Assembly: GCA_938001915.1 (NCBI GenBank)
Contig: CALLBD010000023.1
Span: forward strand, 1 to 51,236
DNA: 51,236 bases
DNA from: an uncultured Caulobacterales bacterium
GTDB lineage: Bacteria > Pseudomonadota > Alphaproteobacteria > Caulobacterales > Maricaulaceae
Direction of reading: 5' to 3'
Below, in pieces: positions 1 through 51,236 of the stretch. A program made the translations under genes and the position numbers. Numbering within the stretch: position 1 is the first letter of the stretch; each line of letters begins with the position of its first letter. Below the pieces are notes generated by a model. That model was given only the letters and a program-made list of their open reading frames with translations. It did not search any database and was not told the origin of the DNA.

Positions 1-116
1 GCAGGATCCGCTTGGGCTGCAATCCGCGCATAATAAGTTGATGGGGCAATCGGCAGAACTCTGCAGATAGGCTCGACCCCGTACTGATCACGATGCGCTG
101 TGATGAAAGCAATCAT
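1..116 (-). CDS. IS3-family transposase OrfB, N-terminal fragment (runs off window)
   Basis: Reading the minus strand from the ATG at 116 gives [20 protein letters not shown] and then [16 protein letters not shown]. This is the characteristic start of IS3-family OrfB, the part before the DDE integrase core. The ATG overlaps a TGA in the ancestral OrfA frame as ATGA, the usual coupling arrangement. The catalytic DDE region lies outside the window, so activity cannot be judged. Confidence 0.82.
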
Positions 117-480
117 CTCTTGAATGGGCGGTCGAGCTCCGTCCCATTGCCCGGCAGGCAATTGCGCAGCAAATGCCGAGAGGAGGTGCGAAATATGCCG
201 AGGCCTTACGCAGGATCTCATTGGCTTGTCGCAGTTCTTTGTTCTCGCGCTCCAAGGCCTTCAACTTGGCGGCCGCATCTGTCGTCACGCCCGGTCTACC
301 GCCATCATCAATCTCGGCTCGCTTAATCCAATTGTGAAGCGTCTGCGTTGCACATCCAATCTTGGGCGCAATGGACTCAATCGCTGTCCATCGGGACGTA
401 TGCTCGCCCTGATGCTCCATCACCATCCGAACGGCCCGCGCGCGCACCTCAGGTGAAAATCTGTTCCTCGTATTGCTCAT
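88..480 (-). CDS. IS3-family transposase OrfA, altered C-terminus
   Basis: This is the 130-aa small ORF of an IS3-type transposase. The N-terminal half is a helix-turn-helix that binds the IS ends ([13 protein letters not shown], then [12 protein letters not shown]). It is followed by a leucine-zipper-like coiled coil around residues 70-93 ([20 protein letters not shown]). Up to KASAYFA it looks normal. The family usually continues with about a dozen residues ending near ELDRPFKR and a stop that overlaps the OrfB start. Here those codons are present at 113-140 but in a different frame. They are separated from KASAYFA by about 41-46 extra bases, so the protein ends in an unrelated 30-residue tail. 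This may be an inactivating insertion or an unusual frameshift region. Confidence 0.85.
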
Positions 481-1363
481 AATGACTCCTGTTACTATAC
501 GTTAGAAGTCTCCAGCAAACTCGGGGCGGTTCAAACTTACAATTTTCTAAACCCAGACCCATTCCAATCTTAGACGAAATAACGCGTCTAGTAATTTTCT
601 GCTGCAGCTCCTCGCCAATTAAATTGAACAAATGTGACAGCTTAACTTTTAAATCCTTCTTTACATCTCGTTTTGAATGGTATTCATTTTGATAATCCAC
701 ATCACCCTTCCCAATTGCAATAGTTAAACTAATTTCGACCTCCTCATCTAATTTAGATATTGGAAGTACAGCCTTAGTTCGTTGTGAGGCTAACTGAGAC
801 TTTAGCTTATCATTTTCAGTACGGAATTCATTCAATTGCTCAAGAATTTCAATAGAAGCCACTTTGTTCGCCCTTACCCAACCAGTAGCAGGAAATAATT
901 GAATGGTTTTTGGCAATGCAAGAGCAATATGACCAGCTAGCTCTTCTGGTTTATTCCAAAATTTTACCATTCTTCCAGTACATACTTTTTTACGAAAATT
1001 CTGTAATTTTATTCGTAAGGCATTGTCCATATCGGTCTTCTCAGCCGCAAGTGAGTCCGGGCTTCCATGAACGAGCGCTATAATCTTCTTTCCCGTATCG
1101 TTAGCATAATCGAATTCTTTCTCAGTATAACTAATCTCTTCATCAGCAAGGCTACCATAGCGTCCACCTAAAATTAGAACATAATAATCACTGTCATCAA
1201 TTACCTTTTCTAGAAAAGGCCATTGCTCTTCATCGATAGCGGAAAAGAACTCCATACCAGATGGGAAATGCCCCATCTCCATTAGTGTTCGCATTATTAT
1301 TTGTCGTTCTGCTTTCAAGTCGGCGAAAGTTGAACTTAAGAATATCTGATATCTCTTATCCAC
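449..1363 (-). CDS. DUF4062 domain protein, 3' end cut off by the IS
   Basis: The first ~276 residues are native. They begin with the DUF4062 signature ([17 protein letters not shown], then [13 protein letters not shown], then [13 protein letters not shown] and [10 protein letters not shown]). DUF4062 is a TIR-like nucleotide-related fold often found at the N-terminus of larger STAND or defence-type proteins (established knowledge). From base 533 downward the frame reads into the IS, adding about 28 foreign residues before the stop at 449. The remaining C-terminal part of the original gene must lie on the far side of the IS. The gene is clearly richer in A+T than its neighbours, which suggests horizontal origin. 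It is probably non-functional or retains only the N-terminal domain. Confidence 0.85.
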
Positions 1364-1430
1364 GTTACCGTGTATCAGTGGATTCTATATCAGCCTCAAG
1401 ATAAAGTTATATATCAACCCCTCCCCAATC

Positions 1431-1513
1431 GTCATCCTAGGCCTTGTGCCTAGGACCTTTACTCCCCCACTCCCCATCACATCAAAGGTCCTCGGGACAG
1501 GCCCGAGGATGAC
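1431..1513. repeat. Paired REP-like palindromes, locus 1
   Basis: Two imperfect palindromic units face each other. Unit one (1431-1460) has stem CCTAGGC/GCCTAGG. Unit two (1484-1513) is its inverted relative, with stem CCTCGGG/CCCGAGG. Both begin with GTCATCCT when read outward-in and both end in AGGACCTTT. The spacer is 23 bases. The same architecture recurs at 27461-27539 and 28153-28308. Such units are common in alphaproteobacterial intergenic regions. The pair lies between the DUF4062 gene and the end of the EF-hand gene and could act as a transcription end or nucleoid-protein site. Confidence 0.85.
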
Positions 1514-1530
1514 ATAGTGGGTAGCTTTCC

Positions 1531-2211
1531 CTACCGCCGCAGGTCCTCGCCCACTTCCTCAAACCGCGTCACCTGCCGTGCCTCCCGCATAAACCCCGTC
1601 AGCGCCCGCTCGACTTCTTCCCGCGCCACGGTGCCATCCCCATCTAAATCAAAGAGCATGAGATAGCTTTCTATGGGGAAGATATTTTCTTCTGGCTGTG
1701 CGGAAAAAAGCTCTTGGCCAAATGCGACACTCTCCTCGAAGGACATTAAGGCCTCTTGGGCCGCGCTAAATTCAAATATGGCGCCCAGAGGTTTTGGGGT
1801 TGCGCCGCCGAGTTTCACGTCGAGGCGGGTGATAAAGCCCTCGGTATTTAATTTCGCCGACACAATACCGCCGCGCGCGGGCTGGGGGCCGCTGGCGATT
1901 TGGCGTTGCACATAGGCCTGGACGGCGTCAGACGTAACGGGGCCAGAAGCGGCCACATCCTCATAGGCTTGCAGGAATAATTTCGCGGTGAAGGCCGGGT
2001 TTTTCCTCAGGGCGATTTGATAGGTGGGACTAAGGGCGTCTGGTAAATAGGGCGATGACGCAGGCGCCATGGCGCGGGTCGTCAAAACCTGCTGTGCCTT
2101 GGCCGAAGCTAGAGGGTATCGCCCAAGAAGCCCCGCCCCAATTAGGGCGCAGGCGAGAACCGCGTAACTTTGACCGCGCGTGATGCGCGGCGCGCGTCTA
2201 GGGTGAAACAT
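1531..2211 (-). CDS. EF-hand domain protein, secreted or membrane-anchored
   Basis: This 226-aa protein has an N-terminal hydrophobic segment (residues ~15-38) that looks like an uncleaved or Sec signal. It has one canonical EF-hand calcium loop at about residues 188-199 (DLDGDGTVAREE, with Asp at 1, 3 and 5 and Glu at 12). A second site near residues 118-130 (AKLNTEGFITRL) aligns with a real EF-hand in the neighbouring paralogue but lacks the acidic ligands, so it is degenerate. It overlaps the upstream paralogue by 14 bases and is probably co-transcribed and translationally coupled. It is likely a periplasmic calcium-binding protein; no enzymatic domain is visible. Confidence 0.8.
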   Translation of the reverse strand: MFHPRRAPRITRGQSYAVLACALIGAGLLGRYPLASAKAQQVLTTRAMAPASSPYLPDALSPTYQIALRKNPAFTAKLFLQAYEDVAASGPVTSDAVQAYVQRQIASGPQPARGGIVSAKLNTEGFITRLDVKLGGATPKPLGAIFEFSAAQEALMSFEESVAFGQELFSAQPEENIFPIESYLMLFDLDGDGTVAREEVERALTGFMREARQVTRFEEVGEDLRR

Positions 2212-2857
2212 GTGCCCCCCTCAGCGCGGTTTTGGGCTGTTCGTCGCCTTCCACATAGTCTCGCAGGGCTTTAGTCATTTCGGCGCGCAGAACCGTCCCA
2301 TCCGCATTTAAATCGAACAACATAAGATAGCTGCCAATAGGGGCGATGTCGGATTTCATTCGGGCCGCCTTTAGGGCGCTTGCGAAATCATAGGCTTCGG
2401 CAAGGGAGATATACCCATCTTGATTTTTATCATGACTGAACAACCCGTCCAATCGCCGCGCCTTTTTATATCCATTGGGCAAGCGGGGCAGTACGGCAAA
2501 TTCGGCGGGCGTAATCAGGCTATCGCCATTTAAATCGCTGGCCATGATATCCGAGAGGAATTGCGCGCGGGCAGCCGCGGCCTCGAGGTGGATATAGTTT
2601 TTCACGGACTCTGTGGTGACAGGTCCCGCGCGGCTAAAGCCATCATGCGCGCGTAAAATGCGCTGTGCGGTTTGTTTGGGATTGCGTTGAAAAGCTTTTT
2701 CTAAACTATCGTCAAAGCGCTGGGGCAGATCTACGGCGCGCGCACCTGTTGGCGTAAGAGCGGCGGATTGGGACCTCTCACCTTGGCATCCTAGGAGGAG
2801 TATCGCAGAAATGACCGCAAATGTCGTAAAAGTCTTTAACACATCTTTTAGTTGCAT
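2198..2857 (-). CDS. EF-hand lipoprotein
   Basis: A longer open frame begins at 2944, directly against the divergent gene at 2945. The ATG at 2857 is preferred because it opens a lipoprotein signal peptide (MQLKDVLKTF, then ISAILLLGCQ, lipobox LLGC) and leaves room for promoters. Three EF-hand loops are visible: SDLNGDSLITPAEF, SHDKNQDGYISLAEA and FDLNADGTVLRAEM. The protein should be lipid-anchored and bind calcium in the periplasm. It shares its layout with the downstream EF-hand gene (GPVT near the start of a helix, SYLMLFDL before the last loop), so the two are tandem paralogues. Confidence 0.82.
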   Translation of the reverse strand: MQLKDVLKTFTTFAVISAILLLGCQGERSQSAALTPTGARAVDLPQRFDDSLEKAFQRNPKQTAQRILRAHDGFSRAGPVTTESVKNYIHLEAAAARAQFLSDIMASDLNGDSLITPAEFAVLPRLPNGYKKARRLDGLFSHDKNQDGYISLAEAYDFASALKAARMKSDIAPIGSYLMLFDLNADGTVLRAEMTKALRDYVEGDEQPKTALRGAHVSP

Positions 2858-2944
2858 CAATCGGTAAATATCTTGTAAACGCGACGGAACCCTATAGGGG
2901 CGGACCGCAGAGACTACCCTTGTAAGATTCACGCGAGAGCGCAT

Positions 2945-3202
2945 ATGACAGAGTTCAAAACAGGCACAGTCGTCCGCCTAAAATCCGGCAGCCCAAAGAT
3001 GACCGTGAAGGGCCGTGATGGCGGCACGCTTGACGGTGAGGGAGAAAATATTATCTGGGCGGTGCAATGGATTGACCGCAATGGGAAATTACAAAGCGAT
3101 AGTTTCCACGAAGATATGCTCGATATTTTTGTACCTAAAGCAAGAGACGACCACGGCGCTAAACCGCGCCGCGATAAAAACCGCGACCCGAAATTTTATT
3201 GA
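2945..3202 (+). CDS. DUF2158 (YodC-like) small protein
   Basis: The 85-aa protein has the DUF2158 pattern: GTVVRLKSGSPKMTVKG, then WAVQWIDRNGKLQSDSF followed by HEDML. This is a small SH3-like beta-barrel family of unknown role, widespread in proteobacteria. The tail (residues 62-85) is highly charged and basic. It is transcribed divergently from the EF-hand lipoprotein and ends three bases before the convergent SDR gene. Confidence 0.85.
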   Translation: MTEFKTGTVVRLKSGSPKMTVKGRDGGTLDGEGENIIWAVQWIDRNGKLQSDSFHEDMLDIFVPKARDDHGAKPRRDKNRDPKFY

Positions 3203-3205
3203 GGG

Positions 3206-3985
3206 TTAGGCGGGCGCCGCAGCGCTTCCTGCGAGCAACCCGCCGTCCAGCATGAGTTCCGCGCCCGTCATATAAGCGGCTTCATCACTGGCGAGCATGA
3301 GCGCGACCGCTGCAACCTCTTCCGCTGTGCCGAAGCGCTTCAGGGGTGTGTCGGCGACAAAGCGCGCCATGCGGGCTTCGCGGTCAGCGCCCTGCCCTAA
3401 CAGCGGCTCCCACATGGGCGTTAGAATGGCGGCGGGATGAAGTGAGTTACAGCGAATATTTAAGCCCTGCTGCGCGCAATACAGCGCGACGGTTTTCGTA
3501 TGATTGCGAATGGCGGCTTTGGACGCAGCATAGGCGGCCGCGGCCGGGATGCCGACAAGACCCGAACGCGAGGAGATATTGATGATGGCGCCTGATCTCT
3601 TTTGTCGCATCACGCGAATAGCATAGCGGCAACCGAGGAAAGTCCCATCCGTATTTGTGCGGTGGACCCGCCGCCAGTCCTCTAGCGTCGCATGTTCAGG
3701 ATCATGGGGCGCGGCGTTCGTTTCAAATCCCGTAATGCCCGCATTATTCACAACCACATCCATTTCAGGATAGTCTCTTGCAAGGGCCGTCCACTGGGAC
3801 TCCTGCGCGATATCTAATTCATAGGACGTTCCGCCCAGCCGCTGGGCTGTGTCTTGTACCGCCGCATAATCAATATCTGAAAGGATAACTGACGCGCCTT
3901 CGCCGATGAAGGCGGCCGCGATGGCCTCGCCAATACCGCGCGCTGCGCCTGTGACGAGGCAGCGCTTATTCTCTAAACGTTTCAT
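3206..3985 (-). CDS. SDR family NAD(P)-dependent oxidoreductase
   Basis: This classical short-chain dehydrogenase of about 259 residues has the Rossmann glycine motif TGAARGIG near the N-terminus, NNAG, the catalytic Ser in NISSRSG, and YAASK (catalytic Tyr and Lys). The C-terminal region ([20 protein letters not shown], then [10 protein letters not shown]) is typical of the FabG/cyclopentanol-dehydrogenase-like subgroup. The frame can start at a TTG at 3997. The ATG at 3985 is preferred because a TGGA purine-rich stretch lies about eight bases upstream. The substrate cannot be told from sequence. It is convergent with the DUF2158 gene. Confidence 0.9.
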
Positions 3986-4090
3986 GTAATATTCCAATAT
4001 GAGAGAGCCCCATTAACGGGGCTGAAAAAAGTCTAAGCGAAATGTTGGACTTAGTTGTTCATTGTCTCTCACCCTATTGGAGGGGTCACC

Positions 4091-5317
4091 TTAGGCTTGA
4101 GGTTTCGTTTTAGCAAGTGGATTGGGTTTGGATTTTGTCGGCATGGGTTTTGGCGGCTTGGATTTTGGCGGCGGCGTCTCATTTGACAGGCGCGCATTGA
4201 CCAAATCTGGCGTTGAGAGGTCCACCCCTTCCGCAACAGAGGCCGCGAAGACAGCCTCATTCACCTTATATAGCGTGCCCATTAAATGCCGCCGAATTGT
4301 GGCCGTGACTTTGGTGTTGGGAATACGCTCCAGATAAGCCCACATTGTATATTCAAGCGCATAATCCCCCGCATTGGTCAGGGCCCATTCAAACGGCTTA
4401 TTCTTATTTATTTTTATCTCATCATTGCCTTGGCAAGCTTCATAGCTGCGCGTGAACATATCGCCGATATTTTTCCGAAATGCGGCAAATTCCACCTCAC
4501 GGGCCGTGCGGTCCTCGCTCAATTCGGGATAGCCAATATTATATTTAAAGGCCTGACGCACGCCGTCCGAGCTGGCAACACGCGAGAGATTATCAATGCG
4601 GCTTTGGATGAATTGCGTATTGCGCAGTAAGGTTCGCTGATTATGGCGTACATCATATAGCACAGCATAGATAAGCGTCACGCGCGCGATAATATATTCA
4701 TTGGGATGCCCATCAATAACCACCACATCACCATCCACCAACATCTCACTATTGAGAATGATGAGTCCGCTGACAATATCCGGGGCCCAAATGGAGCTCG
4801 TGAAGCCAAGAAAGACCAGTAAAATTCCGATAATACCCGTTGTCTCCAGCAGGCTATTGGCCTCCCAGACCTGAATTAACGCATAGATGATTGTGAGAAC
4901 AATCATGGCCAAAACCACGATATTCACAAGGCGCGAATTATAGGTTTCAATATAGGCGGTTTTTTCATCAATCTCCCGCGTTTTCCCGAAGCGTTTTCGC
5001 GTAAAGGTCCCGCTCGCACTGTAAAAAAAGACGCCCGTATAGATAATCATCAAACTGAGACCGAGCTTAATTAAATAGCCGCTCTCATAGCTGGCAAAGG
5101 TTTGGCGGATGCCAAAATCAACGACTTGCAACGCGAGCACCAGTAGGTTGAGCGCCTGCGCAATTTTTATCTTCGTTTTATTATCCTGCCCCGGCGCAAT
5201 GAAATTGATGATAGGACGGGAGAGAAACAGGAGTATGATATTCAAAAAGAACAATACGCTTAACACAGGGCGGTCGCCCGATGTTAATTCAGTCAGCAAT
5301 TCTCGTAAAAATTCCAA
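4091..5317 (-). CDS. MscS-family mechanosensitive ion channel
   Basis: This 408-aa inner-membrane protein has hydrophobic segments at roughly residues 18-40, 52-70, 82-100, 130-150 and 157-187. The last is followed by the MscS beta-domain region (SGLIILNSEMLVDGDVVVID). The pore-lining helix lies around GILLVFLGFTSSIWAPDIVS. The C-terminal ~30 residues are a low-complexity Pro/Lys tail (PPPKSKPPKPMPTKSKP). The family opens on membrane tension to release osmolytes. It stands alone on its strand between the SDR gene and the divergent helicase. Confidence 0.88.
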   Translation of the reverse strand: MEFLRELLTELTSGDRPVLSVLFFLNIILLFLSRPIINFIAPGQDNKTKIKIAQALNLLVLALQVVDFGIRQTFASYESGYLIKLGLSLMIIYTGVFFYSASGTFTRKRFGKTREIDEKTAYIETYNSRLVNIVVLAMIVLTIIYALIQVWEANSLLETTGIIGILLVFLGFTSSIWAPDIVSGLIILNSEMLVDGDVVVIDGHPNEYIIARVTLIYAVLYDVRHNQRTLLRNTQFIQSRIDNLSRVASSDGVRQAFKYNIGYPELSEDRTAREVEFAAFRKNIGDMFTRSYEACQGNDEIKINKNKPFEWALTNAGDYALEYTMWAYLERIPNTKVTATIRRHLMGTLYKVNEAVFAASVAEGVDLSTPDLVNARLSNETPPPKSKPPKPMPTKSKPNPLAKTKPQA

Positions 5318-5481
5318 AACCCACTCCTCCTTACTGGGCCTTTGTAAACAGGGCGGCGATGAAAGACCAGAGCGCGGGCCGTAAAAGAGCTGCGCCGTAA
5401 ATTTGACAAGCTCCCGCTTGCCGCCTACGCGCCGCCCTACTCCTTGGCCGTGACGGGCCTTTCTGCCGCTCGGACTGTGCC

Positions 5482-7107
5482 ATGAAAACTTTTGCTGAGC
5501 TTGAATTGGCCGAACCCTTAGCGCGCGCGCTCAAAGACCTCGGCCATGATACGCCGACGCCCATCCAAGCCCAAGCCATCCCGCCCGCCCTAGACGGCCG
5601 CGACGTCATGGGCATTGCGCAGACGGGGACAGGCAAAACGGCGGGCTTTACCCTGCCGACCCTGACGCATATTTTTAACGAGGACCAAGACCCGCCCAAA
5701 CGCGGCGCGCGCGTTCTGGCCCTTGCGCCGACACGCGAGCTTGCGAGCCAAATCGCAGAGAGCGTACGCAGCTATGGCCGCCACATGCCGCATCTCTCAG
5801 TCGCGTGCGTCTTTGGCGGCGTGCCGATTGCGCGGCAGATTAAGCGGCTGACGGGCGGAAATGATGTTTTGGTCGCGACGCCCGGACGGCTCATCGATTT
5901 GCTGGACCGCAAAGCCATTCGGCTCGATGAAGTTGAAGTTCTGATTTTGGACGAAGCCGACCAAATGCTGGATATGGGGTTTATCCATGCACTGAAGAAG
6001 ATCGTGAAAGTCCTCCCGCGCGAACGCCAGACGCTCTTTTTCTCGGCCACCCTCGCCCCGAAAATCAAAACGCTGTCTAAGCAATTCCTCGATGACCCCG
6101 TCCATGTCTCGGTCACGCCCGCCAATAAAACGGCGGATAAAGTCACGCAGCGCATTTACAAAATGTCGCGCGGCGGCAAGCAAGACCGCCTCGCGGTGGA
6201 ATTACTGCGCGAGGGCGTGGGCCGCTCTCTTGTCTTCACGCGGACGAAGCACGGCGCAGACCGCGTGGTCAAACGCCTCGCGAAAGTCGGCATTCGGGCC
6301 GTGGCTATCCACGGCAATAAAAACCAGAACCAGCGCACACGCGCGCTCGACGCCTTTAAATCTGGCGACGTACAAACCCTCGTCGCGACGGATGTGGCGG
6401 CGCGCGGGATTGATATTCCGCTCATCACCCATGTCTTTAATTATGAACTGCCCAATGTGCCCGAACAATATGTGCACCGCATTGGCCGCACCGCCCGCGC
6501 CGAAGCCGAAGGGATTGCCATTAGTTTCGTGGCTACGGAAAAAGACTCGGATGAAGCAAAATATCTGCGCGATATTGAAAAGCTCCTAAAGGTCAAAATT
6601 CCCGAAGGCGACGCGCCCGAAGATTTAGCCGAAGCCTTCAAAGCTATGCGTGCGCGCAAAGCCCTGCCCAAACCCGAAGCGCCAAAACCTGATGCGCGAA
6701 AAGGACGCGGGAAATCCAAGAAGAAAAAGAAAGCCCGTTTCAGCAAAGACCGCGAGAAAAAAGCCGGTAGCGAAAGCAAAAAAGGCGCGAGCCAAACACG
6801 AGGCCGCGGCAACCCGTCTCGTGCCCTCCCTAAAGGCGACGACGCGCCAACCCGCAATACGCCCTCAAGAGAGGGTCGCAGCCGCAAAGCTCCGACTAAG
6901 GACAGCGGCCCGAAGAAAGACGGCGGCAAACCCGCAAAAATGTCAGGCGCAGCCAGCACCGAAACGCGCGGCCGCAAAAAGACAGGCAGCAAATCCGCCC
7001 CGTCAGGCAATAGAGGTTCAGGCGGCGACGGCGCGCCCAAGAGACGGCGGAATAATCGGCGGAGAAAAGGCCCTGGCGGCGGGCCGAAGAGTGGTGATCG
7101 GTCATAA
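5482..7107 (+). CDS. DEAD-box ATP-dependent RNA helicase (RhlE-like)
   Basis: All helicase motifs are present: Q motif (TPTPIQAQAIP, ~25-34), motif I AQTGTGKT (46-53), PTRELA (83-88), TPGR, DEAD (157-160), SAT (188-190), ARGIDIP and HRIGRTAR. After about residue 395 the protein becomes a long Lys/Arg/Gly-rich disordered tail to residue 541, typical of alphaproteobacterial RhlE-type helicases that act in RNA decay and ribosome assembly. The ATG at 5482 matches the family start (FAELELAEPLARAL). The gene diverges from the MscS gene across a 164-bp spacer that should hold both promoters. Confidence 0.93.
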   Translation: MKTFAELELAEPLARALKDLGHDTPTPIQAQAIPPALDGRDVMGIAQTGTGKTAGFTLPTLTHIFNEDQDPPKRGARVLALAPTRELASQIAESVRSYGRHMPHLSVACVFGGVPIARQIKRLTGGNDVLVATPGRLIDLLDRKAIRLDEVEVLILDEADQMLDMGFIHALKKIVKVLPRERQTLFFSATLAPKIKTLSKQFLDDPVHVSVTPANKTADKVTQRIYKMSRGGKQDRLAVELLREGVGRSLVFTRTKHGADRVVKRLAKVGIRAVAIHGNKNQNQRTRALDAFKSGDVQTLVATDVAARGIDIPLITHVFNYELPNVPEQYVHRIGRTARAEAEGIAISFVATEKDSDEAKYLRDIEKLLKVKIPEGDAPEDLAEAFKAMRARKALPKPEAPKPDARKGRGKSKKKKKARFSKDREKKAGSESKKGASQTRGRGNPSRALPKGDDAPTRNTPSREGRSRKAPTKDSGPKKDGGKPAKMSGAASTETRGRKKTGSKSAPSGNRGSGGDGAPKRRRNNRRRKGPGGGPKSGDRS

Positions 7108-7187
7108 AATTTAGTTTGGGGCGAAGCTATAAATTTGCAGGATTATAGATAAATACCTTCATCCTACTGGTCCTCAGTGAGGCGACA

Positions 7188-7640
7188 TTACGCTTTTCTA
7201 TTTGCTTCTTGCTTAGCCCGCCTTAGTGCTCTTTTATTGACATATGGCCTGAGGTCACCGGCTCCCATCCCATTTGGCGAAAGCAGTATTGAACCCGGCG
7301 AGGCTTCAGCAATCGCCATCTCAATTTTTTCCCACCAATACACACAGTATGACATTTGATAATTCCTACCAGCTTGAGAAAACTTAGATGGCAGATAAAT
7401 AGCAATTAGCCCTTTTTGAGAAATCTGACTAACAAGCGCCTCTCTGTCTAGCATGGCTCTATCGCCAGAAATAATTGCATTCCCGCCTGTTCGGGCAAAT
7501 GTCGCTATCCAGTCCTCGTCTGCACGACCATTTAAATTTGCGGACCTAACGGTATCGAATTGCCAGTTGGGGCTAAGAAAATTCTCAGCAATTTGCCGTA
7601 CAATCTTAGGCGAAATCATTTCGTCAGCGATAATCCTCAA
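7188..7640 (-). CDS. PIN-like toxin of a type II toxin-antitoxin pair (VapC45/DUF5615-like)
   Basis: The 150-aa protein begins with IIADEMISPKIVRQIAENF, resembling PIN-like DUF5615/VapC45 toxins in which an early Asp is a metal ligand. Further acidic positions occur in RADEDWIATFAR and IISGDRAMLDRE. The family acts as a ribonuclease (established knowledge). Its start overlaps the stop of the upstream DUF433 gene by four bases (ATGA), the usual antitoxin-first arrangement. It is richer in A+T than the flanking genes. The exact family assignment is from motif layout only. Confidence 0.72.
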   Translation of the reverse strand: MRIIADEMISPKIVRQIAENFLSPNWQFDTVRSANLNGRADEDWIATFARTGGNAIISGDRAMLDREALVSQISQKGLIAIYLPSKFSQAGRNYQMSYCVYWWEKIEMAIAEASPGSILLSPNGMGAGDLRPYVNKRALRRAKQEANRKA

Positions 7641-8335
7641 CCATCTAACCTAAGCTCAAAGTCCACGGCCTCTCGAACGAATTCTTCTTCGACTTCATAC
7701 CAATCAGCAGCAGCGGCATAACTAAAAGCCTCAGCTTTGCAGATACCAAATAAGGCTTTAGTGGGAATCTTTATTGGCTCAATACTTGGTTGTCCGTGAG
7801 CTATACGAGGGTCAACGATAACATGTGGGTTGTCATTGGGTTCAGGCCGCCAGTTTTTTGCAAGCCCACTCGTCGGGTCAAACACAACACCCTGAGCTAG
7901 AAAGTCTTCCACAACTTCATAAAAAGACATTTGTCCAGTCAGCATATCTTCTAGTGAAGTATCGTTTTCTTCTCTGCTTACCTCACTAAATATTGACTTA
8001 CGGTCAGTTTTAAATTTGACGTTTGAAAGCGCGAATGGATGTTCTGTATCGAGCCGCTCTCTTGCCTTTGCAGCAATCTTCCTCAAGTTTTGAAGACTAA
8101 TGTTTTGTTTTCTGAAATAAGCAACAAATCGGATTTCCATTAAATCCCAAAAACCGACATCCCGTGTTTCTTTATATTGCTTTACAAGTGTGGGGCTAAA
8201 ATTACCGTGCCCCAGCCAACGATGCACCATTGTTGAGCTACTAAGGCCAAGTAAACGACTTGCCTCAGAAGCGGTATAAAACCCGCCCACTAACGGTTTT
8301 GCCGTATTTATGTCGGTTGTCGCGACGTTCATCAT
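7637..8335 (-). CDS. Antitoxin with N-terminal HTH and C-terminal DUF433 domain
   Basis: Of 232 residues, the N-terminal part (YTASEASRLLGLSSSTMVHR) is a MerR-like helix-turn-helix. The C-terminal part (VIVDPRIAHGQPSIEPIKIP to EEEFVREAVDFELRL) has the DUF433 pattern found in antitoxins paired with PIN-like toxins. It should bind DNA to autorepress the operon and bind the toxin. It overlaps the toxin gene by four bases. The AT-rich 220 bp upstream (8336-8558) is the likely promoter/operator region; no distinct operator palindrome was recognised there. Confidence 0.75.
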   Translation of the reverse strand: MMNVATTDINTAKPLVGGFYTASEASRLLGLSSSTMVHRWLGHGNFSPTLVKQYKETRDVGFWDLMEIRFVAYFRKQNISLQNLRKIAAKARERLDTEHPFALSNVKFKTDRKSIFSEVSREENDTSLEDMLTGQMSFYEVVEDFLAQGVVFDPTSGLAKNWRPEPNDNPHVIVDPRIAHGQPSIEPIKIPTKALFGICKAEAFSYAAAADWYEVEEEFVREAVDFELRLDG

Positions 8336-8558
8336 AGTAGATTCTTATATGTTGCCATCAAAATATGCCACCGAAAAAAGTTTAAAGTCCTTTAAGGTTG
8401 TAGAAAAATCCAGGATTGATGTAGGATTTTAAGTGGCTCAAGCTACACACATAAACACTTGCCTGCGATGCCTTGAACGTCCTCTCATGCCGTTCCACAT
8501 TTCAATACGTCGGGAACCCCATAAAACCGCTGTTTCAAAAAACATAATCCTCACATTC

Positions 8559-8907
8559 AAAACCCGTGTCACACTAAACGGGTTCTTTCGAACATAGGAC
8601 AGGTGAGACGTCGCTTACTGGTTCGGGAGACGGTGGGTCTGAGCGACTGATAGTGACTTATCAGTAGGTGCCGGGACTTTAGGAGTGAGAGCCGATGCCT
8701 GGGGCCAGAGTTGCCTCAACTGGTAGGACAGACGGGCCGCTTCTTCAAAAACCATCGCCGCGTGGTTTGTGTATTCGTCTTACAATCGGATATACGGTCT
8801 TTGCGTAAAACACTTTTTTCTTTTTCGGTACTCCATCGTGAGGACCGACCACGCGGGCAGTCCTAACTTCCCGACTATGAGACTTCGGCAGACACTTAGA
8901 TTGTCTG
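8559..8907 (+). ncRNA. Candidate structured RNA / mobile element, copy A
   Basis: This non-coding stretch is homologous, block by block, to the inverted copy B at 26929-27370. The 5' block 8559-8604 matches B at 38 of 46 positions. Stems: AACCCG/CGGGTT (8561-8566 with 8579-8584, loop holding TGTCACAC), GTCGCTTA/TGAGCGAC (8610-8617 with 8640-8647), CTGAT/ATCAG (8647-8651 with 8660-8664), and CCGCGTGGT/ACCACGCGG (8758-8766 with 8848-8856). The 3' block 8849-8893 is almost identical to B. A hairpin CAGACA/TGTCTG (8889-8907) closes it. It fills most of the 589-bp gap between the antitoxin and the DoxX-like gene. The architecture recalls HEARO/omega-RNA or an IS200/IS605-type end, but no covariance search was run. 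Confidence 0.6.
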
Positions 8908-8924
8908 TGAGCTTATCCGCTTGC

Positions 8925-9308
8925 CTACACCTTCTCTGGCCGTGTGGCCCAATAGATAATCGCAATCAGCGGGAATTGTAGCGCGACTCTTATCCAGAGC
9001 GCGGCGGGACTGGCGGCCGTATCGCCAAAGGGAATACCCGCCATCGCCATGTAAATATTTGCGGGTAAGACCGCCAATAGAAAGAGACCCAAAATGATGC
9101 CCACACGCGGACGGAAATGCGGACAGAGCAACATCACCCCCATCGCAATTTCCATAAGACCCGTCACCCACACAATGAGTTTTGGGAACGGCAGACCCGG
9201 CGGAACGATGGCGGCGAAATCGTCAACGGCGACAAAATGCATGACGCCCGCCGCCACAAAGAACAGACAGAAAAAGACGCATAGCCCGTGTTTGATTACC
9301 CTCACCAT
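8925..9308 (-). CDS. DoxX-like family membrane protein
   Basis: This 127-aa protein has four predicted membrane helices: residues ~8-25, ~43-62, ~68-88 and ~104-121. The layout and motifs (FVAAGVMHFV, PFPKLIVWVTGLMEIAMGV, LLAVLPANIYMA) fit the DoxX/DoxX-like family of small four-helix inner-membrane proteins of unclear function. Its 3' end lies about 18 bases from the closing hairpin of structured element A, so the two are tail to tail. The short divergent spacer to argF (9309-9401) should hold both promoters. Confidence 0.83.
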   Translation of the reverse strand: MVRVIKHGLCVFFCLFFVAAGVMHFVAVDDFAAIVPPGLPFPKLIVWVTGLMEIAMGVMLLCPHFRPRVGIILGLFLLAVLPANIYMAMAGIPFGDTAASPAALWIRVALQFPLIAIIYWATRPEKV

Positions 9309-9401
9309 AATGCGACCTTACCTCTGCGCTGCGGCGAGTCAAAGTCATCTTGCGCGGCCTCGCTGATTTCGCTATTCCATCGTTTTGCACGGACCCGCCC
9401 C

Positions 9402-10337
9402 ATGCCACATTTCATCTCTCTTGCTGATATTCCTGCCGCAGAGCTGCGCGCCATTTTGGATGACGCCCATGCGATGAAAGCCGCCCGTAAAGGTCAGGCC
9501 AAAGGCAGTATCGACCCTCGCCCCGCGCTGCACGGCGAAACGCTGGCGATGATTTTCGAGAAAGCTTCGACGCGCACGCGCTTCTCCTTCGAGCAAGGCC
9601 TACGCCAGCTCGGCGGGACCTCTATTGTGGCGGGTGCCAATGATATGCAGCTCGGGCGCGGAGAAAGCGTGGCTGACACGGCGCGTGTATTATCCCGTTT
9701 TGTCGATGCAGTGATGATCCGCTCTAACGCCCATAGCACCATTACGGATTTCGCCGAGCATGCGGATATTCCCGTGATTAATGGCCTGTCTGATCATAAT
9801 CATCCGTGTCAGATTATGGCCGACCTCCAAACCCTAGAGGAACGCGGCGTGACCCTGAAAGGGGCGAAGCTGGCATGGATTGGCGATGGCAATAATGTGC
9901 TGGCGAGTTTCGTCAATGCGGCCCCCGCCTTTGGCTTTGAGCTACGGATAAGCTCGCCTGAAGGCTACCGCCTGGAGGAAAATCCAAAGACGCGGGGCCT
10001 GATTAAAGCCGCCCGCAATAAGGGGGCAGTTATTCACGACGGGCTAAGCCCCGACGCGGCAGCGGAAGACGCAGATGCGCTGATTACGGATTGCTGGGTG
10101 TCTATGGGCGATACAGATAAGGCGGAGCGGCTCAAAGCGCTGGGGCCCTATCAGATTGACGCGGCCCGCATGGCGCGCGCGAAAAAAGACGCGCTTTTCC
10201 TACATTGCCTGCCCGCCTATCGCGGCCAAGAAATGACGGCAGAGGTCTTGGAGTGCCCGCAAAGCGTGGTCTGGGATGAAGCCGAAAATCGGCTCCATGC
10301 GCAAAAGGCTGTCGTGAAATGGTGTCTTGGAAAGTAG
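9402..10337 (+). CDS. argF: Ornithine carbamoyltransferase
   Basis: ArgF condenses ornithine and carbamoyl phosphate to citrulline in arginine synthesis. Visible motifs: carbamoyl-phosphate binding STRTR (residues 56-60), HPCQ (134-137), and the ornithine-binding HCLPAYRG near the C-terminus. The open frame extends upstream to 9288, but the ATG at 9402 gives the usual 311-residue protein beginning MPHFISLADI. The extra 38 residues are not like the family and overlap the divergent DoxX-like start. In many alphaproteobacteria argF follows argD; here argD is not adjacent. Confidence 0.95.
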   Translation: MPHFISLADIPAAELRAILDDAHAMKAARKGQAKGSIDPRPALHGETLAMIFEKASTRTRFSFEQGLRQLGGTSIVAGANDMQLGRGESVADTARVLSRFVDAVMIRSNAHSTITDFAEHADIPVINGLSDHNHPCQIMADLQTLEERGVTLKGAKLAWIGDGNNVLASFVNAAPAFGFELRISSPEGYRLEENPKTRGLIKAARNKGAVIHDGLSPDAAAEDADALITDCWVSMGDTDKAERLKALGPYQIDAARMARAKKDALFLHCLPAYRGQEMTAEVLECPQSVVWDEAENRLHAQKAVVKWCLGK

Positions 10338-10388
10338 TGTTGGGAAATAGGTTTGGAAAAATAGGTATTAACCAAACGGAAAGCGGAC

Positions 10389-10853
10389 ATGAAAACATCG
10401 ACGGCCACGCGTATTAATGCCCCTGCCGCAACTATCTTCCTTTGGCTGGAAGATAAGGACCGTCTTCAAAAATGGGTACCTAACCTCGCCGAGGATGAGG
10501 TCATCCTCGACACGCCAGAAAAAATTGGTTCGCGCTTTCGGCAGGTCTTCCTTGAGAAAGGCCGCGAGATGGAGATGACGGGCGAGATTACAGCCTATGA
10601 GGAAAATGCCCGCATGCGCGTGTTCATGACGGGCCAAATGTTCAATCTGGATGTGGACTATGTCCTGACGGCGGTGTCCGATGCGCAAACAGATGTAAGG
10701 CAAGACACAGATATTGCGTTCAAGGGATTTCTAAAACTCTTCGCCCCGCTCATGATTTTGATGTCAAAACTCTCAAGCCAAGACCCGCAAGCCGACGCCC
10801 ATGCCAAGCTAAAGGCGATGGCTGAAGCCGAATATCAGGCGGAGTCAAATTAA
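10389..10853 (+). CDS. SRPBCC family protein
   Basis: The 154-aa protein has the START/SRPBCC fold pattern: TRINAPAATIFLWLEDKDRL at the N-terminus, a central RFRQVFLEKGREMEMTGEI, and a C-terminal amphipathic helix (DAHAKLKAMAEAEYQ). These proteins form a hydrophobic ligand cavity and include polyketide-cyclase-like and stress-related members; the ligand here is unknown. It lies 51 bp after argF in the same direction and may share its transcript. Confidence 0.8.
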   Translation: MKTSTATRINAPAATIFLWLEDKDRLQKWVPNLAEDEVILDTPEKIGSRFRQVFLEKGREMEMTGEITAYEENARMRVFMTGQMFNLDVDYVLTAVSDAQTDVRQDTDIAFKGFLKLFAPLMILMSKLSSQDPQADAHAKLKAMAEAEYQAESN

Positions 10854-10903
10854 GCCGCGACTCGCGAATGATAGCGCCACTGATTGCCACGCTTTATTTC
10901 ACT

Positions 10904-12058
10904 CTAGCTGCCTTCGTTCAGGCGTAGCCAATCTCGCCGGGGCAGACCATAGAGCTGATCAAGGAACTCAAGTTGCAGTCCAATGGGGCGGGAATGGGGG
11001 CTATTCCACATCATGGCAATGCCGGCTTGCTGTTCGGGGTCAAACAGGACCAGGGCGCGGTAGCCTTGCACGCCGCCGCGATGTCCGACGACCTTTCGCC
11101 CATGATAGTCATAGACGCGCCAGCCCAGACCGTAATGCGCATTTTTCATGTCGCTATATCTGCGGTTCAAAAAGTTCTGCTCGGAGCGCGTCTCCACTAC
11201 TGGCGCTTGCATGGCTGATAAACGTTCAGCCGGGATTTGCGCGCTTTCGGGGAACTGCGCTGTCATCCATTTCGCGAGATCGCGCACCGAGGAATTCACA
11301 CCCGCGGCGGCAGGAACGCGGTAATAGGTCGGCTTCACTTGGGAAATCGCTTTCCCATAGCGGCCATGGGGGCGGGCCCAGTTTTTATTCCTCACCAGAC
11401 CTTCCAAGGTCACGCTGGCAGTATCCATTTCTAAGGGGTCAAAAATACGCGTTTTCAATACGCTCTTATAGGGCAGACCCGTTTGGCCTTCGATAATTTC
11501 TGCCGCAGCATCATAGGCCACATTTTGATAGGTATGGCAGGTGCCAGGCGCACACAACAGATTGACCCCTGATAGAGCGCGGCGGGTTGATTTTGCGGGA
11601 TGCCCCGCCTCTATGCGGTTATCATAGGCATTTCGAACAATACCAGTTTGATGCGACAATAGATGGGTGAGGTTGACCGTCTGACTATCGGGCCCGGGTA
11701 AATCTAATGAGGGCGCTAAGGCTTCGGCGGAGTCCGCAAGGCTGAGTTTATCATCCTCAACCAGCGACAACAGCGTATTGGCTGCCACCCCTTTGGATAG
11801 GCTCGCCCACCGAAAAACCGTGTCTTCCGTGACAAACTCACCGCTATCGCGCAGGGTTTCGCCATATCCTTTAGCGAAAGTCGTCTCACCATTTTCGACA
11901 ATGGCGACCGCCAGTCCCGTCATTTCATATTGAGTCATCAATGCGCCAGCGCGGCGATCAATCTCAGCGATGTCGATTTGCGCGGCCGCTGGCGTCACCC
12001 AAAAGAGCGCGAGTATAAAGAGGAGGCGTTTCAAGGCGGTGGCTGGAGTCCCTAGCAA
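10904..12058 (-). CDS. Serine hydrolase, class C beta-lactamase/PBP-like
   Basis: This protein of up to 384 aa begins with a signal peptide (LLFILALFWVTPAAAQ). The active-site SxxK is SLSK in RWASLSKGVAAN. The second motif is YQN in HTYQNVAYDA. The third, KTG-like, motif is HRGG in VGHRGGVQGY. The fold is shared by class C beta-lactamases, DD-peptidases and esterases (EstB), so beta-lactam resistance should not be assumed. The start codon in this frame is TTG with no clear ribosome site, so the true start is uncertain by about eight residues. Its stop is convergent with the SRPBCC gene. Confidence 0.88.
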   Translation of the reverse strand: MLGTPATALKRLLFILALFWVTPAAAQIDIAEIDRRAGALMTQYEMTGLAVAIVENGETTFAKGYGETLRDSGEFVTEDTVFRWASLSKGVAANTLLSLVEDDKLSLADSAEALAPSLDLPGPDSQTVNLTHLLSHQTGIVRNAYDNRIEAGHPAKSTRRALSGVNLLCAPGTCHTYQNVAYDAAAEIIEGQTGLPYKSVLKTRIFDPLEMDTASVTLEGLVRNKNWARPHGRYGKAISQVKPTYYRVPAAAGVNSSVRDLAKWMTAQFPESAQIPAERLSAMQAPVVETRSEQNFLNRRYSDMKNAHYGLGWRVYDYHGRKVVGHRGGVQGYRALVLFDPEQQAGIAMMWNSPHSRPIGLQLEFLDQLYGLPRRDWLRLNEGS

Positions 12059-12091
12059 ATGAGCATTGTTACGTGAAAACTGAAAAGCCGA

Positions 12092-12904
12092 TTAGGTCGC
12101 AAAAATCCAAATCAGCAAGCCAGCCCCTAATAGTAAGCGGTAAATCATGAAAGGAAAGAAGCCAATCCGTCCTACCCACTTCATAAACAGTGCAATACAG
12201 GCATAGGCCGTCACAAAAGACAGGCCTGCCACAACGAGGCCGTTCATCAATGTTGCAGAGTGGGCCGTTTTCTCAGCCCCCATCAGCTTCAACATGGCAT
12301 ATAGGCCGCCCGCGCCGATTATGGGTAAACTCATGAGCATAGAAAAACGTGCAGCGGCTTCTCGCGATAGTCCCAAGACACGGCCTGCTGTCATTGTAAT
12401 TCCAGAGCGTGAAGTTCCAGGAATGAGCGCCAAGGATTGCGCCAGACCCATAGTGACAGCGCCGCCCCAGCTTAACGCTTTGACAGGCTTATCTGATTTT
12501 GCTTTCACATCGGACAGCCAAAGCAACACACCAAAGACTATCGTTGTAAAGGCAATAATTAGCGGGGACCGCAGCAAATCATCCCATCCCTGAGAGGCCA
12601 ATAGAAACCCTAAGAACAAAGCTGGCGGCGTGGAAATTATGAGATTTAATGCTAAGGCACTGTTGGTATTTAGCTTTCGCTGCAGCAAATCGAGCGAACC
12701 TCTCAATATATCCGCGACATCTTTGCGAAAATAGAGAAGAACAGCGAAAAGCGACCCAAAATGGGCCATCACATCGATTAGAGGACCTTGATCGGGCCAT
12801 CCGAGGAGCTGCGCAGGCAAGATGAGATGGGCCGAGCTACTGATGGGGAGAAATTCCGTCAGTCCTTGAATAAGCGCTAAAACAATAAGATGAAGCCAAG
12901 ACAT
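12092..12904 (-). CDS. uppP: Undecaprenyl-diphosphatase
   Basis: UppP (BacA) removes a phosphate from undecaprenyl pyrophosphate in the inner membrane, recycling the lipid carrier for peptidoglycan and polysaccharides. The 270-aa length is standard. The conserved segment GLTEFLPISSSAHLIL lies at residues ~14-29, and LIPGTSRSG carries the second catalytic motif. About eight hydrophobic segments are visible. It is followed 33 bp later by the serine hydrolase in the same direction, a plausible envelope operon. Confidence 0.95.
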   Translation of the reverse strand: MSWLHLIVLALIQGLTEFLPISSSAHLILPAQLLGWPDQGPLIDVMAHFGSLFAVLLYFRKDVADILRGSLDLLQRKLNTNSALALNLIISTPPALFLGFLLASQGWDDLLRSPLIIAFTTIVFGVLLWLSDVKAKSDKPVKALSWGGAVTMGLAQSLALIPGTSRSGITMTAGRVLGLSREAAARFSMLMSLPIIGAGGLYAMLKLMGAEKTAHSATLMNGLVVAGLSFVTAYACIALFMKWVGRIGFFPFMIYRLLLGAGLLIWIFAT

Positions 12905-13169
12905 AGTTCGCTTTATGGGGTCAGGGTTAAAGTTTTCTTTGGAATGGAGATATGTCCGAGTGAATTTTCAGAAAATATCATGATTTCACATTATGAGTAA
13001 AAATGGCTTTCCTCCAAAATATCCCTCGATTTATATAAAAATTTAATAAAAACAATATTTTGAATGAATTCATATTTCGAAATTATATCCCCATTGGACA
13101 AATTGTCGCATCTTGTGCAATCTAAAATCTCTCTGTATAGGCCCCGCAGAAATTAAGGAATCTGCCAAA

Positions 13170-14639
13170 ATGGCCAAAAAAGACACATCATCCCCCGCCC
13201 CTGCTTCATCCGTTGCGAAACGTAAGATGCTACAATTCGTCAATACGCCGCGCGACATGCCTCTCAAACGAGACGCTGACGTCCGTAATGAGGATTATCT
13301 GGAGATTTACGGCGATTATATTGGCGAAAAAGCTCAAGAGCAGGCCTCGCGCTGCAGCCAATGCGGCGTGCCCTTCTGCCAGAACCATTGCCCGCTGCAG
13401 AACAACATCCCTGACTGGCTCAAACTGACAGCTGAAGGCCGCACGCAAGAAGCTTGGGAAGTCTCCAATGCGACTAATAATATGCCAGAAATTTGCGGGC
13501 GCATCTGTCCGCAAGACCGCCTCTGCGAAGGCTCCTGCGTGATTGAGCAATCTGGCCACGGCACTGTAACCATTGGCTCCGTTGAACGGTTTTTATCAGA
13601 TACAGCTTGGCAAGAAGGCTGGATTCAGCCTCTCAGTCCTACGAAAGAACGGGCGCTATCCGTTGGGATTATTGGCGCAGGTCCCGCGGGTCTAGCGACG
13701 GCCGAGCAACTGCGCGAAGAAGGCTGGCAAGTCACAGTTTATGACCGCCACGACCGCGCGGGCGGTTTGCTAATATACGGCATCCCAAACTTCAAACTCG
13801 ACAAATCTATCGTCGAGCGCCGCGTAAAGCGCCTAGAAGAAGGCGGCATTACATTCGTTCTAAATTGCGATGTCGGCACCGACATTAGTTTCGAGAAATT
13901 GCGCGAAAAGCATCAAGCGGTTCTCATTTCAACGGGCGTTTATAAAGCCCGCGACCTGACGGTTCCGGGCGCTGGCGCGGACGGCGTTGTGCCTGCCCTT
14001 GATTTCTTGATCGATAGCAATCGCCGCGGATTGGGCGACAAAATCTCATCGGAAACTGCCGATGGGAAAAAAGTTGTCGTAATTGGCGGCGGTGATACGG
14101 CCATGGATTGCGTGAGAACCGCCGTGCGCCAGGGCGCGTCCTCTGTAACCTGTCTATACCGCCGCGATCACGCCAATATGCCAGGGTCTCGCCGCGAGAC
14201 AGCTAATGCGCAGGAAGAAGGCGTTACATTTGAGTGGCTCGCCTCACCTAAGGCCGTTCACGACACAGATGGACGCGCGAGCAAGCTCCGCGCAGACCGT
14301 ATGCGCCTCGGCCCAAAAGACGCCTCTGGCCGTCAGTCTCCTGAAACGACGGGCGAAGAGTTTGATATCGATGCAGATATTGTCATTAAAGCGCTCGGTT
14401 TTACACCAGAAGATATGAAGGCTCTTACGCCAGAACTCACGGTGACGCGTTGGGGCACGCTACGCGTGAACCCGCTCACATTTGAAACAAACCTCCCTGG
14501 TGTTTACGCCGCTGGCGACATTGTCCGCGGCGCCAGCCTTGTGGTTTGGGCCATTCGCGAAGGCCGCGACGCCGCCGTTGCCATGCATAAATATCTGCTG
14601 GGCCTAGAACGTGCGCAAATGCTCGAGGCTGCAGAATGA
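13170..14639 (+). CDS. gltD: Glutamate synthase small subunit (NADPH)
   Basis: GltD passes electrons from NADPH through FAD and Fe-S clusters to GltB. The frame opens at 13113, but the ATG at 13170 (MAKKDTSS) has an AAGGA ribosome site ~11 bases upstream and gives 489 residues, the family length. Cysteine motifs for the 4Fe-4S clusters are near the N-terminus (CSQCGVPFCQNHCPL and CGRICPQDRLCEGSC). Two nucleotide-binding motifs follow: GIIGAGPAGLA (FAD) and VVIGGGDTAMD (NADPH). It overlaps gltB by four bases (ATGA). The gltD-gltB order is the reverse of the common arrangement. The AT-rich 265-bp region upstream is the probable promoter. Confidence 0.95.
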   Translation: MAKKDTSSPAPASSVAKRKMLQFVNTPRDMPLKRDADVRNEDYLEIYGDYIGEKAQEQASRCSQCGVPFCQNHCPLQNNIPDWLKLTAEGRTQEAWEVSNATNNMPEICGRICPQDRLCEGSCVIEQSGHGTVTIGSVERFLSDTAWQEGWIQPLSPTKERALSVGIIGAGPAGLATAEQLREEGWQVTVYDRHDRAGGLLIYGIPNFKLDKSIVERRVKRLEEGGITFVLNCDVGTDISFEKLREKHQAVLISTGVYKARDLTVPGAGADGVVPALDFLIDSNRRGLGDKISSETADGKKVVVIGGGDTAMDCVRTAVRQGASSVTCLYRRDHANMPGSRRETANAQEEGVTFEWLASPKAVHDTDGRASKLRADRMRLGPKDASGRQSPETTGEEFDIDADIVIKALGFTPEDMKALTPELTVTRWGTLRVNPLTFETNLPGVYAAGDIVRGASLVVWAIREGRDAAVAMHKYLLGLERAQMLEAAE

Positions 14640-17600
14640 GTAAAGATATCCAACACGGCCAAACAAACCAAACCCTAAAACACGCAAGACCTTCAATGAC
14701 CGATCAAAATAACTGGCTCAATGATTACACAGCTAAACGCGAGGCGTTAATCGCGACAAATGCCTATGACCCCGCGCATGAGCGCGCTAATTGCGGCGTG
14801 GGTCTCGTCGCGTCCGTTGACGGTACACCACGGCGCGATGTCGTCGAGAAGTCCATTCAAGCGCTGAAAAATGTTTGGCATCGGGGCGCGGTGGACGCCG
14901 ATGGTAAGACGGGTGACGGTGCAGGCATCCGTCTTGACATTCCACAAGAATTTTTCCGCGCCCAAGTCGAGCGCACAGGCCATAAACCTGCTAATGTAAA
15001 AATTGCGGTTGGCATGATTTTCTTACCGCGCACAGATTTTGGCGCGCAAGAAGCCGCTCGGACGATTGTTGAAACTGAACTGCTCAAAGAAGGCTTTTAC
15101 ATCTACGGATGGCGGCAAGTCCCAATCGATGTGTCCATTATTGGTGACAAAGCGAAAGCTACCCGTCCCGCGATTGAGCAAGTCATGTTCCGCGACCCCA
15201 AGGGACGCAAAGGCAATACATTAGAGCGCGAACTTTATATTGTCCGCCGCCGTATTGAAAAGCGCGTCATTGAAGCCGCTATTCCAAGCTTTTACGTCTG
15301 CTCTCTCTCGGTTCAGACAATCATTTATAAGGGTATGTTCCTTGCCGAGGACATCGATAATTTCTTCCTCGACCTGAAAGATGAGCGCTTCATTTCGCGT
15401 GCGGCGATTTATCATCAGCGCTTTTCAACCAACACCTTCCCGTCTTGGAAACTCGCACAGCCGTTTCGCATGCTTGCCCATAATGGTGAGATCAATACGC
15501 TGAAAGCTAATGTCAATCATATGAAAAGCCATGAAATTAAAATGGCCTCTTCTGCTTTCTCGGACCGCGCCGAAGACGTAAAACCTGTCATCCAAAAAGG
15601 AAGCTCAGACTCTGCGGCCTTAGATGCTGTTTTTGAGCTGCTCGTGCGAGCAGGACGCACAGCCCCCATGGCAAAGACATTGCTCGTACCCGAAGCCTAT
15701 TCCAAACGCAGTGAGCTAATGCCTGAAAGCTGGCGCTCACTTTACGAATATTGCAATGCGGTTATGGAACCTTGGGACGGTCCCGCCGCCCTTGCGGCCT
15801 ATGACGGACGCTGGGTTATGGCGGGTCTTGATAGGAACGGTCTTCGCCCTCTGCGTTTCTCACTATCGAAAGATGGCATCCTAGCCGTTGGCTCCGAAAC
15901 GGGCATGTGTCCGATGGATGAAGCCGACATTGTAAAGCGCGGCGCGCTGAAACCTGGCCGAATGATTGCTGTCGATTTGGAAGAGGGTAAATTTTATAAC
16001 TCCAGTGAAATTATGGACGAGTTGGCCAATAAGAAGCCTTATAAGAAATGGCTCGAAAAATCGCTGAACCTGGACGAAAAGCTCGCAGGGCCAGAAAGCG
16101 TGACACTTACCGGTGAGGCGCTTGCGCGCCGTCAAATGTCCTGTGGACAGACCTTAGAGGATTTAGAGCTCATCCTGTCTCCCATGGCCGAAATGGGCAA
16201 AGAGACCGTAGGGTCTATGGGGGATGATACGCCGCTGGCTGTTCTGTCAGACATCTACAGACCGTTAAGCCATTTCTTCCGTCAAAACTTCAGCCAAGTG
16301 ACCAACCCCCCAATCGACCCGCTTCGGGAAACACGGGTCATGGGTTTGAAAACCCGCTTTAGAAATTTACGAAACATCCTCGCTCAGGCAGGCACGCAAA
16401 CGAAAGAGATGCTGGTTCTCGAAAGTCCTGTGATGACAACAGGCATGTATGAGCGCTACGTCAAAATGGTTGGGGACAAGAAAGTCTGCGTCATTGATTG
16501 CACCTTTGATCCAAATGAAGCGCGGGCCAAACCCGGCGGGCGAACCCTCAAATCTCTTCTCGCGCGCATCAAACAAGAAGCCGAAGACGCCGTGCGTAGC
16601 GGCATCGAAGACATTGTCTTATCTGACGAATTTACAGATGAACATAAAACCGCGGCGCCGATTATCTTGTGTGTTGGCGCCGTACAAACGCATCTTGTCG
16701 CGCAAGGATTACGCTCATCTTGTTCAATCCTTGTCCGCTCGGCAGAATGTTTGGACACCCATTATTTTGCCGTATTAATTGGCGCCGGGGCAACCGCCGT
16801 TAATGCCTATATGGCACAAGATTCTCTGTCGGACCGCGTGAAGCGGGGCTTACTAGATATGTCGACTGACGAAGCCGTGGCGCAATATAAAAAGGCGATT
16901 GAAGGCGGACTTCTGAAGATTATTTCGAAAAACGGAATTTCCGTTATCTCTTCTTATCGCGGCGGAAATAATTTCGAAGCGCTGGGCTTATCTCGCGCGC
17001 TTGTGGGGGAAAATTTCCCAGGCATGACTAGCCGTATTTCAGGTATCGGGTTGGCAGGTTTGGAAATCAAAACCATCGACGCACATGAAGCCGCCTATGA
17101 AAGCTCCGTTGTGAGGCTGCCTGTTGGCGGGCTTTACCGCGTCCGTGCAAAGGGGGAACGTCACGCTTATCAGGCGGACATGATCCATATGCTACAAGAG
17201 GCCACAACGCGGGGTGACTATGAGCTGTACCGCAAATATGCGGAGGTCGTGAACAACCAAGCCCCGATACAAATTCGGGATTTGTTGGACTTCAAATCGG
17301 CAGAGAAAACGCTTCCATTGAACCGGGTTCAATCCGTAAATGAAATTCGCCACCGCTTCTGTACGCCGGGTATGTCACTGGGCGCGCTCTCACCCGAGGC
17401 GCATGGCACGTTGAATATCGCTATGAACCGTATCGGCGCAAAATCAGTTTCAGGCGAAGGCGGCGAAGACCGCGCGCGCTATAAGCCGCTTCCCAATGGC
17501 GATAATCCAAACTCAGCCGTAAAGCAAATTGCGTCAGGCCGTTTTGGCGTAACAGCGGAATATCTAAATCAGTGCCGCGAGATTGAAATTAAAGTCGCAC

Positions 17601-19222
17601 AAGGCGCTAAGCCGGGCGAAGGCGGACAGCTTCCGGGCTTTAAAGTCACGGAGATGATTGCCAAATTCAGAAATGCGACACCGGGCGTGACATTAATTTC
17701 CCCGCCGCCGCATCATGATATCTATTCCATCGAGGATTTGGCGCAGCTGATTTATGACCTTAAGCAAATTAACCCGACCGCTCGCGTCGCCGTTAAACTC
17801 GTCGCGTCGTCCGGCGTGGGTACGATTGCAGCAGGCGTCGCGAAAGCCAAAGCTGATACTATCCTTATCGCGGGCCATAATGGGGGAACAGGCGCCTCTC
17901 CGAATACCAGTCTGAAATATGCGGGTATCCCATGGGAGTTAGGCCTATCCGAAGCTCATCAGGTCCTCACGCTGAATAATTTGCGAGACACGGTCACGCT
18001 ACGGACTGATGGCGGATTAAAAACAGGCCGCGACATCGTGATTGCTGCGCTTCTCGGCGCGGAAGAATATGGGATTGGGACATTATCCCTCGTCGCTATG
18101 GGCTGTATTATGGTGCGTCAGTGCCACTCAAACACCTGCCCTGTAGGTGTGTGTGTTCAAGACCCTGCCTTGCGTGAAAAATTCACAGGCACGCCTGAAA
18201 AGGTCATCAATCTCATGACCTTTATCGCTGAAGATGTTCGCCAAATTTTGGCGCAAATGGGCTTTGGGTCTCTAGATGAAATCATTGGACGCACAGACCT
18301 TTTGGCGCAGGTGAGCCGCGGCGCAGAAAATCTGGACGACCTCGACCTCAATCCTGTTTTGGCGCAAGTCGACAGAACCCGGGTGAATGATAGCCGTCAC
18401 GGCCGTGTCGACGTACCTGACACGCTTGACCCGCAAATCATCAAGGATGCTGCGCAGTTATTTGAGCGGGGTGAGAAAACCTATTTAACCTATTCAATAC
18501 AGAACACGCATCGCGCAGTCGGTACACGAACCAGTTCTCATATTTATCAAAAATTCGGTGCAGACGGCGCGCCAGCGGGGCATCTAACGGTGCGTCTACG
18601 CGGTTCAGCAGGACAATCACTCGGCGCATTTGGTATGACGGGACTACGGCTTATCGTAGACGGTGACGCTAATGATTATGTCGGAAAAGGCCTGTCTGGC
18701 GCCGAAATCATTGTCGCCCCTCAAGGCCGCACACCGATAGACCCTCACGCCTCAGCCATTATCGGCAACACATGTTTGTATGGCGCAACAAAAGGTACCC
18801 TAATGGCAGCGGGCCGTGCAGGCGAACGCTTTGCAGTTCGTAACTCTGGTGCTGAAACTGTTGTCGAGGGTTTGGGCACAAATGGCTGCGAATATATGAC
18901 GGGCGGCACAGTTGTCGTACTAGGCTCGGTCGGCGATAATTTTGGCGCAGGCATGACGGGCGGTATGGCCTATCTGTATGATATTGACGACGAGTTTGAG
19001 AAAGCGGTCAATCCAGATAGTGTTGTGTGGCAGCGTTTCGGCAGCGAACATTATGAAGAACAATGTTTGGAACTTATCCGCAAGCACGCCGCCCAAACAA
19101 ATAGTGGGTTCTCCAAGAAAATACTGAATGATTGGGAATTTGTGCGTACGAAATTCTGGCAAGTCGTTCCAAAGGAAATGCTCAATCGTTTGAACGTACC
19201 GCTGCAAGACGCCGCAGAATAA
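14636..19222 (+). CDS. gltB: Glutamate synthase large subunit
   Basis: GltB makes two glutamates from 2-oxoglutarate and glutamine. The 1528-residue protein shows the class II glutamine amidotransferase domain with nucleophile Cys53 (ANCGVGLVAS), exposed after propeptide removal. Next come the central domain, then the FMN-binding synthase domain with the 3Fe-4S cysteines around residues 1156-1172 (CIMVRQCHSNTCPVGVC), and the C-terminal GXGXG beta-helix (GMTGGMAYLYD near the end). An internal ATG at 14696 (MTDQNNWL) is an alternative start, but the ATGA overlap with gltD favours 14636. A strong terminator follows at once. Confidence 0.96.
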   Translation: MSKDIQHGQTNQTLKHARPSMTDQNNWLNDYTAKREALIATNAYDPAHERANCGVGLVASVDGTPRRDVVEKSIQALKNVWHRGAVDADGKTGDGAGIRLDIPQEFFRAQVERTGHKPANVKIAVGMIFLPRTDFGAQEAARTIVETELLKEGFYIYGWRQVPIDVSIIGDKAKATRPAIEQVMFRDPKGRKGNTLERELYIVRRRIEKRVIEAAIPSFYVCSLSVQTIIYKGMFLAEDIDNFFLDLKDERFISRAAIYHQRFSTNTFPSWKLAQPFRMLAHNGEINTLKANVNHMKSHEIKMASSAFSDRAEDVKPVIQKGSSDSAALDAVFELLVRAGRTAPMAKTLLVPEAYSKRSELMPESWRSLYEYCNAVMEPWDGPAALAAYDGRWVMAGLDRNGLRPLRFSLSKDGILAVGSETGMCPMDEADIVKRGALKPGRMIAVDLEEGKFYNSSEIMDELANKKPYKKWLEKSLNLDEKLAGPESVTLTGEALARRQMSCGQTLEDLELILSPMAEMGKETVGSMGDDTPLAVLSDIYRPLSHFFRQNFSQVTNPPIDPLRETRVMGLKTRFRNLRNILAQAGTQTKEMLVLESPVMTTGMYERYVKMVGDKKVCVIDCTFDPNEARAKPGGRTLKSLLARIKQEAEDAVRSGIEDIVLSDEFTDEHKTAAPIILCVGAVQTHLVAQGLRSSCSILVRSAECLDTHYFAVLIGAGATAVNAYMAQDSLSDRVKRGLLDMSTDEAVAQYKKAIEGGLLKIISKNGISVISSYRGGNNFEALGLSRALVGENFPGMTSRISGIGLAGLEIKTIDAHEAAYESSVVRLPVGGLYRVRAKGERHAYQADMIHMLQEATTRGDYELYRKYAEVVNNQAPIQIRDLLDFKSAEKTLPLNRVQSVNEIRHRFCTPGMSLGALSPEAHGTLNIAMNRIGAKSVSGEGGEDRARYKPLPNGDNPNSAVKQIASGRFGVTAEYLNQCREIEIKVAQGAKPGEGGQLPGFKVTEMIAKFRNATPGVTLISPPPHHDIYSIEDLAQLIYDLKQINPTARVAVKLVASSGVGTIAAGVAKAKADTILIAGHNGGTGASPNTSLKYAGIPWELGLSEAHQVLTLNNLRDTVTLRTDGGLKTGRDIVIAALLGAEEYGIGTLSLVAMGCIMVRQCHSNTCPVGVCVQDPALREKFTGTPEKVINLMTFIAEDVRQILAQMGFGSLDEIIGRTDLLAQVSRGAENLDDLDLNPVLAQVDRTRVNDSRHGRVDVPDTLDPQIIKDAAQLFERGEKTYLTYSIQNTHRAVGTRTSSHIYQKFGADGAPAGHLTVRLRGSAGQSLGAFGMTGLRLIVDGDANDYVGKGLSGAEIIVAPQGRTPIDPHASAIIGNTCLYGATKGTLMAAGRAGERFAVRNSGAETVVEGLGTNGCEYMTGGTVVVLGSVGDNFGAGMTGGMAYLYDIDDEFEKAVNPDSVVWQRFGSEHYEEQCLELIRKHAAQTNSGFSKKILNDWEFVRTKFWQVVPKEMLNRLNVPLQDAAE

Positions 19223-19250
19223 AAAAGCCCGGTCAATGATCGGGCTTTTT
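19223..19250 (+). terminator. Rho-independent terminator of gltDB
   Basis: Stem AAAAGCCCG (19223-19231), loop of nine bases, then CGGGCTTTT and a T-run. It directly follows the gltB stop. The flanking A and T runs make it potentially bidirectional, so it may also end transcripts of the opposite-strand small gene at 19271. Confidence 0.9.
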
Positions 19251-19270
19251 CTTTATCTTGCTCGCGGATA

Positions 19271-19429
19271 TTAATTTGTTTCTACTTCGATGCCGCCATC
19301 ACTGAAATCAATCGTAAGATCTGGATCATTGCTCGGCGCAAACATGAAGTAGGCCATGACAGCCACCGCCACAACGAGACCGCCGATAATTAGGTAAAGG
19401 CCTTTCCCGCCCCCGCTGTTATCTGCCAT
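19271..19429 (-). CDS. Small single-pass membrane protein, 52 aa
   Basis: Translation gives MADNSGGGKGLYLIIGGLVV, then AVAVMAYFMFAPSNDPDLTI, then DFSDGGIEVETN. There is one membrane helix (residues ~10-30), a Gly-rich N-terminus and an acidic C-terminal tail. A clear AGGAG ribosome site lies eight bases before the ATG, which supports real translation. It is convergent with gltB across the terminator and lies downstream of no obvious partner. No family was recognised. Confidence 0.78.
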   Translation of the reverse strand: MADNSGGGKGLYLIIGGLVVAVAVMAYFMFAPSNDPDLTIDFSDGGIEVETN

Positions 19430-19522
19430 AGAATTCTCCTTTTTTATCTATTCCAGTCTCTCGAACGTCCAACAGACTGAGGAGTTCCTCGACTTTCAAA
19501 AATTGCAGGAGAAATTATCATC

Positions 19523-22282
19523 TTAGCGTTTCTTCAAGGCCGCGGCCAACTCTGCCGCCTTTGCCTCTTTCAATGCCGCGCAAAGCTCAATGCTCTCCAA
19601 GGTCTGCGAGAGACTACGTTCATATCCTGGCATGAGAGCGGCATTTGCCTCGATAAAATTACGGACATCGTCTCGGCGGTCGAGCGAACAAAAATTACGC
19701 CCCGCCCCTGGTAAGCCGCCTTTGCGAACATCGGGGACTTTTTTAACATAGGTCTCAAGGTTCGTTTCGAGCCAATCCCATGTCTGCTCACCATAGGTGT
19801 CAGAAGCCAGTAGACCGTTTAAAACCGTACCCGCTTGACGGCCCGTTAAAGGACTCTCCTCTGAGAGAACGATATCTGCGAGAAGCTTTTTATAGACACC
19901 TTCATCTTGGGTCGCCGCCAAGGCGCTTGCCGCGGAGCCTTTCTCTAGGGACGACCCATTTGCCGCCAACTTTAACATTGGCGCATAGGCCGCTTCGCCA
20001 GCGCTGCGCATAGTCTCTCTTAGGGCCAGACCTAACATATTCGGCGCGAGCGTAGATTTATCGACGGCCCCATCGAGACCTAAATATTTACGGCCTTGCT
20101 TGATCATCAAATCTCGAATTTCAGTGTCTTGACCCGTTCGTACCAATAATCCCGCCAAGGTCGGCGCGAGAAGATTACCTTCAACCGTATCCGTGCCGAC
20201 AATCCGCTGATAGCGCGCCTTATACGTCTTTTGAACATGCCGCGCGAGATCGTCAGTACTGTCTGAAATTTCGCTACGCATAAATCCTAACAGACGTGTC
20301 GAGCCGGATGCCACATCATATTCTGGGTGGGCTGCAAAGGCTTGCATGCCGTCCAAGAAGACATCCGCTTCCACTTCGCCCGCGCGGAACGCCGCCACCA
20401 AACTATCTTGCGCGGTCAATGCCTCGCGCGTGTTGAGTTGATCGAGATTACCCAAAAGCTTCGCCCATGCGAAGCTATCCATCGTATACCGATAATAGCC
20501 GGCACCATCCTGGTTGAGGCTAACCCAATCTACAGTCCCAGGAATTTTTATCTGAGTTTCATTTTCATCCAATAAGGTACAATTCTTCCCGACTTCGCCA
20601 TTTTGACCATAGGCAATACAGACAGGAATTTTCCAGCTCTGTCCTTGCTCAATCTTTGAGCCCAGCGGCGCATAGCGTTTTTGGCTGAGCACTATGCCCG
20701 TAAAAGCGCCTGTCCCCTTGGCTTGATCCGTAAAGATTTTCGCTTTGACGAGCGGTAGTCCAGGTTGATCCACAAAGCTCTTCATAGCTTCGACGACGTT
20801 AGGATTTCCAGAGCCATCCGCTATAGATTGGAAAAAATCATCCCCGGTCGCGACGCCGTCTGCGTAGCGTTCCATATGAAGTCGCACACCTTTTTGGAAA
20901 GCCTCTTCGCCCACGAAACTTTCAAACATGGACAACACGCCGCCGCCTTTGCGGTAGGTAATTCCGTCAAATTGATCCATGACATTTTCAGAGCGCGTGA
21001 GAGGCTCTCGCACTTTTCGTGTCGTAGAGAGCGTATCAATATTCATCGCGCCTAGCGCGCTATTGAGGGTGTTGCGGTCATAATTCCCATCAGGATAGGC
21101 TAGCGCCGTTCCCTTATTGCCAGCCCATGTCGCAAAGGCCTCATTCAGCCAAATATCTTCCCACCAGACGGGGGTGACCAAATTCCCAAACCATTGATGC
21201 GCGAGCTCGTGGGAATGCACCCCATTATAGGCGCGCTTCTGACGGAGCGGTGAATTTTCATCCAAGAGGAGGAGATATTCGCGGTAAACAATGGCTCCAG
21301 GGTTTTCCATTGCCCCAAAGGCATAATCAGGCGCCGCAATTAAATCGAGCTTCTCATAGGGATAAGGACTGCCGAAATATTCTTCTAATGCCGTCAGAAT
21401 AGGTTCCGTACCCGCTAGCGCATATCTAACTTCCTCGCCTTTGCCTTTTGCCGTCAGGCCCCGCAATCTCAGCGGCGTTTTTCGAATAGAATTTGGCGGA
21501 ATATCTCCGTAATCTACAACATCATAAGGCCCCACAGCAAAGGCAATTAAATAGGTGGGCAAGGGACGCGTTTGTGCAAATTGGTGTTTCGTCCAGATCT
21601 GTCCGTCTATCTCAATATTTGTAGTTTCCGTTTTTGGCGTATTGGAAATGACAGTTTCCTCAGCGGGAGACGTGATGGACAGTGTGAAGGGCACTTTGAA
21701 TTTTGGTTCATCAAAACTCGGGAAAGCTTCGCGTGCGCCCAGCGGTTCAAATTGGGTAACGATATATGCGTCGTCTCCGCGCCGGACCTGATAAGCTGAA
21801 TTGAGATTCTGGTTGTAGGGCGTTTCATACGCAAGGGTAATTGTTCCTTCACCTTCTGGAATACCTTCCTCAGATGTCAGATAGGCAATACCCGAGGGGG
21901 CTTCCGACAGCGGGACAGCCGTGAAGGTCAAGTCTTTTACCGTCCCATCCTTATAGGCAATGCGAGCCGAATTAACGGTCATTTCTTTCGCATGAATCCA
22001 AATTCGCCCGTCATTTTCATTGACCGCTACATCAATCGCAACGGTGCCGGACATACCCTCCTGCTGCGGGTCAATTTGCATATCAATGCGGTAAGCCCTC
22101 GGCGAAACGATATCTGGTAATTCCGCGTGAGGGACAGCCTTACCTATCTGAGCGTTACGCGATGATGCCACCACTTCAGCGCCTTCGGTCAAAACCTTAT
22201 CCGCTGCCTGCTCGCAGCCCGCCAGTAACAAACAAGTCAGGCTCACTGACGCCAGAATTTTACTTAACCGCATAATACACAC
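19523..22282 (-). CDS. M1 family zinc aminopeptidase, lipoprotein
   Basis: This 919-aa protein has a lipoprotein signal peptide with lipobox LLAGC at residues ~19-23. The M1 exopeptidase motif GAMEN is near residue 323 and the zinc motif HELAHQWFGN near 357, with the third ligand Glu in NEAFATW 18 residues on. The C-terminal half is the ERAP1-like helical domain (TREALTAQDSLVAAFRAG onward). It should be anchored in the periplasm and trim N-terminal residues from peptides. The start may be the ATG four codons in (MRLSKILASV). It is divergent from the CDF transporter. Confidence 0.92.
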   Translation of the reverse strand: MCIMRLSKILASVSLTCLLLAGCEQAADKVLTEGAEVVASSRNAQIGKAVPHAELPDIVSPRAYRIDMQIDPQQEGMSGTVAIDVAVNENDGRIWIHAKEMTVNSARIAYKDGTVKDLTFTAVPLSEAPSGIAYLTSEEGIPEGEGTITLAYETPYNQNLNSAYQVRRGDDAYIVTQFEPLGAREAFPSFDEPKFKVPFTLSITSPAEETVISNTPKTETTNIEIDGQIWTKHQFAQTRPLPTYLIAFAVGPYDVVDYGDIPPNSIRKTPLRLRGLTAKGKGEEVRYALAGTEPILTALEEYFGSPYPYEKLDLIAAPDYAFGAMENPGAIVYREYLLLLDENSPLRQKRAYNGVHSHELAHQWFGNLVTPVWWEDIWLNEAFATWAGNKGTALAYPDGNYDRNTLNSALGAMNIDTLSTTRKVREPLTRSENVMDQFDGITYRKGGGVLSMFESFVGEEAFQKGVRLHMERYADGVATGDDFFQSIADGSGNPNVVEAMKSFVDQPGLPLVKAKIFTDQAKGTGAFTGIVLSQKRYAPLGSKIEQGQSWKIPVCIAYGQNGEVGKNCTLLDENETQIKIPGTVDWVSLNQDGAGYYRYTMDSFAWAKLLGNLDQLNTREALTAQDSLVAAFRAGEVEADVFLDGMQAFAAHPEYDVASGSTRLLGFMRSEISDSTDDLARHVQKTYKARYQRIVGTDTVEGNLLAPTLAGLLVRTGQDTEIRDLMIKQGRKYLGLDGAVDKSTLAPNMLGLALRETMRSAGEAAYAPMLKLAANGSSLEKGSAASALAATQDEGVYKKLLADIVLSEESPLTGRQAGTVLNGLLASDTYGEQTWDWLETNLETYVKKVPDVRKGGLPGAGRNFCSLDRRDDVRNFIEANAALMPGYERSLSQTLESIELCAALKEAKAAELAAALKKR

Positions 22283-22401
22283 CCTACCGAAACGTTTTAT
22301 CGCGACTAGCCTAACTACAGAAGCAAATCATCCTAAATTGTTTTGCAACTGTGCGAAAATCAAACTCGCCATTTGTAAAGTTATGGTATAACACCTCTAA
22401 G

Positions 22402-23415
22402 ATGAGCGCAAATAGCGACATATCCGAGAGCGACCTCAAAGCCGTCGCAGATGATCGTTTTGATCAGCCCAATCGCCGTGGACGCCCGGGACGGCTTCCG
22501 CCTGACCATTCCACTATCATCACGCGGCGCATCACAGCCTTAGCGGTCGGACTTGGCGTGGTAATGGCTGTTGGAAAATTCTTCCTATGGAGCGAGACGG
22601 GCAGCGTCGGAGTTTTGGCCTCACTCGTCCATTCCGCCCTCGATATGTTTGGCGCTATTGCAAGCTTTGTGGCGGTTCGCTTTGCGGCAAGAAAGCCTAA
22701 TTCAGACTATAGATTTGGGTTTGGCAAAGCCGAGAGTTTCTCCGCTGTTTTTCAGGTTTGCCTCATTGTGCTTGGGGCGGCTCACCTGCTTCAAGAGGTA
22801 TTCGGCCATATTGGGCATAGTCATGGTCACGGCATTTCGCAGACAGGCCCGGCGATTATGGTCCTTATTATTTTTATTGCCCTAACCCTGTGGTTAATCA
22901 TCGCCCAAAGCTGGGCCATTCGCGCCACGGGCTCCATTGCGGTACGCGGTGACCGCGCGCATTATATTGCCGATTTACTGGCCAATATTTTCGTTATTAT
23001 TGGCATAGCTGTCGCCAGCTATACGCCTTTTGCTTGGGCCGACGCGCTTGTGGGAGGCCTTATGGCGCTTTGGCTGCTCTACACAGCCTTCAAAATTGCT
23101 CAGCTTGCCTGGGGTCAACTTATGGACCGCGAGCTTAATCCAGATGAGCGGCGCACCATTGAGCGCCTCGCAATGGCAGACCCGCAAGTTCGGGCTGTCA
23201 CAGATCTGCGGACACGCGCGGCTGGGCCGCATCTGCACATCCAAATGCGCCTTGACCTCGACGAGACATTGACACTTTCTGAAACACATGACCTCATTCT
23301 AGCCGCTGAGCAGCGTATCACGGTGGCTTTTCCTGCCGCGGATGTCTTGATTTACCCACATCCAGCGGGGTGCGGGCATAGTCATGGAAACGCCCTGTTT
23401 CATACGCCTGCATAA
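22402..23415 (+). CDS. Cation diffusion facilitator (CDF) family transporter
   Basis: This roughly 337-aa metal/proton antiporter of the inner membrane has six membrane helices. It carries the paired metal-site motifs HSALD in helix II and HYIAD in helix V, and a His-rich loop (HIGHSHGHG, residues ~135-143). A cytoplasmic ferredoxin-like C-terminal domain ends with CGHSHGN, a second His cluster. Helix II has His rather than Asp at its first ligand, a pattern linked to Zn-selective members, but the metal cannot be fixed from this. The frame can start at a GTG at 22351; the ATG at 22402 (MSANSDIS) is preferred. Confidence 0.88.
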   Translation: MSANSDISESDLKAVADDRFDQPNRRGRPGRLPPDHSTIITRRITALAVGLGVVMAVGKFFLWSETGSVGVLASLVHSALDMFGAIASFVAVRFAARKPNSDYRFGFGKAESFSAVFQVCLIVLGAAHLLQEVFGHIGHSHGHGISQTGPAIMVLIIFIALTLWLIIAQSWAIRATGSIAVRGDRAHYIADLLANIFVIIGIAVASYTPFAWADALVGGLMALWLLYTAFKIAQLAWGQLMDRELNPDERRTIERLAMADPQVRAVTDLRTRAAGPHLHIQMRLDLDETLTLSETHDLILAAEQRITVAFPAADVLIYPHPAGCGHSHGNALFHTPA

Positions 23416-23425
23416 TAAGACAAAA

Positions 23426-23447
23426 AAGCCTCGCGGCGTTAAGGCTT
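23426..23447 (+). terminator. Possible weak terminator after the CDF gene
   Basis: AAGCCT (23426-23431) and AGGCTT (23442-23447) form a six-base-pair stem with a ten-base loop. An A-run precedes it, but only a poor T tract follows (CATTT). It lies just before the next gene, so read-through is likely. Confidence 0.4.
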
Positions 23448-23477
23448 CATTTGCCATGTTTCCGTATCACGCAATTT

Positions 23478-24170
23478 ATGCGGACGCTTTATCATTTCCC
23501 CCTGCACCCGCCTTCCCGAATGGCGCGCATTGCCTTAGCCGAGAAGAAATTGAAGGTGCGAGAGCTAGTCGTCAATCCTTGGCAGCTAGAACCTGAGTTC
23601 ACGGCCCTCACAGCCGAGGCGATGCCGCCCGTCTTAATCGACTTAACGCAACATGGCACGCTGACGATTAGCGGCGCGCGCGCCATTACCGAATATGCGA
23701 ATGATGGTTCAACCCGCAATCCACTCCTTTCAGACGATTCCTTTGAGCGCGCCGAAGCCCGCCGCATTTGCGCCTGGTTCGCTGAGCGTTTCACCGCAGA
23801 AGTTGACGCCTATATCCTAAGCGAAAAAGTCGAACGCGCCGTCCTATCACAAACGCAATATGACATCGGGCCCGCAGACCCAAAAATCCTACGCGAAGGC
23901 CGTGTGTATTTAGCGGAGCATCTAACTTATCTGACATCACTTCTAGAGAAACGCGATTGGCTGGCGGGCCGCAGATATTCACTCGGCGATATAGCCGCGG
24001 CAGCGCATTTATCTTGCCTCGATTTTCTGGGTGAAATCCATTGGCGGGAGTATCCCATCTTGAAAATGTGGTATCAGAAAATCAAATCTCGACCGGCTTT
24101 CCGTCCCGTATTAGGGGACAGACAACCCGGCCTGCGAGCGCCGCGTCATTACACCGATTTAGATTTTTAA
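23478..24170 (+). CDS. fzlA: Glutathione S-transferase-fold protein, FzlA-like
   Basis: The protein is 230 aa from the ATG at 23478 ([20 protein letters not shown]); the frame extends nine codons further up. It has a thioredoxin-like N-terminal domain and a helical GST C-terminal domain ([20 protein letters not shown]). The start, the missing obvious catalytic Cys/Ser, and the conserved end ([11 protein letters not shown]) match FzlA, the GST-like protein that binds FtsZ and directs constriction in Caulobacter-type bacteria. It sits seven bases ahead of queG. The family placement rests on remembered sequence features, so a generic GST is the alternative. Confidence 0.7.
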
Positions 24171-24177
24171 ACCGCCC

Positions 24178-25215
24178 ATGCCCAATCCGCTGAAAGCTTT
24201 CTCTAAACGCGCAGAACGGCTCGGCTTTACCTCTCCCTATGTAGCCGACCTTTCCAAATTTGGCGAAGATGCGGGGGACGGCCTCCGCTCTGCCATTGCG
24301 GCAGGCCATCACGGATCCATGGCGTGGCTGGCAGAGACGGCCTTCCGGCGTTCCCATCCGCAAAACCTGTGGCCTGAGGCCAAATCCGCCGTTATCTTGG
24401 GTATGAATTACGGTCCCGAAACCGACCCCATGGTGACACTGAACAAGCCAGAGCTTGGCACGATTTCCGTCTATGCGCGGGGCCGCGATTATCATGATTT
24501 GATGAAAGGCCGCCTCAAAGAGCTCGCGGGACTCCTCGCCCGCGATACGGACGCAGATGTGAAAGTCTTTGTCGACACAGCTCCGCTCATGGAGAAACCT
24601 CTGGCTATGGCCGCTGGTCTTGGCTGGCAGGGCAAGCACACAAATCTTGTTAGCCGCGAGTATGGCTCTTGGCTCTTTATCGGCGCCGTCTTGAGCGCCG
24701 CCGCGCTTACCCCAACCCCGCCAGAGCTGGACCATTGCGGGTCTTGCCGCGCCTGTCTGGATGTCTGTCCAACCGACGCTTTCCCCGCACCTTACAAATT
24801 AGACGCAAGGCGTTGCATTTCCTATCTCACGATTGAACATGCCGGTCCCGTGGCGGAGGACTTGCGCGCCAAAATGGGCAATCATATTTATGGCTGCGAT
24901 GATTGCCTGGCCGCCTGCCCGTGGAATAAGTTTGCCCAAATCGGACAAGAAATTAAACTCGCCGCCCGCGACGACCTAAATGCGCCAAAGCTCTCAGAAC
25001 TCGCGCAGCTCGGCGAGGCAGAGTTTCGCAAACGCTTTTCTGGCTCTCCCATCAAACGCATTGGCTGGCCTCGCTTCCTACGCAATGTGCTCTACGCGAT
25101 TGGCAATAGCGGCGATCCAGAGCTTCGCCCCATCGCCGCCACCTATGCCGCCCATGAAGACGCCGTGGTCGCCGACGCAGCAAATTGGGCTGTCACCCGA
25201 TTAAGTTCAAATTAG
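24178..25215 (+). CDS. queG: Epoxyqueuosine reductase
   Basis: QueG carries out the last step of queuosine synthesis on tRNA, reducing epoxyqueuosine with a cobalamin cofactor and two 4Fe-4S clusters. The 345-aa protein shows both ferredoxin-like motifs: [16 protein letters not shown] (residues ~187-202) and [14 protein letters not shown] (~240-253). The N-terminal region ([23 protein letters not shown]) is the cobalamin-binding half. It follows the fzlA-like gene by seven bases and is probably co-transcribed. Confidence 0.94.
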
Positions 25216-25272
25216 TATCGCCTTTCAAATTGTCTTGAAGTTTCGAATTTACAACCCTAACGAAATGAGGGG

Positions 25273-26715
25273 ATGAGCTTTGAGACTGAAAATATCAATG
25301 ATAGCGGCGCGAGACCTGTGTCTAATTCTGATGTCCCGCTTGCCGATGCCGCCGCCCCTCACCTCTTTTTAAAACTCCTTTTTAGCCTCTGCCTCCTTGG
25401 CTATTTAACGTGGGCAATCCTACAACCCCGCGCCGCTTTTAAAGGCCTCTTCGCGAGCGCGGCGTGGCTAAGCGTCGTCTATGCCCTGTTTCGTATGGCC
25501 GCGATTTTAACGGCGAAACCCCAAGATTACGGCCTGAAATCGCTCTCGGATGATCTCCCCATTTACACGGTTCTCGTCCCGCTCTTCCACGAGTCTCAAA
25601 TGATCCCGCAGCTCCTGGACGGCCTTGAGACACTCAATTACCCGCGTGAAAAATTAGATATCGTCCTCATCACCGAAGCCGTTGATCCCCTCACCACGGC
25701 GACGGTCACGAGCGCCCTTCGCCCGCCCTTTCGCCAAGTCATCGTCCCACGGGGCAAGCCCCAGACTAAACCGCGTGCGTTGAACTACGCTCTGCAATCT
25801 TCTCTTGGGGAATTTGTAACCATCTATGATGCCGAAGACCGCCCGCATCCCGATCAACTTCTGGCCGCCCTCGCCGCGTTTGACGCCCGCCCAGACTGGG
25901 CCGCCGTTCAAGCCCCGCTGGAATATTTCAATCATGGAGATAATTGGCTGACACGCCAATTTGCTTTGGAATATGCGGCGTTGTTTCATGTCTGGGTGCC
26001 ATTTCTGGTGCGTATGGGATTACCCTTTCCGCTGGGCGGGACGAGCAATCATATGCGCCGCGCGCCCCTTGATGCCGTTGGCGGATGGGACGCCCATAAT
26101 GTCACCGAGGACGCGGATCTGTCCTTTCGCCTCGCGGCCCAAGGCCATAGCCTGGGTTATATTCACCCCCCAACACAGGAAGAAGCTATTTGCATCCTCA
26201 AAGATTGGCGGCTTCAGCGCGCACGTTGGATGAAGGGGTTCATCCAAACTTGGGCGGTGCATATGAGCCGGCCTCTCACACCTGGCGGCGCGGCGGGCAC
26301 AAAGCGCTTTTTTACCTTGCAGCTCACCCTTGGCCTCACCGTCATATCGGTTCTGTTTTATACGCCCGTCGTGCTCGGCTTGCCTCTCTTTGCGGCGGTG
26401 CTCTGGTGGGTGCAGGTCCCGCTGGATATAGGGCTGGCCTATAGTTTGACCTTTGTGTTTTCCATTGCCATCGGCTGCCTCATCGGGATTGCAGGAGCGC
26501 ACCGCGCAGGCCTCTCACGCCTTATCCGCGCCGCCCATATGATGCCGCTCTATTGGTTGCTGTTGTTTGAACCTGCAATTCGGGCCTTTAGCGAGCTGAA
26601 ACACAAACGGTTTCACTGGCATAAAACGCGCCACGGTGTTAGTCGCCCCGCAGAGCTGACACCACCGCCATTGGCCGAACCGAATTATGTCCCACTCCGA
26701 CGATTTGCTGATTAG
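25273..26715 (+). CDS. Processive family 2 glycosyltransferase, membrane-bound
   Basis: This 480-aa enzyme resembles cellulose/hyaluronan-synthase-like glycosyltransferases. Two N-terminal membrane helices (residues ~31-75) precede the GT-A domain. That domain carries DAED (the DxD metal site, ~185-188), the catalytic TEDADL (~277-282) and the Q(Q/R)xRW motif as QRARW (~314-318). Three or more C-terminal membrane helices follow. No PilZ domain is present. It should polymerise and export a polysaccharide; the sugar is unknown. It may work with the BcsB-like protein encoded 6 kb downstream. Confidence 0.87.
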   Translation: MSFETENINDSGARPVSNSDVPLADAAAPHLFLKLLFSLCLLGYLTWAILQPRAAFKGLFASAAWLSVVYALFRMAAILTAKPQDYGLKSLSDDLPIYTVLVPLFHESQMIPQLLDGLETLNYPREKLDIVLITEAVDPLTTATVTSALRPPFRQVIVPRGKPQTKPRALNYALQSSLGEFVTIYDAEDRPHPDQLLAALAAFDARPDWAAVQAPLEYFNHGDNWLTRQFALEYAALFHVWVPFLVRMGLPFPLGGTSNHMRRAPLDAVGGWDAHNVTEDADLSFRLAAQGHSLGYIHPPTQEEAICILKDWRLQRARWMKGFIQTWAVHMSRPLTPGGAAGTKRFFTLQLTLGLTVISVLFYTPVVLGLPLFAAVLWWVQVPLDIGLAYSLTFVFSIAIGCLIGIAGAHRAGLSRLIRAAHMMPLYWLLLFEPAIRAFSELKHKRFHWHKTRHGVSRPAELTPPPLAEPNYVPLRRFAD

Positions 26716-26902
26716 TTGCATCGCCCTCGCCATTTGCGTGGGGCTGGTCCTGCTCGGCTTTCGCCAGAACTTCAAAGAGAAAACAGAATTTCGCCGCTTC
26801 CGTGTCCCGTGGATGGGCATTGCCCTAACGGCGATAAGCGTCGGCTTCATGATACTCGTCCATATTGCGAACCTCTTCGGATTTGAAACAGGCCGACGAT
26901 AA
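26687..26902 (+). CDS. Small two-helix membrane protein
   Basis: The 71-aa protein has two membrane helices (residues ~8-25 and ~43-66) and a basic loop between them (RQNFKEKTEFRRFRV). It overlaps the end of the glycosyltransferase gene by 29 bases in another frame, suggesting translational coupling and a possible accessory role. No family was recognised. Its 3' end lies about 27 bp from the closing hairpin of structured element B. Confidence 0.65.
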   Translation: MSHSDDLLISCIALAICVGLVLLGFRQNFKEKTEFRRFRVPWMGIALTAISVGFMILVHIANLFGFETGRR

Positions 26903-26928
26903 GGCGTGCGGAAGCGCTTGCAGCCCGT

Positions 26929-27370
26929 GTTGAAACTTTGGTTTCAACTAGGAGTCTGCCGGAATCTCATAGTCGGGAAGTTAGGACTGCCCGCGTGGCG
27001 GCCCCCGCGATGGAGACCAGAATAAAGTTTTGTTTTACGCGAGTTTCACCACGCGGCAGCAGTTTTTGATGCAACGGTTGGGGGTCCCACAGTTGATCCG
27101 TTCCGGTCATGCAAATCGTGATATCTCATCATCTGGTTAGGATGATTTGATATACCTATTTCGAATGTTTCCTACCATTCAAAATAAGCCCCATCTTGCG
27201 ATGGTCACGAAAGCCCCGGCTAACGCCCAGTGGTCAACTCTCGCCGCAAAAGGTCCGGCACACACTCAGCTCTCACACCAAGCCGCTCAACCCTACCGTC
27301 TCTCGGTCCAGAAGGTGAGCTCCTACCTGTCCTATGACCAAAAGAACGCGCCTAGTGTGACATAGGTTTT
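26929..27370 (-). ncRNA. Candidate structured RNA / mobile element, copy B
   Basis: Inverted relative of copy A at 8559-8907. Read on the minus strand from 27370 it has stem CCTA/TAGG around TGTCACAC (27351-27366), stem GCTCA/TGAGC (27285-27289 with 27316-27320) and inner hairpin ACCG-AGAGA-CGGT (27295-27307). A hairpin CCATC-GCAA-GATGG has a GNRA loop, and the closing stem pairs 27048-27056 with 26991-26998. The near-identical 3' block is 26954-26998. A perfect eight-base-pair hairpin, GTTGAAAC/GTTTCAAC (26929-26948), ends it. B carries about 100 bp more than A, including a long imperfect hairpin (GATATCTCATCATC with GATGATTTGATATA). It fills the first part of the 720-bp gap 26903-27622; REP-like units fill the rest. 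Confidence 0.6.
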
Positions 27371-27460
27371 GGAAGTGTGGATACGATTGTCTAAATGCGT
27401 TGTTTTATTTGGAAAAAATAGGGACGAAAATCGGGATTAAATCACACTGTTTCCCTCGCT

Positions 27461-27539
27461 CCGTCACCCTCGGCCTCCGAGCCGAGGGTCCATGTTGGAA
27501 ATGCGAGATAGACCCTCGGGTCAAGCCCGAGGGTAACGG
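27461..27539. repeat. Paired REP-like palindromes, locus 2
   Basis: Two facing palindromic units. 27461-27491 has stem ACCCTCGGC/GCCGAGGGT. 27511-27539 has stem ACCCTCGGG/CCCGAGGGT. The spacer is about 19 bases. The head-to-head design and GTCA/GTTA outer ends match loci 1 and 3. It lies between structured element B and the AT-rich membrane gene. Confidence 0.83.
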
Positions 27540-27622
27540 TAAAGGAAAAAAACCTCCGAACCTAAAATATTTAAAAGACGTCAGACACCTTCTGTGATAG
27601 TATAGCAGGTAGGAGAAAAATA

Positions 27623-28123
27623 TTGAATTATGATGTGGTTTTTGACGCTGCCAATAATACCCACACAATCTGGGACAGTATTCGCTGGGGCATATTATTC
27701 ATAACCTTCGGAATCGCACTTAACGTCTCATCGGCACTCCAATCACTATTCACAAAATGCGCCTCACCAAAATTTTCGAAACTCTTTTCGAAAATCGTTT
27801 TAGGGTTTGCAATTATTTATACTGTAATGTCATTTGGCTCCTATACAGATAGTGAAAGAGCTAAATCAGCTTCACAGAATAATAGCTGTATAATTGTCAC
27901 AGGCCTCATCAAAAACTTCCAAACTTATGACGCTGGAGAGAGTGAAAAATTTTCAGTTCAAGGCGTAACTTTTGCCTACTCTGATTATGAACGCACAGGC
28001 GGATTTAATACTACCATGCTAAAAGACGGCCCCATATCCGAGGGCCTAAACGCGAGAATTTGCTATATTCGCCCTAAGCGAAAAAGAAACAATATCATTG
28101 TCCGCTTGGAATTAGAAAAGTGA
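27623..28123 (+). CDS. Membrane protein of unknown function, AT-rich
   Basis: This 166-aa protein has two membrane helices (residues ~20-40 and ~58-76) and a soluble C-terminal domain (CIIVTGLIKNFQTYDAGESE, then FSVQGVTFAYSDYERTGGFN). That domain resembles a widespread uncharacterised family of short beta-rich proteins. The start codon is TTG, supported by an AGGAG site eight bases upstream and no closer ATG. Base composition is much richer in A+T than the neighbours. It is bracketed by REP-like pairs, so horizontal acquisition is likely. Confidence 0.68.
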   Translation: MNYDVVFDAANNTHTIWDSIRWGILFITFGIALNVSSALQSLFTKCASPKFSKLFSKIVLGFAIIYTVMSFGSYTDSERAKSASQNNSCIIVTGLIKNFQTYDAGESEKFSVQGVTFAYSDYERTGGFNTTMLKDGPISEGLNARICYIRPKRKRNNIIVRLELEK

Positions 28124-28152
28124 AATCTCACGCCGACTCTCATCGTCTACCT

Positions 28153-28308
28153 CGTCATTGCCGCCCATGTGGCGGCAATCCATGCTGGGGAGGTCTCATC
28201 TTGACAAGGGAGCAATGATAGAATTTGGCGGTTGAACACCCTCAAAACCACTAACTCCAAACGTCCCTATCGCGCCATGGATTACCGGAACAAGTCCGGT
28301 AATGACGG
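28153..28308. repeat. Paired REP-like palindromes, locus 3
   Basis: Unit one, 28153-28184, has stem ATTGCCGCC/GGCGGCAAT. Unit two, 28276-28308, has stem ATTACCGG/CCGGTAAT in the opposite sense. Both carry CGTCATT outside and ATCCATG at the other end. The spacer is about 90 bases. This accounts for most of the 236-bp gap between the AT-rich gene and panD. Confidence 0.82.
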
Positions 28309-28359
28309 TTGAGAAGGGGCGAGTTTGTGAACTAGGTAAATAGTGGGAATACCCCTTCC

Positions 28360-28707
28360 CTAAATCACCTCATTATTCGCATCTAACAATACGACGTCAG
28401 GTTTATACGTCTTCGCCTCTTCGGCGTCCATTTGCGCATAAGTGATGATAATAATTTTATCGCCGAGCTGTACGCGGCGGGCGGCGGCGCCGTTTAGGCC
28501 GAAGGTTTTTGAGCCGCGCGGGGCGGAAATGGCGTAGGTCGTAAAGCGCTCGCCATTATTAATATTGAGAATATCGACTTGCTCATTAGGTAAAATATTG
28601 GCCGCATCGAGCAGGTCCTGATCGATAGAAATCGAGCCTTCATAGTGAAGGTCAGCCTGGGTCACGACGGCGCGGTGAATTTTCCCTTTCATCATGGTCA
28701 CTAACAT
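28360..28707 (-). CDS. panD: Aspartate 1-decarboxylase
   Basis: PanD makes beta-alanine from aspartate for pantothenate and CoA. The 115-aa proenzyme self-cleaves at Gly24-Ser25 (HYEGSISID), the same numbering as the E. coli enzyme when the ATG at 28707 is used; the Ser becomes the pyruvoyl group. Other conserved parts are [36 protein letters not shown] and YAQM. An AGAGAG ribosome site lies seven to eight bases before the start. Confidence 0.95.
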
Positions 28708-28843
28708 ATCGATCTCTCTTTATTCATATCGCAGGCGGGGGATGCCTTGCCAGTCCGATATAGGCATGGCGCAGCGGATAAAAAAGGTGAACCCTAGTTT
28801 TTGCAAGGCAGCCCTGCGGCGCGTTTAGGCGCGGTTCAGGAAG

Positions 28844-29023
28844 CTAATGATGATCGCCAGGCGCAGCATTCGGGTCGAGCTTGAACAGACGGTCGCAATA
28901 TTTGCAGGTCACGGAGGTATCAGAGCCCATATCCAAATAGGTCCGCGGATGGCCCAAAGCCCCGCCAGAGCCTTCGCACATCACCCGAGTCGATGTGACC
29001 ATAACAATATCATCATTTTCCAT
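28844..29023 (-). CDS. Zinc-finger domain protein (zf-CHCC / NDUFS6-like), 59 aa
   Basis: Translation begins MENDDIVMVTSTRVMCEGSG and contains GHPRTYLDMGSD followed by VTCKYCDRLFKLD. The Cys...GHPR.YLD...C.YCD.RF pattern is the zf-CHCC family, which matches the NDUFS6 zinc subunit of respiratory complex I in alphaproteobacteria and mitochondria. The putative zinc ligands are Cys16, His25, Cys40 and Cys43. An AAGGA ribosome site precedes the ATG. Confidence 0.88.
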   Translation of the reverse strand: MENDDIVMVTSTRVMCEGSGGALGHPRTYLDMGSDTSVTCKYCDRLFKLDPNAAPGDHH

Positions 29024-29118
29024 GACGGTGGTTCCTTTGGCAGAATCCGCGTAAAGCGAAATCGACGCGTTTTTTAAGTTGAATTGGCCTTTAAGCCACG
29101 TCTAAAGGTCGGGTCAAT

Positions 29119-30084
29119 ATGAACCCGTCATCTACATCCGCTCAAAGCGCACCCGCCATTGAAATCAAGGGCCTGAAAAAGACCTATGCGGCGTCGAAAA
29201 AGGCCCCTGCCAAGACGGCTTTGCACGGCGTGGACCTGACGATACCGCGCGGTTCTATCTTTGGACTGCTGGGTCCGAATGGCGCGGGGAAGTCGACGAT
29301 GATTAATATCCTCGCGGGGCTGGTGAATAAAAGCGAAGGCAGCGCGAAAATCTGCGGCTATGATATCGACAGCGAGACGCGCTCTGCGCGGGCCTCGATT
29401 GGGATTGTCCCGCAAGAAATCGCCATGGATGTGTTCTTCACGCCCTTCCAAGCCCTAGAGCTACAGGCGGGCTATTATGGCGTACCGAAATCGGAGCGGC
29501 GGAGTATGGAAATCCTAGAGGCTTTGGGCCTGGCCGATAAGCGCGATGCCTATGTGCGGCAACTTTCGGGCGGGATGAAGCGGCGTTTGTTGATTGCCAA
29601 AGCCCTCGTCCATAATCCACCTGTCCTGATTTTGGATGAGCCGACAGCGGGCGTAGATATTGAACTGCGCCGCCAGCTCTGGGCCTATGTCGAGAAGCTC
29701 CATGCGGCGGGGACGACGATTATTTTGACGACCCATTATCTCGAAGAGGCCGAAGCGCTCTGCGACCGTATCGCGATTATCCATCAGGGGAAAATTGTCG
29801 CCAATGAGCCAAAGTCGACCCTGCTTTCGCGGCTGGATAAGAAGGTACTGCGCATTTCGCCGAATGAGGCGCTGACCGCGCTGCCAGAGGGGCTTTCAGA
29901 GCTGAACGCGAAACTCGCGCCTGATGGGCAGATTATCATTGAATATCGCAGCGGGACGGATTCCGTGACGGGGATGCTCAATAAGGTCAAAGCGGCGGGC
30001 GTGTCTATTTCGGATTTGCGGACCGAGGAAGCCGACCTTGAAGATGTCTTTATGGCCCTGACCTATGCGGGCGACGCGGCGTGA
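29119..30084 (+). CDS. ABC transporter ATP-binding protein (YadG/ABC-2 type)
   Basis: This 321-aa ATPase has Walker A GPNGAGKST (~54-62), the Q-loop in GIVPQE, signature LSGGMKRR, Walker B LILDEPTAGVD and switch His in TTHYLEEAE. A C-terminal extension typical of YadG/DrrA-like exporters of the ABC-2 class follows. Such ATPases work with an ABC-2 membrane subunit; none is encoded beside it. It overlaps the following lipoprotein gene as GTGA, so the two are translationally coupled. Confidence 0.9.
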   Translation: MNPSSTSAQSAPAIEIKGLKKTYAASKKAPAKTALHGVDLTIPRGSIFGLLGPNGAGKSTMINILAGLVNKSEGSAKICGYDIDSETRSARASIGIVPQEIAMDVFFTPFQALELQAGYYGVPKSERRSMEILEALGLADKRDAYVRQLSGGMKRRLLIAKALVHNPPVLILDEPTAGVDIELRRQLWAYVEKLHAAGTTIILTTHYLEEAEALCDRIAIIHQGKIVANEPKSTLLSRLDKKVLRISPNEALTALPEGLSELNAKLAPDGQIIIEYRSGTDSVTGMLNKVKAAGVSISDLRTEEADLEDVFMALTYAGDAA

Positions 30085-30932
30085 AATTTAGCCTGCGGGG
30101 CGTCTCACTCGCCGCCGCGCTCTGCCTTACCGCCTGTTCTCAAGAGCGTGTTGAACGCGCGCCTGCCCCTGAAAAACCAGCGGCGGGTACCACCCCGCAA
30201 ATTGTTGTCGGGGATGTTGACCATGCCGATAGAGCCGCTCTCTCCGCGTGGATAGAAGAGGCCGTTACCTTATTTAAATCTCCTGACTTCGAAGCGAATA
30301 TGCGGCGCGCGGGTGAGCGTTTTCCCGAGGTCTATCTGTCTCGCACTGAGGATATTATCTCCACGCAGCTTTTGTTGAAACGGCTAAAGACGGAAGACCC
30401 CTATTTATCGGGGCTGTGGTGGCCGAAGACCTATGTCGTGTTGCAGGGCGAGACGGCGGTGCGGTCCAAGGATCGTTTCGGCTTTGGCTTCGAAGGCTCG
30501 CGCAAAGCTGTAGCGGGGCCGAACCCGAATGAAGCTGCGCCGCAGAAAACCGGCCGCATAGAGCTGGGGCGCTTACATCTGGCGCGCTATAGCCGCGGCG
30601 ATGCCGTCGAGAAATCTTGCGCGATAAATACGCTCGCCCATGAAATCAGCCATACGCTATCCGAGCGCCCCGAAAGATATTGGATGCATATTCTTGATTC
30701 TGAGCGTCACACCACGCCGCCGCGCGGGATATATGAAGCCAGCTATTTCATCGGCGTTGTCGCGCAATGTACCTATCTCGAAACGGTGGGCCGCATTACG
30801 CCTGCTGCGTTTGAGAGCTGCATGATGACCTTTAGTGACCCGTCGCAAGCCTCTCGCTTTCGCAGCGCCGCCTGTGATGATTTCCCAGAAGGTAAGCCCC
30901 TCACGCCGCAGGGACGTTTGCCCCTGAACTAA
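30081..30932 (+). CDS. Lipoprotein with HExxH zinc-metalloprotease-like motif
   Basis: This 283-aa protein has a lipobox at residues 16-19 (LTAC) followed by a Pro/Ala linker. A HEISH motif lies at residues 187-191 within NTLAHEISHTLSE, the pattern of a zinc-binding metallopeptidase helix. A later acidic stretch (ILDSE) could give the third ligand. Paired cysteines (SCAINT, QCTYLE, SCMMTF, ACDDF) suggest disulfides, consistent with the periplasm. The start is GTG, overlapping the stop of the ABC ATPase. No named family was recognised, so protease activity is inferred from the motif alone. Confidence 0.68.
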   Translation: MKFSLRGVSLAAALCLTACSQERVERAPAPEKPAAGTTPQIVVGDVDHADRAALSAWIEEAVTLFKSPDFEANMRRAGERFPEVYLSRTEDIISTQLLLKRLKTEDPYLSGLWWPKTYVVLQGETAVRSKDRFGFGFEGSRKAVAGPNPNEAAPQKTGRIELGRLHLARYSRGDAVEKSCAINTLAHEISHTLSERPERYWMHILDSERHTTPPRGIYEASYFIGVVAQCTYLETVGRITPAAFESCMMTFSDPSQASRFRSAACDDFPEGKPLTPQGRLPLN

Positions 30933-30985
30933 TTATCTAAGGCGAAAGACTTGCGCCGCCGCCGGCAAGTCGATAGCGCCGCCTC

Positions 30986-32380
30986 ATGTCTGAAACGCTG
31001 ACAGCCCAGAAAGCCGCGCTGCCTGAAACCTGGGGCGGGGAAATGCGTGCCTTGCTCACGATAGGCATTCCCATGGCGCTGGCGCAGCTCGTGCAATTCT
31101 CGCCTTATATCGCAGACACATTGATGATTGGGCGGATTGGCCCCGCAGAGATTGCCGCTGCCGCAATCGGGGCTGTGCTGTATTTTCTACTCTGGATGAT
31201 GGCCAGCGGGCCTATCTCCGCTGTGACGCCGCTGGTGTCCCAAGCGCTGGGGAAGAATATCGCAGAGAGACGCGATGTGCGCCGCACGGTGCGCATGTCG
31301 GTTTGGGCGTGTTTTTTGATGTTCCCGCTTATCATCGGACTATTACTCCTGACCGAACCTATCATGATTTTCGCGGGGCAAGACCCAGAGGTCGCCGCCC
31401 TCGCGCAGAGCTATGTTCTCATCCTTGCGCCAGGTCTGCCCTTCACACTGGCCGTTATGTCCTTTCGGAATTTCTTGGCTTCCATCGAGAAAACCATCGT
31501 CCCCTTTTTGCTCGTCGCCAGCGCGGCCCTCGTCAATATTTTCCTGAATTGGGTGCTGATTTTCGGACATTTAGGCGCGCCAGAACTCAGCCTATTGGGC
31601 GCAGGCATCGCGTCTTCTATCTCCAGCATTTATTGTTACTTCGCCTTTGTCGGCTATATTAAATGGGATACTAAGGCGCGAGAGTTTGACTTATTTTCGA
31701 ACCTGCTGAAACCCGATTGGGAACGCATGGGCGCGCTGCTGAAGATTGGCTGGCCGATTTCTGTGACCGTTACATTTGAGGGCATGTTGTTTAACGCGGG
31801 CGTGTTAATCGCGGGCGCAGTTGGGGTGATTGAGCAAGCAGGGTTTCAAATCGCGCTCAATGTCGCCTCCGCTGCCTTTATGATGCCTTACGGCCTCGCG
31901 ATGGCAGGGGCCGTGCGAATTGGACTGGCCAAGGGAGCGGGCAATACGCCCGCCGCGCGCCGCGCCTCGACCACAACAATCTTAGCCTCCGTTCTTGCGA
32001 TAGGACTTTTTGCCCTGCCCGTGGCCTTTGTGCCTGAGTGGGTCGCCGCGCTTTATTTCAATATGGAGTCCGAGGACACCCGCCCCGTCTTTGCCTATGT
32101 TGTCATCTTCCTACCTATCGCGGCGGGCTTTATGTTTTTTGACGCGGTGCAAGTTGCCTGCAATCAGCTTTTACGCGGGCTGGCGGATGTGACCTGGCCG
32201 ATGATTATCACGGGGATTAGCTATTGGATTGTCGGCTTTCCCATCGCTTTTTATACCGCGCTACATACGGATATTGGCGCGCTGGGCGTTTGGTACGGCT
32301 TAACCGCCGGGCTTATCGCCGCCTTTACGGGCCTCGGAATAAGGCTTTGGCTGCAACTTCGACGGCCGTTTCAGCCTTAG
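30986..32380 (+). CDS. MATE family efflux transporter
   Basis: This 464-aa protein has about twelve membrane helices in two halves. It has NorM-like motifs (GIPMALAQLVQFSPYIADTL at the N-terminus and GPISAVTPLVSQALG following). MATE proteins export cationic drugs and metabolites in exchange for Na+ or H+. It lies 53 bp after the lipoprotein gene and may share its transcript. Its 3' end overlaps the convergent DUF1491 gene by 56 bases. Confidence 0.92.
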   Translation: MSETLTAQKAALPETWGGEMRALLTIGIPMALAQLVQFSPYIADTLMIGRIGPAEIAAAAIGAVLYFLLWMMASGPISAVTPLVSQALGKNIAERRDVRRTVRMSVWACFLMFPLIIGLLLLTEPIMIFAGQDPEVAALAQSYVLILAPGLPFTLAVMSFRNFLASIEKTIVPFLLVASAALVNIFLNWVLIFGHLGAPELSLLGAGIASSISSIYCYFAFVGYIKWDTKAREFDLFSNLLKPDWERMGALLKIGWPISVTVTFEGMLFNAGVLIAGAVGVIEQAGFQIALNVASAAFMMPYGLAMAGAVRIGLAKGAGNTPAARRASTTTILASVLAIGLFALPVAFVPEWVAALYFNMESEDTRPVFAYVVIFLPIAAGFMFFDAVQVACNQLLRGLADVTWPMIITGISYWIVGFPIAFYTALHTDIGALGVWYGLTAGLIAAFTGLGIRLWLQLRRPFQP

Positions 32381-32696
32381 CCGTTTCCCCATCTAAAAAG
32401 GCGCGTCCCTGCGCGTCTTCAATTTCCACAATCCAAATATCGGGATCGCGGTCGACAGCTTTATTGACGCGAAGCCGCATCTCGGCCTCGTCATAGGGGC
32501 CAGCTTTATACCACTCCCGCGCCCCGCTCATCCCCATTTGCTCGTTACAGCGAAAGAGCTCGGGACCTTTGCGCACAAGAACCCACAAAGCGCCTGCATC
32601 CGCATCTCCGCGCCGCAGCACGGCCGCAAAGGCGCCAGCCCCCTGCGCGCGGCGCAGGAGCGCCGAAACCCGGAGCTCTGTCTTTAATCGCGCCAT
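32325..32696 (-). CDS. DUF1491 family protein
   Basis: The 123-aa protein has LKTELRVSALLRRAQGAGAF at the start and DPDIWIVEIEDAQGRAFLD near the end, the hallmarks of DUF1491, an alphaproteobacterial family of unknown function. The last 19 codons lie within the convergent MATE gene, a real 3' overlap because both reading frames are family-consistent to their ends. Confidence 0.87.
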   Translation of the reverse strand: MARLKTELRVSALLRRAQGAGAFAAVLRRGDADAGALWVLVRKGPELFRCNEQMGMSGAREWYKAGPYDEAEMRLRVNKAVDRDPDIWIVEIEDAQGRAFLDGETAKAETAVEVAAKALFRGP

Positions 32697-32778
32697 ATCA
32701 GTTTTTATTTTGTTCTAAAGCCATAGTTGGCATCCCGCTTGCGTCAGTAACCTCATATTAACCTTGAGGCGTCGGACC

Positions 32779-35415
32779 ATGTTTCGCATTCATACAGGCC
32801 GCATGGCGGCAATGCTCGGACTTCTTAGCACAACAGCCCTGCCGCAGACAGCTTTGGCTGCAAGCTATTTAAACGTGGATAAAAACCGCGCCAATACACA
32901 ATATTCAGCCTCTTTAGCGGAAATGACGCAGGCTGAAACCTCGCGGTCAACGCGCACTTTGGACTGGCGTCAACCGAGCACAGATTTGATATTTGAGTTA
33001 CCACCCGCCCAAAAAACGACCTCCATTGTTCTGACGTTATCCGCTGACCCCCTGACCCGTGTCGCCCGTAACGTGCCGCTACACGTCCAATTAAATCATG
33101 GCGAGCCAATCCCCATTTTGTCCCAAGGCAATGGGTTCGAGGCGCGCATTCCGCTTGACCTGGGCCGCCTTCGCAGACATCGAAATACTCTGAGAATTAC
33201 CTATCCTACCCCCGAGGGTGCAGATTGCCTCTCGCCCGCAGATGGGGCCTGGTCTATCGATCTTGCCCAATCCTCCTTGCGCATAGGCGGACTTGCGCGC
33301 GACCGTGACCTGACTTTAACGGAAGTCTCCAAATTTTTAGGACACCCGGCCCTTTCGCCAAAGCGAGTTGGGCTAATTGCGCAAGGCCCCGAAGCGGCAG
33401 ATATGCAAGCCTTGGCGGCCCAAGGTTTGGCTCTGCGCACACCCCATATCCCAAAATTTTCCGTGACCAAGTCGGGTGCCGATTTTAATGTCGTCATGGT
33501 CAGACGTGACAAGTTATGGCGCGTTACAAATGACTCTAAAGTTCTAGATACAACAGGTCCGCGTATTTTCGTCACAGGTAGAAAACGTAAAGAACTTATC
33601 TTTACAGCGGACACGGATGCGGAGATTTTGGACTTACTCAAAGTCTTTGCGACGCGTGAGCTGCCTTATTCTCGCAAGTCAAATACGAATAAGGGCCAAA
33701 TGTTGCTTCAAGAGCGTCTGGATTCTAACCGGAATATTATTGAAAATAAGACGCGTTTAGCCGATCTAACCTTTAGCCCAAATGGGGCAAATCCAGATGA
33801 GCAAAGCTATAAGTTCAGCCTAAAAGACCCAACAATTAGTCAAGGTCAACTCTTGTTGCGTCTTTCCAAAACACAAGATTTAGAGAATAATTCTCGGTTA
33901 CGTGTATCGCTGAATGGAAAAACATTAGGTGCCACATATTTAGATAAAAAGAGAAAATCTGTTCTCTTCGATCTTAAATCTGGCGACTTCGTCAAAGCCT
34001 CAAATATTCTGACCTTAACCCCCGAGCTATCCGCGAAAGCGGCCTTCACCTGCCCTAGCCTTACATATTATAATCCCGGATATTCTGTCGGCTATGGTTC
34101 TCGGTTGATGCTCAAAGAAGACGCCCCATCTACGGTCACAAATCTAGCGCAGCTGTCATCAACGGGTGGTTTATTTGCGAAACAAGAAAGTTATATTGTC
34201 CTCCCCCGCCAAAACCGGGATTTTCAAGCCGCGCTAAGTGTCTTGGGACGTATGGCGAAAACGGCGGGACAAGGTTTCACTCAGGCCGATTACACGCGCA
34301 CTTCAAATGTGGCGAAGGACAAACATATTCTAATTATTGGCCCGCATGAGATGGTCAAAGGCCACTTATCCGGCGCGCCCAAAGCCCTGCGTGAAGCTCT
34401 GTCTGGACGCGCCTCAGCGGGTGATAATTTGTTGCAAGCTGAATATGGAAAATCAGCTAGCCTGAATGATGATAGCTCAGGGGTCATACAGGCTGCCGCT
34501 CAATCCAATCCTATAAAAATAAATCGCGGCGGCGTGGCAGCTTTATATAGCGCTAGTCCTGGCCGCCTAACGGGCGTTATTACCGCCAGCCCCGGCGCTA
34601 GCTTTTCTTACGCCAGTCAAAATATAATAAAACCTGACCACTGGACCGCGTTAAAAGGCGGGGTTGTTCGTTGGACCTCGTCCTCTGTCATTATGACACA
34701 AATGGCCCAATCAAATTCAGGTTTCCCCGCGCCTGCCACACCGTTCAAATTTAAACTGCCCGAGATTGACTTGTCTTTCTTGGAAACGTTGCACTTCCAT
34801 TATTCAGATATAGACTGGCCTGAGTTTGAACTCCCTTCCGTCAATCTGCCCGAAATAAATTGGCCCCGTTTTGCAAGGCCTAGCGCGGCGGCAAATCTCG
34901 ACGTTGACAAGGTTCAAAATGAATATTCACAGGAGAGGCAAATTCCGGCAAAGATTATTGCCGCCGCACCCCGTCTGAAGCCCGGTATAAACCCAGCTAG
35001 GCAAAACATCTCAACCGCAGCTTTACGTGGACCGTTCCAATTTACCGCGCCCGCGTCCCAGCCGGTTTCTATTTTTCATAAGTTTGGAGAGACAACCAAG
35101 GCCAAATGGACCACGGTCCAGACCTGGGCCAAAAAGAAGGATAGCCTTCTTCAACGCCGCGCCTTAGCCGAAATTACAGAGGTAAAACCGATTAGGGAGC
35201 CAAACATCCAAACGCCTGACCGGACATTTAAGACCTTTCTGGCCGACAAACTCCCCGCCAATGGGCTTGTAAAATTGGGGGATCGCACGGTGTCTATATA
35301 TGGGGTTATGTTGATCTTTATTTTTGGATGGTTGTTACTCTTCATAAGTTTTACCAGACCCTCATCGCGGTCTAGAGAACCCCAGCAAAATTCTCCTGAG
35401 CACAAATCGATTTAA
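32779..35415 (+). CDS. BcsB-like periplasmic polysaccharide-synthesis subunit
   Basis: This 878-aa protein has a signal peptide (MFRIHTGRMAAMLGLLSTTA) and repeated jelly-roll-type modules. These resemble BcsB, the periplasmic partner of cellulose synthase (LDWRQPSTDLIFELP; RNVPLHVQLNHGEPIPI; RLRVSLNGKTLGATYLDKK). One C-terminal membrane helix (YGVMLIFIFGWLLLFI) would anchor it. The ATG at 32779, preceded by GAGG nine bases up, is favoured over the TTG at 32764. No bcsA, bcsC or bcsZ lies beside it, so it is an orphan; the glycosyltransferase at 25273 is a possible partner. Confidence 0.75.
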   Translation: MFRIHTGRMAAMLGLLSTTALPQTALAASYLNVDKNRANTQYSASLAEMTQAETSRSTRTLDWRQPSTDLIFELPPAQKTTSIVLTLSADPLTRVARNVPLHVQLNHGEPIPILSQGNGFEARIPLDLGRLRRHRNTLRITYPTPEGADCLSPADGAWSIDLAQSSLRIGGLARDRDLTLTEVSKFLGHPALSPKRVGLIAQGPEAADMQALAAQGLALRTPHIPKFSVTKSGADFNVVMVRRDKLWRVTNDSKVLDTTGPRIFVTGRKRKELIFTADTDAEILDLLKVFATRELPYSRKSNTNKGQMLLQERLDSNRNIIENKTRLADLTFSPNGANPDEQSYKFSLKDPTISQGQLLLRLSKTQDLENNSRLRVSLNGKTLGATYLDKKRKSVLFDLKSGDFVKASNILTLTPELSAKAAFTCPSLTYYNPGYSVGYGSRLMLKEDAPSTVTNLAQLSSTGGLFAKQESYIVLPRQNRDFQAALSVLGRMAKTAGQGFTQADYTRTSNVAKDKHILIIGPHEMVKGHLSGAPKALREALSGRASAGDNLLQAEYGKSASLNDDSSGVIQAAAQSNPIKINRGGVAALYSASPGRLTGVITASPGASFSYASQNIIKPDHWTALKGGVVRWTSSSVIMTQMAQSNSGFPAPATPFKFKLPEIDLSFLETLHFHYSDIDWPEFELPSVNLPEINWPRFARPSAAANLDVDKVQNEYSQERQIPAKIIAAAPRLKPGINPARQNISTAALRGPFQFTAPASQPVSIFHKFGETTKAKWTTVQTWAKKKDSLLQRRALAEITEVKPIREPNIQTPDRTFKTFLADKLPANGLVKLGDRTVSIYGVMLIFIFGWLLLFISFTRPSSRSREPQQNSPEHKSI

Positions 35416-35473
35416 AAAAAGTCGGTTTTATGATGGCTATATCTGTCTCTGGGTTCCGAGAGACAGCTATCAA

Positions 35474-35511
35474 CCCGTCACATCCGGTCCGGGATGTGGC
35501 GGGCTTTTTTT
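35474..35511 (+). terminator. Strong Rho-independent terminator after the BcsB-like gene
   Basis: CCCGTCACATCC pairs with GGGATGTGGCGGG across a five-base loop, followed by CTTTTTTT. A second hairpin, CTGTCTCT/AGAGACAG (about 35440-35466), lies just before it. Together they should fully separate the BcsB-like gene from the convergent histidine kinase. Confidence 0.9.
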
Positions 35512-35562
35512 CTCCATTGGAGCCCTTAATTTTTCAAAGATGTGGTTTTTAGGTCGGGGGCG

Positions 35563-37173
35563 TTATTCAACTTGCAAGGGTAGGCTGATCTTAACGCGGG
35601 TGCCTTCGCCTTTAATGGAGCGAAGTTTCATCTCTCCGCCGTGTAATTCTGTCAAGGACCGCACAAGTGAAAGGCCCAAGCCCGAACCCCTTTGATCAGA
35701 CATTTGACCGGCTTCGCCTTGGACGTAAGGCGCGCCAATGCGCGCGAGTTCATCTTCACTCATGCCAACCCCTTCATCGCTGACAGAGAGCTCAAGGTCT
35801 CCGTCAATCGCCTGCGCATCGACTTCTATCTGAGTCCCTTTATCGGAAAATTTCACGGAATTTGATAAAAGGTTGAGCAAAATTTGGCGAACAGCACGCC
35901 TGTCGGCTTGAATGAGCAGCGCTTGGTCAAGATCAAGATTGATGTCGATGCCAACTTCAGCAGCGTCCGCCGCAGGACGTATCATTTTGACCGAAGACCG
36001 AATGACATCAGCTGCATCAAAAGTATCGTAATTTAGTTCATAGCGGCCCGCATCAATTTTGGACAAATCCAAAACATCCCCGATTAAATCCAGCATATGT
36101 TGACCGCTTTCGTGAATCAGATCGGCATATTCCGCATATTTACCAGGCAGCGGTCCAAATAGGCGCGAGCGCATCATATCGGAAAATCCGATAATGGCGT
36201 TCAGAGGCGTTCTTAATTCATGGCTTACGCCCGCAAAAAACAGTGTTTTATCCGTACTATCTCTCAGCGCTGTTTCGCCTTGCTCGCGCAATTGTCTGAT
36301 TTGCGTTTCGTCCTCTGTCCTATCTTGCGTATGGACGAGGAAGCCCTGAGAGTCCAAAGGCGTTATCCGAAGTGTATAATTTGCTATCTTCCCGCTTTCA
36401 GCATGAGACACGCTAACGGTCTGTGCGGTTTTCGTGCCCCGCGCCGTATCAATAGCCTCTTTGAAAGTAAGTGTTTCCTCTTCGCTATGAGCAACAAAAT
36501 CAACCAGCCTTTCTGGGATGTTTCCAGAATATTGCGCCACACCTTGTTTATTCGTTCCAATGAGCTGCTCCTTGGCGTCAAATTCAAATAAACCGCCATT
36601 CACCCCTTCGCGCCAAAGGGTTCGAGAGGTGCTGCGCCGGGTCTTTCTCCGAACTGAGGCCGAGAATAAGGCGGCCAAACCAAACGCAAGCAACGCCGCG
36701 AGCCCTGCAAGTCTTGCCCAAGCCTCCACGCCCGCCCCCAATGACGGGGCGGCTGGCAAACTACCCTGACGGCCTGCAAACCACACGAGGCCAGCAATAA
36801 GTCCAGCAATCAGTGTCCCCTCCAAGACTTTTTCTCGTTCGAACAAACTTGCCAAGGCTGGAACCGCGATAAATAGCAAGGCCATGGGCATGAATCCCAT
36901 GGTGAGAGACGCCAGCAGGCCAAGCGCCGCCCAGCTAAGCATAAGGACGATTTGAACCCATTCCCTCTCGGTATGGCGGGCAAAAATGAGGCCTAACACT
37001 GCGGGTATGCTGGCTATAGCGGCGACAGGCAGGACATCCATAACCGTGAATCCGCGCAGCGCAATCGCCCCCAGTGCAGCCGCCAAGGCCAAGAGCCACA
37101 CGAGGCTAGGCAGGAAAACGGGCCGTTTCTCCAAAAAACTGCCGCCTTCTGATTGATGAACTGTCACGGTCAC
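35563..37173 (-). CDS. Sensor histidine kinase, PleC/DivJ/PdhS-like
   Basis: An N-terminal block of five or six membrane helices is followed by a PAS-like domain (GGLFEFDAKEQLIGTNKQGV). Then come the HisKA dimerisation helix with phospho-His in FFAGVSHELRTPLNAIIGFS and the ATPase domain (N-box LLNLLSNSVKFS, G1 SDEGVGMS, G2 GSGLGLSLV). The H-box text is that of the alphaproteobacterial cell-cycle kinases. No receiver domain is attached and no regulator is adjacent. The frame opens at a TTG at 37245, but the GTG at 37173 has AAGGAG six bases upstream and is preferred (536 aa). Confidence 0.88.
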   Translation of the reverse strand: MTVTVHQSEGGSFLEKRPVFLPSLVWLLALAAALGAIALRGFTVMDVLPVAAIASIPAVLGLIFARHTEREWVQIVLMLSWAALGLLASLTMGFMPMALLFIAVPALASLFEREKVLEGTLIAGLIAGLVWFAGRQGSLPAAPSLGAGVEAWARLAGLAALLAFGLAALFSASVRRKTRRSTSRTLWREGVNGGLFEFDAKEQLIGTNKQGVAQYSGNIPERLVDFVAHSEEETLTFKEAIDTARGTKTAQTVSVSHAESGKIANYTLRITPLDSQGFLVHTQDRTEDETQIRQLREQGETALRDSTDKTLFFAGVSHELRTPLNAIIGFSDMMRSRLFGPLPGKYAEYADLIHESGQHMLDLIGDVLDLSKIDAGRYELNYDTFDAADVIRSSVKMIRPAADAAEVGIDINLDLDQALLIQADRRAVRQILLNLLSNSVKFSDKGTQIEVDAQAIDGDLELSVSDEGVGMSEDELARIGAPYVQGEAGQMSDQRGSGLGLSLVRSLTELHGGEMKLRSIKGEGTRVKISLPLQVE

Positions 37174-37352
37174 ATCCAACTCCTTAAGCCAATATTCACA
37201 CCGAAAACCCGGTCTAAATCTGTTCAGCTCAGCTTTAGAAAGCAAATTGGCGGGATAATGGCTAACTCATTCGCGTCTGACGCCATATTTTACAGCGCCT
37301 TACACCCAATTGACGTGTGCTTGCTAATGACTTTCGGGATTTAACTGCCTAC

Positions 37353-37769
37353 ATGAGCCGTATGGATTACCCCGCAAATATACAGGATATGATTGACGAT
37401 TTTGCCTTTTTGGACGATTGGGAAGATCGCTATATGCATCTGATTGACCTAGGTAAAAGCCTCTCACCTCTCCCCGATGGTACACAGACCGAAGCGAATA
37501 AAGTCAAAGGCTGCGCTAGCCAAGTCTGGCTCGTCAGTCAGGAAAAGGACGGTATTCGGCACTTTCTGGGCGATAGTGACGCCCATATCGTCAAAGGCCT
37601 TGTTGCCATTACAATAGAGATTTTTTCAGGCCGCAGCGCAGCGGAGATCGCGGCGCTGGATGCCAATGAAATTTTGTCGAAACTTGGACTGGCAGAGCAT
37701 TTATCGGCGCAGCGTTCAAATGGTCTGGCTTCCATGATCGCGCGGATTAAAGCCGAGGCCGCAGCCTAG
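37353..37769 (+). CDS. sufE: SufE family Fe-S assembly sulfur-transfer protein
   Basis: SufE takes sulfur from the cysteine desulfurase SufS for Fe-S cluster assembly. The protein of about 138 aa has the start IQDMIDDFAFLDDWEDRYMH and the acceptor cysteine in NKVKGCASQVWL. The family ends about where this one does. The ATG at 37353 (MSRMDYP) is favoured over the GTG at 37317. It overlaps the convergent membrane-protein gene by four bases at the stop codons. The rest of the suf operon is not in the window. Confidence 0.9.
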   Translation: MSRMDYPANIQDMIDDFAFLDDWEDRYMHLIDLGKSLSPLPDGTQTEANKVKGCASQVWLVSQEKDGIRHFLGDSDAHIVKGLVAITIEIFSGRSAAEIAALDANEILSKLGLAEHLSAQRSNGLASMIARIKAEAAA

Positions 37770-38620
37770 CTGAAAACCTCGCCTATGTTTGGCGTACCGT
37801 CTTTAAGGGTTTTTACTTCGACATAGGCGGCTGTTAGGCCTGATGCGAAAATCGCATAAATAAAATACCCGCCTGCCCCTACAAGTAAGTTCATTATGAT
37901 CTGTTGCACGGGTGACATGTTTAAGGTGGCGGTGGCATCTCCGCCAAACATATTTACCCCCGTCGCGGCCATGGCGATTCCTGACAAGACGCTGTAAATA
38001 ATCACGCCGATAACACTCAGCACAAATAGAAGTAGGATAATCCAGCGTTTCGAGCCTTTGGATAAATTCCAAGCTCCGCCCAGCGATCCAAAAATCCCTT
38101 TTTTCTCATGGACTAAGATTGGACCCGCCAAGGCCCAACCTGGCCAGACAAATACAAATCCAATCAATAAAGCATAGAACCCCAACACGCTCACAAACCC
38201 GTAAATAAGCGCGACAACAAACATCGGAAGGACGTATTTCAAAGATGACGTCAATGGCGAAACAGGTTGGGGCGTTTTTGTGAATTCAGCATAGGCTGTT
38301 TCAACAATAATCAACTGAATCCAGAGCGTTAAAAAAAACGCCGGTATCGACACTCCAATTGACCACCCCCAATACCCAGGCGTCAGAATCGCCGTCTCAA
38401 TATCTCCATTACCGATGATATTTTTTAGCTGGCTTGTCGATATAAATGACATAGCAATCGTAAATGCAATCGCAATCGCTATTGCGATCAGCAACGGCTT
38501 TGTGTTTGCAAATACGCCCGAAAATGCACGGCTGAACACTCTGCCAAAATCAAATGTCTTCTTATTCGGATTTTGCCAATCATACTCATATTCTGGCGCG
38601 CCTGGATCTATATTGGTCAT
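37766..38620 (-). CDS. Multi-pass membrane protein of unknown function
   Basis: This 284-aa protein has six membrane segments after a soluble ~35-residue N-terminus (DPGAPEYEYDWQNPNKKTFD). The layout, with a conserved WPGWALAGPILVHEKKG between helices and GAWNLSKGSKRW after them, resembles glycerophosphodiesterase-membrane-domain/YciC-like proteins. The function is unknown. It is 48 bp downstream of the HNH gene on the same strand. Confidence 0.75.
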   Translation of the reverse strand: MTNIDPGAPEYEYDWQNPNKKTFDFGRVFSRAFSGVFANTKPLLIAIAIAIAFTIAMSFISTSQLKNIIGNGDIETAILTPGYWGWSIGVSIPAFFLTLWIQLIIVETAYAEFTKTPQPVSPLTSSLKYVLPMFVVALIYGFVSVLGFYALLIGFVFVWPGWALAGPILVHEKKGIFGSLGGAWNLSKGSKRWIILLLFVLSVIGVIIYSVLSGIAMAATGVNMFGGDATATLNMSPVQQIIMNLLVGAGGYFIYAIFASGLTAAYVEVKTLKDGTPNIGEVFS

Positions 38621-38668
38621 CTAACTCTCTCCCCTTTTAACCGTGCTAGACGATGTTCGATAAAGCGT

Positions 38669-39289
38669 CTAGCCTTTGAGTTCTACGTCCCAATATAGAT
38701 AATCCAACCATGTTTCATGCAGGTGGTTTGGCGGAAAACGTCGTCCCTGACTTTGAAGCTGATGCATCGTGGGCTGCTTGGGCTGCACGGCCGGATGCAT
38801 CCGCGCCTCTTTGGGCAAACGTCCGCCTTTTTTTAGATTACAGCTCGAACAGGCCGCGACGATATTCGTCCAGCTTGTTTTCCCGCCGAGGCGCCGCGGA
38901 ATGACGTGATCAAAGGTTAGCTCATTTGGAGATTTGCAATAGGCGCATTCAAAACCATCGCGCAAAAATAGATTAAACCGCGTAAAAGCGGGGGACCGAT
39001 TTTGTGGGACATAATCTTTTAGCGCGACAACTGAAGGCATTTGCATTTCAAATGTCGGACTACGCACGCATTGTTCGTAATGGTCAATGACGTTCACCCG
39101 GTCCAAAAAGACGGCCTTGACAGCATCCTGCCATGACCAAAGCGACAAAGGAAAATAAGACAGGGGTTGGTAATCTGCATTTAAAATCAGACAGGGATAA
39201 TTTCCCTGGGCGACAGGAACAGCGTCTTCCAGACCGATAATTTGACGGGGTAGCGCGCTCATTGGGACTCCCCCCAATAGACGTGACAA
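38669..39289 (-). CDS. HNH endonuclease family protein
   Basis: The 206-aa protein has the HNH zinc/metal finger ECAYCKSPNELTFDHVIP, then GGKTSWTNIVAACSSCNLKK; two CxxC pairs bind structural zinc. The N-terminal half (YPCLILNADYQPLSYFPLSL) is conserved with it in a chromosomal family found throughout alphaproteobacteria, so this is likely a housekeeping nuclease rather than a mobile one. An internal ATG ten codons in (MSALPRQIIG) is the more family-like start. Confidence 0.87.
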   Translation of the reverse strand: MSRLLGGVPMSALPRQIIGLEDAVPVAQGNYPCLILNADYQPLSYFPLSLWSWQDAVKAVFLDRVNVIDHYEQCVRSPTFEMQMPSVVALKDYVPQNRSPAFTRFNLFLRDGFECAYCKSPNELTFDHVIPRRLGGKTSWTNIVAACSSCNLKKGGRLPKEARMHPAVQPKQPTMHQLQSQGRRFPPNHLHETWLDYLYWDVELKG

Positions 39290-39402
39290 CGTGGCTTTAA
39301 ATTATCGCAATAACTGAAAACGGTTCTCCAATCTTAAATCTTGATTCTTAGCCTACGCAGAAATAAATCCTTTTGACAAGTCTCTCTTCTGCTCGCAGGG
39401 CT

Positions 39403-40920
39403 TCAATTAGCAGGCGTGACAGGCGTCAGCCCCAGTAGTTTCGCTAATTTTGCCAAGCGGTATTCCACTTGTTTTGTCACCATATCGCGGCGCGCGATAT
39501 CCGAGTTCAAATGCAAAGTTTGCCCTTTGATTTCGAGTTCAAAATCACTGAGCAAAGACGGTGTGCGTCCTGTGACGACAATCCCAAGACGAATAGCCTC
39601 GCCAATACAGGCTGCAGTGTGGTGTTGTGTTTCCGTCAATAGGACGTCCACTAAGCCAGAAACAGGCGGTTGTCTTTTGGCAGTGTAACTCCGAAATAAT
39701 GACAAAGACAAAAAGACGCGGGCTTCATGGCTCAGGCCCGAAACAGGCACATAAAGTACATCTTCAAAGACGAGTTCGGCACGGTGGTCGGGATGTAAAT
39801 TCTTCCCCAAGCCTGCCAAATGACAGGCGGCTTGCAACAGACGTGCATCAATATCCTCGCCAAAGCTTTGCGGCAGCACCGATAAAAGCGGCGATAAAAA
39901 CCGATAGAGCGGCGGGCCAAAATGCTCGGCTTGCACAAACCCCCGCGCGAAATCGCGGCAGCCATCAATCAGAGCGTCTCGGTTTTTAACGGCCTTGGGC
40001 AGCGTATTCCAAACAAGACCTTCGCGCAGGCCCGCCATTGAGATGACGACATGTTTGGGCGCAAATCTCTGTATCAACCGCTCCAGCATCAGACCCGCAT
40101 AGGGCAGCGTTTCCGCGCGCGCCTTTCGCATACCCGGCCAATTCAAAAGTTCATCTATGCCGTCCGTCCGCGCCCAATGCGCTAAGCCCTGTGCCGTTTC
40201 CGCTGATAGACGATATCCCTGCAAGGTCCGCAAGGGATATTGTGTGCGCTGTTGATGTACCATAGCGAGATTTCGCCACGCCCCGCCCACTAAATATAAA
40301 ACGTCTTCATTGTCCAGATAGGACGGCGTCTTGGCCAAGGCTGCGTCCAAGTCGGGAAGCCGCGCAGCATAATCAGCGGAGGTTAATTCCGACAAATTTC
40401 CACCCATCGCATCAAAAGGCCCGAGCGGCAACGAGACACCTTGTACGCGCTCAGCATTTGTCTTCAAACTCGGCTCTAGCCGCATCAACTCGAGGCTAGC
40501 CCCGCCCAAATCCGCACCAATTCCAACCCGTCTGTCATTACTCGCAAGCAGACCCAGCGCCGCATAGCGCGCCTCATCCTCACCAGAAATCGGAGAAATA
40601 TCAAATCCTGTCTCTGCCAGTATAGTAGCAACAAAATCTGGCGCATCTTCGGCAACCCGCAGCGCAGCCGTTGCCCCGACCAATGGCGCGGATAAGCCCC
40701 GCGCGGTCAAAATATGGGAGAAGCGTAAAAGTGCCTCTCTGCACATATGTTTTCCTTTTTCCGACAAACGGCCCGTTTCGCGTAAGTCGCGGCCCAAGCC
40801 TGCCAGAATTTTTTCGTTATAAACGGAGGTAAAATGTGCGCCAAACACGTCATAGATGACCAAACGCACAGAGTTTGAACCAATATCGATAACAGCGAGT
40901 TGACGGGTTTTGTGTTCCAT
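39403..40920 (-). CDS. ppx: Exopolyphosphatase (Ppx/GppA family)
   Basis: Ppx cleaves terminal phosphates from polyphosphate, or pentaphosphate from pppGpp. The 505-aa protein has the ASKHA phosphate motif IDIGSNSVRLVIYD near the start, GADLGGASLEL in the middle, and an HD-type C-terminal domain (LLQAACHLAGLG). The gene starts six bases after ppk, with AAGGG ahead of the ATG. The ppk-ppx pairing balances polyphosphate synthesis and breakdown. Confidence 0.92.
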   Translation of the reverse strand: MEHKTRQLAVIDIGSNSVRLVIYDVFGAHFTSVYNEKILAGLGRDLRETGRLSEKGKHMCREALLRFSHILTARGLSAPLVGATAALRVAEDAPDFVATILAETGFDISPISGEDEARYAALGLLASNDRRVGIGADLGGASLELMRLEPSLKTNAERVQGVSLPLGPFDAMGGNLSELTSADYAARLPDLDAALAKTPSYLDNEDVLYLVGGAWRNLAMVHQQRTQYPLRTLQGYRLSAETAQGLAHWARTDGIDELLNWPGMRKARAETLPYAGLMLERLIQRFAPKHVVISMAGLREGLVWNTLPKAVKNRDALIDGCRDFARGFVQAEHFGPPLYRFLSPLLSVLPQSFGEDIDARLLQAACHLAGLGKNLHPDHRAELVFEDVLYVPVSGLSHEARVFLSLSLFRSYTAKRQPPVSGLVDVLLTETQHHTAACIGEAIRLGIVVTGRTPSLLSDFELEIKGQTLHLNSDIARRDMVTKQVEYRLAKLAKLLGLTPVTPAN

Positions 40921-40926
40921 GAACCC

Positions 40927-43080
40927 TTACCCAACTAACTTGGGTTCAAAAATTTGTGAGGCGGGCAAATTTGCGTCTTCCAACTGGGCTGGCGCTGAAA
41001 CATCCAAAGCTGCCCCGCGGCCAGATAAAGACGGATTTTCCATGAAATATTCATGGGCTGAAAAGGAAGAACCCCCGTCTTTTGCCTGCACACGCACATA
41101 ACGCCCCGTCGACTGCAATTCCCAGCTATTTGTAGAGTCGAGTAAGTTGGCCATCATAATTTGATCCAGGACCTGATTATGAACGCTGGGGCACTCCACG
41201 GGCACAAGTGTTTCAATACGGCGGTTCAAATTTCGCGGCATCCAGTCTGCGGAGCTAAAGAAAACTAAAGCTTGGTCCGACGGTAAGGCGGCCCCATTGC
41301 CAAAACACACAATCCGGGAATGCTCGAGAAAACGACCAATAATAGATTTAACACGAATATTTTCGCTCATACCGACCACATTTGGGCGCAGGCAACAAAT
41401 CCCTCGCACAACGAGATCTATTTTCACGCCCGCTTGCGAAGCCTCATAGAGTTTTTCAATCATCACAGGATCAACAAGGGCGTTCATTTTGGCCCAAATA
41501 TGGGCAGGCTGGCCCACCTTGGCGAAAGCAATTTCGCGGTCAATATGCGACTCGAGGGTTTCGCGCAGGGATAAAGGCGCGATAGATAATTTTTTTAGAT
41601 CCTTCGGCTCGTTATAACTTGTGACGAAATTAAATATCTTGCCCACATCCTCACCCATGGCTTTATCCGCGGTAAAGAGGGCAAGGTCCGTATATATTTT
41701 GGCATTTACGGCATGGTAATTTCCTGTCCCCAAATGGGTATATGTTTTTAACTCACCCTGCTCTTGTCGAATAACGAGGCTTACCTTCGCATGGGTTTTA
41801 TAGCCCACAAATCCGTAGACAACCTGCACCCCGGCGCGTTCTAAGTCGCGCGCCCAGCGCAAATTTGAGGCTTCGTCGAACCGCGCTTTCAACTCCACGA
41901 GGGCGGTGACATTTTTCCCCGCCTCCGCGGCATCAATTAGCGCTTGCACAATCGGGCTGTCTTCACTTGTGCGGTAAAGCGTCTGTTTAATCGCGACGAC
42001 ATTTGGGTCACGCGCCGCTTGTTGCAAAAACTGAATGACGACTTCAAAGGCTTCGTAGGGATGATGCACAAGAATATCTTTTGCTGCAATGGCCGGCAAA
42101 CACTCACCGTCAAATTCGCGAATACGTTCGGGAAAGCGGGCTTTGAAGGGTGGGAATAAATGTTCGCTTTTTCCGCTTTTCACCAATTCGGCAATGTCAC
42201 GCAAACCGAGAACATCTGCCGTTTTTTCGATTTTTTCGTCTGCACAATCGAAACTCGCAACAAGGAAACCTCGGAGCTTCAATGGCATTTTTTTATCAAC
42301 CTCCAGCCGAATTACGCGCCCTCTGCGCCGTTCCTTCAAAAGGTTTTCAAAATGACGGACCAAATCTTCGGCGCGCTCATCAATGGCAATTCCGCTATCT
42401 CTTGTAATTCGGAAGACACCAGACTCTGTGACATCAAAATCCGGATATATGCTAGGCGCAAAGGTCTGCAAAACATCTTCGATTAAGACATAATTCTTAC
42501 TCTTACCGTCCATTTGAATTTCGATCATCCGCGGGACCCCATGCGGGACAGTAATAAGCCCAAACAGCGGATCGCCCCCCGCCTTCTCTAAGCTCAACGC
42601 AATGCCAAAGCCAAGATTGGGAATAAACGGAAAAGGGTGCGCAGGGTCGACCGCTAAAGGCGTTAGAAGCGGTAAAATTAGTCTTTCGAAAATGTCTCGC
42701 AAGCCACCTGTTTGGATATCTGAAAGGGATTTCACCTTGAGGACATTGATATCTGACCCAGAAAGCGCCTGCTGCAATTTTCGCCAGCATTTATTTTGCC
42801 GTGCCACGATTTTCCCCGCCCGGCGATTGATCTTCTCAAGCTGTTGGGACGGCAAAAGGGCGGCGGTGTCTTTTTGCTGTATCCCTTCCCGTACCTGCTC
42901 GCGTAGGCCCGCGACACGAACCATGTAAAATTCATCCAAATTAGACGCGGAGATTGAAAGAAACCTGACCCGCTCTAACAGGGGTACAGCGACATTTTCA
43001 GCCTCTTCCAAAACACGCGTATTAAAAAACAACCAAGACAATTCTCGGTTAAACAGACGGGATGGATTATTTGGCTTCAA
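40927..43080 (-). CDS. ppk: Polyphosphate kinase 1
   Basis: PPK1 polymerises the gamma-phosphate of ATP into polyphosphate. The 717-aa protein has the family start (LFNRELSWLFFNTRVLEEA), IKQTLYRTSEDSPIV, and the phosphorylated His region YKTHAKVSLVIR followed by HLGTGNYH. The second catalytic His lies in RFLEHSRIVCFG. The frame begins with TTG at 43080; the family start follows within seven residues, and a TTAAGG site lies upstream, so TTG is accepted. It is followed six bases later by ppx. Confidence 0.95.
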   Translation of the reverse strand: MKPNNPSRLFNRELSWLFFNTRVLEEAENVAVPLLERVRFLSISASNLDEFYMVRVAGLREQVREGIQQKDTAALLPSQQLEKINRRAGKIVARQNKCWRKLQQALSGSDINVLKVKSLSDIQTGGLRDIFERLILPLLTPLAVDPAHPFPFIPNLGFGIALSLEKAGGDPLFGLITVPHGVPRMIEIQMDGKSKNYVLIEDVLQTFAPSIYPDFDVTESGVFRITRDSGIAIDERAEDLVRHFENLLKERRRGRVIRLEVDKKMPLKLRGFLVASFDCADEKIEKTADVLGLRDIAELVKSGKSEHLFPPFKARFPERIREFDGECLPAIAAKDILVHHPYEAFEVVIQFLQQAARDPNVVAIKQTLYRTSEDSPIVQALIDAAEAGKNVTALVELKARFDEASNLRWARDLERAGVQVVYGFVGYKTHAKVSLVIRQEQGELKTYTHLGTGNYHAVNAKIYTDLALFTADKAMGEDVGKIFNFVTSYNEPKDLKKLSIAPLSLRETLESHIDREIAFAKVGQPAHIWAKMNALVDPVMIEKLYEASQAGVKIDLVVRGICCLRPNVVGMSENIRVKSIIGRFLEHSRIVCFGNGAALPSDQALVFFSSADWMPRNLNRRIETLVPVECPSVHNQVLDQIMMANLLDSTNSWELQSTGRYVRVQAKDGGSSFSAHEYFMENPSLSGRGAALDVSAPAQLEDANLPASQIFEPKLVG

Positions 43081-43152
43081 AGAGGCGGCTCACCTTAAAC
43101 AAAATTAGAAATCTATATGGCAGCGCCCAAATTGGGTTGCAAGTTGCGTACT

Positions 43153-43620
43153 CTAGGCAGCTTGCTGTACCGAGTCATCCGACAAGATTATAAAAACGCT
43201 TTCCGTGTCTGGCGCGGAACGCAGCCTTGCGCGGTTTTCTTCTCTGCGGAGTTTACGTGATACTCGTGCAAGCGCCCGCAAATGCGCGCCTGCTGCATCT
43301 TCAGGTGCCAGTAAAAATGCGACAAGATCGACAGGACGGCCGTCTACGCTGTCAAATTCCATCGTATCGGCCAAACGGGCGAAACCGGCCATGACGCGGT
43401 CTATCCCAGCAATCCGAGCGTGAGGGAGGGCAACACCATTCCCTACACCCGTAGAGCCTAGGCGTTCCCGCTCCATAGCAGCGGCAACAATGTCACGCGC
43501 CGCAATATCCAGCTCATTCGCAGCAATCAAGCGGAGCGCCATCTCTTGGAAAAGCTGCTTCTGGGAGCTGGCATTCAGGTCAATGACCACGCTCTCAGGC
43601 GTAAATAGAGTATTACTCAT
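43153..43620 (-). CDS. ptsN: PTS IIA-like nitrogen regulatory protein
   Basis: This is the EIIA(Ntr) end-acceptor of the nitrogen phosphotransferase chain. The 155-aa protein has the phospho-His in GNGVALPHARIAGID and the conserved LVAFLLAPEDAAGAHL. Unphosphorylated PtsN typically regulates K+ transport, (p)ppGpp and sigma-54-related outputs. It lies about 180 bp after hpf in the same direction, the usual rpoN-hpf-ptsN order, with rpoN absent from this window. Confidence 0.93.
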   Translation of the reverse strand: MSNTLFTPESVVIDLNASSQKQLFQEMALRLIAANELDIAARDIVAAAMERERLGSTGVGNGVALPHARIAGIDRVMAGFARLADTMEFDSVDGRPVDLVAFLLAPEDAAGAHLRALARVSRKLRREENRARLRSAPDTESVFIILSDDSVQQAA

Positions 43621-43802
43621 GGAGGAAACCTACATCTTTCAAACGACCCAGAAGCAAGATAGCTTAACCACTCTAACCGTGACCGTCGCGCCCCGGCCCT
43701 AAGCCAGTTTTAATCGGGGGTCACTTAACGAGCCGTGCTAAAGTCGTCAATTACCCGAGTCAGCTCAATAAAGCGGCGGGATTCACACAAATTCGCATGA
43801 TT

Positions 43803-44375
43803 TCAGTCTGTTCTGGGGTCGATCCACCCAATATGACCATCAGCGCGTTTAAATACCACATTCAGTCCGCCATGTTTGGCATTATTAAAGACAACAACGC
43901 CCGAATCGGCCAAACCCAGCTCCAGCGCCGCCATTCCGGGAGTGAGAGTGCGAATTTGCCGGGTGCTTTCTGCAATCACCATAGGCTCATCTTGAACGCC
44001 GGCTTCGCTCTCGTCTTCTTGCGCCTCATTGACCGGATTTTCCAAGACGAACATGGAGGCCTCTTTGGCTTTGGCTCTTTGGCTATGATCCTTCAACCGG
44101 CGTTTATAGCGGCGTAAGCGTTTCTCTATATGCTCTAGGGCCTCATCGGTTGCGGGATAAGCCTCTTGGGCCTCCCCTCGCCCCTCCATTGATGCGCCAG
44201 AGGGCAAATGCACAGAACAAATTGTTCGAAATCCAGATCCTTCACGCGAGACACTGACTTGGGCTTCGCCCTCTCGGTGGATATATTTATCCATCATCTC
44301 CTCCAATCGGTCCGTGATACGCTCTCTTAGCGCTTGTGATACATCGATGCCTTTGGATGCGATTTGGATTTGCAT
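43803..44375 (-). CDS. hpf: Ribosome hibernation promoting factor, long form
   Basis: The 190-aa protein has an N-terminal S30AE domain (IQIASKGIDVSQALRERITD to VHLPSGASMEGRG). A ~50-residue C-terminal domain (GMAALELGLADSGVVVFNNA, then HIGWIDPRTD) marks the long form that dimerises 70S ribosomes into 100S particles in stationary phase. A GGAAAGG ribosome site lies before the ATG. Charged spacer residues ~90-140 link the domains. Confidence 0.94.
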   Translation of the reverse strand: MQIQIASKGIDVSQALRERITDRLEEMMDKYIHREGEAQVSVSREGSGFRTICSVHLPSGASMEGRGEAQEAYPATDEALEHIEKRLRRYKRRLKDHSQRAKAKEASMFVLENPVNEAQEDESEAGVQDEPMVIAESTRQIRTLTPGMAALELGLADSGVVVFNNAKHGGLNVVFKRADGHIGWIDPRTD

Positions 44376-44484
44376 GGGCGACCTTTCCGATCTGGTTTCT
44401 ATGACTTATGATTTTTACGTAACACAAAATGGATGGTGTGTGTGAATTTTCAAGCTGTTTTCATGACTGAAACGTAAACACGCT

Positions 44485-45282
44485 ATGCCTGTTAAAAATA
44501 ACCCCCTGCCAAGCGATATGTTCCGTCAGCTGTCAATCCTACTGGCGGCCCCCGCTATTTGGCTATTTTCATCCCTTGGATTTTTTATTCCCGCAGCCCG
44601 CAGTCCAAAAGACTTTTCAGATTTATCGGTGAATTGGCTGGTCCCACAAACATTTGCATTCTCAATCTGGGGGCCGATTTTTCTCGGCATATTGGCCTAT
44701 GCCGTCATACAGATGCTCCCACGCAATAAAGCGCGCTCCCTTTACAGGGAAAGCGGAAGATGGATTTCAGCAGGGCTATGGGGCGTGGCTGCGTGGGGGT
44801 TAATCACAGCCTTTGTCCCAGATAACTATGTCCAGGTGCTAGCCAGCTTAATTTTCATCCCCACAGTAGGCGCGCTCGTAATAGGCATGATAAAACTATG
44901 GCGGGGGCGCGAAGAACTTACGTTATTGGAGAAATGGCTCGTACTCACACCCGTCAGCCTGATAGCGGGTTGGTGTTCCATTGCGGTATTTGTCGGCATG
45001 AACGGCATCATTTGGACATTCGTCCAGCCGCTTGGCTGGAATATCACAGCAACCGCGCTTTCCGTTTTGGGCCTCGCGCTGTGGTGGGCGATTTATGTAT
45101 TGCGGCACGGCGCGTTCAATAAAATATACGCGGTACCCATCCTTTGGGGTCTCGGATTTCTAGCTCTCCGTCATTTTGCTGAAGGCGGAAATCAGTATAT
45201 TGGCGCAGCAGCTATAATCGGGATTATCGCGGTCAGTTTAGCCGCGAGCATACGCGGAAAGACCTCGCCAGACATTCAGTAA
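44485..45282 (+). CDS. TspO/MBR-related tryptophan-rich membrane protein
   Basis: This 265-aa protein has seven or eight hydrophobic helices and many Trp residues at helix ends. The motif FAFSIWGPIFLGILAYAV and the repeated W-rich blocks resemble the tryptophan-rich sensory protein (TspO) superfamily in its longer, uncharacterised branch. Porphyrin or lipid binding is possible but not shown here. It is transcribed divergently from hpf across a 109-bp spacer. Confidence 0.7.
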   Translation: MPVKNNPLPSDMFRQLSILLAAPAIWLFSSLGFFIPAARSPKDFSDLSVNWLVPQTFAFSIWGPIFLGILAYAVIQMLPRNKARSLYRESGRWISAGLWGVAAWGLITAFVPDNYVQVLASLIFIPTVGALVIGMIKLWRGREELTLLEKWLVLTPVSLIAGWCSIAVFVGMNGIIWTFVQPLGWNITATALSVLGLALWWAIYVLRHGAFNKIYAVPILWGLGFLALRHFAEGGNQYIGAAAIIGIIAVSLAASIRGKTSPDIQ

Positions 45283-45288
45283 AGCGCC

Positions 45289-45786
45289 TTAACCAAAAAT
45301 ATCAGTGTTTTGACTTAGCGGGTCCGGACCATATTTATTTGCGCCTTGTGTCCCAGGAAATAAAAACCAAATTAAATTGGCGATATCAAATAAAATACCA
45401 ATCCCAGGCAATGCGCCCAGCCCCCTAAACACGAGGACCAACCAGCCCGTTTGTCCTAAATCATGAAACCGCCGGATTTGCAGCATGATATTCGGTAGGA
45501 AATTTACGAGCCCAAAAATAACCATGAGGAAAACGGACACAATACCGCTCGCGCCGAGCCTGAAGTCATCCCCAAACTCTGCGTCTTCATTGCCGTCTAA
45601 AACCTCATTCACAACCTCAAGAATCTGCTCCGAACCCTCTGCCATAAAGAGAACGATAAAGAGGACGCAATAGATTATCAGCTGATAGAGCATGACCCAC
45701 CAATAGGCCGAGCGCTGCGCCCGCCCATCAGCGTTGACATAATTGCCGTAAAACCGGCGGACGGCTTCTCCAAAATCTAACATCAT
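45289..45786 (-). CDS. DUF805 family membrane protein (second of pair)
   Basis: The 165-aa protein has the DUF805 start FYGNYVNADGRAQRSAYWWV, three or four helices, and the conserved IRRFHDLGQTGWL. An acidic loop (EVVNEVLDGNEDAEFGDDF) sits between helices. It overlaps the upstream DUF805 gene by four bases. The paralogues share FHDLxQTGWLVLVF and end with xxNKYGPDP...DIFG-type tails, showing tandem duplication. Confidence 0.87.
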   Translation of the reverse strand: MMLDFGEAVRRFYGNYVNADGRAQRSAYWWVMLYQLIIYCVLFIVLFMAEGSEQILEVVNEVLDGNEDAEFGDDFRLGASGIVSVFLMVIFGLVNFLPNIMLQIRRFHDLGQTGWLVLVFRGLGALPGIGILFDIANLIWFLFPGTQGANKYGPDPLSQNTDIFG

Positions 45787-46220
45787 CCGAATATATCCGT
45801 ATCATAGCCCTGTGGGTCAGGACCATATTGATTGGCGCCGACGGTACCCGGCATTGCAAACCAAATCATACGCGCGAACTCTACGAGAGGCACAAATAAG
45901 TTCACAGCCCAAAAGACCAAAACGAGCCAACCCGTTTGGTCTAAATCATGAAATCGCCGAACCTTAACAGCAATTCCAGGGAGAAAATTAATCAATGCGA
46001 AAAGGATCATAATGAGCAAAATTATGACAAACCCACTTCCCAGATCATCATCGGATTCCAGATCCGCTGTCCCCACTACGGCGAATAATAAAATAAACAA
46101 CACGACATAAACGATGACTTGCATTAATGTCGGCCACCAATATTCGGCCCGCGTAGCCCGCCCCTCAAAGTTCACATAATTCGTGTAAAACAGACGAATA
46201 GCTTCCCCAAAACCAATCAT
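45783..46220 (-). CDS. DUF805 family membrane protein (first of pair)
   Basis: The 145-aa protein has the DUF805 signature FYTNYVNFEGRATRAEYWWP and VRRFHDLDQTGWLVLVF, with three or four helices. It starts 21 bases after metG and overlaps the next DUF805 gene, so all three probably share one transcript. The function of the family is unknown. Confidence 0.87.
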   Translation of the reverse strand: MIGFGEAIRLFYTNYVNFEGRATRAEYWWPTLMQVIVYVVLFILLFAVVGTADLESDDDLGSGFVIILLIMILFALINFLPGIAVKVRRFHDLDQTGWLVLVFWAVNLFVPLVEFARMIWFAMPGTVGANQYGPDPQGYDTDIFG

Positions 46221-46241
46221 TTTATCTCCAACAAATTAGTC

Positions 46242-47972
46242 TTACCCAGCGCCGCCAAAACGTTCGGTCCAGGCGTCAATATCATCCGCTTCAATTTTCG
46301 TAAACAAGACGGGCGGCGCCGATACCGGATGGGCGATGGGCAGCGCATTCATACAGCTTTCTCCGCCCCTGAAATTCCAGGTTCTATTTTCTTCAGGAAT
46401 GCTCATGGCCGCCAGAATTTTCTCGGCTGCGTCTGGTATAATCGGCTGGGCTAAGACCCCAAATAAAGCGACAAGATTAAGCCCCACGCGAACACCCATC
46501 GCCGCTTGGTCGACATCCGATTTATAATGTGTCCACGGCGCGGCTTGTGTCAGATATTCATTACCGGCCGCCCATATCGCGCGGGTCTCGGCCATCGCTT
46601 TACGGAACTCCCGGGCTTCATAAAATTCGACGAGACGCGGCAGGCGCTCATCCAATTCCGCCTCCAACCATTTCTCGGCTTCCGTGATGCTGCCGCCTGC
46701 GGGCACGGCACCGTCAAATTTCTTCACGCAATAGCTCGTGATGCGGTTGACGAAATTGCCTAGCACATTGGCCAAGTCTGAATTGACCGACGCTTGGAAA
46801 TCTTCCCAAGTAAAGGCCGCATCGGAACTCTCTGGGGCATTCGCCATCAGGTGCCAGCGCCAATAATCGGACGGCGCAATATCAATCGCTTTGTCCATAA
46901 AGACGCCGCGCTTTTGGCTCGTTGAAAATTTCCCGCCATACCAGGTCACCCAATTAAAGGCCTTTAACTCATCCACGAGTTTCCACGGCTGACCACTGCC
47001 CATAATCGTTGTCGGGAAAGAGAGCGTATGGAAGGCCACATTATCCTTACCCATAAATTGTATATAGCGCGTATCTTCCGCGCCCTTATCCAGGCGCCAA
47101 AATTTTTCCCAGTCACCGCCGGTCTCTTTCGCCCAATCTCGCGTCGCGCCAATATAGGCAATGGGCGCGTCAAACCAGACATAGAAGACTTTGCCCTCAA
47201 AGCCCGCGCGGACTTTCCCATCCGCATCAACAACAGGCACGCCCCAGGACAAATCGCGCGTAATGGCGCGGTCGCGCAGCCCTTCATCCAGCCATTTAAT
47301 CGCAATAGACGTCGTCAGGGCTGGCCAATCCGCACGGTGCGTTTCTACCCAGTCGCGCAGGCGTCCACTCATGTCGGACTGTTTTAAATAGAGATGGTTC
47401 GTATCCCGAATTTCTACATCGTGGCTGCCCGACACCGCGCTATAGGGATTTATCAAATCAACGGGGTCTAGCAACTTCCCGCAATTATCACATTGGTCCC
47501 CTCGCGCGGATTCAAAGCCGCAATTAGGGCAAGTCCCTTCTACATAACGGTCAGGCAAATAGCGGCGATCGGCGACGGAATAGACTTGCTGAGAGGTGCG
47601 TTCTTCGATAAATCCATTGGCCTCTAGCGCAATGGCAAATTCCTGCGTCAGGCGATGGGTGGCCTCGGAACTGGAGCGGCCAAAATAATCATAGGAAAGC
47701 TTAAAATTCGCCCCAGCGGCTTTCTGCGCCTCATGCATTTTATCGCAATATTCGGAAACGGACAGCCCCGTCTCTGCTGCGGCCAGTTCCGCAGGCGTGC
47801 CGTGCTCATCCGTAGCGCAAATATAGAGAACCTCATGCCCAAGCAATCGCATCGCGCGGCTATAGACATCAGCGGGCAGCATAGACCCCGCCAAATTCCC
47901 CATATGCTTGACCCCATTAATATAAGGCAGTGCAGAGGTAACGAGAATACGGGTATTTTGACGATTAGACAT
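46242..47972 (-). CDS. metG: Methionine--tRNA ligase
   Basis: MetRS charges tRNA-Met. The open frame extends to 48101, but the ATG at 47972 (MSNRQNTRILVTSALPYING) fits the family and has AAGG upstream, giving 576 residues. Motifs: HIGH-type KHMGN, a zinc knuckle (CPNCGFESARGDQCDNC), and the KMSKS loop in the form FSTSQKRG. The C-terminal helical anticodon domain follows; no tRNA-binding EMAP-like extension is present. Confidence 0.93.
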   Translation of the reverse strand: MSNRQNTRILVTSALPYINGVKHMGNLAGSMLPADVYSRAMRLLGHEVLYICATDEHGTPAELAAAETGLSVSEYCDKMHEAQKAAGANFKLSYDYFGRSSSEATHRLTQEFAIALEANGFIEERTSQQVYSVADRRYLPDRYVEGTCPNCGFESARGDQCDNCGKLLDPVDLINPYSAVSGSHDVEIRDTNHLYLKQSDMSGRLRDWVETHRADWPALTTSIAIKWLDEGLRDRAITRDLSWGVPVVDADGKVRAGFEGKVFYVWFDAPIAYIGATRDWAKETGGDWEKFWRLDKGAEDTRYIQFMGKDNVAFHTLSFPTTIMGSGQPWKLVDELKAFNWVTWYGGKFSTSQKRGVFMDKAIDIAPSDYWRWHLMANAPESSDAAFTWEDFQASVNSDLANVLGNFVNRITSYCVKKFDGAVPAGGSITEAEKWLEAELDERLPRLVEFYEAREFRKAMAETRAIWAAGNEYLTQAAPWTHYKSDVDQAAMGVRVGLNLVALFGVLAQPIIPDAAEKILAAMSIPEENRTWNFRGGESCMNALPIAHPVSAPPVLFTKIEADDIDAWTERFGGAG

Positions 47973-48101
47973 ATCGCGCCTTCTACCCCTGTCGCGCGTG
48001 CATTCAAGAGGAATTGACGCCTGCAAGGGGCGCCATATTTGCTGAGTCCCGAAAAATATCCGGTCACGAAGTGTTAAAAGCAAAACAAAGGGAGGAAGCA
48101 A

Positions 48102-48540
48102 ATGACAAGAAATTTCAATACGAGCTGGCTAGCGGTTATACTTGCAATGTTCGCATTTTATATCAATGGGTTCACCTGGCACGGGTTTGTTTTGAAGATA
48201 TTTGGCTCGCAGCCTCGGGCATGGCATCCGCCGAAATAGATAGCATGGCAGACGCCCAAGGTCCCATGATGTTACTTTGGAGGCTGCTCATTACACTTGC
48301 CCAAGCGCTCGGACTGCTTTGGGTCAAAAATATAGCGGGGCAAAGCGCTTGCCAAAGTGTCTTGAAGTTGCCTATTGGCTCTCCTTAGTGATTACCGCCC
48401 TGCACCTCTCCAATGACTGCCTCTATGGGGGATATAGCCTTTCAGGTATTCTGGCGGATTTCGGGCATATTCTCATCGGATGGCCGGTTATGGCGGCGGT
48501 ATTTGTGATGTTTCGAGGGAAAGAGGCGGCAAGCTTCTAA
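48102..48540 (+). pseudogene. Small multi-helix membrane protein gene, broken by two frameshifts
   Basis: A strong ribosome site (GGGAGGAAG) precedes the ATG at 48102. Frame one gives MTRNFNTSWLAVILAMFAFY, then INGFTWHGFVLK. Near 48196 the coding sense moves to a second frame (DIWLAASGM..., MMLLWRLLITLAQALGLLWV). Near 48345 it moves to a third (LEVAYWLSLVITALHLSNDC, ..., ILIGWPVMAAVFVMFRG), ending at 48540. Each shift is consistent with loss of one base. Joined, the protein would be about 145 aa with four helices, resembling DUF1761-like proteins. Either a recent pseudogene or two sequencing errors would explain it. Confidence 0.72.
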
Positions 48541-48622
48541 GAGCTGAAAAAAGTGCAGGCGGCGGACATAAAGCGGCTTGCCAGCCGCGCAATCGGACGC
48601 TAAGTGCGCTCCACCAGACAGT

Positions 48623-48698
48623 GCCCCTATAGCTCAGCTGGTAGAGCACCTGATTTGTAATCAGGGGGTCCGCGGTTCAAGTCCGTGTGGGGGCACCA
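48623..48698 (+). tRNA. tRNA-Thr (TGT anticodon)
   Basis: 76 bases including an encoded CCA. Acceptor GCCCCTA pairs with TGGGGGC (one G-U), the D arm holds AGCTCAGCTGGTAGAGC, the anticodon arm CCTGA-TTTGTAA-TCAGG reads TGT, and the T arm has GGTTCAAGTCC. Its 3' end points at the integrase gene, making it the likely integration site. Confidence 0.96.
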
Positions 48699-48831
48699 TT
48701 TTCTTGACATTGCAAGTTACGTAAGCCCTTGAAAAGCTTTATAAAACTACCTTTTCCTGTGCTTTCCATACGGGAACTTACGCGATTTGCCTAACTTCTT
48801 GCCCTACAATGGGCTGCACGGAGATGGCAGG

Positions 48832-50214
48832 ATGAAAGCGATAAGGCGACCCGACCAATATTTGAGATTACGCGGTGATGTGTGGCACTACGTCAGGCGT
48901 GTTCCCGAAGCGGTCAGGCATATCGACCACCGCAAATCAATCTATCGCTCACTCGATACCGATAGCCGCAAAGTAGCCCGTCAGCGGCGTGACGTTTGCG
49001 CAGCGGCAGATGACCACCGCTGGAATGAGATTGCACCCGGAGAGTTTGGCTCAGCGCCCGCCAATGCCGTGCTCATGGACTTAAACCAGCGAGCACAAGC
49101 CTATGGCTTTACCTACAAGCCCGTGAGTGAGCTGCTAAACGCACCTAACGTGGAAGACTTAGTACGCCGCATTGAGGCTCTACAGGCCGCTCAGGGCGCT
49201 TCACCGCAAAAGATAGTCAATGATGCCGCTGCACTCCTTGGAACGGCTGAGACGCCGTCTGTGACCATTAGCCAAGCGATTGATCTCTACCTCTCCGAGA
49301 TTATCCTCAGCGAGCTAGCTGGTAAGTCGCAAGAGCAGATAGCGACCTTCTCAAAAATCAAACGCCGCGCAGTAGCCAACTTCATCAAAATCAATGGCGA
49401 CCTCGATATGCGAGAGATAACCCGCGACCATGCCCATGCGGTGCGCAAGTTCTGGCAAGACCGTATCCATCCCACTGATGGCCGCAAGCCTATGAGCGGC
49501 AGCACAGGCAATAAAGACCTTGGAAGCCTCCGTAAGCTCTACAGAAAATACTTTGAACACATAGGCGAGGAAGAACGCCAGAACCCGTTTCGCAATATGC
49601 GCTTTGCCGAGACGAAGCTTCAGAGCGTCAAATCCTTTGATGTGGATTGGGTGCGAGAGCGTGTCCTAGCGCCAAACATTTTTGAGGGCCTGAACCGTGA
49701 AGGCGCTTTGCTTGTTATGGCTCTAATTGAAACGGGTTGCCGCCCAAGTGAACTTGCCAACATCATGCCAGAGAATATCTGCATCGATGCGGCAGTGCCG
49801 CATATCAAAATCAGGGCAACGCCAAACCGTCAACTTAAGTCTGGCGCGTCCAAGCGAGAAATTCCACTTGTCGGTGTCGCGCTGGAAGCTATGCGCCGCG
49901 CCCCGAATGGCTTTCCGCACTATCGAGACAGAGGCTATCTGCTCTCACAATCTTTGACCAAAGCGTTCAAAGCCCGAAAGCTTTTTCCATCGCAGCAACA
50001 TCGGATTTACAGCTTCCGCCATAGCTTTGAAAAACGCATGCTCGAAGCGGGGCTGGATTATGGTCTGCGCTGCACCCTTATGGGCCACAGAAATCCGCGT
50101 CCCGAATATGGCGATGGCGGGTCGTTAGCTTACCGTCGAGACGAGATGCTCAAAATTGTGCATCCCGTAAGTGATGCACTGCTCACAAGCTATCCCTTCA
50201 CCGCCAAGCCATAG
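48832..50214 (+). CDS. Site-specific tyrosine integrase, DUF6538-type
   Basis: From the ATG at 48832 (MKAIRRPDQYLRLRGDVWHY) it has about 460 aa; the frame opens 15 codons earlier. The N-terminus is the DUF6538 arm-binding domain, followed by a SAM-like core-binding domain. The catalytic domain has Arg in ETGCRPSELANI, Lys in RQLKSGASKREIPL, the box II Arg in YSFRHSF (Tyr in place of the usual His, as seen in this subfamily), LMGHRNPR, and probable nucleophile Tyr in RPEYGDGG. It lies 134 bp from the tRNA-Thr end and in the same direction, typical of a genomic-island integrase. Confidence 0.92.
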   Translation: MKAIRRPDQYLRLRGDVWHYVRRVPEAVRHIDHRKSIYRSLDTDSRKVARQRRDVCAAADDHRWNEIAPGEFGSAPANAVLMDLNQRAQAYGFTYKPVSELLNAPNVEDLVRRIEALQAAQGASPQKIVNDAAALLGTAETPSVTISQAIDLYLSEIILSELAGKSQEQIATFSKIKRRAVANFIKINGDLDMREITRDHAHAVRKFWQDRIHPTDGRKPMSGSTGNKDLGSLRKLYRKYFEHIGEEERQNPFRNMRFAETKLQSVKSFDVDWVRERVLAPNIFEGLNREGALLVMALIETGCRPSELANIMPENICIDAAVPHIKIRATPNRQLKSGASKREIPLVGVALEAMRRAPNGFPHYRDRGYLLSQSLTKAFKARKLFPSQQHRIYSFRHSFEKRMLEAGLDYGLRCTLMGHRNPRPEYGDGGSLAYRRDEMLKIVHPVSDALLTSYPFTAKP

Positions 50215-50678
50215 GCCGTCCGTAGCGAAAGCGTAAAGCGGACGGCCTGCCCGTCTGGCGAAGACGCCACCCCGCTCTCGCGTCTGGCTGCATAGCTGAT
50301 GGCCAATCCCCTAAACTAGAGGCAGTCAATGTCGCCGCTTTCGCGGCGAGCCTAACGCCCCCGCTTGCGCTGGTATGGGCGGCTCCAGCAGGGCCGTCAG
50401 GCGGTTACTCAACGCAAATTTCAGCACTCAAACTTTCACAGACTTTTGCAGAGAAATGCTGGCTCATAAAAGGTGACACCACCACTTTTTCTAAGTAGGG
50501 CTAGGAATAACGAAAAACCAGTAACACCAAGCCTCTTGGCGGTGGAGCCACGAAAAACGATGTGCAGACAATGCGTTAGCATAGGGGTGACACCACCCCC
50601 TTTTATCTTGCCTTCCGCGAATTTCATCCGCGACTAAACTTTCAAGCCAAAAATCACATAGGAAACAAAGGTCTTAAA
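50215..50678. other. Gene-free region after the integrase with hairpins and a direct repeat
   Basis: No convincing coding region was found. Visible structure: a nine-base-pair stem GGCCGTCCG/CGGACGGCC (50214-50222 with 50239-50247) touching the integrase stop, without a T-run. There is also a six-base-pair tetraloop hairpin CGCCGC-TTTC-GCGGCG (50333-50348). The 12-mer GGTGACACCACC occurs twice in direct orientation (50472-50483 and 50586-50597). These could be integrase/excisionase arm sites, but that is inference. Confidence 0.55.
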
Positions 50679-51236
50679 CTAGAATCTACGCTTCAAACTT
50701 GCCGCAAACGTTGTCCCAATATCAAAGTCATCAACAATAATTTGTGAATCGCCGAGGGTTTGAGAGGCTTCGTAGCCTTCGCCTAAAATGTTCTGAACCT
50801 TGAAGCCAAATGTGTACTCACTGCCTCGAATGTTGAGGTCATGATTATAAACGAAATCTAGTGAAAGCGGGAGCTGCTCTAGGATAGACGGTAGACCGTT
50901 TGATAAATCCTCGACCGCGCGAATACGCTCTGACGTGTAGTTCAAGAGTAATGTCGCTTCCCATCCATTTTCATAATCGTCAATACCAAGCTGTAAATTG
51001 GCGAGATGATCTGATTGCCCCTGCAGAGCACGACCATCGGTATATAAACCTGACGCTGATAATACGAGCGGTGTTACGCCTTGCGCTGGGTTAACAGAGG
51101 GAGGCGTGATGGAAACATCGCCAATCGCGCTCACGCTTGAATCGGTATAGGTATAATTGGAGCGTAGAACGAAATCTTTGCCTCCCCAAAAATCACTTTT
51201 TAGGCCGATATCGCCCAAATCCCATTTTTTCTCAAA
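50679..51236 (-). CDS. TonB-dependent receptor, C-terminal fragment (runs off window)
   Basis: The last ~185 residues of an outer-membrane receptor. Alternating beta-strands (FVLRSNYTYTDSSVSAIG; GWEATLLLNYTSERIRAVED; LDFVYNHDLNIRGSEYTFGF) end in the typical C-terminal Phe (FAASLKRRF) recognised by the BAM complex. The frame is open from the window edge at 51236 (FEKKWDLGDIGLK), so the gene continues upstream outside the window. The substrate is unknown. Confidence 0.87.
   Translation of the reverse strand, partial: FEKKWDLGDIGLKSDFWGGKDFVLRSNYTYTDSSVSAIGDVSITPPSVNPAQGVTPLVLSASGLYTDGRALQGQSDHLANLQLGIDDYENGWEATLLLNYTSERIRAVEDLSNGLPSILEQLPLSLDFVYNHDLNIRGSEYTFGFKVQNILGEGYEASQTLGDSQIIVDDFDIGTTFAASLKRRF

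Follow-up and report, generated by a model that had tools for sequence, protein, structure and literature searches.

In the window analysed here, a stretch of 51,236 nucleotides, two elements, A and B, resemble each other in opposite orientations, and the question that this locus raises is what their likeness reflects. The original prediction regarded B as an inverted copy of A located 18 kb away, and attributed the pattern to selection on the structure of RNA or single-stranded DNA rather than to a decayed gene. Copy B is real, and selection on structure, as opposed to gene decay, is strongly supported by the covariation described below; between the two molecules, the asymmetry of G-U to A-C cells decides for RNA and against single-stranded DNA. 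What the description of a single inverted copy missed is that A and B belong to a dispersed family of 38 copies, that there is a promoter-like block, and that a protein gene is linked to some copies.

Several particulars of the comparison between A and B held. The 46 bases at the 5' side contain the 38 identities that had been counted, the 3' block at 8849-8893, described as nearly identical, agrees at 43 of its 45 positions, and our alignment also places the blocks in the same order in both elements. Likewise, a protein gene is absent from both, in that no ORF of at least 100 aa overlaps A or B and no MPR gene (see below) follows either of them. Other particulars did not hold. The AGAGAC motif, given as part of a hairpin common to both elements, occurs in B only, A having GGAGAC. 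Furthermore, the two helices in which pairing had been thought to survive sequence change were dropped, because neither pairs above the shuffled level: CCCG/CGGG in A versus CCTA/TAGG in B, which overlaps the promoter-like block, has a fraction of 0.506 of its cells paired over 88 copies versus 0.501 after shuffling, and GTCGCTTA/TGAGCGAC in A is 64.9% paired over 21 copies versus 64.8%. The boundaries were redrawn as well. The RNA corresponds to approximately 8580-8867 (+) in A and to 27349-26980 (-) in B, and outside these limits lie the promoter-like block upstream and tail hairpins downstream.

Fold and covariation of the RNA

A blastn search with A against its own genome, at E values up to 10, returned 65 pieces that were grouped by hand into 40 places, including A and B, and these 40 loci were aligned. 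The structure of the 5' domain was drawn from 21 own-genome copies aligned by sequence alone, and constitutes covariance model R1. Both A (8580..8697, +; 124.2 bits, E 4.3e-29) and B (27232..27349, -; 121 bits) are among the training copies. In A, the helices of this domain are P1 (8584-8593/8621-8630), P2 (8603-8607/8614-8618), P3 (8637-8640/8674-8677) and P4 (8643-8652/8659-8671). Over the 21 copies, 97.7% of the cells are paired and 19 of the 29 pairs change on both sides, giving a covariation score of 0.594 versus 0.282 for shuffled and at most 0.168 for slid alignments. An extended set of 97 copies, 70 of them from genomes outside the model building, was aligned by fitting to the model; here, 98.0% of the cells are paired, 23 of the 29 pairs are double-changed, and the score of 0.606 (versus 0.255 shuffled and at most 0.158 slid) was reached by 0 of 500 shuffles.

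The 3' domain (model R2) spans 8741..8867 (+) in A, with 88.5 bits, and 26980..27073 (-) in B, where it includes the pseudoknot and, at 99.9 bits, has the top R2 score; both are training copies. It contains helix P7 (8758-8765/8849-8856 in A), which covaries, and a pseudoknot helix, and over the 97 copies 97.9% of the cells of these two helices are paired, with 11 of the 14 pairs double-changed. The pseudoknot is formed by the loop of hairpin P8, which pairs with an upstream GCG and leaves an A-rich linker; the pairing, which covariation supports, is of 8803-8805 with 8837-8839 in A, and the linker there is 8806-8813. P8 itself (8827-8833/8840-8846, with one mismatch in A) was found by inspection and by a stem search run without a control, in which 63 of 97 rows had 7-10 pairs, six had 6, 22 had 4-5 and six had none. 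Among copies it is written in varied letters, such as GGTATTC/GAATATC and GGTCTCC/GGGGGCC.

Two further helices connect distant parts of the molecule. The 5' strand of the long-range helix P0 lies at 8631..8635 (+) in A and its partner at 8753-8757. In the 84 copies with both domains aligned, 99.8% of the P0 cells are paired, although shuffles already reach 95.4%, and double-change cells number 18 versus 6.8 shuffled; in 57 outside copies the excess is small (4 versus 1.2). A possible end-joining helix, P9, would pair GGAC (8597..8600, + in A) with GTCC (8860-8863), both mostly invariant. All four of its pairs are kept in 95 of 103 anchored copies, a count that the search pattern itself favours, whereas 18 of 121 copies could not be anchored. 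In this count, as in the palindrome, DnaA-box, CCCG/CGGG and MPR-downstream counts, L084 and L102 were dropped because they are the same places as L152 and L153. Folding of single sequences sets A only weakly apart from its shuffles (z -1.64, equalled by 6 of 100) and B clearly (z -4.39, equalled by 0 of 100). The core measures 311-493 nt in 21 copies.

Judged from covariation, the RNA has a 5' domain made up of helices P1-P4, which a long-range helix connects to a 3' domain with a pseudoknot. In the 70 copies from outside the training genome, 1521 cells are Watson-Crick, 459 are G-U, only 7 are A-C and 33 are of other kinds. Since G-U is common and A-C nearly absent, the selected molecule is the RNA of one strand, and it is almost certain from these alignments that A and B belong to an RNA family with a selected structure. 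The alternative named with the original prediction, that of a decayed or chance repeat, is refuted by the covariation; the switching palindromes and the 38 matches in the own genome also speak against it, so that its probability is close to nil.

Upstream block and variable parts

Upstream of the RNA, and always equally far from it, the majority of copies have a conserved block. In A it lies at 8472..8579 (+), with TCC boxes at 8480-8482 and 8548-8550 and a -10-like region at about 8570-8575; in B it is placed at 27350..27457 (-) by its position relative to the RNA start. Information profiles aligned on that start in four genomes rise from a mean of 0.00-0.05 bits at -160..-116 to one of 0.37-1.24 bits at -108..-1. 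TCC is located at -32 in 15 of 16, 20 of 20 and 11 of 12 copies of genomes G055, G056 and G045, and at -32 or -33 in 28 of 31 copies of the own genome (G000) and 7 of 8 of G060. In a low-copy set, mostly from other genera, TCC lies exactly 22 nt before the best -10-like hexamer in 15 of 31 copies, which corresponds to a 17-base spacer; the hexamer is usually TATATT or TATAGT, and matches TATAAT at five of six positions in 17 of the 31. Such a five-of-six match is found in 24 of 88 copies of the multi-copy set (genus g1) versus about 11% of shuffles, a comparison in which the shuffles scanned 12 offsets and the data 16. The duplicates L084 and L102 were kept in these hexamer counts. The -35-like box is ATCC, not TTGACA, and a scan with general consensus sequences detected neither a sigma-70 promoter on the + strand nor a terminator at A. 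Transcription is likely to start from this block.

DnaA boxes were considered for this block and rejected: in 72 of the 83 copies whose TCC lies at -32, the box ends in G instead of A. DnaA-like boxes with at most two mismatches do occur at a rate of 0.32 in copies versus 0.02 in background, and DnaA is left as an idea. The TGATCC core of the block resembles the Caulobacter G-box described in PMC4285127. Next to the block of B, at window positions 27460-27550, lie REP-like palindromes of the form CCTCGGG...CCCGAGG, which also adjoin several other copies.

Optional arms and several tail types vary among copies; in G060, for instance, two copies are nearly identical on either side of a differing 3' module. 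In A, tail hairpins recognised by inspection and by the blast coverage of the copies occupy 8868..8926 (+), the end not being fixed precisely, and in B the tail, with hairpin GTTGAAACCAAAGTTTCAAC, occupies 26900..26979 (-). One kind of tail, GCGGGTTGCCGCCnGCCAACCCAACCCGC, whose outer stem varies, is present in copies from G000, G056, G019, G022 and G098 and thereby in more than one genus; it may be a terminator or a binding site. In four copies of genus g7 (L079, L080, L082 and L100), inspection showed that an additional 5' hairpin separates P1 from the promoter-like block; the predicted transcript of that genus thus seems to have gained a domain. A smaller palindromic element at L042:1034-1236 and L044:1003-1197 has the 3' GCGGGCAGTCCT end in common with the large RNA and lacks an R2 match; it is possibly a related, shorter RNA.

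The position of the copies with respect to genes bears on whether the structure could serve its neighbours, as a cis-acting leader, terminator or single-stranded DNA structure. The sampled copies are indeed intergenic. However, a simple ORF heuristic applied to 80 copies gave neighbour orientations of ++ in 31, -- in 16, -+ in 16 and +- in 14, without any fixed orientation, and the RNA has its own upstream block. In addition, the near absence of A-C cells indicates that neither DNA nor the other strand is selected, and we consider a role in cis very improbable.

Distribution and possible movement of the copies

The search for further copies with a covariance model, proposed along with the original prediction, was productive, and the added sequences keep the covariation. 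Model R1 with deeper scoring found 38 matches in the own genome, including C10:3104 and C6:58554 that blastn had missed, 43 in Litorimonas cladophorae (G045, 100% complete), 52 in G056, 44 in G055 and 11-37 in each of eight other genomes, so that the 12 carriers counted in depth span 11-52. Six genomes of the same genus have none, and counts among the 18 genomes thus run from 0 to 52; the six genomes without R1 imply that the RNA family is not essential in the clade. Across the family, R1 is present in 29 of 137 genomes (own included) and 5 of 19 genera. Across the order, R2 is found in 17 of 398 genomes, all of the same family; newly found in this way were genus g3 and a single match in G051, which has no R1. 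Across the class, the own genome stands alone among 385 sampled alphaproteobacteria. When more than 40 genomes were searched, filtering was stricter and the number of candidates scored in each was low (26 for R1 in the family, 10 for R2 in the order, 9 for R1 in the class), so weak copies may have been missed. Named genomes were also scanned with a pattern, and the 23 stretches obtained come from Caulobacterales MAGs, an unclassified MAG and Litorimonas cladophorae, a member of the Robiginitomaculaceae. As judged by these sequence searches, the RNA family is so far confined to one family of marine alphaproteobacteria.

The Infernal comparison proposed as a check found no known family for A and its copies: Rfam gave no match to this RNA at gathering in the window, up to E 10 for A, or up to E 1 for 15 copies. 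Literature searches, covering titles, abstract openings and passages of PMC11109978 and PMC12373285, returned no description of it, and the family is apparently undescribed so far. Two other features of the window do correspond to known ones. A tRNA-Thr (TGT) gene is located at 48623-48698 (+). An ALIL pseudoknot (RF01497, 80 bits), which is a frameshift signal of IS3-family elements, is located at 42-160 (-), and there is probably an insertion sequence at the window edge.

How did so many copies arise? One possibility is that they are mobile elements, RNA plus MPR being autonomous and RNA-only copies non-autonomous, in which the RNA would serve movement, as guide, scaffold or intermediate, and not the host. 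We regard this as the strongest rival to the explanation favoured below, while holding it to be rather unlikely. The range of copy number, from 0 to 52, is in its favour, as is the location of A. A is in a stretch private to its own genome, with no R1 match in 18 loci of relatives; six of these genomes show both genes flanking A on one locus, and several other loci show argF only. Also in the stretch with A, and missing from the six relatives with both flanks, is a gene for a PIN-like toxin (PF18478, over cut-off) with a weakly matching MerR/DUF433-like partner (below cut-off), at 7188-8335 (-), right beside A. Furthermore, two copies in G098 whose flanks are unrelated agree at every position over about 370 bp, a block of RNA and ORF has been duplicated in G060, and at one intergenic site the element is on the other side or flipped between species (L021 versus L122 and L145).

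Other observations argue against movement as the purpose of the RNA. No target duplication or terminal inverted repeat was seen in the two pairs inspected, one of which is the G098 pair. The copies are mostly structurally intact, R2 being present in 36 of 39 blast-chosen own-genome loci. At a few sites the copy persists between species and both flanks match, namely L011/L113 and, in three species, L045/L134/L165; about 20 further pairs match on one flank. As for a moving enzyme, the reverse transcriptase domain PF00078 occurs in 6 of the 18 genomes of the genus, that is, in 4 of 12 R1 carriers and 2 of 6 non-carriers; as it is found in a minority of carriers and is absent from G045 and G000, a reverse-transcriptase-driven, SINE-like element was rejected. 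TnpB was rejected too, its domain (PF07282) occurring in 0 of the 18 genomes and in 6 of 14 control genomes. IscB was set aside provisionally: its RRXRR domain (PF14239) occurs in 0 of the 18, but no control genome gave a match either. The MPR protein has no catalytic family match, bar one weak match to a PHROG named transposase (33 aa, E 1.3e-4, in one member). As for an associated transposase or integrase, clusters of ORFs flanking the copies, grouped irrespective of function, hold at most three loci in one count and four in another. A phage or plasmid origin was rejected, there being no DNA match to A and no protein match for one MPR protein; the 3'-domain pattern had 0 matches in viral contigs, a viral protein scan gave none that could be confirmed, and A had no blastn match in a phage collection.

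Known multi-copy elements resemble this family in part. HEARO and the omega RNAs of IscB, IsrB and TnpB are likewise structured RNAs of about 350 nt in many copies, some with an adjoining ORF; the present family differs in having no HEARO match, no TnpB domain, no IscB domain (controls silent) and a small protein predicted to be helical. Kinship with group II introns or retrons finds no support, as there is no Rfam intron match and reverse transcriptase is missing in most carriers of the genus. BOX-type repeat units are short. With BOX and with the mobile or repeat candidates of a survey of ncRNAs in 50 genomes (PMC11109978, where the example described is a single long stem), the family has in common dozens of structured copies and inconsistent gene orientation, but its RNA has several domains and a pseudoknot, is preceded by a promoter-like block and is linked in some copies to a protein.

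Copies within one genome may also exchange sequence. Of 24 flank-sharing pairs, 22 were long enough for scoring, the majority of them with just one flank in common; 3 of the 22 are in the top 5% of cross-species pairs by similarity, such orthologous pairs being mostly no more alike than other cross-species pairs. Identity within the genome is clearly above that across species in G055 and G045 and barely so in G056 (0.783 versus 0.773 and 0.753), the copies of these three having been taken from the top of the R1 ranking, whereas in G000 it is below (0.644 versus 0.666-0.670). High-identity tracts begin and end within the RNA. These patterns are suggestive of gene conversion among copies of one genome, which is not proven.

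The palindromic loop, the MPR protein and possible functions

A strict 6-mer palindrome is present in the P2 apical loop of 99 of the 120 copies that could be anchored; shuffling the letters gives a fraction of 0.19, and windows elsewhere in these RNAs give 0.10. Ten palindromes are found: GACGTC, GAGCTC, AGCGCT (in a separate loop count, seen in three G045 copies), AGGCCT, ACGCGT, GATATC, GGCGCC, CGATCG, GTCGAC and GTGCAC. Allowing G-U pairs makes 16 further copies self-complementary, 115 of 120 in total, in a weaker test in which shuffles reach 0.63; of the last five, three (L166-168) were cut short by the search window. L107 was wrongly anchored, and L139, being unanchored, is outside the 120. 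Several palindrome classes coexist within one genome. Because a palindromic loop is unable to pair with itself within one molecule, its natural reading is a kissing-loop homodimer, and self-pairing through the P2 loop is likely. The loops of A (GACGTC, 8607..8612, +) and B (GAGCTC, 27317..27322, -) should then each pair with their own kind and not with the other.

This interpretation has precedents. The Nature 2025 ornate-RNA paper (PMC12286853) takes palindrome switching in OLE and GOLLD as evidence of intermolecular pairing, identifies the palindromic loop of OLE as a dimer contact in its cryo-EM structure, and describes GOLLD and ROOL as homo-oligomeric large RNAs with symmetric kissing loops. 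Like OLE, which has partner proteins, the present RNA is a large bacterial RNA with a letter-switching self-complementary loop and a possible partner protein; unlike OLE, it has no Rfam match, other hosts, 11-52 dispersed copies in the deeply counted carriers and an unrelated small helical protein. With GOLLD and ROOL it has in common the symmetric kissing loops, predicted here from sequence alone, and it differs from them in its lack of an Rfam match and in the absence of A from the phage collection and of the 3'-domain pattern from viral contigs.

Downstream of some RNA copies, in the same orientation, lies a small ORF whose product starts with MPR and has a common N-terminal helix. When the 137 family genomes were searched with a profile, 19 of them gave 31 matches, 1-3 each, and 18 of these 19 are among the 29 R1-positive genomes (P 4e-14). 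Litorimonas cladophorae has such a gene at G045 C1:1439135. Without the seed genomes P is 8e-8, a value that counts G053 as new although the L195 MAG of the profile is possibly the same genome; dropping G053 gives about 5e-7. At 26 of 30 fetched loci the RNA 3' domain lies directly upstream on the same strand, in 25 together with the 5' domain. Three of the four exceptions are cut by contig edges, and the fourth is an orphan MPR-like open frame in G117 (L251, C55:11932-12102) that has neither an ATG nor an upstream RNA and is probably a remnant. The MPR ORF of G114 also lacks an ATG at the usual place. Conversely, MPR comes next in only 10 of the 115 sampled RNA copies with enough downstream sequence, and 11 of the 29 R1-positive genomes, among them the near-complete G098, G014 and G050, gave no match to it; MPR may be dispensable, missed or cargo. 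In eight of nine MPR pairs dN/dS is 0.06-0.22, several with dS >1.5, the ninth being saturated, and by this measure the protein is under purifying selection.

Searches with seven, four or five MPR proteins and with the profile against Pfam, NCBIfam, PADLOC and PDB gave no match of weight and no catalytic family (nothing over cut-off in Pfam for seven proteins, nothing at E 1 in PADLOC for five). A low-confidence single-sequence structure model is helical (H13-43, H86-106 and H114-160; pLDDT 72.7, pTM 0.26). Its adjacency to the RNA and this model make it plausible, with the scales evenly balanced, that MPR is a partner of the RNA acting in trans, and RNA binding by MPR is inferred on the same basis.

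The arrangement of RNA and MPR gene also invites comparison with toxin-antitoxin systems. According to PMC12373285, type III toxin-antitoxin systems and AbiF-RCd22 have an RNA gene directly upstream of the protein gene, as is the case at the 26 MPR loci. The RNA might accordingly neutralise MPR, solitary RNAs being surviving antitoxins, and the pseudoknotted structure, the small same-strand protein and the patchy distribution would fit. However, TRF found 0 tandem RNA repeats in A and only a CTTT run in L099, MPR has no toxin family match and nothing in PADLOC (five proteins), its low-confidence helical model has no enzyme fold, and dozens of RNAs are solitary. We consider this explanation quite improbable.

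The explanation that we favour, by a modest degree of confidence, is that a dispersed and partly mobile gene family encodes a functional dimeric RNA-protein particle. A and B would be copies of a large structured non-coding RNA gene, transcribed from the upstream block with its start at P1. Two RNAs of the same loop type would dimerise through the palindromic P2 loop, and the all-helical MPR, encoded after a few copies, would bind the RNA in trans to give the dimeric particle, whose dosage would come from the many RNA genes. Copies within a genome would exchange sequence, whole arms included, by recombination, and the unit would also reach new sites. Two observations incline us towards a functional particle: the structure of most copies is intact, and some sites are kept from one species to another. 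A bolder version, which we put forward tentatively, is a dispersed network of 40-50 self-recognising RNA genes whose RNAs pair only within their own loop type, swap arms and form with MPR a homo-oligomeric particle unlike described systems, possibly joining distant loci through nascent RNAs.

A pseudoknotted RNA family with up to 52 copies in a small genome, and with its own promoter-like block, appears to be unrecorded. If our reading is true, it would be one of the rare large RNAs of bacteria whose sequences speak strongly for self-pairing. Self-recognition is open to direct testing, as one genome contains several loop palindromes. Since Litorimonas cladophorae, a culture-collection strain, has 43 copies, experiments are practical. 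The family may also offer a natural example of dispersed RNA genes that swap arms and evolve in concert.
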